The position numbers and the translations under genes are program-made. A stretch of 41,998 nucleotides of DNA from positions 1-41,998 of the forward strand of contig JACRCE010000050.1 of assembly GCA_016213015.1 (NCBI GenBank), written 5' to 3'. This stretch comes from Deltaproteobacteria bacterium (GTDB lineage Bacteria > Desulfobacterota > GWC2-55-46). Every line of letters begins with the position of its first letter. The stretch's first letter is position 1. Below the pieces are notes generated by a model. It ran no database searches and was not told where the DNA came from. It worked only from the letters and a program-made list of their open reading frames with translations. This document shows, piece after piece, positions 1 through 41,998 of the stretch.

Positions 1-28
1 TATTGCAATGGGAAGTTGCGACGAATGA

Positions 29-99
29 GCCCAGCACCACTTTGCGTACGATGAAATTTGTCAAGCAACTTGCTTTCGTAATCCAAAGTGGTGCTGGGC
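29..99. repeat. Palindrome-bounded element, left window end (15-bp inverted repeats, 41-nt core)
   Basis: GCCCAGCACCACTTT 29-43 / AAAGTGGTGCTGGGC 85-99. Confidence 0.9.
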
Positions 100-154
100 G
101 CAGTTCCAAGCGACGAGACAACAAAGCAGATGCGGCTTTTTGAGCAGCCTGCTA

Positions 155-1099
155 TCATCCGCCGTATGCGTATTCCCTCCCGTCGGTATGCTTGGCTATC
201 ATCTCGGAAAGCGAGAGCATCAGTTTTTCGTTGATGTTCATTGAGGCCGTCCTTGCGAAATACAGCCCCTTCGACTCGGCGCATGCCTTGAACAGTATGT
301 CTATGTCATAGAGCGTTTCCACGTGATCGGCGGCGAACCCAAGCGGCACCACGATGACCCCCTTTTTACCCGTCTTATGCGCGCCCTCAATGGCCTCCTC
401 CACGGAAGGCCCCATCCAATCGCGCGGCCCGGCGCCCTTGCTCTGATAGGCCACCTTGTAATCAACGCCCATTTTTCCGACTATGCGGTCAACGGTCTGA
501 TGCACCTGCATCTCGTAAGGGTCTCCCTCAAGCGCGACCCTCGCGATGCTGTGCGAGCTGAAGATGACAAGGGCATCCTTCCTGTTTTCAAAACGCTCGA
601 GCTCCTTCTCGACATTCTCGATGATCGCCTTTATGAACAGCGGCCTCAGATGCCAGTTCTTGATGAACTCGACCTTCATGCCCGCGCCAAGCTCCTTGAC
701 CGCGACGGCAACGTCGTCGTCATATCCGCCGCTCGTGGCAAGCGTCGTAAAGGGCGACATTATCACGGCGATGGCGCGCTCAACCCCGTCAGCGGCCATC
801 TCCTTGAGCGTGTCCTTGATGAACGGATGCCAGAAGCGCATCCCGACGTAACCCTTATAATCAATGCCCCACTGCGCCTTGAGCGTTGACCGTATGGCGT
901 CGGCCTGAGCGCGGGTTATGTCAAGGAGAGGAGAGCGGCCTCCGATGAGCCTGTATCTTTCCCGTATCTTTTCTATCACCTCAGCGGAAAGCGGCCTGCC
1001 CTTGAAGATATTTTTCAGGAAAGGCTCGCAATTATCAACCGAGTCGGCCCCGCCGAAGGCAAGCAACACGAACGCTGTTTTTTTAGTCGCTGTAGTCAT
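155..1099 (-). CDS. hemH: Ferrochelatase
   Basis: 314-aa ORF; ferrochelatase-like N-terminus (VLLAFGGADSVDNCEPFLKNIF), SGGYDDD and IFSSHSIA motifs; adjacent to hemE. Confidence 0.9.
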   Translation of the reverse strand: MTTATKKTAFVLLAFGGADSVDNCEPFLKNIFKGRPLSAEVIEKIRERYRLIGGRSPLLDITRAQADAIRSTLKAQWGIDYKGYVGMRFWHPFIKDTLKEMAADGVERAIAVIMSPFTTLATSGGYDDDVAVAVKELGAGMKVEFIKNWHLRPLFIKAIIENVEKELERFENRKDALVIFSSHSIARVALEGDPYEMQVHQTVDRIVGKMGVDYKVAYQSKGAGPRDWMGPSVEEAIEGAHKTGKKGVIVVPLGFAADHVETLYDIDILFKACAESKGLYFARTASMNINEKLMLSLSEMIAKHTDGREYAYGG

Positions 1100-1125
1100 C
1101 CCGTCTCCTCTTGATTAGCAACTAC

Positions 1126-1273
1126 TTATGGAAGCTCTGATTAATTCACTAACACGTCATTGCGAGCAACGCGAAGCTATCTCGTCTTCAAGGAAATCAA
1201 CAACTTAGAGATTGCTTCGCCGCAAAAGCGCGGCTCGCAATGACAGAAAAGGGAATTAATCAGACCTTCCTTA
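1126..1273. repeat. MITE-like element A with terminal inverted repeats
   Basis: TTATGGAAGCTCTGATTAATTC ... GAATTAATCAGACCTTCCTTA, inner CGTCATTGCGAG/CTCGCAATGAC. Confidence 0.85.
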
Positions 1274-1276
1274 TTA

Positions 1277-2305
1277 TTATCTTGTGCTCAACTCATGTAC
1301 GCAGTCGACCACTGCCCGCACGCCGTCAACCGGTGTGCCGAGTATGATGCCGTGCCCGAGGTTGAAGATATGCCCTGGTCTGCCTCCGGCCATGTCGAGT
1401 ATCTCCTTTACGCGCCGCCTGATCTCCTTGACCGGCGCAAAGAGAACGGCCGGATCGAGGTTGCCCTGAATCCCGCGCTCATAACCGATGGTCTTCCACG
1501 CCTCGTCAAGACGAACGCGCCAGTCCACGCCTGTAACGTCTCCCCCCGCCTCTTTCACTATGTCGAGATACGTGCCCGTGTTGGCGCTGAAGTTGATGAA
1601 CGGCACGCCTTTGTTGACCGACTCGATCACCTTCTTCGTGTAAGGAAGGGCAAACCTCCTGTAGTCCTCGGGACCAAGGCATCCGGCCCAGCTGTCGAAA
1701 AGCTGCACCGTCTCGGCCCCTGCCTCTATCTGGGCGTTGAGATAAACGATGATAACGTCCGTTATCTTGTTCATCAGGGCGTCCCATGCCGCCGGGTCCG
1801 AATACATGAGCGACTTGGTATGCACGTAGTTCTTCGACCCTTCGCCCTCTATTATATAGCTTGCAAGCGTGAACGGCGCGCCGGAAAAGCCGATGAGCGG
1901 AATACGGCCATTCAACTCGGCCTTGACCATCTTTATGGCCTTGAGAAGATACGGCACGTCATCAACGGGGTTTGTCACGCGTATCGCGGCGATGTCCTTT
2001 GCCGAGCGCACCGGATTTTTTATCACCGGCCCTTCGTTCTTTGCGAACTCAAGCTGTATGCCCATGCCCGGAAGCGGCAGGAGTATGTCCGCGAATATTA
2101 TGGCCGCGTCAAGCTCGAACGCCTTGACCGGCTGGAGCGTAACCTCGCAGGCGATCTCAGGGGTGCGGCACATCTCAAGAAACGAGTGTTTTTCCCTGAT
2201 GGCCATGTACTCCTTCATGTAGCGGCCCGCCTGACGCATCAGCCACACCGGCGTGTGTCTTGCAGGCTGCAGGCGGCATGCCTTGAGGAATGTGTCGTTT
2301 ACCAT
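1277..2305 (-). CDS. hemE: Uroporphyrinogen decarboxylase
   Basis: 342 aa with PVWLMRQAGRYMKEY and GFSGAPFTLASYIIEG motifs. Confidence 0.96.
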   Translation of the reverse strand: MVNDTFLKACRLQPARHTPVWLMRQAGRYMKEYMAIREKHSFLEMCRTPEIACEVTLQPVKAFELDAAIIFADILLPLPGMGIQLEFAKNEGPVIKNPVRSAKDIAAIRVTNPVDDVPYLLKAIKMVKAELNGRIPLIGFSGAPFTLASYIIEGEGSKNYVHTKSLMYSDPAAWDALMNKITDVIIVYLNAQIEAGAETVQLFDSWAGCLGPEDYRRFALPYTKKVIESVNKGVPFINFSANTGTYLDIVKEAGGDVTGVDWRVRLDEAWKTIGYERGIQGNLDPAVLFAPVKEIRRRVKEILDMAGGRPGHIFNLGHGIILGTPVDGVRAVVDCVHELSTR

Positions 2306-2407
2306 GAAGATACCTCTTTCATATTTTCATTTACACCGTCGGCTACGATACCGAATCCTTTATTATAATGACAATCAAACGCCTTTTCAATCTATTTAGG
2401 GAGCCTG

Positions 2408-3484
2408 CTACTCCCTCACGTAGCCAAAGAGCAACGCACCTACCGCAAGGAACAGGACGTTCGGAAACAACGCCGCCACGAGCGGAGGCACTACTCCGGC
2501 AACGCCGAGCGACTTGGCTATAGCGAACACCACCCAATAGCCGAAGGCTATCACCATGCTCATCCCGATGCCCACGGCTATGCCGCTTGTCCGTCCAGTC
2601 CTCAGCAAGGCAAACGATATGCCGACAAGCGCCATTATAAAGTTGACGAGCGGGAAGCTCGCCTTGGCGTAGAGTTCCATCTTGTATCTTGTCGCGTTGT
2701 AGCCGTCGGCAACTAGCCGCTCAACGTATCTTTTAAGCTCGAAAAAACTCATGTTCTTATGCATGTTTTCAGCCCCGGCAAGCGATTCAGGGGGGAATAT
2801 CCCGTTTATAGGCAGGTTGGACGTCTCTTTAACCATTGCCCTTCCCTTCGCCGGGAAACTCCATTGCTCGGCCTTGTCCGCAACCCATGCGTTGCCTTGC
2901 CATGCGGCTGAACGCGCATTTATCCGGCCTTTAACGGTAAACGGCCTTTCCACCTCGTAAAGGGTTATGCCGTGGACTTCGTTTTTTCTCATGTCGAACT
3001 GGCGGATGTTCAATATCCCTTCGGGCGTCCTGAGCCACATCCCGGTTGCGCTCAGCGTCCGGCCTTGGCCGCCGGACCAACCGGCCTTCAGATTATCGGC
3101 GGCCCTCATGGCCCAAGGGGTTACGTATTCGTTCATCACAAGCACTCCGATGCTGATGACCGCGCCCGCAAAAAGAAGCGGCAATAGCACGCGGGCAAGC
3201 CGCACCCCTCCGGCCTTCATCGCGGTTATTTCGTTATTACGCTTGAATTGGCCAAGAGAGATGAGCGTGGAGACCAAGACCGCAATCGGCGCGGTCTGCG
3301 ACAGGATGAACGGAACCTTGTACAGGAAGAAGGCCGTTGCGCTCGCGGCCGGGACCCCGCGCTTCATAATGGCGTTCATGTTCTCGAACACGTCCACCAT
3401 CAAAAATAAAAGCACGAAGGCGAGCATTGCAAGGACAAAGAGCCTCACGAATTCAGAGAGTATGTAGCGTTGAAGTATCTTCAC
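2408..3484 (-). CDS. lptG: LPS export ABC transporter permease LptG
   Basis: YjgP/YjgQ-type permease, multiple TM segments; downstream of lptF on the same strand. Confidence 0.88.
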   Translation of the reverse strand: MKILQRYILSEFVRLFVLAMLAFVLLFLMVDVFENMNAIMKRGVPAASATAFFLYKVPFILSQTAPIAVLVSTLISLGQFKRNNEITAMKAGGVRLARVLLPLLFAGAVISIGVLVMNEYVTPWAMRAADNLKAGWSGGQGRTLSATGMWLRTPEGILNIRQFDMRKNEVHGITLYEVERPFTVKGRINARSAAWQGNAWVADKAEQWSFPAKGRAMVKETSNLPINGIFPPESLAGAENMHKNMSFFELKRYVERLVADGYNATRYKMELYAKASFPLVNFIMALVGISFALLRTGRTSGIAVGIGMSMVIAFGYWVVFAIAKSLGVAGVVPPLVAALFPNVLFLAVGALLFGYVRE

Positions 3485-3488
3485 TAAA

Positions 3489-3524
3489 CTCCCCCTACCC
3501 CCTCTTTATAAAAGAGGGGGGGTA
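3489..3524. repeat. Palindromic CCCCCTCTTTATAAAAGAGGGGG repeat between lptF and lptG
   Basis: ctccccctaccccctctttataaaagagggggggt; same style as the 25891 repeat. Confidence 0.75.
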
Positions 3525-3526
3525 TT

Positions 3527-4681
3527 TTACTTACCCTTCCCTGACTTTAACCTTACGGCCAGACCGGCTATCGAGGCAAAGGCAGACCTGTCCCTGGCGG
3601 CCTGATAAAATACATAGACGCCGATGCAGGCGAAAATGATGTCAGACCCCCAAACCGCAAGATACGGGTTCAAACGCCCGTTCTCGCCGAGCGCCTCGAG
3701 CGCGGTTGACGCTACGTAGTAGGCCAGCGTAACTCCAAGGGCGACGCTGAAACCGGCGCTACGCGCTTGACGCGCCTTTTGTATGCCGAGCGGCACACCG
3801 AGCAACGCAAAGACTATGACCGAGGCCGGAAGGGCAAACCTCTTATGAAGGTCAATCAAGTATGGCGCCGCGTTTTCACCCTTTGCGCCTGCGGCCTTTG
3901 CCTTGGCCATCAGTTCTCCGGCGTAGAGCTCCCTGTTTGATCTGCCCGAACTCCTTCCGTCGCCTATGGAGCCGAGGTCGAGCGTGTAAACCGAGAAATC
4001 CACGATGTTATACTCCCCCTTGCCCGCGCCCTGCCTGTGGATCGTGCCGTCAAAGAGTTTGAAGTATATGGCCGCGTCGTCGCTTGAAACGGCGAGCGCC
4101 CCTTTTCCGGCAAAAAAGATATTCGCGGAGCCTTTCGACTCCTGCGCCAAGAATATGCCCTCCATCTCGCCCGTATCCTGAGACACCCTGTCAACGTAGA
4201 GGGTAAACCCCGCAAAGCGGTCGTAAAAGGTCTTCTCTTCGATGGACGAGGCAAGGGCGTTCCTTGACGCCTCGAAGAGGAGTTTCTTGATGTTATTGTT
4301 GCCCCACGGAAAAAGGATGATGGTCGCAACCACGGTCAGAGCAACGGCGATGGACGCGGCGAAGGCCACGGGCTTCATAAGCGTGAAAAGGCTCATGCCC
4401 GACGCCTTCATCGCCGTCAACTCGCTGTCCGAACTCAACCGCCCGAAGGCCGCAAGCACGGCTATGAGAAATGAGATCGGTATCGTGTATATCAGGAACG
4501 ACGGCATGACGGACAGGACGAATTGCAGGAGATACGCCGCGCCCACGCCTTGAACCACGGCCAGTTCGATGAGCTTCATCACCTTGCTAAGGAGCGCCGT
4601 GGCGGTAAGTATGAAAATGCTCAGGGAGAACGGAACGGCTATCTCAAGGAAGATGTACCTGTTTAATACCTTTGGCCTCAT
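3527..4681 (-). CDS. lptF: LPS export ABC transporter permease LptF
   Basis: YjgP/YjgQ-type permease, e.g. RYIFLEIAVPF...SDSELTAMKASGMS. Confidence 0.88.
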   Translation of the reverse strand: MRPKVLNRYIFLEIAVPFSLSIFILTATALLSKVMKLIELAVVQGVGAAYLLQFVLSVMPSFLIYTIPISFLIAVLAAFGRLSSDSELTAMKASGMSLFTLMKPVAFAASIAVALTVVATIILFPWGNNNIKKLLFEASRNALASSIEEKTFYDRFAGFTLYVDRVSQDTGEMEGIFLAQESKGSANIFFAGKGALAVSSDDAAIYFKLFDGTIHRQGAGKGEYNIVDFSVYTLDLGSIGDGRSSGRSNRELYAGELMAKAKAAGAKGENAAPYLIDLHKRFALPASVIVFALLGVPLGIQKARQARSAGFSVALGVTLAYYVASTALEALGENGRLNPYLAVWGSDIIFACIGVYVFYQAARDRSAFASIAGLAVRLKSGKGK

Positions 4682-4759
4682 ACCCTGAGGATGATACTAT
4701 AAAGCACGGCGACCGACAACCGGATTGTTTATCCGCATAAAACCGAAACGTAAGCGTCC

Positions 4760-6955
4760 TCATCGGCCCCCCGGCCCTCTTTCCCTCCTGCCTACCCACA
4801 GGGCAAACCCTGCTGCAAGCGCAAGCAGTACGACCACGACTGCTATTACGGCAGGCCACGCAGGGGCGTTCCACTCGGCGCGGGCCTTGGCGCGCGCCTC
4901 TTTGTCCACCCTGTAATACTTCATCGCGTTATTTACCATCGCGTTGGGCTTGACGTTGGCTATCCATCCGTGAAAGAGCGCGAACGCCACCGGATGATAC
5001 CCCCAGACTAAAGGGGCGTCCCTCTGGGTCAGGTCGGTCATCCGCCTTATCACCTCGCCCCGCTCAGGCGTGGAGTCCATGTTCTCCATCTTCCTGAACA
5101 TGGCGTCGAACTCCGCGCTCGAATAGTTGGCCACGTTCTCGCCCTGATACTTGACCTTTGAGGCCGCGCTCGAAAGGAGAAAAAAGAAGTTTTCCGGATC
5201 GGGATAGTCGGCGTTCCACCCCCATGAGAAGAACTGGAAATCGCCCTTCAACATCTTCTCCTGAAAGCGGTTGTAGTCGGTGGTGCGGTTTTCAAGCTGT
5301 ATGCCGATGGCCTTGAACTTTTTTATATGCCAGCTGATGACCGAGGCCGAATCAACGCCTGTCCACGGGTTGTCGAAGGTTATCGTAAGGGCGGAGCCGT
5401 CCTTTCCGCGGCCTTCGGGAAAGCCGGCCTGAGCCATGAGTTTTTTTGCGTGCTCTATGCTTTTTCTCTTGGGGCGTTTGCCTGCCTTGTCCCATTCATA
5501 GACATAAGGGTTAAACGATTTCACCCCGTCCACGTAGCCGAATATCCCCGGTGCGACAATGGAGTGAGCCGGCAGCCCGCGGCCGTTGTTGAATATCTCT
5601 ATATACTCCTCGTAGTCCAATGCTATGGATATGGCCTGCCTCAAGGCGCGTCTGTCGGCTCCATATCCGCCTACCACGTCGTCCGTCATATTAAAACCCG
5701 CGTAATAGGACGACGGCCTCACCGACGTCAGGAGCCTTATGCCTTTGTCCTTCATCTCGCCTGTGAGCGCGGCGCCTCCGGAGTCGGTCATGGCAACGGC
5801 CTGATCAAAGCTGTCCGAGGTTATCCCTGAGTTGTCGTAGTAGCCCTGCAGGAATTTGTTCCAGCGCGGAATGGCCTCCTTTTCAAGCTTGAAAACCAGT
5901 TTGTCAATGAACGGAAGCCTTTTCCCAGCGTCCTTCAACAGCCCGGCCTCCGTGTCCCCGGCCTCGCCGGAGTCAGGGTAAGTCTCAACGCGGAAGTTTA
6001 AGTTTTTCTCCAGCACCATCTCCATATTAGGGTTGAACTCGGCCATTGCGTAAGGCCCTGTGCCGATTGGGAAGCGATTGAGCGTGATGTTTTTATCAAT
6101 AAGCGCGGCCTGAGCGTAGAACTCGTGCGCCTCTTTCGGAACCGGCGCAAAAAACGGCATTGCAAGCCAGTAGATGAACTGCGGATACCTTGTCTTGAGT
6201 ATTATCCTGAACGTATAGTCGTCAACGCGCTCAACCCCGGGCAAAGGATAAACGCCGTAGTCAATGGCCGCCGCTTTTTTTCCGTTTCTCTTCTTTTCAG
6301 TTTCAATGGCCGACCTCAATACCCTCGAATATTCGCCGAGGCCCAATATGTATTTTTCAAGTATCGGGAGTATAGGGCTTTCGATCCGCGGGTCGGCAAG
6401 ACGCTTTATCTGGAAGATGAAATCGTCGCTCCTGACCTCCCGCGTCCCTCTTGCCGGAAAATCCTTTATGTCCCTTATGCGGCGGACGTCGGAGCCGGAA
6501 AGGTCGGCGTATAGCAAGGCGCCTTTGGCGTCCTTCGCAAACGCGGGATGGTCTTCATACAAAAGCCCCTTTTTTATCCTTATTTCGTAAACCGCTCTGT
6601 GCACCCGCTCAGGCGGCGCATCGTCGGAAAGCCTTTTGCCCGACCTGTCGTAATACACGGGCCTTGGGACTTCCTCAGCGGTGAGCGGGATGAGCGTATA
6701 CGGACGTTTCAGGTAATGATACTGCAATGGAGGCTCGTATATCTGGGCAAGCACGTCATACTCATCGGAGCTGTAGGACTTCGCGGGGTCGAGGTGCTTG
6801 GGCGGCTCCGCAAAACTGGTGTAAAATACGTTTGTATCCTTGTTCGCGCCTCCGGCCTCCTCAGATGCGCGGTACGGGTTATTCGGCGAGGAGCATCCGG
6901 CAACAATCAGGATCAAAAAAACGACGGCAATGGAATATAACTTGAATTCTCTCAT
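4760..6955 (-). CDS. Extracellular solute-binding protein family 5 (oligopeptide/dipeptide ABC type), lipoprotein
   Basis: 731 aa; lipobox IVAGCSS; family-5 SBP features (FAEPPKHLDPAKSYSSDEYDVLAQIYEPPLQY; DYEEYIEIFNNGRGLPAHSIVAPG); additional C-terminal hydrophobic helix. Confidence 0.88.
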   Translation of the reverse strand: MREFKLYSIAVVFLILIVAGCSSPNNPYRASEEAGGANKDTNVFYTSFAEPPKHLDPAKSYSSDEYDVLAQIYEPPLQYHYLKRPYTLIPLTAEEVPRPVYYDRSGKRLSDDAPPERVHRAVYEIRIKKGLLYEDHPAFAKDAKGALLYADLSGSDVRRIRDIKDFPARGTREVRSDDFIFQIKRLADPRIESPILPILEKYILGLGEYSRVLRSAIETEKKRNGKKAAAIDYGVYPLPGVERVDDYTFRIILKTRYPQFIYWLAMPFFAPVPKEAHEFYAQAALIDKNITLNRFPIGTGPYAMAEFNPNMEMVLEKNLNFRVETYPDSGEAGDTEAGLLKDAGKRLPFIDKLVFKLEKEAIPRWNKFLQGYYDNSGITSDSFDQAVAMTDSGGAALTGEMKDKGIRLLTSVRPSSYYAGFNMTDDVVGGYGADRRALRQAISIALDYEEYIEIFNNGRGLPAHSIVAPGIFGYVDGVKSFNPYVYEWDKAGKRPKRKSIEHAKKLMAQAGFPEGRGKDGSALTITFDNPWTGVDSASVISWHIKKFKAIGIQLENRTTDYNRFQEKMLKGDFQFFSWGWNADYPDPENFFFLLSSAASKVKYQGENVANYSSAEFDAMFRKMENMDSTPERGEVIRRMTDLTQRDAPLVWGYHPVAFALFHGWIANVKPNAMVNNAMKYYRVDKEARAKARAEWNAPAWPAVIAVVVVLLALAAGFALWVGRRERGPGGR

Positions 6956-7040
6956 TATAATGTCGTTGGACGCTTCCCTTGTTCAAGAAACGGTCATAAT
7001 TGACGATATGTATATAAGGATTAGTACCACGGGCGAACCG

Positions 7041-7138
7041 CCACGGTCAACCTGCCTTTTTTTAAATACAGTGAACCGTGCTCCGTAAGGGCTTCGTTTT
7101 TTCACGGTCACGGCTCGCTGTATTATCACGGTACGCCC
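7041..7138. repeat. Dispersed ACCGTGA(A/G)CCGTGACCG-type repeat upstream of rpoD
   Basis: ATACAGTGAACCGTG...CACGGTCACGGCTCGCTGTAT. Confidence 0.6.
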
Positions 7139-7168
7139 TTGACAATACCCATGACGGTACGATATACT
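7139..7168 (+). promoter_or_regulatory. Candidate sigma70 promoter of rpoD (TTGACA - 18 nt - TATACT)
   Basis: TTGACA at 7139-7144, TATACT at 7163-7168, about 50 nt before the rpoD ATG. Confidence 0.6.
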
Positions 7169-7219
7169 TGATTAATTTTCTGCCAAGAGAAGCCCAATCC
7201 CGATACTACAAGGTGTGAA

Positions 7220-8758
7220 ATGACGAAAAAGAACAACGCAAGCAGCGGCAACCATACCGTAAACCTCAACAACGCCGCGGCCGGAGCCGACCTTACGAGT
7301 CTCATAGACATAGGCAAGGAGAAAGGTTTTCTCACGTATGACGAGATAAACGACGCCTTTCCACAAGAAAACTTCTCGGTCGAGGAGATGGACAACCTGC
7401 TTGAGACGCTGGGGGATATGGGCATTGACGTAGTCGATACGGCTTCAAAGGACGACGCCCCTGCGCCGGCCGGCAACAAGGAAGAGAGCCTCGAGTCCGA
7501 GAGGGTTGAAGACCCTGTGCGGATATATATGCGCGAGATGGGCGCGGTTCCGCTTCTGAAAAGGGAAGAAGAGATAACCTATGCAAGGAGGATCGAGGAG
7601 GCCAGAGGCGAGTTGAGAAGGCTCACCCTCGGTTCCACCTTTGCCATAAGAGAGGTGCTGAGAACCGTCGAACGTATAAAAAACGGCAGAGGTTCGGTAC
7701 GGGAGCTGATAGAAGAGGTTGACGAGGTAAATCAGTTCGACGAATCTTATGCCGAAGAGGTGGTGGCGCGGTTTGAAAAGCTCAAAAGAAGGAAACCCCA
7801 GAGCGCCTTCAAGCTCCTCAAGGAGGAAAACCTCAACGCCAATATCACGCGCAGGATAGTAAAACGCATAGTGCGTCTCGATCACCTGACCGAACGCGAG
7901 GAGTCCAAGAGAGGGCCTAAAAAGGCCGAGAGGGCAAAACTTCGCATAAGGCGCATCTTCAAGCGCGTCGAGATGAAGCGGCAGGAGCTCAAAGAGCTTG
8001 CCAACGTGGTCAAGGTGCACGACTACAACATGTGGGAGGCCAAGCAAAAACTGATCGAGGCCAACCTCAGGCTCGTCGTCAGCATCGCAAAGCGCTACGT
8101 CAATCTCGGGCTCAAGTTCTCGGATCTCATACAAGAGGGCAACATCGGCCTGATGAAGGCCGTTGACAAGTTCGACTACAAGAAGGGCTACAAGTTCTCC
8201 ACCTACGCGACGTGGTGGATACGCCAGGCCATAACCCGCTCGATAGCCGATCACGGCAGGACCATCCGCATACCCGTGCACATGATCGAGACCATCAACA
8301 GGCTCCTTCAGACCTCGCGCCAGCTCCTTAAAGAGCTTGGCAGGGAGCCGTACCCCGAGGAGATCGCCGAGCGGATGGACATACCCATCGCCAAGGTCAG
8401 GCGCATCCTCCGTTTGATGAAGCAGACACTCTCGCTTGAAACGCCCATCGGCGACGACGAAGAGAGCTCCCTCGGGGACTTCATAGAAGACGAAAAATCG
8501 CCCTCCCCGTCCGACGCGGCCATTGAAAAGGACTTGTCCGACCAGACCAACCTTGTGCTTGAAAGCCTCAGTGCGCGGGAGGAAAAGGTCTTGAGGATGC
8601 GCTTCGGCATAGGAGAGAGGCAGGACTACACCCTTGAAGAGGTCGGCAAGGTCCTCGGCGTTACAAGAGAGCGCGTCAGGCAGATCGAGGCAAAGGCCAT
8701 AAGAAGGTTAAGACACCCCACGAGGTCCAAGCTATTGAAGGGCTTCAGCGAAGGATAA
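7220..8758 (+). CDS. rpoD: RNA polymerase primary sigma factor RpoD
   Basis: 512 aa; regions 2-4 ([59 protein letters not shown]...[23 protein letters not shown]). Confidence 0.98.
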
Positions 8759-8771
8759 GGGGAACTTCCGA

Positions 8772-8916
8772 TTAAGGAAGCTCTGATTAATTCGCCGACC
8801 CGTCATTCTCGCGCAGCGTAGAATCTCGTCTTCAAGGAAATCAACAACTTAGAGATTGCCGCGCCGCGAAAGCGCGGCTCGCAATGACAAAATAAGAATT
8901 AATCAGACCTTCCTTA
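8772..8916. repeat. MITE-like element B, same family as A
   Basis: TTAAGGAAGCTCTGATTAATTC ... GAATTAATCAGACCTTCCTTA. Confidence 0.87.
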
Positions 8917-8967
8917 ATTTCATCTATGGCTGTCAAAACAACGCGATGACGGCGCGGCAACAGCAAT

Positions 8968-9182
8968 TTGCGCCTTCTCCCCAAGGGGACCTTTGCATAA
9001 CCGCATAAAGAACGAGCTTGTCATTGCGAGGAGCGGTTTTTTGCGACGCGGCAATCTCGCAGCTCGCTGATTTACCAAAAGACGAGATTGCTTCGCCGCA
9101 AAGGCGCGGCTCGCAATGACGGCTTGTTATCTTTATTTTTTGACTTATGCAAAGGTCTCCTCCCCAAGGGGAGAAGGCGCAA
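8968..9182. repeat. Nested element: TTGCGCCTTCTCCCC...CTTTGCATAA inverted repeat enclosing a CATTGCGAG core
   Basis: arms 8968-9000 and 9145-9182; core 9021-9120. Confidence 0.8.
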
Positions 9183-9200
9183 TGAATCAACGGCGTCCGG

Positions 9201-11108
9201 TTACGGCCATGCCGCCGGTACGACAGGGAGCTTCAACGACTCTATAAGCGCGCTATCAATCCTCGGCACGGCCGCAAGGAGCTTTTTTGTGTATTCGTGC
9301 CTTGGCCGGGCGAAAATCTCTTCAACGTTGCCGTGCTCAACTATCTTGCCGTCGTACATTACGGCCACCTCGTCGGCCATGTACTCCACCACGCCGAGGT
9401 CGTGGGTTATAAAAAGCATAGCTATCCCCATATCGAGCTGTATCGACTTGAGGAGATTCAATATCTGCGCCTGCACCGACACGTCGAGCGCGGAGACCGC
9501 CTCGTCGCACACGATGAATTCAGGCTCGACCGCAAGCGCGCGCGCAATGCCTATCCTCTGGCGCTGTCCGCCGGAAAATTCATGCGGATAACGGTTGAGC
9601 GCGTCATATCCAAGCCCGACGCGCTCCAGTACCGAGGCGGTCTTCGCAATCCTCGATCTCCTCGACATTTCCGGGTAAAGTATTTCGAGTCCTTCCCCGA
9701 CCGTATTCATTATGGTGCGCCTCGGGTCGAGGGACGAATACGGGTCCTGAAATATCATCTGCATGCGCCTTCGGAGCGGCCTTAGCTCACCCTCTTTCAT
9801 GGCGCAAAGGTCTTTACCCATATAAAGCACCTCTCCGGCGTCCGGCGTTATCAGTCTTATGATGGACTTGCCCGCCGTGGACTTGCCGCACCCTGACTCG
9901 CCCACGAGCGCAAGGGTCATCCCCTTGCGTATCGAAAGGCTTATGCCGTCAACGGCCTTGACGTGGCCCACGACCCTCTTAAACAGCCCCCTGCGTATCG
10001 GATACCATGTCTTTAAGTTCCTTACCTCAAGGAGCACGGGCCGTTCATTGTGCGTCTTGTCAAGCGGCGCCGGTACGCCCTCGGCTGACGCGACGAGACG
10101 CGCAGACCGGCTTGCCATGAAGGGCGCGTCGTATAAATGGCAGGCAACCGGATGGCCGTGTTCCTGTCCGCGTAGGACGAGTTCAGGCTCTTTTTGAGCG
10201 CAACCGGCCATCTCCCTCGGGCATCTGCCGGAGAAGCGGCAACCGGACGGATACGAGGCCGCGTCCGGGACAGAGCCGCGTATAGCGTCGAGCGCATGTG
10301 TTCGTTGTCCGGCAACCGGCATCGAGCGCAGGAGTTTGATCGTATACGGGTGCAAAGGCTTTGAAAATAGCGTCTTCACGCTTCCGGCCTCGACAATCTT
10401 GCCCGCGTACATGACCCCGACCTCGTCCGCGTTTTTATAGACGAGCGCCATGTTATGAGTGATGAGCAGAACCGCCATGCTCGTCTCGGATTGCATCTCT
10501 TTTATCAGACGGACTATTCCCTCCTGTATGGTAACGTCAAGGGCGGTAGTAGGCTCGTCCGCTATGAGCAGTTCCGGCTTGCAGGCAACGGCCATCGCGA
10601 TCATCACCCTCTGGCGCTGGCCGCCTGATAAGGTGTGCGGGTATGCGCGATAGATGCGTTCAGGCTCGTCAAACCCGACGCGGGAGAGCATGGCGACGGT
10701 TATCACCCGCGCATCCTGCTTTGACGCCTTTTGATGGAGCCTGATGCCCTCGGCCACCTGCTCTCCAACGCAGATGACAGGGTTTAACGAGGTCATCGGC
10801 TCCTGAAATATCATGGACACGCGCATGCCGCGCACCTGACGCATCGTGCTTTCGTCAAGAGAGGTCAACTCCTCGTTGCCGAGCCTGACCTTGCCGCCTT
10901 CGATCCAGCCGGAATGACGGTCAATAAGGCCGATAATGGAGAGCGCTGTTACGGACTTGCCGCACCCGGACTCGCCAACGAGCGCGAAGGTGGAGCCTTT
11001 CCTGATGCCGAACGACACCCCGTCAACGGCGCGCGCGACGCCTGATGAACTCCTGAAATAGGTCTTCAGGCCGATTACTTCGACCACGGGCGTCTGACTC
11101 TCTTTCAT
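9201..11108 (-). CDS. ABC transporter ATP-binding protein with two fused ATPase domains (OppD-OppF / YejF type)
   Basis: two Walker A motifs (GESGCGKSVT, GESGCGKSTA), two LSGGQRQR/FSGGQRQR signatures, Cys-containing OppD-type C-terminal segment. Confidence 0.93.
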   Translation of the reverse strand: MKESQTPVVEVIGLKTYFRSSSGVARAVDGVSFGIRKGSTFALVGESGCGKSVTALSIIGLIDRHSGWIEGGKVRLGNEELTSLDESTMRQVRGMRVSMIFQEPMTSLNPVICVGEQVAEGIRLHQKASKQDARVITVAMLSRVGFDEPERIYRAYPHTLSGGQRQRVMIAMAVACKPELLIADEPTTALDVTIQEGIVRLIKEMQSETSMAVLLITHNMALVYKNADEVGVMYAGKIVEAGSVKTLFSKPLHPYTIKLLRSMPVAGQRTHALDAIRGSVPDAASYPSGCRFSGRCPREMAGCAQKEPELVLRGQEHGHPVACHLYDAPFMASRSARLVASAEGVPAPLDKTHNERPVLLEVRNLKTWYPIRRGLFKRVVGHVKAVDGISLSIRKGMTLALVGESGCGKSTAGKSIIRLITPDAGEVLYMGKDLCAMKEGELRPLRRRMQMIFQDPYSSLDPRRTIMNTVGEGLEILYPEMSRRSRIAKTASVLERVGLGYDALNRYPHEFSGGQRQRIGIARALAVEPEFIVCDEAVSALDVSVQAQILNLLKSIQLDMGIAMLFITHDLGVVEYMADEVAVMYDGKIVEHGNVEEIFARPRHEYTKKLLAAVPRIDSALIESLKLPVVPAAWP

Positions 11109-12265
11109 CTGTTCCTCAACCTCGGATCAAGCGCGTCCCTAACCGCGTCGGCGAAGACGTTGGCGGGCAGGACGAGAAAGAACATGCCCGCGAACGCGCC
11201 CGCGAGGTTCCACCAGACGACCGGGGCGCGGGACAGTTCAAGCCTCGCCGTGTTTATCATGTTGCCCCAACTGCCCGTCTGAGGCCCGACGCCTATGCCG
11301 ATGTAGCTCAATACGGCCTCGGCAAGCACGAGAGAGCTGAACTGCAAAACGAACGTTATTACCACAAGGTGCATGAGATTCGGCACGACGTGCGCATAGA
11401 TTATCCTGAGCTTTCCGGCGCCGAGCGCCCTTGCGGCCTGCACGTACTCAAGCTCCCTGAGCTTTAACGTCTCGCCGCGTATGAGCCTGCAAAGGTCCGT
11501 CCACGACGTTATCCCCAATATCAGGCAGAGCCACATCAGCCTGTCGTTCGGCACGAATACGCCGAGCACGACGTCGTCCGGCGCAACAGAGCCGCCCTGA
11601 TAGCCCCTGTTCCCGAAAAGAAGCATGAATGCCACAATGAGGAGTACCCCGGGTATGGAGGCAAGGGTGGTATACACGTACTGGATTACGTCGTCAATCA
11701 CGCCCCCGAAGTATCCCGCGATTACGCCGAAGAATATGGCGAACGGTATGATGATTATCGTGGCTCCGGCGCCGATGATGATCGCGGTGCGCACGCCCTT
11801 TACCGCCATGTAGAGCACGTCGCTCCCCACCTTGTCCGTGCCGAGAAGATGGATGCCCGGATATTTCAACGGCGCATATTCGCGCCTCACCTCTCCAGAT
11901 GCAAGTAGTGCGTTTTCCTTTGTAAAAAGACGCGAGGCCAAGGGAGAAGAGTATGTCTTCTCCTGAGCGAGTCTTAATCCTCCGAGCGCCCTGTCAAGCA
12001 GGCTCAGGGCCTCGGGGCTGTAGATGCGCCCGTTGTTGCCTGCGGCGACATCGGAGTCGAGCGCGTCCCTCCAGCGTACGCTGTCCATGAGCGCCACCCC
12101 GGCGTATATCGCAAGCACGGTAAGCGCGGCCATCGTGAGGCGTCTTTTCCTTAATTCGCGCAACACATCCGCGGCCTGTCCCGCTCCGCGCGTCTTTACG
12201 ACGAAGTACGCTCCGGCCGCGACAAGCAGATATACGAAAAGATCGGTTGCGAGAATTATCGGCAT
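11105..12265 (-). CDS. ABC transporter permease, OppC/YejE type
   Basis: BPD_transp_1 EAA-type region RELEYVQAARALGAGKLRIIYAHVVPN; 4-nt overlap with the next gene. Confidence 0.9.
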   Translation of the reverse strand: MPIILATDLFVYLLVAAGAYFVVKTRGAGQAADVLRELRKRRLTMAALTVLAIYAGVALMDSVRWRDALDSDVAAGNNGRIYSPEALSLLDRALGGLRLAQEKTYSSPLASRLFTKENALLASGEVRREYAPLKYPGIHLLGTDKVGSDVLYMAVKGVRTAIIIGAGATIIIIPFAIFFGVIAGYFGGVIDDVIQYVYTTLASIPGVLLIVAFMLLFGNRGYQGGSVAPDDVVLGVFVPNDRLMWLCLILGITSWTDLCRLIRGETLKLRELEYVQAARALGAGKLRIIYAHVVPNLMHLVVITFVLQFSSLVLAEAVLSYIGIGVGPQTGSWGNMINTARLELSRAPVVWWNLAGAFAGMFFLVLPANVFADAVRDALDPRLRNR

Positions 12266-12274
12266 AAACTCACT

Positions 12275-13255
12275 TTAGCCAAGCCTGATGCGCGGGTCAA
12301 AGAGCGTATAGCTTATGTCGGTCAATATCAGGCCAACTATATAAAGTATGGAGCCGAGATAGACCATTGACCTCACGACGGCGAAGTCCTGCGACTGTAT
12401 GGCGTCTATGGTGAAGCTCCCGAGGCCGGGTATCGCAAAGAACGTCTCCATCAAGAGGCTCCCGTAGAAAAGAAACGGTATGGATACGACCACGTTAGTC
12501 AGCACCGGTATCATGGCGTTCCTGAGGCCGTGCTTGAAAAGAACCGTGCCTTCGGATAACCCCTTTGCCCGTGCCGTTCGTATGTAGTCGCGCCCCATCT
12601 CCTCGAGAAAGACCGTCCGATAAAACCGCACGCCGACGCCCATTGAGCTTATGACGCCGATGACCACGGGAAGCACAAGGAACTTGAATGAGTATATCCC
12701 AGTGTCATAGCCTGAGATGGGAAAGAGTTTGAAGACCTTGCCTAACATGAACTGCCCTGCGATGATGTAGAACAGCGTAGAAACGCTCATCATCACCACG
12801 GACAGGACGACCACGGCGAGGTCTAAGACACTCCCCCTCCAGTACGCGAGCATCATGGCTATGAATATCTCGACAATCAGGCCCGCCATGAAGATCGGTA
12901 TGCTCACCGCAAGGCTCGGCCACATCCTGTTTCTTATCTCAAGCCCTATGTTGATATTGTTCCTGTCGGACCTGCCGAAGTCGAACCACAACAGCGGCGC
13001 CGACTTCTGGAAAAACACCGTCTGAGTGAACATGGCCGTTCCCGACGCGCCGGTATTGACAAAGGCGGGACGGTCGTAACCGTGCTCCCTCTTCCAGTTT
13101 TCAATCGCGTCAACCGTTACGTTCTTCTCCCCAAGCATCCTTCGCGCCATGTCGTCCGGCGTATTGATCTGAAAAAAGAGCGCGGCCGTGAGCATGTTTA
13201 CCCCGAGGATTATCGGAATGGCGTACAGTAAGCGTCTTATTATGTAGGTGAGCAT
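12275..13255 (-). CDS. ABC transporter permease, OppB/YejB type
   Basis: MLTYIIRRLLYAIPIILGVNMLTAALFF start; RDYIRTARAKGLSEGTVLFKHGLRNAMIPVLT motif; start moved to the internal Met. Confidence 0.9.
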   Translation of the reverse strand: MLTYIIRRLLYAIPIILGVNMLTAALFFQINTPDDMARRMLGEKNVTVDAIENWKREHGYDRPAFVNTGASGTAMFTQTVFFQKSAPLLWFDFGRSDRNNINIGLEIRNRMWPSLAVSIPIFMAGLIVEIFIAMMLAYWRGSVLDLAVVVLSVVMMSVSTLFYIIAGQFMLGKVFKLFPISGYDTGIYSFKFLVLPVVIGVISSMGVGVRFYRTVFLEEMGRDYIRTARAKGLSEGTVLFKHGLRNAMIPVLTNVVVSIPFLFYGSLLMETFFAIPGLGSFTIDAIQSQDFAVVRSMVYLGSILYIVGLILTDISYTLFDPRIRLG

Positions 13256-13265
13256 AGGCAGGTTG

Positions 13266-13982
13266 TTAAACGACGGCTGTGAGCGTTGCCCTTGCGTCAA
13301 CGGCTGAGGCGCCTTTTCTGTAGACGATGAGAGGGTTTATTTCCAGCTCCGTAATCTCCGGGTTCTCCTCCATTATCCGCGACACCTTCATTATCACGTC
13401 GGCTATCGCGTCGAGGTCCTTAAAACCCCCTCCCCGCGCGCCGGTAAGGAGACCAAAGCCTTTCACCTCGTTCATCATCTCAAAGGCGCCTTCCCTGTCT
13501 ATCGGCGAGAGGGCGAAGGTAACGTCCTTTAGTATCTCGACGGCAAGACCGCCGGTTCCGAACATCACAGCCGGGCCGAACACCGGGTCCCGTATCGCGC
13601 CGACTATGACCTCGACGCCCCTCGGGGCCATCTCCTCTATGAGAAAACCTTCTATCACCGCCTGCGGCGCGTCGTCCGCGACGTTAAGCATTATTTCAAA
13701 GAGACCGTCTTCGACGTTTTTCGCGTTGTGCATCCCCAAGGCCACGCCGCCCGCCTCGCTCTTATGCGTCAGTTCCCTTGATATGACCTTGAGCGCCAGC
13801 GGGTAGGTAAGGGTGTCGGCCACGGCCTTTGCCGTTTCCCTGTCCCTGATCACCTTAAACCTCGGCACGGGTATCGAGTATGCCTTGAGTATGGTCTTTG
13901 TCTCAGGCTCGGTAAGCGTTCGCCTTAGCGCCCCGCGCGCCTCTCGTATAAGCGCGTCTATCACGCTCGCGGTCTTATTCAT
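13266..13982 (-). CDS. ADP-forming acetate/acyl-CoA synthetase, beta (ATP-grasp_5) subunit-like
   Basis: ALKVISRELTHKSEAGGVALGMHN and ELEINPLIV motifs; start MNKTASV overlaps the alpha gene end. Confidence 0.85.
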   Translation of the reverse strand: MNKTASVIDALIREARGALRRTLTEPETKTILKAYSIPVPRFKVIRDRETAKAVADTLTYPLALKVISRELTHKSEAGGVALGMHNAKNVEDGLFEIMLNVADDAPQAVIEGFLIEEMAPRGVEVIVGAIRDPVFGPAVMFGTGGLAVEILKDVTFALSPIDREGAFEMMNEVKGFGLLTGARGGGFKDLDAIADVIMKVSRIMEENPEITELEINPLIVYRKGASAVDARATLTAVV

Positions 13983-15402
13983 TCCTTGCCTGACGGCGCG
14001 TCGGCTTTCTTTCGCGCCCCTTCCTGAAAGCAGCGTCCTTTGCAAGTATCGAGGCGGCCCGCACCGCCGACTCGGGCGTAGAAAAGACCGGCAGACCCGC
14101 GCCGGTAAAAAGCCTTGATTTGTCCCTTGAGTACTCGCCTCCGGGAGAGCATATTATTACGGGCTTGCCCGATTCATCGGCCTTTACGGCTATTCCCCGC
14201 GCAAGACCGTCGGTAAGTCCTGGCGGCCCCCACAACGCGGCAACGATTGCAACGTCGTAATCGTCCCCTGCCATCGTCTTTTCAAGCGACGAGGCGAACC
14301 ATTCATCCGTGGCGCTGCCGGTCAGGTCAAGCGGATTGCCAACCGCGAAGTACGGAGGGAGCATGGAGGAGAGGCCGTCCTCCACTTCCTTTTTAAGCGG
14401 GACGGCCTCAAGCCCGCGCCGGGCGCACTCATCCGCAAGCGCCACGCCGACGCCGCCGCCGTCGGTGATTATCATTACCCTTGCCCCGCCCGATGGCCGC
14501 GCCTTGGCCGCTCCAAAAACCTTGCAGGCCGCGATGAACTCCTCGTAGCCGTCCAACTCGATTATGCCCGCCTTCTTAAAGGCCGCCTTGTATATCTCAT
14601 AACGCCCGGCTATGGACGCGGTATGAGAGAACGTTGCGCGTTGTCCCGCCCCTCCTCTGCCCGCCTTTACAGCCATCACCGGTTTTTTCGCGGCGCATCT
14701 CGCTGCGGCCTTGATAAACCGTTGCCCGTCAACGACCGCCTCCAGATACATGGCCACGGCCGATGTATGCTCGTCGTCGGCAAGAAATTCAAGAAGATCG
14801 GATTCGTTTACGTCGGATGAGTTGCCGTAGCTTATTACCCTTGCGATGCCGGTGGACTCGGAGGCCAGCTCGTCCATAGCCGTTACGGCGAAGGACCCGC
14901 TCTGGGACACCACGGACAGGTGGCCCGTCCCCGGGCGTTTAATCCTCTCAGGGGGGATGAAAAACGTATCGAGCCTCGATACCGTGTCGTATATGCCCAT
15001 GCAGTTCGGACCGATTATCCTCATGCCCGTCTTTACGGCAAGCGATTTGAGTTCCCGCTCCAGAGCCTGACCCGCCTCTCCAGCCTCGGAAAAACCACCG
15101 CCGATGACTATTGCCCCACGTACGCGAGAGGCGGCCTCTTCAAGCGCCTGAGCAACGGCAAAGGCTGGGAGAGCGACTATGGCGACGTCAACGGCCTCAC
15201 CTATCGCGCCGATTGACGGATAACATTCATATCCCTTGACCGATGAATACTTGGGGTTTACCGGATAGATGCGCCCCTGAAAACCGGACGAGGCAAGGCT
15301 GTCCATTATTATGCCTGAAATCTTGCCGCTCGCCTCGGTTGCGCCGATAACGGCAACCGTTTCGGGTTTGAAGAAAAAATTCGGGTCTGCGCCGCTTGAC
15401 AT
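13975..15402 (-). CDS. ADP-forming acetate/acyl-CoA synthetase, alpha (CoA-binding/ligase) subunit-like
   Basis: CoA-binding fold (VAVIGATEASGKISGIIMDSL), GPNCMGIYD, SQSGSFAVTAMDELA motifs. Confidence 0.87.
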   Translation of the reverse strand: MSSGADPNFFFKPETVAVIGATEASGKISGIIMDSLASSGFQGRIYPVNPKYSSVKGYECYPSIGAIGEAVDVAIVALPAFAVAQALEEAASRVRGAIVIGGGFSEAGEAGQALERELKSLAVKTGMRIIGPNCMGIYDTVSRLDTFFIPPERIKRPGTGHLSVVSQSGSFAVTAMDELASESTGIARVISYGNSSDVNESDLLEFLADDEHTSAVAMYLEAVVDGQRFIKAAARCAAKKPVMAVKAGRGGAGQRATFSHTASIAGRYEIYKAAFKKAGIIELDGYEEFIAACKVFGAAKARPSGGARVMIITDGGGVGVALADECARRGLEAVPLKKEVEDGLSSMLPPYFAVGNPLDLTGSATDEWFASSLEKTMAGDDYDVAIVAALWGPPGLTDGLARGIAVKADESGKPVIICSPGGEYSRDKSRLFTGAGLPVFSTPESAVRAASILAKDAAFRKGRERKPTRRQARNE

Positions 15403-15429
15403 GCAATATGCTCTCCGGCCATGTTTTCA

Positions 15430-15580
15430 CTAAGTAACCTCTGATTTATTCTTTTTTTGTCATTGCGAGGAGCGCTTTTGCGACGCGGCAATCTCGTAAC
15501 TTGCTGATTTGCCTACGAACACGAGATTGCTTCGCTTCGCTCGCAATGACGAACTGTGAATAAATCAGAGCTTCCCTAAG
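15430..15580. repeat. MITE-like element D, variant of A/B
   Basis: CTAAGTAACCTCTGATTTATTC ... GAATAAATCAGAGCTTCCCTAAG with CATTGCGAG core. Confidence 0.82.
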
Positions 15581-15604
15581 TTATACACCAGCGCTAAATA
15601 CAAA

Positions 15605-16579
15605 TCAACGGCTTGCGACCGTTACGATAAACGCCATGAGCGCGGCAATCCATGCCGTAGCCCTCATAAGCCTCACGGCGTTGAGCGCGGAGCGGATGTC
15701 AGGCGCGGCAAACTCCGCGCCTATCAACGGTTTTTCGCTCCTGACCCCGTTATACGACAATGGCCCGCCGAGCGCAACGCCGAGGGCGCCGGAGGCGCTC
15801 GCCTCCGGCCTGCCGGAGTTGGGGCTTTGGTGGTTCCCACCGTCCCTCATCCATATCCTGAGCGAAGAGCGCCAGTCAAGCCCGAGTATGAACGAGGCAA
15901 CCACCATGATGAGCGCGGTCAGCCTTGCCGGAACCAGATTGGCCGCGTCGTCTATTCTCGCCGAGGCCCAACCGAAGTATTGATAGCGTTCGTTCCTGTA
16001 TCCGAGCATGGAATCGAGCGTGTTGACCGCCTTATACGCCAACATGCCCGGGGCTCCGCCGAGCGCGAAATAAAACAGAGGCGCAACCACGCCGTCCGAC
16101 GTGTTCTCGGACACGGTCTCTATGACCGCCCTCAGCATCCCCTTTTCATCGAGGTCTTGCGTATCCCTGCCAACGATGCAAGAGAGCTTCTTTCTCGCAT
16201 CGGGAAGGTCTTCGGCCTTGAGGGCATTGATGACGCTCATGGCCTCATCGCTCAACGAGGTTATAGCCAGTCCAGACCATATTACATAGACCGTAACCGC
16301 GAACAGCAGCCATTGGGAGTAAGACGCCGCAATCGTCAGAGCCGTCTGAGCAAAAACGTATACGAGGCCGATTACGACCAACGCGGTCAATGCGCCGAAA
16401 AGGCGCGCCCTCCATCGAGGCGCACCCGTGGTGTTGAGATATTTATCAAGGAAAGCGATAAGTCGGCCGATCCAGCGCACCGCATGAGGCATCCATGCCG
16501 GGTCGCCGATTATAACGTCGAGCAGGATGGCCCATACAAGGGCAAGGGCCGTAATCTCCGGTGAAAGGGCAGGCGGCAT
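15605..16579 (-). CDS. cbiB: Adenosylcobinamide-phosphate synthase CbiB/CobD
   Basis: VIGDPAWMPHAVRWIGRLIAFLD, ETVSENTSDGVVAPLFYFALGG, DGGNHQSPNSGRPEA motifs. Confidence 0.95.
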   Translation of the reverse strand: MPPALSPEITALALVWAILLDVIIGDPAWMPHAVRWIGRLIAFLDKYLNTTGAPRWRARLFGALTALVVIGLVYVFAQTALTIAASYSQWLLFAVTVYVIWSGLAITSLSDEAMSVINALKAEDLPDARKKLSCIVGRDTQDLDEKGMLRAVIETVSENTSDGVVAPLFYFALGGAPGMLAYKAVNTLDSMLGYRNERYQYFGWASARIDDAANLVPARLTALIMVVASFILGLDWRSSLRIWMRDGGNHQSPNSGRPEASASGALGVALGGPLSYNGVRSEKPLIGAEFAAPDIRSALNAVRLMRATAWIAALMAFIVTVASR

Positions 16580-16582
16580 CTC

Positions 16583-18100
16583 TTAAAGACCCATTATCCG
16601 ATATATCTCTGTGATATCCACGTGCCCGGCTACGGTGTCGGCAAGCAGGTCAATGGACTCCTCCACGATTACGCTAAAGGGCCTTTGACCGGCCTCGCGG
16701 CTGATCCCCTTTTTCTTCCTGAGCCGGCCAACGAGCGATTGCGTAAAGCGGTCGTTGTCGAATATGCCGTGGATATACGTGCCCCAGAGCATGGAACCAA
16801 CGACTGCCGCGCCGTCGCCCACATCCACGTTTGTCCCGCCCCTCTTGGTTATCGTCGCAAACGGCGCGTCATTTACTTGGGTCTCGCCCGCATGTATCTC
16901 ATAGCCTTTGATGTCGAACTGCGCGCCGAAAAGAGAGGCCATTGCCTTCACCTCAAAGGTCTTTTTGTCCCTTTCAAGAACGGTATCGGCGTTTATAAGA
17001 CCAAGCCCTTGAGCGTAGGCCGACCCGGACTCGACGCCATAAGGGTCTTTTACGCTTGTGCCGAGCATCTGAAAGCCGCCGCAGATGCCTGCAATCATGG
17101 CTCCGCTCCGGTGCGCCTTTTGTATCGCCGTCTCAAGGCCGCGCTCTCTGAGCCAGTTCAAGTCGCCAAGCGTGTTTTTCGTGCCCGGGATTATCACCAT
17201 GTCAGCGCCCTTAAGGTCGGCATGCTCAGGGTGTTCAACGAAGCTCAATCGCACGTTGTCAATGCCCTTGAGCGGATCGAAGTCCGTGAAGTTGGATATG
17301 CGCGGCAGTTTTATAACGGCTATAACGACGACGCCTTGTCCATGACCGGAGCGGCCATGTTCCGCCTCAAGCGCGACGCTGTCCTCGTCAGGCAGGCGAA
17401 GCCCCTTTATATACGGGACAACGCCGAGCACCGGCCTTTGCGCGCGCTCGTTCAGCGCCTCGATGCCCGGCGCAAGAAGGGTCGAATCCCCGCGAAACTT
17501 GTTTATGATAAAGCCCTTTACCAGTTCTTTTTCCTCGTCCGTCAGGAGCGCCATCGTGCCGAGGAGCGAGGCGAATACGCCGCCCCTGTCTATGTCTCCG
17601 ACGATGAGCACGGGCGAGCCGATCATAAGCGCCATGCCCATGTTTGCTATGTCGTTTTCCCTCAGATTTATCTCGGCAGGGCTTCCCGCGCCCTCGATGA
17701 CTATTACGTCATAATCGGAGGCAAGCCGCTCGAAACTCTCCATCACGAACCGCATCGCCTCTTTTTTGAAACAATGGTAGTCGCGCGCGCTCATGGCGGC
17801 ATGGACCTTGCCGTGTATTATCACCTGAGCTGCGCTGTCCGTCGTGGGCTTCAGGAGCACCGGATTCAGGTCGACGGTCGGCTCGACCCCTGCGGCCAAA
17901 GCCTGCAGCGCCTGAGCGCGGCCTATCTCCCCGCCCTTTACAACCGCGGAGTTCAAGGCCATGTTCTGCGGCTTGAATGGCGCGGCCTTTATGCCGCGTC
18001 TTTTCAATATCCTCAGGATGGCCGCGGTAATCAGGGATTTCCCGACGTGAGACGACGTGCCCTGTATCATCAGGGTCTTTGCGGTTTTGTTCATTGGCAT
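16583..18100 (-). CDS. cobQ: Cobyric acid synthase
   Basis: IQGTSSHVGKSLITAAILRILKRRGIKAAPFKPQNMALNS; GATase region GICGGFQMLG; start trimmed to an internal Met (exact start uncertain). Confidence 0.95.
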   Translation of the reverse strand: MPMNKTAKTLMIQGTSSHVGKSLITAAILRILKRRGIKAAPFKPQNMALNSAVVKGGEIGRAQALQALAAGVEPTVDLNPVLLKPTTDSAAQVIIHGKVHAAMSARDYHCFKKEAMRFVMESFERLASDYDVIVIEGAGSPAEINLRENDIANMGMALMIGSPVLIVGDIDRGGVFASLLGTMALLTDEEKELVKGFIINKFRGDSTLLAPGIEALNERAQRPVLGVVPYIKGLRLPDEDSVALEAEHGRSGHGQGVVVIAVIKLPRISNFTDFDPLKGIDNVRLSFVEHPEHADLKGADMVIIPGTKNTLGDLNWLRERGLETAIQKAHRSGAMIAGICGGFQMLGTSVKDPYGVESGSAYAQGLGLINADTVLERDKKTFEVKAMASLFGAQFDIKGYEIHAGETQVNDAPFATITKRGGTNVDVGDGAAVVGSMLWGTYIHGIFDNDRFTQSLVGRLRKKKGISREAGQRPFSVIVEESIDLLADTVAGHVDITEIYRIMGL

Positions 18101-18240
18101 TTGCCGGTTAGACGCATAAAAGGTACACACATTCCTGTTGAATCAGGTTATAATAAATCAAGACGGCTATCAAGGCGCTTTCTTACTTCTGACGACCTTC
18201 GATACGAGCATGACAACGATAAAGAAAAAACGCGGATAAA

Positions 18241-19098
18241 ATGAACTGGTTCCCCTTAGCCGTCATCACGGCGATCGCCCTTGCAACGGCCGACGCCCTC
18301 AGCAAGAAGACCCTGCAAAACACCGAGGACGCGGTCATCGTATGGGTAAGAGAGGGCTATGCCCTGCCGTTTCTCGCCGTCGGCTTCCTGTTCATACCTC
18401 TGCCGCCGCTCGACGCCACATTCTGGCTTGCCGTTGCCGGTCTTCTCCCGCTTGAGATAACCGCGCTCGTGCTGTATGTGAAGGCCATCCGCGCCTCTCC
18501 TCTCTCCCTGAGCGTGCCGTTTATGGCGCTGTCCCCGGTGTTCATCCTTTTCTTCGCATTCGTCGTCCTTGGAGAAACGCCGTCAACAACCGGACTTGCC
18601 GGCATCGGCCTCATCGTCGCGGGCGCATATCTTCTGAACGCAAGCGCGGGAAGCGAGGGCGTTCTCGGCCCGATTAGGGCGGCGATACGGGAGAAGGGCG
18701 CGGTTCTGATGGCGGTCGTATCGTTCATATACGCGCTCACCTCCACGATCGGGAAGGTCGCCGTCGAGCACAGCAGCCCCGTGTTTTTCGGCTTCTTCTA
18801 TCCCTTCATCCTCACGATGATCATGACCGTTTATCTGGCAAGCCGCGGGAAGTTGAGGCTCGTTTTTTCCAGACCAAGGAGCTTCCTACTTATCGGCCTT
18901 TTCACCTCCACCATGATAATCACGCACTTTTTAGCCATAAGCCTTGCACAGGTGGCGCTCGTGATCTCGGTCAAGCGGACAAGCCTCATCTGGAGCGTGC
19001 TCTACGGCGCGCTCCTATTTAAGGAAACCAATATCAAGGAGCGGCTTTTAGGGAGCGCGGTCATGGCGGGCGGAGTGGCGCTCATCGCGCTGTCGTAA
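18241..19098 (+). CDS. EamA/DMT-family transporter
   Basis: 285 aa, about ten TM segments in two repeats. Confidence 0.82.
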   Translation: MNWFPLAVITAIALATADALSKKTLQNTEDAVIVWVREGYALPFLAVGFLFIPLPPLDATFWLAVAGLLPLEITALVLYVKAIRASPLSLSVPFMALSPVFILFFAFVVLGETPSTTGLAGIGLIVAGAYLLNASAGSEGVLGPIRAAIREKGAVLMAVVSFIYALTSTIGKVAVEHSSPVFFGFFYPFILTMIMTVYLASRGKLRLVFSRPRSFLLIGLFTSTMIITHFLAISLAQVALVISVKRTSLIWSVLYGALLFKETNIKERLLGSAVMAGGVALIALS

Positions 19099-19203
19099 GA
19101 CTAAATATCATCGAAAGTAAATGGTGCAATCTCGGCCCGCCCGTTGTATAGTCTAAGGTCGTATCGCGCAAAAAATCACGTGAGGCATCGTTAGCCAATC
19201 AAG

Positions 19204-19848
19204 ATGGACTTAAAAAAACTACTCAACCAATCCTTTGACGCGGCAAAACGTCTTAAAAATCTCATACTTCTCTTTGCGCTCGCGCAGGTTGTATTTCTCG
19301 TTTTCGGACACTGGATGGTCGCCGCCGGGCACGAGGGGGCGCTGGCCCTGCGCTCCGAACAACTCAAGTATATAAAAGAACTCGGGTACCTGAAACCCAT
19401 TACCGGCGTCCTTGCCGGAAGCCTGATACTAAAGATATTCTATACGTTCATATTCAACCTGATCGCCGGGGCGTTCGTATCAACCACGGTTACCGGCGTG
19501 ATATTCTTTATCCCGTACCTCGTGGCCGTGTGGAGGAGCTTCTTAATCGGCCTTCTATTTTACGGGTTCGATCTAAGCCCCCTGATGATGGCGGTCTTTT
19601 ACGGCACATTCCTTCTGGAGTTCGGGGCCTATTGCCTGTCCTCAGCAGTCGGCGCTGATATCGGTCTGGCGATAATATGGCCTGAAAGAAAAGGAACCTT
19701 CACCCGAAAGCAAGCCGTCGGCCAGTCCATAAGGAACGGCATCAATCTCTATCTGCTGGTAATCATCCTGCTTTTCCTCGGCGCAATATGGGAGATGTCC
19801 ATGCTCCATTACTTCGGCCCGCTCGTGAGCGCAGAGGCGTTGAAGTGA
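19204..19848 (+). CDS. Stage II sporulation protein M (SpoIIM)-like membrane protein
   Basis: 214 aa, multiple TM segments, SpoIIM-like layout; family call by eye. Confidence 0.55.
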   Translation: MDLKKLLNQSFDAAKRLKNLILLFALAQVVFLVFGHWMVAAGHEGALALRSEQLKYIKELGYLKPITGVLAGSLILKIFYTFIFNLIAGAFVSTTVTGVIFFIPYLVAVWRSFLIGLLFYGFDLSPLMMAVFYGTFLLEFGAYCLSSAVGADIGLAIIWPERKGTFTRKQAVGQSIRNGINLYLLVIILLFLGAIWEMSMLHYFGPLVSAEALK

Positions 19849-19907
19849 AAACCCCATAAAGGGCGGCTATTCTTGCATTTTACAGGGCATTAGTCTATAG
19901 TTAATAC

Positions 19908-20978
19908 GTGACGACAGTCAAAATCGATAAGAGAAACCTCACGGGGGACTCAGGCGTCGCGCTCACGAATCAGCGGCAGTTCCAACTGGCCGTTTTCAAT
20001 GAGATCGGCAAGACCCTTGCGTCCTCCCTCGACCTCAAGGAAATCCTCAACGTGGTGATGACCAAGATCAGCGCGCTCTTGAAGCCCAAGAACTGGTCTT
20101 TGTTGCTTCTTGACGAAGATACCGACGAGTTGAGGTTCGAGATAGTCGTAGGGGACGGCGCTGAAAAGATAAGGAATCTGCGGCTTAAACTCGGCGAAGG
20201 GGTGGCCGGCTGGGTGGCAAAGGAAAAAAAACCCCTGCTTGTGCCCGATGTTTCAAAAGACCCGAGATTCTCGAAAAAGGCCGACGAGGCATCGAGCTTT
20301 GTAACCAAGTCCATCATCTGTGTGCCGCTCGTCAACCGCGACAAATGCCTCGGCGTAATCGAGTTGATAAACAACGTGGAGGACGAGAGCTTCGGGGATG
20401 AAGACCTGCTTGTCCTCACCACGCTTGCCGACTACACGGCCATAGCCATAGGCAACGCCATCTTCTTCAACAAGATTCACGAGCTTACCATAAAGGACGA
20501 CCTTACCAAGCTATACAACTCCAGATTCATGCAGAGCAGGCTTGAATACGAGATAGAACGCGCCAGAAGATTCCATCACCCTCTTTCCATGATCTTTCTC
20601 GATCTTGATTACTTCAAGGATGTCAACGACACGCATGGACACCTGGCCGGATCAAAGCTCCTCGTCGAGATAGCGGGGCTCATAGTAGGGACGATAAGGA
20701 CGGTTGACATGGCATGCCGTTACGGAGGGGATGAATTCCTCATCCTGATGCCGGACACGCCGAAGGCCCACGCGATTGTGGCCGCAAGGAAACTCTGCGC
20801 CGCGCTCAAGAGCGCGGTCTTTCTGAAAGAGGAACGGCTGGACCTTCATCTTACCGGAAGCTTCGGCGTCGCATCCTTTCCTGAAGACGCTTCCGGCAAG
20901 GACGAACTGATTCACAAGGCGGACAACGCCATGTACACCGTCAAGAACAGGACAAGGGACGGCGTGGCCGCGGCGTAA
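19908..20978 (+). CDS. GAF-domain diguanylate cyclase
   Basis: N-terminal GAF; GGDEF domain DDLTKLYNSRFM...YGGDEFLILMPDT; GTG start. Confidence 0.93.
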   Translation: MTTVKIDKRNLTGDSGVALTNQRQFQLAVFNEIGKTLASSLDLKEILNVVMTKISALLKPKNWSLLLLDEDTDELRFEIVVGDGAEKIRNLRLKLGEGVAGWVAKEKKPLLVPDVSKDPRFSKKADEASSFVTKSIICVPLVNRDKCLGVIELINNVEDESFGDEDLLVLTTLADYTAIAIGNAIFFNKIHELTIKDDLTKLYNSRFMQSRLEYEIERARRFHHPLSMIFLDLDYFKDVNDTHGHLAGSKLLVEIAGLIVGTIRTVDMACRYGGDEFLILMPDTPKAHAIVAARKLCAALKSAVFLKEERLDLHLTGSFGVASFPEDASGKDELIHKADNAMYTVKNRTRDGVAAA

Positions 20979-20993
20979 ACGGAGGGGCACAGG

Positions 20994-21344
20994 TTGAAGA
21001 CGATCAAGGCCGCCGTAATCTTGTCGGCATTATTAATCGCGGGTTGCTCGGCGCCGATAATAAAAAGCGAGGGCGCAAGGATTGACAAGGCGCTGATCTT
21101 GAATCTGAAGACCGGGTCAACGACAAAGGCCGAGGCGCTTGAGGCGTTCGGGACGCCAAACGAGGTTAGGGCTGAGCACGGGGAGGAAAAACTGCTGTAC
21201 GTGTTCAACGAAACCGTTACGCCGACCTACTTAGGCGGCCTTGTCGAGAATAAACTCAAGACTGAAAGGACGACGGCAACGCTGGAGCTTATCCTAAAGG
21301 ACTCCATCGTCTACTCCTACAACTTCAAGACGACGCATAGGTAA
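20994..21344 (+). CDS. Small lipoprotein, SmpA/OmlA-like fold
   Basis: lipobox LLIAGCSAP; GSTTKAEALEAFGTPNEV resembles the SmpA/OmlA repeat; TTG start. Confidence 0.6.
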   Translation: MKTIKAAVILSALLIAGCSAPIIKSEGARIDKALILNLKTGSTTKAEALEAFGTPNEVRAEHGEEKLLYVFNETVTPTYLGGLVENKLKTERTTATLELILKDSIVYSYNFKTTHR

Positions 21345-21418
21345 GCATGGACATGGCCCGCATTTGCATGGGCACGGATGTCCATTGATTTCGGAGGAAA
21401 TTATAAAGGAGATCCGAT

Positions 21419-21703
21419 ATGCCGCCCATCAATGACCACTTGAAGACAAGTATGGAAAGGACAGGGAAGGACTACCGCGAGGTGCACGAATGGATTGATG
21501 CCGATCCCGCGAAGAAAGCAGAAAGGCACGAGATCACTAAGATTTATGAATATGGAAAGATGATGGAAGAAAGGCATGGCAAGGAGGCGCTGGAGGAATA
21601 TATACGGCACATCCATGACGATATAAAGGCAAAGTTCAATCACATACAGCATGACATCGAGAAGGCCGTTACGGACACACTCTCGTATTTCGGGGTAAAA
21701 TAG
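21419..21703 (+). CDS. Hypothetical 94-aa charged, His-rich protein
   Basis: ORF preceded by AAAGGAG; 2 nt from the next gene, so probably co-transcribed. Confidence 0.75.
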   Translation: MPPINDHLKTSMERTGKDYREVHEWIDADPAKKAERHEITKIYEYGKMMEERHGKEALEEYIRHIHDDIKAKFNHIQHDIEKAVTDTLSYFGVK

Positions 21704-21705
21704 CC

Positions 21706-22257
21706 ATGAATTACATAATTCAAGAGTCAGACGTGCATCTCCTTAGAAAGACTGGGGTGTCGGAAGACGACATAAAACATTGTTTGAAGGTGGCTGAAAA
21801 GGCGCTTGAGATTGCTTTAAGGACGGGCGCGTCTCTCGATATGGAAACAATCGGCAGGGGCGCCCTGTTCCATGACCTCGGCAAGGCAACGACGCATGAT
21901 ATTGAGCATGGCATGATCGGGGCCGAAATGGGAAAAGAGCGCGGCCTTCCGCCGGCAATAACGGACATCATGGAAAAGCACATCCGGGGTGGATTGACGA
22001 AGGACGAGGCTTGCGAACTCAGGTTGCCCGTAAAGGATTACTCTCTTAAGACCCTTGAGGAAAAGATCGTCATATATGCCGACAGGCTTGTGGATATCAT
22101 ACTGGATGGGATTGTTGCAATCAAGTCTGAAGCGGACGCGGAAACGGGTTTTGTCGAGATACTGAAAAACCTCCCCCGATACGGCAAGAATGAAAAGACC
22201 CTCGACCGGTATCTGGCTTATCATAAGGAGATACAAGCGCTGATAAACAGAGGATGA
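21706..22257 (+). CDS. HD-domain protein, TIGR00295-like
   Basis: HDLGKATTHDIEHG (HD) and IYADRLVDI; 183 aa. Confidence 0.8.
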   Translation: MNYIIQESDVHLLRKTGVSEDDIKHCLKVAEKALEIALRTGASLDMETIGRGALFHDLGKATTHDIEHGMIGAEMGKERGLPPAITDIMEKHIRGGLTKDEACELRLPVKDYSLKTLEEKIVIYADRLVDIILDGIVAIKSEADAETGFVEILKNLPRYGKNEKTLDRYLAYHKEIQALINRG

Positions 22258-23438
22258 AGCCGAGTCCTTTTACACTGCTCTGCACAACCGGCCTCTTCGC
22301 CATATTCAGCTCCACCATATCAAAAAGCCCAACGCTCCCTCTTTTCACCTCTTATCTCGGTGGGGACCCGTCAATGATCGGCATGGTCGCCGCCGTATCC
22401 GCCTTCACAGGGATTGCGGTAAGCATCCCTGCGGGCATACTCGCCGACAGATGGGGTAAAAAGAGGATGCTTGTCATATCCGCCGTCGTATTCGCCTCGG
22501 CGCCTTTTCTCTATCTGCTGGTAACGGAGATATGGCAACTCGCTATAATCAGGTTTTATCATGGCCTTGCAACGGCCATATTCGTGCCCGTGGCAATGGC
22601 CTTGATCGCGGGCCTCTTTCACGGCGAGCGCGGCGAGAAGATAGGCTGGTTTTCAACGGCCACGCTGATCGGGCGATTTATGGCGCCGGTTGTCGGAGGG
22701 GCGATAATCGGCGCAATGGCGCTGAATCCTGAGATCGGGTATAAGGTTGTATACATTGTATGCGGCGGGGCAGGCATACTGGTTCTATTGCTGGCGCTCA
22801 AGATTCCGGACCCCGACAACGGCGCAAAGAATCATCGGAACTGGAAGGAAACTCTAAGCGCCCTCAGGACGGTAATCTCCAACAAGGGGATACTCTTCAC
22901 CAGCGTGGTTGAAGCGGCGATACTGTTCGCATACGGGACGTTTGAGACCTTTATGCCGCTATATTCATTGAAGATCGGCCTTAGCGCCTACGTGGTCGGG
23001 ATATTCCTTTCCGCGCAGGTCATAACCCTTGCCCTTACTAAGCCTGTGATGGGAAGGTTCTCGGATAAACATGGGAGGAGACCTCAGATATTCACGGGCG
23101 CGCTACTCGGCGCCGCCTGCATCGGAGCCTTCTCGTTCTTTACTTCCTTCGCGCCTCTGCTTATATTGAGCGTCTTATTCGGTCTGTCCCTTTCCATTGT
23201 GACATCGGCGACATCCGCGTTGATAGCCGACCTCAGCACAAAAGAAACGCATGGAGCGGCCATGGGGACGCTCGGCTCGATAATGGATATGGGCCATACG
23301 GCGGGGCCTTTATTCTCGGGATTTATCGCCGCCTATTTCGGCCTTGCCTTTTCATTTACCGGCGCGTCGGCAATACTTCTATTTTTTGCTTTTGTCTTTC
23401 TCCGTGGAACGATTCGCCCCAAGCCTTCAACGTCGTAA
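22254..23438 (+). CDS. MFS transporter
   Basis: 12 predicted TM segments; SIPAGILADRWGKKRML motif; overlaps the HD gene by 4 nt. Confidence 0.92.
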   Translation: MKPSPFTLLCTTGLFAIFSSTISKSPTLPLFTSYLGGDPSMIGMVAAVSAFTGIAVSIPAGILADRWGKKRMLVISAVVFASAPFLYLLVTEIWQLAIIRFYHGLATAIFVPVAMALIAGLFHGERGEKIGWFSTATLIGRFMAPVVGGAIIGAMALNPEIGYKVVYIVCGGAGILVLLLALKIPDPDNGAKNHRNWKETLSALRTVISNKGILFTSVVEAAILFAYGTFETFMPLYSLKIGLSAYVVGIFLSAQVITLALTKPVMGRFSDKHGRRPQIFTGALLGAACIGAFSFFTSFAPLLILSVLFGLSLSIVTSATSALIADLSTKETHGAAMGTLGSIMDMGHTAGPLFSGFIAAYFGLAFSFTGASAILLFFAFVFLRGTIRPKPSTS

Positions 23439-23479
23439 ATAAAAAACCTTCCAACGCGCCATTCCTTCAAAAAAGGAGA

Positions 23480-24274
23480 TTACCCTTTGACTCTGCGGCC
23501 GGATGTCAGATAATCAACGGCGCACACCGCAACCTTGACCGCGTTTTCCTCGCCCGCCTTGAGCGATGCGTTTGTGATCCTGCCGGTAGACCCTCTGTTC
23601 ACGACGCCTGTAATGCACCCGCCCTTGAGCGCGCCATTTCCCATTGACGCCGTGAGCGTCAAGACCGCGGATGACTCCATCTCGTAGTTCAATACGTTCA
23701 AACCGCGCAGTTCATCGGTCAACCCGCGAAGCCGTCTTAATCGGAGCCGCTGGAACGAATCTTTTCTTTCCTCCCCGGGATAGAAGGCGTCGGTCGAGGC
23801 CGATATGCCTGCGTGCCAGCGCACCCCGGCCATTTCAGCGCCTTCCATGAGCGCCGCGACTATTTCATGGTGAGCGATCGCCGGGAACTCTATGGGCGCG
23901 TAATGCGTTGAAGCGCCGTCGAGCCTGACGGCCCCCGTCGTTATGATGCAGTCGCCGTTTCGTATGTATCTTTGAATCGCCCCGGTCGTGCCGACGCGGA
24001 TGAACGTCCTGATTCCGAGTTTTGCAAGCTCGTCTATCGCTATGCAGGCCGACGGGCCGCCTATGCCGGTTGAGGTAACGACTATCCTTTTACCGTTGAT
24101 TTTAGAGGAACAGGTCGTAAATTCGCGTTTTGAGGCGAGAGCGATGACCGGCGCGCCTGAGCGTTTTGCTATCGCCCTTGCGATTAGCTCAACCCTCCCG
24201 GGGTCCCCGGGAAGAAGGGCGATCCGCGCGTTGCCAAGCTGCGCCTTTGATATATTGAGATGATATGCCTTCAT
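23480..24274 (-). CDS. udp: Uridine phosphorylase / nucleoside phosphorylase family
   Basis: LLPGDPGRVELIA, IRVGTTGAIQ, NYEMESSAVLTL motifs. Confidence 0.87.
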   Translation of the reverse strand: MKAYHLNISKAQLGNARIALLPGDPGRVELIARAIAKRSGAPVIALASKREFTTCSSKINGKRIVVTSTGIGGPSACIAIDELAKLGIRTFIRVGTTGAIQRYIRNGDCIITTGAVRLDGASTHYAPIEFPAIAHHEIVAALMEGAEMAGVRWHAGISASTDAFYPGEERKDSFQRLRLRRLRGLTDELRGLNVLNYEMESSAVLTLTASMGNGALKGGCITGVVNRGSTGRITNASLKAGEENAVKVAVCAVDYLTSGRRVKG

Positions 24275-24283
24275 CTTGTAATC

Positions 24284-27200
24284 CTATCCCGTCTGCGGAT
24301 TGGTCTTCAAGGGTTTTTCTTTTCGTCCGTGAAAGACCGCCTTCCTTGCCTCCTCGACCATGAGCAGTATTATCGGAAACGAGGCAAGCAGCGCCCATTC
24401 TCCGGCCTTCAGGCCGCCAAAACCGAATACCTCCCTGATAAACGGCGCATGGATAAGGACAAGCGTAAGCGCGGCCTCCATTGCCACGCTTGCAAGCAGA
24501 AATCTGTTCGTGAAAAAGCCGATGCGAAATACCGAGGCGTCCTCTGACCGGCAGGCGAATACGTTGCCTATCTGGCTTGCGACGATCCCGGCAAAGGTCA
24601 TGGTGGTGGCCGCCGCGTATATCGACGCATCAACGGAAAACGCCTCGCCCGGGACCCAGCCCCTCATCCAGTACGCTAAAAAGAAACCGCCCATGCACAG
24701 CAGCGCCTCGATGGGCCCGAGGAAGAGATAGGCGCGGAGGAGCGTCTTCAAGTCAAGCAGCCTTTGTCCCTTTGGCCTGGGCGGCCTGTTCATCGCCCCT
24801 TTTTCAGGCGGCTCCTTCCCAAGGGCCAGGGCGGGAAGGATGTCCGTGCCGAGGTCCACGGCCAATATCTGCATGACCGTCAGGGCAAGCGGGACCTTGA
24901 ATATTACAAAGGCGATGAACGGGATTATCTCCGGTATGTTGCTTGCGAATATGTACGTTACGAACTTTTTTATGTTGGCGTACACGGCGCGCCCTTCCCG
25001 TATCGCGTCAACGATGGACGCGAAGTTGTCGTCAACAAGGACTATCTCGGCGGCCTCCTTTGCGGCGTCCGACCCCCTCATGCCCATTGCGACGCCTATA
25101 TCCGCTTTTTTAAGCGCGGGCGCGTCGTTCACCCCGTCTCCCGTGGCGGCAACCACCTCTCCGTTATCCTGAAGGGCGCTTACCACCCTCAGCTTGTCCT
25201 TAGGCTCCACGCGCGCGAAGACGCACTCTCCTTTTTCAAGAACGCGGCGCAAATCGGCGTGGGTCATGGCCGTAAGCTCCTCGCCGGTTATCACGCGAGC
25301 GTCATGGGCGATGCCTGCCTCCCTTGCTATCGCCTTTGCCGTAAGCCCGTAATCGCCCGTTACCATGACCACGCGGATGCCCGCGCAATGGCATTCGGCA
25401 ACCGCCTGCTTGACCTCCGGCCTCGGCGGATCCAACATGGCGATAAGGCCGATGAATGTAAGACCGGCCTCCACCTCGTCGGCCTTATATTCATCCGCGC
25501 GCTCAACCGTCTTGTACGCCACGGCAAGAACGCGGAGCCCTGTTGAGGCAATATCGTCGTTCTCTTTTATCACGCCGGCCTTTGCATCGTCGTCGAACGC
25601 GGCCTCTCCCCCATGCTTAAACTGCTTCACGCACAGCCTTACAATCTCGTTCGGCGCGCCTTTCACAAAGGCGATGAGCCTGCCGGTCTCGATTGGCGGC
25701 ATCCATTCGGGCTTGCGCCTCGCCTCGTGCACGGTTGACATCATCTTGCGTATCCGTTCAAATGGCAGGTGAGCAAGCCTCGGCAGGTCTTTGCCGAGAG
25801 CGCCGAGGTCTAAGCCGCTCTTGACCGCGACGCAAAGCAGGGCGCCCTCGGTCGGGTCGCCCGTGATCGTCCATTCACCGGCCTCTTTAGAACCTCCCCC
25901 TTTTTCAAAGGGGGACTGAGGGGGTTTAATGGCCGCGTTGTTGCACAGCGCGCCTCCTGTCAGGAGAAGATGCGCCCCAAGGCTTGAGAGCGCGGCCTCT
26001 GATAGATGCTCGTTGTTTTGAAGGAGGCGCCCAATCGGGTCATATCCGTTGCCGGTTACGTCAATTGACGCGCCGGAGACGAATATCTTTTGAACGAACA
26101 TGCGGTTTTGAGTAAGCGTGCCGGTCTTGTCCGTGCAGATTACGGTGGCGCATCCGAGGGTCTCAACCGCCGACAGTTTTTTTACGATGGCCTTCTTCTT
26201 TGCCATGCGCTCGACGCCCATTGCAAGCGACAAGGACACGGTGGGCAAAAGTCCTTCAGGCACGTTTGCGACTATTATGCCGACGGCGAATATGAAGCTT
26301 TCGGCAAACGAGAGACCGGCAATGCCGTAGCCAAGAAGGAAGAACAACACGCCAAGGCTTATCGCTATTGCCGTAACGGCACGGGTGATGCGAACCAGTT
26401 CCTTTTGAAGCGGACTCGCCTCGGGTTTTATGGCCTGAGTGAGATAGGCCACCTGACCTATCTCCGTGTCCATACCGGTTGCCGTTACGACGGCTACTGC
26501 CGCGCCGGAGATCATTGTAGTGCCCGCGAATACGAGATTGGGCATCTCGGTCCAGATAAAGGCGCTACCGTCAACAACGGGTTCGGCCAACTTATATACC
26601 GGAGCGCTCTCCCCGGTCAGCACGCTGTTGTCAACGCGCGCGTCATCCGCTGAGATAAGCCTGCCGTCCGCCGGTATCGCGTCTCCCTCTCCAAGCCTTA
26701 TCAGGTCTCCCGGCACGATGTTTTCGGCGTCCACCTCGACGTCCCTGTTGTCCCTTATCGCTATAACCTTCCTCGGCAGGAGTTTGGAGAGCGCCTCTAC
26801 CGCGGACTCGGCCTTGTACTCCTGCCAAAAACTGAATGCCGCGTTTATGAATATTACGAGGAATATCGCCCATCCGAGCGCGCTCATCCCGGCAACGAAC
26901 GCCATTGCCCCGCCAGCCCATAGAAGAACGGCAAATAGATTCAAGAACATATTGCGAAGGAAGTCCTTGCCCGCGACCCAGACTCCCTTTTCCAAGCGTC
27001 TGATGGAATTTGCCCCGGCAATGGCGAGACGCTTTGCCGCCTCGGCCTCGCTCAAGCCGGACTCCGATGTGTCAAGATCGGAAAAGACTTCTTCCCGGTT
27101 CAAAGGCACGTAATAGGAACGCGCGGCCCCCTCGGCTTTGCTCACCTCGTTTCTTATTTCACCTTCGCTCCTTGCCTCGAGTATGGCGTGATTGAACGCC

Positions 27201-27571
27201 TTGTTCCTCAGCATCCCCTCGAGTTTGGAGAGCAGTTGCAGATGGATGCCGCTCTCCTTCATGGGGGAGACGATAAGGAAGAAAATCCTTGCCCTTCTTC
27301 TCCGCCCCTTGTCCTGCACCGCCCTTTTGAATACGGCAAGGCCGATTGCCGCGTCCTGCACCTCCTCGGACAGGCAGTGGAATATGGCCGAATCCGTGCC
27401 GGACAGAAGACCGTCAACGGTCTCATGGCTTTTAAGGTCGCAGACGATGCCGTGCCCTGCCTTGGCGTCTGCCGACCCTGCCAGATGCGAGGCGAGCATA
27501 TCGGCAACCTCCGCATGATTTACGGCCTTCATGTCGAGGATAACGCATTTGAGAAGGTCAGATACGTTCAT
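24284..27571 (-). CDS. P2-type (Na,K-ATPase-like) cation-transporting ATPase with N-terminal PTS EIIA-like domain
   Basis: DKTGTLTQNRM, VANVPEGLLPTV, SNIPEIIPF, DLGTDILPA; residues ~1-145 read as a PTS EIIA type-2 fold with AIFHCLSEEV at the phospho-His site. Confidence 0.88.
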   Translation of the reverse strand: MNVSDLLKCVILDMKAVNHAEVADMLASHLAGSADAKAGHGIVCDLKSHETVDGLLSGTDSAIFHCLSEEVQDAAIGLAVFKRAVQDKGRRRRARIFFLIVSPMKESGIHLQLLSKLEGMLRNKAFNHAILEARSEGEIRNEVSKAEGAARSYYVPLNREEVFSDLDTSESGLSEAEAAKRLAIAGANSIRRLEKGVWVAGKDFLRNMFLNLFAVLLWAGGAMAFVAGMSALGWAIFLVIFINAAFSFWQEYKAESAVEALSKLLPRKVIAIRDNRDVEVDAENIVPGDLIRLGEGDAIPADGRLISADDARVDNSVLTGESAPVYKLAEPVVDGSAFIWTEMPNLVFAGTTMISGAAVAVVTATGMDTEIGQVAYLTQAIKPEASPLQKELVRITRAVTAIAISLGVLFFLLGYGIAGLSFAESFIFAVGIIVANVPEGLLPTVSLSLAMGVERMAKKKAIVKKLSAVETLGCATVICTDKTGTLTQNRMFVQKIFVSGASIDVTGNGYDPIGRLLQNNEHLSEAALSSLGAHLLLTGGALCNNAAIKPPQSPFEKGGGSKEAGEWTITGDPTEGALLCVAVKSGLDLGALGKDLPRLAHLPFERIRKMMSTVHEARRKPEWMPPIETGRLIAFVKGAPNEIVRLCVKQFKHGGEAAFDDDAKAGVIKENDDIASTGLRVLAVAYKTVERADEYKADEVEAGLTFIGLIAMLDPPRPEVKQAVAECHCAGIRVVMVTGDYGLTAKAIAREAGIAHDARVITGEELTAMTHADLRRVLEKGECVFARVEPKDKLRVVSALQDNGEVVAATGDGVNDAPALKKADIGVAMGMRGSDAAKEAAEIVLVDDNFASIVDAIREGRAVYANIKKFVTYIFASNIPEIIPFIAFVIFKVPLALTVMQILAVDLGTDILPALALGKEPPEKGAMNRPPRPKGQRLLDLKTLLRAYLFLGPIEALLCMGGFFLAYWMRGWVPGEAFSVDASIYAAATTMTFAGIVASQIGNVFACRSEDASVFRIGFFTNRFLLASVAMEAALTLVLIHAPFIREVFGFGGLKAGEWALLASFPIILLMVEEARKAVFHGRKEKPLKTNPQTG
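25891..25930. repeat. Palindromic CCCCCTTTTTCAAAGGGGG(ACTGAGGGGG) repeat inside the ATPase reading frame
   Basis: cctccccctttttcaaagggggactgaggggg; translated as PPQSPFEKGGG. Confidence 0.85.
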
Positions 27572-27654
27572 GCGCCAATCATAGCAGACGGATGCGTTCT
27601 TGGAAAGGGTGCAAGCCGCGCGGGCAACAGATGGTAATCGTCAGCACGATTACT

Positions 27655-27706
27655 GATTCCCTATTAAAGTTTTTTGGCCCACCTTTTTTACAAAAAAGGT
27701 GGGTTG
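27655..27706 (+). repeat. Hairpin repeat copy 1 (GATTCCC..AAAGTTTTTTGGCCCACCTTTTTTacAAAAAAGGTGGGTTG)
   Basis: 12-bp perfect stem 27678-27689/27692-27703. Confidence 0.9.
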
Positions 27707-27732
27707 CAATTGTGCCGATATTCATCTATAAT
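27704..27732 (+). promoter_or_regulatory. Candidate sigma70 promoter TTGCAA-17-TATAAT whose -35 starts at the repeat edge
   Basis: TTGCAA 27704-27709, TATAAT 27727-27732; GTG start at 27744. Confidence 0.65.
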
Positions 27733-27743
27733 TCATAAAATCC

Positions 27744-28400
27744 GTGAAGAAGATAAAGGTATACATAGCCGATGATCATCCGGTGTTGAGGGACGGCATC
27801 AAGGCGGTCTTCCAAGGACACGACAACTACGTCGTCGTTGGAGAGGCCGACACCGGCACTCAGGCGCTCAAGGAGATAATCTCCATCAAGCCTGACGTCG
27901 TGATAATGGACATCACCATGCCGGGCTTGAGCGGCATAGAGGCCGCCAAGCGCGTAACCGAGGAGTTGCCCAAGACAAAGGTGGTCATATTGTCCATGCA
28001 CGCGGACGTATATCACGCCATTGAGGCGTTCAGGGCGGGCGCTACGGCTTACGTGCTCAAAGACTCCGCGCCAAAGGAGCTTCTCAACGCGGTGAATAAA
28101 GTAATTGCCGGAGAGAAGTTCGCAAGCCCTGCCGTGGCCGAACAACTCCTCAACGACTTTGTGGACATAGTGAAAAAGGATCACGGGAGCGACCCGTTCG
28201 ATGCGCTCACCGCAAGGGAGAGAGAGGTCTTGAGGGCTATTGCCGACGGCGCCACCAGCAGGGAGATGGCTGAGAAGCTCTTTATCTCGGTGGCAACCGT
28301 AAAGAGCCACAGAAATAACCTTATGAAGAAATTGAGATGCAACGACATGGCCGGCCTGATAAAGCTCGCCATACGCAAAGGTCTGGTCAAGCCTGAGTAG
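27744..28400 (+). CDS. NarL/FixJ (LuxR-HTH) response regulator
   Basis: KVYIADDHPVLRDGI, DVVIMDITMPGLSG; HTH LTAREREVLRAIADGATSREMAEKLFISVATVKSHRNNLMKKL; GTG start. Confidence 0.95.
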   Translation: MKKIKVYIADDHPVLRDGIKAVFQGHDNYVVVGEADTGTQALKEIISIKPDVVIMDITMPGLSGIEAAKRVTEELPKTKVVILSMHADVYHAIEAFRAGATAYVLKDSAPKELLNAVNKVIAGEKFASPAVAEQLLNDFVDIVKKDHGSDPFDALTAREREVLRAIADGATSREMAEKLFISVATVKSHRNNLMKKLRCNDMAGLIKLAIRKGLVKPE

Positions 28401-28476
28401 TATCCCTAAGCCCATGGTCCAGATGTCATCCCCCCACCCTCCCTCCCACCACGAGTGGAGAGGAGATAAGGCAATT

Positions 28477-28552
28477 AGTTATCGGTTATCAGTAAACGGT
28501 GAAGGATAATATTTTTTACCTTAACCGATTACCGGTAACCGTCCACCGACAA
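28477..28552. repeat. TTATCGGTTATC-type imperfect inverted repeat
   Basis: gttatcggttatcagtaaacggtgaagg ... accttaaccgattaccggtaaccg. Confidence 0.65.
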
Positions 28553-28696
28553 CCCGTATTTCCCTGTCAAACGCCATAATCCTTTCGTCTGATTAAAAAT
28601 CAACCCTTCTCCCGATTGAGGCGCGTCCATATAACGCGATATGGTAAGTGTGCAGAGTGAGTTTACGTCCGACACTCTAATGAGAGGTAAGCCGGT

Positions 28697-29137
28697 ATGC
28701 ACACACTCGAAGCCGTGCTCGTTGATGAGACGCCAACTACCGTTTCCGCGCCTGCGCCAAGTCTTGAAATGGCTAAGACCATTATAATAGTATCGCCTGA
28801 GGATTCGTCAAGGGCTATGATTGCCGGCATGCTCAAAATGCAGGATTATACCGTGGCGCATGCCCATGCGTCGGAGCAGACGATTGCGGAGATAGCCGGG
28901 GCGGATAGGCCGTCCTTGATAATAGTAGGCGCTGATATATCCGACATGCACGTTACCTCATTCATAAAGTCCGTGCGTCTCACCTCAAGGTTGCGTTATG
29001 TGCCGATCCTCGTCATTGCAACGGACAAGACGCTCCATAAGCAGATGGAATGGAAGGAGGCCGGCGCGACCGGCTGGCTGCTGAAACCCTTTACCGCCGC
29101 ACAACTGCTGAACATGGTTAATCTCCTCGCCTTCTGA
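28697..29137 (+). CDS. Stand-alone receiver-like (CheY-fold) protein with degenerate phosphorylation site
   Basis: TIIIVSPEDSSRAMIAGML...SLIIVGADISDM...LVIATDK...GWLLKPF. Confidence 0.75.
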   Translation: MHTLEAVLVDETPTTVSAPAPSLEMAKTIIIVSPEDSSRAMIAGMLKMQDYTVAHAHASEQTIAEIAGADRPSLIIVGADISDMHVTSFIKSVRLTSRLRYVPILVIATDKTLHKQMEWKEAGATGWLLKPFTAAQLLNMVNLLAF

Positions 29138-29356
29138 TGACTCTCCGTGTTGCACCGCCCGCGGCTCATCATATCGCGGGCGACAGGCAAAAGGTCCGGC
29201 TGAAAGGCGCCTCCCAAGGCAATACCCTCCAATGGCCCATCCGCCGCAACGGATAGAGGACAAAGGCGCCCGAAAGCCGGATCTTTTACCTCGCGAACAA
29301 AAATGTTTGCCAAACACAAAACAATGTGCTATAAAATTCAGTCTTGGGTCTTCAGT

Positions 29357-29433
29357 CGGGGCGTGGCTCAGTCTGGTAGAGCACCGCGTTCGGGACGCGG
29401 GGGCCGGAGGTTCGAATCCTCTCGCCCCGACCA
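29357..29433 (+). tRNA. tRNA-Pro (anticodon CGG), CCA encoded
   Basis: CGGGGCG...CGCCCCGACCA acceptor; anticodon stem-loop CCGCG-TTCGGGA-CGCGG; T-loop GGTTCGAATCC. Confidence 0.95.
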
Positions 29434-29460
29434 TATATTTGAAAAAGAAAAACCTGATAA

Positions 29461-29502
29461 CAAACTAAAACCCCCGTTCAAACGAACGGGGGTTTTAGTT
29501 TG
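29461..29502. terminator. Bidirectional intrinsic terminator
   Basis: CAAACTAAAACCCCCGTTC-AAAC-GAACGGGGGTTTTAGTTTG; between tRNA-Pro and the convergent cupredoxin gene. Confidence 0.85.
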
Positions 29503-29525
29503 CCTATTAAAAACAGACGCTGTTC

Positions 29526-30179
29526 TTACTCGACGGTTATCTTGCCCACCATGCCGCTGTGTATGAAGCAGATATAATAGTAATCGCCCGGCTTTTCAAA
29601 CTTGTACTCATAGCTCTTGCCCGGCTCCACGCTCGACGAGGATATTCCGCTCATGCCGATGAGCCTCATGGATGAGAAGATATGGGCTATCGAATCGTCG
29701 TTTATCCAACGGACGGTCTCGCCCTTCTTTATGATGACGTTATCAGGGACAAAGACGTTTTTCGTCGCTGCCGTGGCCTTAGGCAAACGCACCTCGTGCG
29801 CCCCGTTTATTGCTGACGATCTGACCGGGGATGAGAGCTTCGAGTTGAATATGGTCTTCTTCACCTCTACAAGCACGGCTGTGTCCCCGCTTACGTCCTT
29901 GTATTCGCGCGCCATCAGCTCGGCGATATAGAACTTGGCCTCCATCTCCTCCCTGCTGATCTTGGGCGCGGCTGCTTCAATCAGCAACGCCTTTATTTCA
30001 GCCGGTATCTTGGCCTTGTTGTCCTCGATTATCTGACTCATCTTTATCGCGTTGTTGCTCTCAAGCGCCTCTATGAAGCCTTTTACGATCTCGGAGTTCG
30101 CGCCGTATGACGGGTTGCCTGACGCAAAAAACAAGGCAAGGGCAAGGATACCGCCAATGGATAATCTCTTGAATTTCAT
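29526..30179 (-). CDS. Secreted protein with C-terminal cupredoxin (type-1 copper) domain
   Basis: start MKFKRLS with AAAGGAGG RBS; signal peptide; IAHIF...CFIHSGM copper motif. Confidence 0.85.
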   Translation of the reverse strand: MKFKRLSIGGILALALFFASGNPSYGANSEIVKGFIEALESNNAIKMSQIIEDNKAKIPAEIKALLIEAAAPKISREEMEAKFYIAELMAREYKDVSGDTAVLVEVKKTIFNSKLSSPVRSSAINGAHEVRLPKATAATKNVFVPDNVIIKKGETVRWINDDSIAHIFSSMRLIGMSGISSSSVEPGKSYEYKFEKPGDYYYICFIHSGMVGKITVE

Positions 30180-30460
30180 TGGATAGACCTCCTTTATCAA
30201 AAAATGGGAATATGGCTTGGCACTCGCGTATTTCGCAAGTATACAAAAAACAAAACAAACCCGCAAGTCTTAAATACCGTGAGCCGTGACCGTAAAAGGA
30301 TTATTTTTCACGACCATGTCTCGCGTTCTTTATCTTTTATCGGTACTAATCAAAATAACTTGAGACTTAAAATGACACAATAAACCCCTCACCACATCCT
30401 CCTTAAATAATGGAATTGCCCGTCACAGTCTTGCCCTACGTCTTTTACGGTCACGGTTCA

Positions 30461-30521
30461 CCCCGTTAGAGAATCTCCTTATCGGGCATACAGTCCGTTA
30501 CAAAGCTTTTCTCTAACGGGG
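30461..30521. repeat. CCCCGTTAGAGAA inverted repeat
   Basis: CCCCGTTAGAGAA 30461-30473 / TTCTCTAACGGGG 30509-30521. Confidence 0.8.
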
Positions 30522-30542
30522 TTCATTGACACGGCCTTTTCA

Positions 30543-31202
30543 CTACTTCTCCTCAACGGTTATCTTTCCTATCATGCTGCTGTGGATGAAACAGATATAG
30601 TAGTATTCGCCGGGTTTTTCAAACCTCGCCTCCCATTTCGAGCTTGGCTCGACCTTCGGCGAGGAGATCGCATCCGCGCTTATGAGTTTTAATGCGGAGA
30701 ATACGTGCATGACGGCGTCGTCGTTGATCCAGCGCACCGCCTCTCCCTTTTTAATGACGATGTTATCTGGAAGAAAGACGTTTTTCGACGCGCCCGTGGG
30801 CTTGGGTATCCTTACCTCTGCAACGCCGTTGGACAGTATCGGCCGGATAGGCGTCGAAAGCCTCGCGTTGAAGATTGCTTGCTTGACCTCAATAAGCAGA
30901 CCGGCCTCGCCCTTCGCGTCCTTGTATTCACGCGCCATTATCTCCGCGACGTTGTATCTTGCGTCCTTGTCCTCCTTTGAGATATCCGGCCTTTGAGCCT
31001 CGGTCAACAGCGCCCGCACCTCGTCCGGCACGCTGTACCTGCTTGTCGAGACCAACAGGCTCATCTCCTGCGTGTCGTTCTTCTCAAGCGCGTCTTTGAA
31101 TCTCTTCACAAACTCGGATTCGGCTGAATGGGCCACGCCGAACTGTAAAAAAAACAGTGCAACTATTGCCGCGATCCTGAAAAACATCGTTCCTGTAAGC
31201 AT
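30543..31202 (-). CDS. Secreted protein with C-terminal cupredoxin domain, paralogue of the adjacent gene
   Basis: start MLTGTMFF after GAGGAGG RBS; signal peptide; VMHVF...CFIHSSM. Confidence 0.85.
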   Translation of the reverse strand: MLTGTMFFRIAAIVALFFLQFGVAHSAESEFVKRFKDALEKNDTQEMSLLVSTSRYSVPDEVRALLTEAQRPDISKEDKDARYNVAEIMAREYKDAKGEAGLLIEVKQAIFNARLSTPIRPILSNGVAEVRIPKPTGASKNVFLPDNIVIKKGEAVRWINDDAVMHVFSALKLISADAISSPKVEPSSKWEARFEKPGEYYYICFIHSSMIGKITVEEK

Positions 31203-31313
31203 ATATACCTCCTCATGGAACAATCATGTTTTGATTAAAGTATAGCAGAAAAAGACCATGACCGTGAAAAAGAAGAAGATGGGGCAATATTCTTATTCGT
31301 CAGCCTTGGCGTT

Positions 31314-31366
31314 GATTCCCGATCAAAAGTTTTTTGGCTTACCTTTTTTACAAAAAAGGTAAGTTG
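31314..31366 (+). repeat. Hairpin repeat copy 2 (GATTCCC..AAAGTTTTTTGGCTTACCTTTTTTacAAAAAAGGTAAGTTG)
   Basis: 12-bp perfect stem 31338-31349/31352-31363; covaries with copy 1. Confidence 0.9.
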
Positions 31367-31392
31367 ACATTCGGCCTTGGATTGCGTACCTT
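31364..31392 (+). promoter_or_regulatory. Candidate sigma70 promoter TTGACA-17-TACCTT whose -35 starts at the repeat edge
   Basis: TTGACA 31364-31369, TACCTT 31387-31392; ATG at 31400. Confidence 0.6.
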
Positions 31393-31399
31393 GAAATTG

Positions 31400-32266
31400 A
31401 TGGAACCAAAGGCCGCTAAACTCAAACGCGCCCTCGACGACCTGTATAAGGCATTCGACGTCGCCTATCTATCGAGCGACCCGCTTGAATTCGTGCACAG
31501 GTATTCGCGCCCGGAAGACCGCGAGATAGTCGGGCTTATAGCCTCTTGCCTTGCCTACGGCAGGGTGCAGGGCATAAAAAAGAGCGTTGAAAAGGTGCTC
31601 GCCGTACTCGGCCCGTGGCCCGCGCGGTATGTCGCCGGATTCACGCCGGCCAAAGGCAGGGCAAGGTTTTCCGGATTTATACATAGATTCAACAAGGGCG
31701 AGGACGTTTCCTGTCTTTTATACTTTGCGCGGCAGATATTCGAGACCTCCGGCAGTTTTCAAGGCTTCTTTTTGAAGGGATACTCCGCAAACGATGCGCC
31801 CATAAAGGCCTCGCTTGCCGCGTTTACATCGAACGTCCTCTCTCTGGACCCATCCGGCATATACGGCTGCAAGGGACTTCCCGACAACGCAGGGGTAAGA
31901 TTCTTCTTCCCGAACCCGGACCACGGGAGCACCTGCAAACGGCTCAATCTATACCTGCGCTGGATGGTGCGGCGATCGAACGGCCTTGATTTCGGCATCT
32001 GGAAGGAGGTTGACCCTGCCAAACTCATAATCCCGCTGGATACTCACGTGGCAAGGATTGCGAAAAACATCGGCCTTACCTCAAGGGCCAATCCCGACTG
32101 GAAGATGGCCGAGGAGGTTACGGCGCGCCTCCGCGAGCTTGACGCCCATGATCCGGTAAAGTACGACTTCGCGCTCTGCAGGCTCGGCATCCTCGACAAA
32201 TGCCCTAAAAGGCTTGACCCTGTCAGATGCAAAACCTGCTTGATACGGGAGCTTTGCGTGCTTTAG
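31400..32266 (+). CDS. TIGR02757 (DUF2400) family protein
   Basis: IGLIASCLAYGRVQGIKKSVEKVL...IIPLDTHVARIAKNIGLTSR...CPKRLDPVRCKTCLIRELC; start moved to the ATG downstream of the repeat. Confidence 0.85.
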   Translation: MEPKAAKLKRALDDLYKAFDVAYLSSDPLEFVHRYSRPEDREIVGLIASCLAYGRVQGIKKSVEKVLAVLGPWPARYVAGFTPAKGRARFSGFIHRFNKGEDVSCLLYFARQIFETSGSFQGFFLKGYSANDAPIKASLAAFTSNVLSLDPSGIYGCKGLPDNAGVRFFFPNPDHGSTCKRLNLYLRWMVRRSNGLDFGIWKEVDPAKLIIPLDTHVARIAKNIGLTSRANPDWKMAEEVTARLRELDAHDPVKYDFALCRLGILDKCPKRLDPVRCKTCLIRELCVL

Positions 32267-32271
32267 AAGGT

Positions 32272-32355
32272 TGAGATACCGTGCGCCGCGGCCGTTGTCC
32301 GCGACCGTAAAAGATTTCTATTTTACACGGTTCACGGTCACGGTTCACGGCCTTT
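32272..32355. repeat. Dispersed ACCGTG-type repeat, further copy
   Basis: gataccgtgcgccgcggccg...cacggttcacggtcacggttcacggcc; related sequence at 30272-30300. Confidence 0.6.
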
Positions 32356-32503
32356 TATCAAATTGTCTTTGACAGCAGGACATGGATAGGGTAACATCAC
32401 CGACATCCCCCTAAAGCCATCCGATTACGTATTGGGTCTACCCGGCGCGCTTGACGCAAGGGATTCAGGGGTCATCTTTTTCATATACGCCATAGGAGAC
32501 CGG

Positions 32504-33520
32504 ATGCCGCCTAAAATAGAAAAAAACAGCCTCAGCAGCCCTGTGCTGCACATACAGGAGGTCTTTGACCTTGTAAAAGACGATCTGACGGAGATGGAGG
32601 ATGGCTTCAGGGCAAACCTCAACTCCGGCGTCCAGCTCGTAAGCAAGGTGGGACAATACATATTGAAAAGCGGCGGCAAGCGATTCAGGCCCATGGTTTT
32701 ACTGCTGTCGTCGCGGCTTTGCGATTATACCGGAAACAAGCATATACCGCTTGCCGGAGTCATAGAGCTGATACACACGGCGACGCTTCTCCACGACGAC
32801 GTAGTTGACAACGCGGGCCTCCGGCGCGGAAGCGCGACGGCCAACACCGTATGGGGAGACGGCGCGAGCATCCTCGTAGGGGACTATATGCTGTCCAAGG
32901 CCTTTGCGATAGCCGTGGCAAACAACGACATGCGCGTGTTGAGCGTGCTGTCCCAGACGACAACGCGCATGGCCGAAGGCGAGGTGTTTCAGCTTTTGAA
33001 GCACAGGGACTCGGCCACAACCGAGGCCGAATACCTTGAGATGGTCACCAACAAGACGGGAGTGCTCATCGCGGCGGCCGCCGAGATACCGGCTATAATC
33101 TCCGAACAACCGTTTGAAAAACAGACGGCCCTTGCCTCCTTCGGCCTTGGGCTCGGCATAGCCTATCAGTTGATGGACGACTGCCTCGACTATATCTCCA
33201 CGGACGAGGACCTCGGCAAGGCCGTCGGCAACGACCTCAAGGAAGGCAAGGTAACTCTGCCTTTCATTCATGCCGCTAAAAAGGCGGTCGGCGCCGAGTT
33301 GGAGCATCTCAAAAAGTCCATAGGGTCGGAGGATATGAGCGACGACGCGCTCTCAGGCGTGCTTGAGATAATAAACAGGCACAAAGGCATAGAGTACACG
33401 GTTGAACGCGCAAGGGGTTATATCGCCGACGCAAAAAAGAGCATCGAGATATTCGCGCCCGACATGGACCACGCCGCGCTTATCACGGTGGCCGATTTCG
33501 TCATAGACAGAACGTATTGA
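32504..33520 (+). CDS. ispB: Polyprenyl diphosphate synthase (octaprenyl-type)
   Basis: GGKRFRPMVLLLSS; first Asp-rich motif LLHDDVVDNAGLRRG; second QLMDDCLDY; start MPPKIEK. Confidence 0.92.
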   Translation: MPPKIEKNSLSSPVLHIQEVFDLVKDDLTEMEDGFRANLNSGVQLVSKVGQYILKSGGKRFRPMVLLLSSRLCDYTGNKHIPLAGVIELIHTATLLHDDVVDNAGLRRGSATANTVWGDGASILVGDYMLSKAFAIAVANNDMRVLSVLSQTTTRMAEGEVFQLLKHRDSATTEAEYLEMVTNKTGVLIAAAAEIPAIISEQPFEKQTALASFGLGLGIAYQLMDDCLDYISTDEDLGKAVGNDLKEGKVTLPFIHAAKKAVGAELEHLKKSIGSEDMSDDALSGVLEIINRHKGIEYTVERARGYIADAKKSIEIFAPDMDHAALITVADFVIDRTY

Positions 33521-33599
33521 CCGACCCTGCTTCCGTCAGCAGATGGAAGGCAAACTCCCACCGTCTAAAATATATTTTCTCACCTCAGGCAATGCCGCA

Positions 33600-34001
33600 C
33601 TACAGCCACTCCACGTCAACTACGTCTTTTACCTTCTTGAATTCAGGGTCCCCAGTAACAACCGCGGCCTTTTCCCTGACGGCCGTGGCAACCGCAAAAC
33701 AATCCGAAAAAGAGATCGCTTTAGCGGCTTTTATCCTTGCGGCGGCTAAAACGTCTTCAAAACCATTTGATACGATTTGAATGGGCAGGCTCGGCAGTAT
33801 GGTCTCGATGAGATAATCGGCCTCTTTATGTCCTATTCGCCTTGCGACTATGTAATAACATTCGCCGACGTTTATCTCGTTCATCAGAAGTAAACGATCG
33901 CCTCGCGAATGCACAAGAAGCTCTACGACCTTCTCGTGATTATCCTCTTTTTTCAGATAGCTCAGAAGGGCATAGGAATCAAGCACCCTTTTTTTCTTCA
34001 A
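33600..34001 (-). CDS. vapC: PIN-domain toxin, VapC family
   Basis: VLDSYALLSYL, NEINVGE, ISFSDCFAVATA, VVTGDPEFK; overlaps the antitoxin gene. Confidence 0.85.
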   Translation of the reverse strand: MKKKRVLDSYALLSYLKKEDNHEKVVELLVHSRGDRLLLMNEINVGECYYIVARRIGHKEADYLIETILPSLPIQIVSNGFEDVLAAARIKAAKAISFSDCFAVATAVREKAAVVTGDPEFKKVKDVVDVEWL

Positions 34002-34227
34002 TCAGCGCCTCCTGTCCGCGTTCCTTGAGCAACGCCATTGTGAGGGACGGTCCCTTTTCAAAGACCCCGCAAAAGGCATGAACCGGGTCTTGTGGAAGCG
34101 GTATCAACTCGGCGCGGTCTCTTACCATCTTGAGAAAGACCTTTTGCAAGGGCTTTATCTTCAGCGCGTCCCTGATCTCCTTGGGCACAACTATCTGCCC
34201 CTTGGACGACAATTTTACTATAGGCAT
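33979..34227 (-). CDS. vapB: AbrB/SpoVT-domain antitoxin, VapB family
   Basis: VKLSSKGQIVVPKEIRDALKIKPLQKVFLKM. Confidence 0.87.
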   Translation of the reverse strand: MPIVKLSSKGQIVVPKEIRDALKIKPLQKVFLKMVRDRAELIPLPQDPVHAFCGVFEKGPSLTMALLKERGQEALIEEKKGA

Positions 34228-34258
34228 GGTTTTACTCCATTGATACGATTTTACTTCC

Positions 34259-34274
34259 GGTTATAAGTATAACC
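34259..34274. promoter_or_regulatory. Candidate vapBC operator palindrome GGTTATAAGTATAACC
   Basis: 7-bp arms with 2-nt centre, ~32-47 nt upstream of the vapB start. Confidence 0.45.
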
Positions 34275-34359
34275 TTTATACATAGGTAAGTCAATGCGCA
34301 GCCGACGACGCATAAAAAGGCCGTGGTGCGCGACGACATGGTTGGGTTGTTTTTCCTCG

Positions 34360-35760
<1,401 letters not shown>

Positions 35761-35862
35761 ACTTGTAGCATACCCCAACGCTGAGGAGAGCCAACGATTG
35801 AAAAAGATTATCGATTGGTTATCGGTGCAGGTAGAAAACGGTTATCGGAAAAGACGAGCGGC

Positions 35863-36291
35863 CTATCGCGCCGTGAGCACGGACTTCATTGCTCCTCCCT
35901 GCACAAGCGCGGTCATGGCGCCGTAGAGCTCCCTGACGTTGAAGGGCTTGGGCAGATACATGCATCCGTTGTCCGAGATAAAGGCGCGCACCGTCTTGGT
36001 CTCGGCGTTGCCGGTTATGACGATCGTGCGATCGAGGAGATGCGGCTTCAAATCCCTCAGGTGGTTTATGAGCGTAACGCCGTTCATGCGCGGCATCTTG
36101 AGATCGAGAAGCAGTATGTCGAACTCTTTTTTCTTCAATATTTCCAGCGCGTCAACGCCGTCCTTTGCGACTTCGAGCGCGCTCACCACGGGCCCGACCG
36201 ACTGCCTGACGACGTCCACTATGAAATCGTCGTCGTCGATGAGCAGCACTGTCTTGCCGGCAAACGCTGTTGTGGAAATAACCTCTGTCAT
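35863..36291 (-). CDS. Single-domain response regulator
   Basis: VLLIDDDDFIVDVV, ILLLDLKMPRMNG, YLPKPF. Confidence 0.93.
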   Translation of the reverse strand: MTEVISTTAFAGKTVLLIDDDDFIVDVVRQSVGPVVSALEVAKDGVDALEILKKKEFDILLLDLKMPRMNGVTLINHLRDLKPHLLDRTIVITGNAETKTVRAFISDNGCMYLPKPFNVRELYGAMTALVQGGAMKSVLTAR

Positions 36292-36292
36292 C

Positions 36293-38701
36293 TCACGCGC
36301 CCTCCGTTTGGTATTCGCACATCTTATCGAGCAACTTCCGTATGGTGAACGGCTTGGAAAGATACCCGCAACCGCTGAGCTTCAAAAAGGCGCTCGTCGC
36401 CTCGTTCTCGGTATCTCCGGTCATGAAGATTACCCGTTCGGCAAGATACGGCTTCAACGCCTTTACCTTCCTATAAAGCTCCATTCCGCTCATGCCGGGC
36501 ATCTTTATATCGAAGATGAATATATCATAATCCTTATCGCGTATAATATCAAGCGCGGTTTTGCCGTCTTCAGCGGTATCTATTTCCGCCACCTTACCTG
36601 AAATCGCCTCGGTTATCGAACGCACAAGACCGTCCTCATCGTCCACGATCAGGAGCTTGGCGCTCTGAAGCAGGCTGTAATCGCGGGTCGGAGCCTCTGC
36701 TATCTCCTCGGCCTTGCGCCTTGCGTCCCTGTTATGCAGTAGCGACATGGTAAACCTCGTGCCGATTGACTTGGAACTGGCCACGGATATGGTGCCGCCC
36801 ATGCTTACGATTATCCGTCTGCTGATGGATAATCCCAATCCGGTGCCTTTGCCGACCTCCTTCGTGGTGAAGAACGGGTCGAATATCCTGTCCATGACCT
36901 TCTCGTCTATGCCAGGGCCATTGTCGCTCACCTCCGCGATGACTATGCCGCCCGGCAACAAGACGGTCCTTATGGAGACCCTTGGACTGACACCCGATAC
37001 GGCTCCCTCAAGCGCGTCCTTGGCGTTCTGAAGTAGGTTTATCATGACCTGTTGCAGGAGATTCCGGTTGGCGCGCACCACGAGCGAGCGCCTGTCAAGG
37101 TCAAAGCTCATGGCGATGTTGGCCAGCCTGAACTGTCTTCCGAACATGCCGGCCACGCCCTCGATGAGAGGGTTCAAGTCCACGTCCTCGACCTCGGTTG
37201 TCTGCTCCCTTGCGAATATCAGGATATCGCGCATGATCCCCTTTACCCTGTGCACGCCCTCTCTGAGTCCCTCAAGACGCCTGAGCCCGCTTTCCGTTAC
37301 CGAGTCGCTTAAAAGCTCCACGTTGGCGAGCATTATCTGCAACGGGTTGTTGACCTCGTGGGCAATGCCGGCGGCCATCTCTCCAAGCGCCGCGAGCTTG
37401 CCGGTGAGCATGACGCTTTTTTGTATCCTCCTCTCCTCGGTTACGTCCTTGGCCGTGATGACGTTTCCGTCGTACCTGCCGTCCTCGGTCAACAGATTGG
37501 AAACGGCGACAAGCACGGAGATCCCCTTCCTGTTCCTTATCTCCTCGGTATAGAGCTTTCCGTCAAAGCCGCCGTGCAAGAGCCTCAACCTGCCGAAGAA
37601 CGCGGATAACTCGCATCCAACGCCTCCGTCAGCGGCGCAACCGCTTCCCTGCGTTACAGGGCCAAGGGCGGCGCAGTCAAGACCCGCGTAACAAAACTGC
37701 ACCATGAGTTCCGTGCCCTTCTTATTGACCGCCGTGGCCCTGCCTTCCTTGTCCATGAAATAAACGGCCTCTGACATGCTTGCAAGTATGCTTGTAAGCC
37801 TCCTTTCCTCGGCAAAGATGTGCGTGAACAACCTTTCAAGCACCATGCCGGCGTGGGCGGCAAGCGCATGGAGCACCTTGGCCCCGGCTTCTGGTTCGTC
37901 GGCCCTTGCGCTTGAAAAAAGCATTATCACGCCTACCGGCTTTCCATAACAGGAAACAACCGCGTCCATGAGCAACGACAATGGCCCATCGCCTTTAGCT
38001 CCCGTAAAAATCACAGTCTCCACGCCAAGCCGCTCGGCCTTGTCCATCGGAAAGGCATTGCAACGGTCAGACGCCTTCTTAACAAGCTCAGCGTTTATCC
38101 TGTCCCTGTCGTCGTTACTTAGGGTTCCTGTTCTGGAATATATCCTTCCCTCCGTATGGTTTTGGTAGCTGATAAGATACCCGCCTGCCTCGAACTTGAC
38201 GACGGTAACGAGCGTCCTGAAAAAGATGCCCATCAGGGTCTCCACGTCGAACACGCCTTGTGCGGCGTTGGTGAAGTCGTGCATAACCGTCAAGTGCGCG
38301 TCCTTGACCTCTATCCTGTTGGTGAGCGCCTTCTGAAGATTGTTGAACCTGTACGCAAGATACCCAAGCTCATCGCTCCTGTTGAGCACGAACGGGGCTT
38401 GCCCGCGGCCCTTTTCAAGCTCATGCATATGCAGTTCAAACCTTTTAAGCGGCAGTATCAGCATCCAGCTGAGAACAAGCATCAATAGCACAAAGGAAGT
38501 GAACAGGACAACGGCGCCGAGCGCCCATACGGGCATTGCGCCTAAGACGCCGTACCCGTTGAGGTATAAAAACAACCCCGGCAACAAAAGCATGAATACG
38601 GCAACCGCAACCACGATCTTCAAACCAAGCATACTGCAATATCCTCTGAACATGCAACTGAGGTCAAGCCACCTCTCCAACCGACTCTTTTGCCATGTCA
38701 T
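36293..38701 (-). CDS. Hybrid sensor histidine kinase (TM-HAMP-GAF-PAS-HisKA-HATPase-REC)
   Basis: two TM helices; LGEMAAGIAHEVNNPLQIML; VSDNGPGIDEKVMDRIFDPFFTTKEVGKGTGLGLSISRRI; C-terminal receiver FIFDIKMPGMSG. Confidence 0.95.
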   Translation of the reverse strand: MTWQKSRLERWLDLSCMFRGYCSMLGLKIVVAVAVFMLLLPGLFLYLNGYGVLGAMPVWALGAVVLFTSFVLLMLVLSWMLILPLKRFELHMHELEKGRGQAPFVLNRSDELGYLAYRFNNLQKALTNRIEVKDAHLTVMHDFTNAAQGVFDVETLMGIFFRTLVTVVKFEAGGYLISYQNHTEGRIYSRTGTLSNDDRDRINAELVKKASDRCNAFPMDKAERLGVETVIFTGAKGDGPLSLLMDAVVSCYGKPVGVIMLFSSARADEPEAGAKVLHALAAHAGMVLERLFTHIFAEERRLTSILASMSEAVYFMDKEGRATAVNKKGTELMVQFCYAGLDCAALGPVTQGSGCAADGGVGCELSAFFGRLRLLHGGFDGKLYTEEIRNRKGISVLVAVSNLLTEDGRYDGNVITAKDVTEERRIQKSVMLTGKLAALGEMAAGIAHEVNNPLQIMLANVELLSDSVTESGLRRLEGLREGVHRVKGIMRDILIFAREQTTEVEDVDLNPLIEGVAGMFGRQFRLANIAMSFDLDRRSLVVRANRNLLQQVMINLLQNAKDALEGAVSGVSPRVSIRTVLLPGGIVIAEVSDNGPGIDEKVMDRIFDPFFTTKEVGKGTGLGLSISRRIIVSMGGTISVASSKSIGTRFTMSLLHNRDARRKAEEIAEAPTRDYSLLQSAKLLIVDDEDGLVRSITEAISGKVAEIDTAEDGKTALDIIRDKDYDIFIFDIKMPGMSGMELYRKVKALKPYLAERVIFMTGDTENEATSAFLKLSGCGYLSKPFTIRKLLDKMCEYQTEGA

Positions 38702-38899
38702 AACAGGGCCTCGCTTGGACGATTAGGTTACACATCCCTTAACTCGAAATTGCGCCAGATAACGACAAGTGGTATCTTTGCAATAAGCCTGCCAGCTTTT
38801 CAGTTTACGTTAAAAATGATTAACCCCTTCAATAGGCTGTTTTTATTGATTATTTTCAGCTGCCCAAAAATCAGACAAAATGCTTTCAACCAAACGAGC

Positions 38900-38935
38900 G
38901 TGTCTGATTATGACAACGCTGTCATAATCAGACAC
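38900..38935. promoter_or_regulatory. Perfect 16-bp inverted repeat GTGTCTGATTATGACA-acgc-TGTCATAATCAGACAC
   Basis: exact palindrome about 200 nt upstream of the kinase gene; no U-tract on either side. Confidence 0.75.
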
Positions 38936-38993
38936 GATTGTCATATTGCAGTTGAACTCTTACTGTAATAAAAGCGATATTATGTGGATTGCG

Positions 38994-40076
38994 CTACACC
39001 GATGTCAAGACTTTAGAAAGCACGCTGAGAAGACGGTTATTTTCAGCCCTTGTTCTAATGGCCACGCGAAAATACCCTTGGCCAAGGCAAGGGAATGCGC
39101 CAAGCTCCCTTATGAGGATGCGCCTTTCAAAAAGACTCTGTTTGAGAAGAGCGGCGTTTGTATAGTCGCCGGACAACCTCGCCATGAAAAAATTTGCCGC
39201 TGACGGGTATACGACAACCCCACTTAGCGAACCCAGCCCTTTTGCCAGATAAACCCGCTCCTTTTCAAACCATTCAAGGGTACGGCCATGATAAGCAGTG
39301 TCCTTGAGCGCCGCCTGACCGGCAAACGACGCAAGGGTATTGACGGACCACGGCGCCATAGCCACGCCGAGCTTCTTTATGAGCCGCTCGCAGGCCACGA
39401 CATATCCGAGCCTCAAACCGGCCATCGAGTAAAACTTGGTCATGGAGCGCAGGACAATGACGTTTTCCAGTCTTATCGCCTCGCGCTTCAAGGATTCATG
39501 CTCGCAGAAATCAACGAACGCCTCATCAACCACCATGATGGTTTTTCTTTTAGCGCAGACACGGGCAACGCTTATAAGCGTATCTTTATCTATGAGCGCG
39601 CCGGTAGGGTTTGCTGGATTGGCGATATAAAAAAGGTCATACCCCCTTGCAAGCGCGGAATCGAGGCGGCCGAGGTTGAGCGCCCAACCGTCCGCCTCCT
39701 TGAGTTTCAGCACGTTAACAACGGCGCCGCTTGACGCAAGGGACGCCCTATACTCTGAAAAGGCAGGCTCCGCGATGAGCACCCTGTGCGGCTTGAAGAC
39801 GCGCGGCAGGAGATGTATGGCCTCGGTAGAACCGTTGCATGGCAGGACATGGCACGGCTCGATCCCGTTGGAATGAAAGTCTGAGAGCGCATTTCTCAGC
39901 GCGATATTTTGCGGGTCGGGATAGGGGCTTAACATGTCAAGACCAGCCAGTATCGCGGAAACCACCGATGGCGGAGTGCCAAGCGGGTTTATGCTCGCGC
40001 TGAAGTCCAGTATGCGGCCCTTGCCGGGCAAGACCGAGGCCGCCTCCCAGATATTGCCGCCGTGCACGTCCTTCAT
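38994..40076 (-). CDS. cobD: Threonine-phosphate decarboxylase-like PLP enzyme (CobD/HisC family)
   Basis: FSASINPLGTPPSV, YPDPQN, NPANPTGALID, RSMTKFYSMAGLRLGY. Confidence 0.82.
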   Translation of the reverse strand: MKDVHGGNIWEAASVLPGKGRILDFSASINPLGTPPSVVSAILAGLDMLSPYPDPQNIALRNALSDFHSNGIEPCHVLPCNGSTEAIHLLPRVFKPHRVLIAEPAFSEYRASLASSGAVVNVLKLKEADGWALNLGRLDSALARGYDLFYIANPANPTGALIDKDTLISVARVCAKRKTIMVVDEAFVDFCEHESLKREAIRLENVIVLRSMTKFYSMAGLRLGYVVACERLIKKLGVAMAPWSVNTLASFAGQAALKDTAYHGRTLEWFEKERVYLAKGLGSLSGVVVYPSAANFFMARLSGDYTNAALLKQSLFERRILIRELGAFPCLGQGYFRVAIRTRAENNRLLSVLSKVLTSV

Positions 40077-41464
40077 TGACCCGGCCCGCCCACGACTATC
40101 TCCGGTATCCTTAGAGTCGGCTGGGCATCCGATACAGGCACGCCTTGGCCGTCCTTGCCGCACGTCCCTATGCCGAAGCCCAAGTCCGACCCTACCATAT
40201 CTATATTCAGCAAAACCTGCGGGCCGTTGCCGGTCAGGGTGGCCCCGCGCACTGCCTCGCCTATCTTGCCGTTTTCGATGAGATACCCTTCCATAACCTC
40301 GAATACAAAATCCCCGTTTACCGTGTTGACCTGTCCGCCGCCCATCTTCTTGACGAACAGCCCCTTGTCAATCGACTTTATTATGGAAGCCGGGTCGTCT
40401 AAACCGGAGGCTATCATGGTGTTCGTCATCCTCGGTATGGGCATCTTCTGATACGACTCCCTCCTGCCGTTGCCTGTCGGCTTGGATGAGGACTTCATGG
40501 CCGAGAGCCTGTCGTGCATGTAACCCTTGAGCACACCGTTTTCCACGAGCACGGTCTTTTGCGCCCTCGTGCCCTCGTCGTCGAAGAAGAAAGAGCCTCT
40601 CTTATAAGGTATCGTCGCGTCGTCTATAACCGTAACGAGAGACGAAGCCACCTTTTGGCCTATCTTGCCGGAATAGACGGACAGGTCGGCCAGAGCCAGA
40701 TCCGCCTCAAGGCCGTGCCCCACGGCCTCATGTATCATCGTGCCTCCGGCCTCGCTCGATAACACGACGGCCATCCGGCCTCCGGGGGCGCGCCTTGCAT
40801 CGAGCGCCCTCACCGCCCTGTCTGCTGCGATCTCGGCTATCGCCTCAGGCGGGGTCGAGTCAAAGACCTCAAGCCCGATCGCGCCTCCGACGGGTTCGTA
40901 GCCGGTCTGCACCACCTCGCCCGCCTGAGCAATGGCCTGACATACGAACACCACTGAGCTTCTTTCCTCCTCAACCCATTCTCCGAGCGAATTTACGCAG
41001 GCAATGGACTTCACCGCGTCGCCGTACATCACCCTTACCTGCCGGATGCGCGCGTCCTTGGCCCATGCAACGGCGTCGGCCCTCTTGACAAGGCCGGTCT
41101 TTACGCCGAGGTCAAACGCCTGAGGCGGCCTTAAAATGTCAAAGCGCTTTGACGGGACGCGCCTTACGAGGCCGATGCCGCCTGCGCTCTTGCCCTCCCT
41201 TACGCCTTTAGCGACGATGCGGGCGGTTTCGATGAGGCCGGCCTCGGTCAAGTCGCTCGTTGCGGCATAGTAACTCTTAAGCCCGGCGATAACCCGCAAC
41301 CCGGCGCCCCTGTCTCGCCCGCTCACGACTTTCTCTATCTTCGCCTCCTCGCATACTATCGAGGTGTTGACGACGTCCTCGCAGTATATGTCTGCGAAGT
41401 CGCCTCCGTTTTGAAGAAGCGCCTTTATCACCTTGAAAGGGTCAAAGCCCTGTATGACGTGCAT
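40073..41464 (-). CDS. tldD: Metalloprotease TldD
   Basis: GGTMIHEAVGHGLEADLA (HExxxH), DDEGTRAQKTVLVENGVLKGYMHDR; start set at MHVIQG after AGGAGG. Confidence 0.92.
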   Translation of the reverse strand: MHVIQGFDPFKVIKALLQNGGDFADIYCEDVVNTSIVCEEAKIEKVVSGRDRGAGLRVIAGLKSYYAATSDLTEAGLIETARIVAKGVREGKSAGGIGLVRRVPSKRFDILRPPQAFDLGVKTGLVKRADAVAWAKDARIRQVRVMYGDAVKSIACVNSLGEWVEEERSSVVFVCQAIAQAGEVVQTGYEPVGGAIGLEVFDSTPPEAIAEIAADRAVRALDARRAPGGRMAVVLSSEAGGTMIHEAVGHGLEADLALADLSVYSGKIGQKVASSLVTVIDDATIPYKRGSFFFDDEGTRAQKTVLVENGVLKGYMHDRLSAMKSSSKPTGNGRRESYQKMPIPRMTNTMIASGLDDPASIIKSIDKGLFVKKMGGGQVNTVNGDFVFEVMEGYLIENGKIGEAVRGATLTGNGPQVLLNIDMVGSDLGFGIGTCGKDGQGVPVSDAQPTLRIPEIVVGGPGQ

Positions 41465-41501
41465 ACGCCTCCTATTGCTCATCGCTCGACGGATTGCGCG
41501 C

Positions 41502-41738
41502 CTAACGGCCTTGTTGATACCGCGAGGCGTACAAATCGACAACCTGCCTTATCATCTTCTGGTATGAGGTATGTTGCTCCTTGGCCTTCTTCTTGAAAAA
41601 ATCCACGCTTTCCTTTTTCAAGGAGATAGTGATCTTGACATTTTCCTCTTTCACGGCCAGATGTTCCGGCGGCGGAAAATCCTTGACGACCTTTACGCGC
41701 CCCATCGGTTCATCAGTGTATTTTATTTTGCTCTTCAT
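41502..41738 (-). CDS. BrnA/CopG-like (RHH) antitoxin
   Basis: KITISLKKESVDFFKKKAKEQHTSYQKMIRQVVDLYA; start after AAGGAGG RBS. Confidence 0.7.
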   Translation of the reverse strand: MKSKIKYTDEPMGRVKVVKDFPPPEHLAVKEENVKITISLKKESVDFFKKKAKEQHTSYQKMIRQVVDLYASRYQQGR

Positions 41739-41807
41739 ATATCCTCCTTCCTTTTCTCCAATATCCCCCCCGTGGATACGGATAACGTCGCCTCTGTACG
41801 TGAATCT
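41739..41807 (-). pseudogene. Possible 3' remnant of a brnT-like toxin gene
   Basis: RFTYRGDVIRIHGG... resembles a BrnT C-terminus; cut at 41808 by the AACAGGTTGCTGAAAAA repeat. Confidence 0.5.
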
Positions 41808-41998
41808 AACAGGTTGCTGAAAAACCCAAAAATGCCGAAGACCGCTCAAAAAGGTGCAGATGCGAGGCGGCAGGGTTCCCATTGCGTGCGAAGCACAATG
41901 CAATGGGAAGTTGCGAAGAACGAGCCCAGCACCACTTTAGATTACGAAAGCATGTTGCTTAACAAATTTCCTCGTGCAACAAAGTGGTGCTGGGCGCA
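41808..41998. repeat. Composite repeat at right window end, containing the second copy of the palindrome-bounded element
   Basis: AACAGGTTGCTGAAAAA start; hairpin 41876-41909; inverted repeats 41924-41938 / 41981-41995. Confidence 0.85.

Follow-up and report, generated by a model that had tools for sequence, protein, structure and literature searches.

The stretch of DNA analysed here (the window) comprises 41,998 nucleotides of a contig from a Deltaproteobacteria bacterium, and contains a gene encoding a protein in which a phosphotransferase system (PTS) EIIA domain precedes a P-type ATPase. The features of this gene, and the gene downstream of it, are as follows.

24284-27571, minus strand: coding sequence of the fusion protein (EIIA type 2 and P2C-like P-type ATPase), ATG start, 1095 amino acids
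27140-27550, minus strand: PTS EIIA type-2 domain, residues 8-144 (PF00359, E=4.3e-14; match to the PtsN fold)
27425-27427, minus strand: codon of His49, where the canonical active site has Arg (each fused row that covers the position has His or Arg)
27377-27379, minus strand: codon of His65, the predicted phospho-acceptor (invariant in 27/27 fused EIIA rows and in 16/16 rows thinned to <70% identity)
27242-27244, minus strand: codon of His110, the second EIIA active-site His (invariant in the full and thinned alignments)
24332-27097, minus strand: P2-type ATPase, residues 159-1080, with A, P, N and transmembrane domains (Pfam domains; nearest solved sequences)
26246-26269, minus strand: TM4 cation-site segment ANVPEGLL, residues 435-442 (alignment to Na,K-ATPase; comparison of fused pumps)
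26117-26131, minus strand: catalytic phosphorylation motif DKTGT, residues 481-485, with Asp481 (from the sequence; invariant)
24929-24943, minus strand: TM5 cation-site segment SNIPE, residues 877-881 (same basis as TM4)
24842-24856, minus strand: TM6 cation-site segment DLGTD, residues 906-910 (same basis as TM4)
24563-24565, minus strand: codon of Asn1003 (TM8), equivalent to Asp926 of Na,K-ATPase (every listed fused row and the plain P2C-like rows also have Asn here)
23480-24274, minus strand: uridine phosphorylase gene, 9 nt downstream of the pump gene (PRK11178, 282.8 bits versus a cut-off of 262)

The open reading frame and the His65 codon lie where the original prediction had placed them, and its assignment of residues 1 to ~145 to an EIIA type-2 domain agrees with both a profile search and the predicted fold. 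The isolated domain scored 53.1 bits with PF00359, for which the curated cut-off is 27. The remainder, which had been read as a full P-type ATPase, carries the DKTGT motif and matches five Pfam domains (PF00690, Cation_ATPase_N; PF00122, E1-E2_ATPase; PF13246, Cation_ATPase; PF00702, Hydrolase; and PF00689, Cation_ATPase_C), all above their cut-offs. Cation_ATPase_N begins at residue 160, and the EIIA domain immediately precedes the actuator-linked segment. The fusion of an EIIA type-2 domain to a complete P2-type ATPase is genuine. An assembly artefact or frameshift was ruled out, since fusions of similar length that are 58-66% identical to this protein occur in more than 20 independent assemblies and both halves are under purifying selection, and reading of a ptsN gene through into the pump gene was ruled out by a separate ptsN in the same genome. 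In close pairs dN/dS is 0.10-0.19 for the EIIA domain and 0.10-0.26 for the pump, with dS near saturation in more distant pairs; values about equal to those of the pump half argue that the EIIA domain is in use. The original prediction cited no characterised example of such a fusion, and our literature search likewise found no paper joining EIIA and a P-type ATPase, although most subscription journals and InterPro lay outside the search and the absence is weak evidence.

Within the same family, order and class, many genomes encode full-length relatives at the above identity, and the named ones are 'Deltaproteobacteria bacterium' genomes from metagenomes. With a profile of fused EIIA domains, which gave more than 140 bits for the fused type and less than 100 bits for PtsN-type matches, hand counting found fused-type EIIA in 33 of the class's 63 genomes (family f1 accounts for 20, out of its 30 genomes, with 2 in f4, 3 in f8 and 8 in f11), including a few in which the contig ends inside the gene and the pump half is unseen. 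One further fusion (L076, genome G121) was among the matches listed from 395 genomes of the phylum. Four genomes of the 19-genome group around a deeper fusion, L040, contain a relative, three with an intact EIIA domain and one (L086) without the first part of the domain, the His65 region being absent from its frame. Relatives of L041, in another phylum, were found in 0/396 genomes by a search that had no positive control and says little. Two genomes carry two fused-type EIIA copies each (G444, on contigs C52 and C98; G443, on C111 and C152), one copy in each being in a shorter open frame, perhaps at a contig end. A tree built from the pump part places 26 fused pumps in a single clade (support 99/95), which persists when cyanobacterial and Streptomyces relatives are added (SH-aLRT 90), and all fused pumps fall on the P2C-like side. 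The nearest plain pumps sampled are encoded on cyanobacterial plasmids, are about 46% identical and have no EIIA domain. With the limited sampling, the tree is most simply explained by a single fusion event.

The AlphaFold model of residues 1-155 (27 family members; pLDDT 81, pTM 0.79) has as its best PDB matches solved structures of PtsN and EIIA-Mtl (2a0j, 3urr, 1a6j and 4gqx), at TM-scores of about 0.7-0.8. The full-length model is of modest quality (pLDDT 71, pTM 0.58) and its interface between EIIA and the pump or actuator is unreliable; its best structural match is Na,K-ATPase in the E1.3Na state. The fused domain did not reach the cut-off of the PtsN (EIIA-Ntr) equivalog model TIGR01419 (15.7 versus 138.7 bits). 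Eight columns (E50, A62, H65, P103, G108, H110, L114 and S115) are invariant in the 27 aligned EIIA rows, and His65, which had been proposed as the phospho-site, is among them. In the thinned set, with a mean identity of 46%, 10 of 155 columns are invariant and include both PTS histidines. For two named columns the chance of this is ~0.004, a figure that takes no account of common ancestry or of the generally stronger conservation of certain residue types. Cys66 is conserved in 13 of the 16 thinned rows. One relative (L025, genome G055) has an intact pump and an EIIA domain that lacks the C-terminal helices just past His110.

The active site of the window's own clade departs from the textbook form. 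Nearly all members of this clade have His at position 49; L028 has Arg there, as do the deeper fusions L040, L076, L087 and L089. In addition, 'IPH' has become 'IFH' (AIFH) in the window's clade, where the canonical Arg and Pro are both lost. The canonical Arg and the (G)xAxPH motif are absent from the window's EIIA domain and are canonical or near-canonical in the four deeper fusions, which retain an R...IPHAR or R...SFPHAR active site. Thus, the simplest view of the fused ancestor is that it accepted phosphate normally. The active-site Arg and the second His presumably have the roles in phosphoryl transfer that are known for EIIA-Mtl and PtsN, and with the canonical Arg and Pro lost, phosphoryl transfer could have been weakened or lost in the window's clade.

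The pump half had been assigned to the P2C Na,K-ATPase type, and this holds for the TM4-TM6 cation site and not for the family model or for one residue of the third Na+ site. By alignment, residues E327, S775, N776, E779, D804, T807, D808, Q923 and E954 of Na,K-ATPase have identical counterparts in the window's pump, where the site comprises E439 in TM4, S877, N878 and E881 in TM5, and D906 and D910 in TM6. T772 is replaced by Ile, and D926, of the third Na+ site, by Asn1003. The nearest solved sequences are Na,K-ATPase alpha subunits (504 bits). The best model is that of Na,K/H,K-ATPases (TIGR01106), at 582 bits versus a cut-off of 946, and the pump is therefore termed P2C-like rather than a Na,K-ATPase; the PMR1 (576) and SERCA (555) models score close to it. 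The Na,K-like pattern holds across the fused pumps, with L011 and L087-L089 as exceptions, whereas the unfused P2A-type pumps sampled from related organisms have a different, Ca2+-pump-like pattern. In L011, a member of the fused clade from f1, TM5 has 'HL' instead of 'SN'. The same change is seen in L087-L089, where it apparently arose independently and where DLGTD is also replaced by DLGTE; judged from these motifs, an altered ion or stoichiometry is possible. A plain P2C-like pump gene on plasmid p1 of Streptomyces fungicidicus (L108) has two K+-uptake genes of the TrkA family immediately downstream of it, which hints that pumps of this clade are concerned with K+. In the window's gene an in-frame palindrome, CCCCCTTTGAAAAAGGGGG, at 25896-25914 on the minus strand (residues about 551-560) inserts QSPFEKGG in a loop of the nucleotide-binding domain. 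The insert is found in no other aligned member, and L011 and L037 have different inserts in the same loop.

The genome contains the components for phosphorylating an EIIA domain, a point on which the original prediction was open to refutation: EI, HPr, HPr kinase and PtsN are present. They lie on contig C18 in a row that reads rpoN-like, hpf, ptsN, hprK, rapZ, EIIA-Man, EIIB-Man, HPr and EI, in which rpoN, hpf and rapZ were assigned by visual inspection of the sequence. The ptsN-like protein falls below the strict NCBIfam PtsN cut-off and is the only free EIIA type-2 protein found. A search of the genome for mannose-type EIIC (PF03609), the one EIIC family covered, found none, and the PTS that includes EIIA-Man and EIIB-Man (L045, C18) may therefore be purely regulatory. 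HPr was matched in 55 of 62 genomes of the class and in 28 of the 33 that have the fusion; the fusion genomes without an HPr match are G006, G019, G048, G060 and G062, and two of them, G006 and G048, have a completeness rating of 100%. EI is present in all six fusion genomes tested (6/6).

The PTS is already known to act on K+ transporters by way of free EIIA proteins, and on a sugar transporter by way of a fused EIIA domain. The K+/H+ antiporter YcgO is inhibited by unphosphorylated PtsN (PMC11808508), and PtsN also acts on TrkA and KdpD (PMC13104625). The window's domain shares with PtsN the EIIA type-2 fold, and control of K+ traffic by phosphorylation state is a feature of PtsN; however, PtsN is a free protein, whereas the window's domain is part of a larger protein, has a score far short of the PtsN cut-off and is encoded in a genome that also has a separate PtsN. 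Streptococci and lactobacilli have the transporter LacS, whose fused EIIA-Glc-like domain is phosphorylated by HPr, with modulation of transport (PMC10710835). The likeness lies in the fusion of a PTS EIIA-type domain to a transporter, phosphorylation being only predicted for the window's protein, but the EIIA-Glc-like domain of LacS is carried by a secondary sugar transporter, while here an N-terminal type-2 (Fru/Mtl/Ntr) domain is carried by a primary, ATP-driven ion pump. Among pumps, Na,K- and H,K-ATPases (P2C) share the TM4-TM6 cation-site residues and are the best PDB matches in sequence and fold; the window's pump differs in being bacterial, in its Asn at the Asp926 position, in its score below the TIGR01106 cut-off and in its N-terminal EIIA domain. 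The beta subunit is known from animal pumps. Plain bacterial P2C-like ATPases (Nostoc and Synechococcus plasmids, L106/L107; L090/L091) belong to the same clade, at about 44-48% identity and with the same cation motifs, but lack an EIIA domain, the open frame ahead of the pump being only 23-53 residues long.

The conservation of the fusion suggests that metabolic state may directly control the pump. We propose, with a probability of about one in two, that the protein is a P2C-like pump of monovalent cations and that HPr~P-dependent phosphorylation of its own N-terminal, cytoplasmic EIIA domain gates it, an arrangement resembling that of LacS but built on a primary pump. EI would charge HPr from phosphoenolpyruvate (PEP) and HPr~P would then phosphorylate His65, with the assistance of His110 and His49. 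Since the actuator-domain segment follows immediately after the EIIA domain, the phosphorylation state of the latter would permit or hold back the movements that the actuator makes in the E1-E2 cycle. Most likely, by analogy with unphosphorylated PtsN and EIIA-Glc, which inhibit their partners, unphosphorylated EIIA (at low PEP) would throttle the pump and phosphorylated EIIA would release it. In Pseudomonas putida the phosphorylated form is active on KdpD (PMC13104625), and the direction of the switch is therefore not to be taken for granted. The ions moved would most likely be Na+ and/or H+, exported, with K+ taken up. The more specific proposal that a PEP-dependent phosphorelay covalently gates a primary Na+/K+-type pump, and that the rebuilt active site (Arg to His, Pro to Phe) has kept phosphate transfer, is advanced tentatively, at somewhat less than even odds. 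The original interpretation, a phosphorylation-gated or metabolite-responsive Na+/K+ or H+/K+ pump, is partly supported, with phosphorylation, gating and the ion as predicted elements.

The rebuilt active site also lends itself to a different reading, in which the EIIA domain of the window's clade is no longer phosphorylated and acts as an allosteric sensor of a cation or small ligand through His49, His65, His110 and often Cys66. The replacements at the active site are confined to this clade, three histidines and, for the most part, Cys66 are conserved, and an HPr match is absent from some fusion genomes, all of which would suit a sensor. However, the invariant set contains exactly the catalytic pair of PTS histidines, the alternation of His and Arg at position 49 (as in L028) is more easily explained by a positive charge for phosphate than by a metal ligand, Cys66 varies, and PTS genes are nearly always present. 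We consider a sensor of this kind unlikely, though it is the most probable of the alternatives to phosphorylation-dependent gating.

Two readings appear improbable. The pump may export a different cation, Ca2+ or another, the Na,K-like motifs being misleading, in which case control by EIIA could still apply. The closeness of the Na,K, PMR1 and SERCA scores and the missing Asp926 are consistent with this, but ANVPEG, SNIPE and DLGTD follow Na,K-ATPase and are unlike the motifs of the unfused P2A-type pumps of related organisms, and every fused pump falls on the P2C-like side of the tree. By a slight degree the least probable is that the EIIA domain is merely a structural or docking module, for dimerisation or partner binding, with a fossil active site. 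Its model was also matched by Foldseek to the cytoplasmic domains of band 3 and other SLC4 proteins, which have the same fold without PTS function and likewise place an EIIA-like fold on an ion transporter, although they are eukaryotic, lack PTS phosphorylation and belong to a different transporter. A fossil site would be expected to drift, yet His65 and His110 are invariant at the mean identity given above.

If phosphorylation-dependent gating is correct, the fusion would couple a primary ion gradient directly to carbon and energy state, would tie membrane cation gradients to the PEP/pyruvate state, and would constitute a regulatory input to a P-type ATPase of a kind not described in the literature searched. 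It would also offer a one-protein system for studying how EIIA phosphorylation alters transporter conformation, and the canonical and rebuilt active sites form a natural series for asking whether the EIIA Arg is dispensable.

The surroundings of the gene were considered as a functional clue and rejected: uridine phosphorylase, DsrE2, and CheR with a histidine kinase recur only in f1 and indicate no single function. The 9-nt gap to the uridine phosphorylase gene is as originally described, and such a gene is nearby in four other genomes of the same family; since it is conserved in only part of the family, it says little on function. Riboswitch control, for example by c-di-AMP, was also rejected, the only Rfam match in the window being to tRNA, and the tRNA gene lies at 29357-29430 on the plus strand. 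A palindrome, CCCACCTTTTTTGTAAAAAAGGTGGG, at 27678-27703 is located between the pump gene and a divergent NarL/GacA-type response-regulator gene (27744-28400, plus strand), which is transcribed away from the pump gene. Two tandem paralogues at 29526-30266 and 30543-31223 on the minus strand, which fall in one cluster, have, as read by eye, a cupredoxin-like end segment, KNVFxPDNxxIKKGExVRWINDD...
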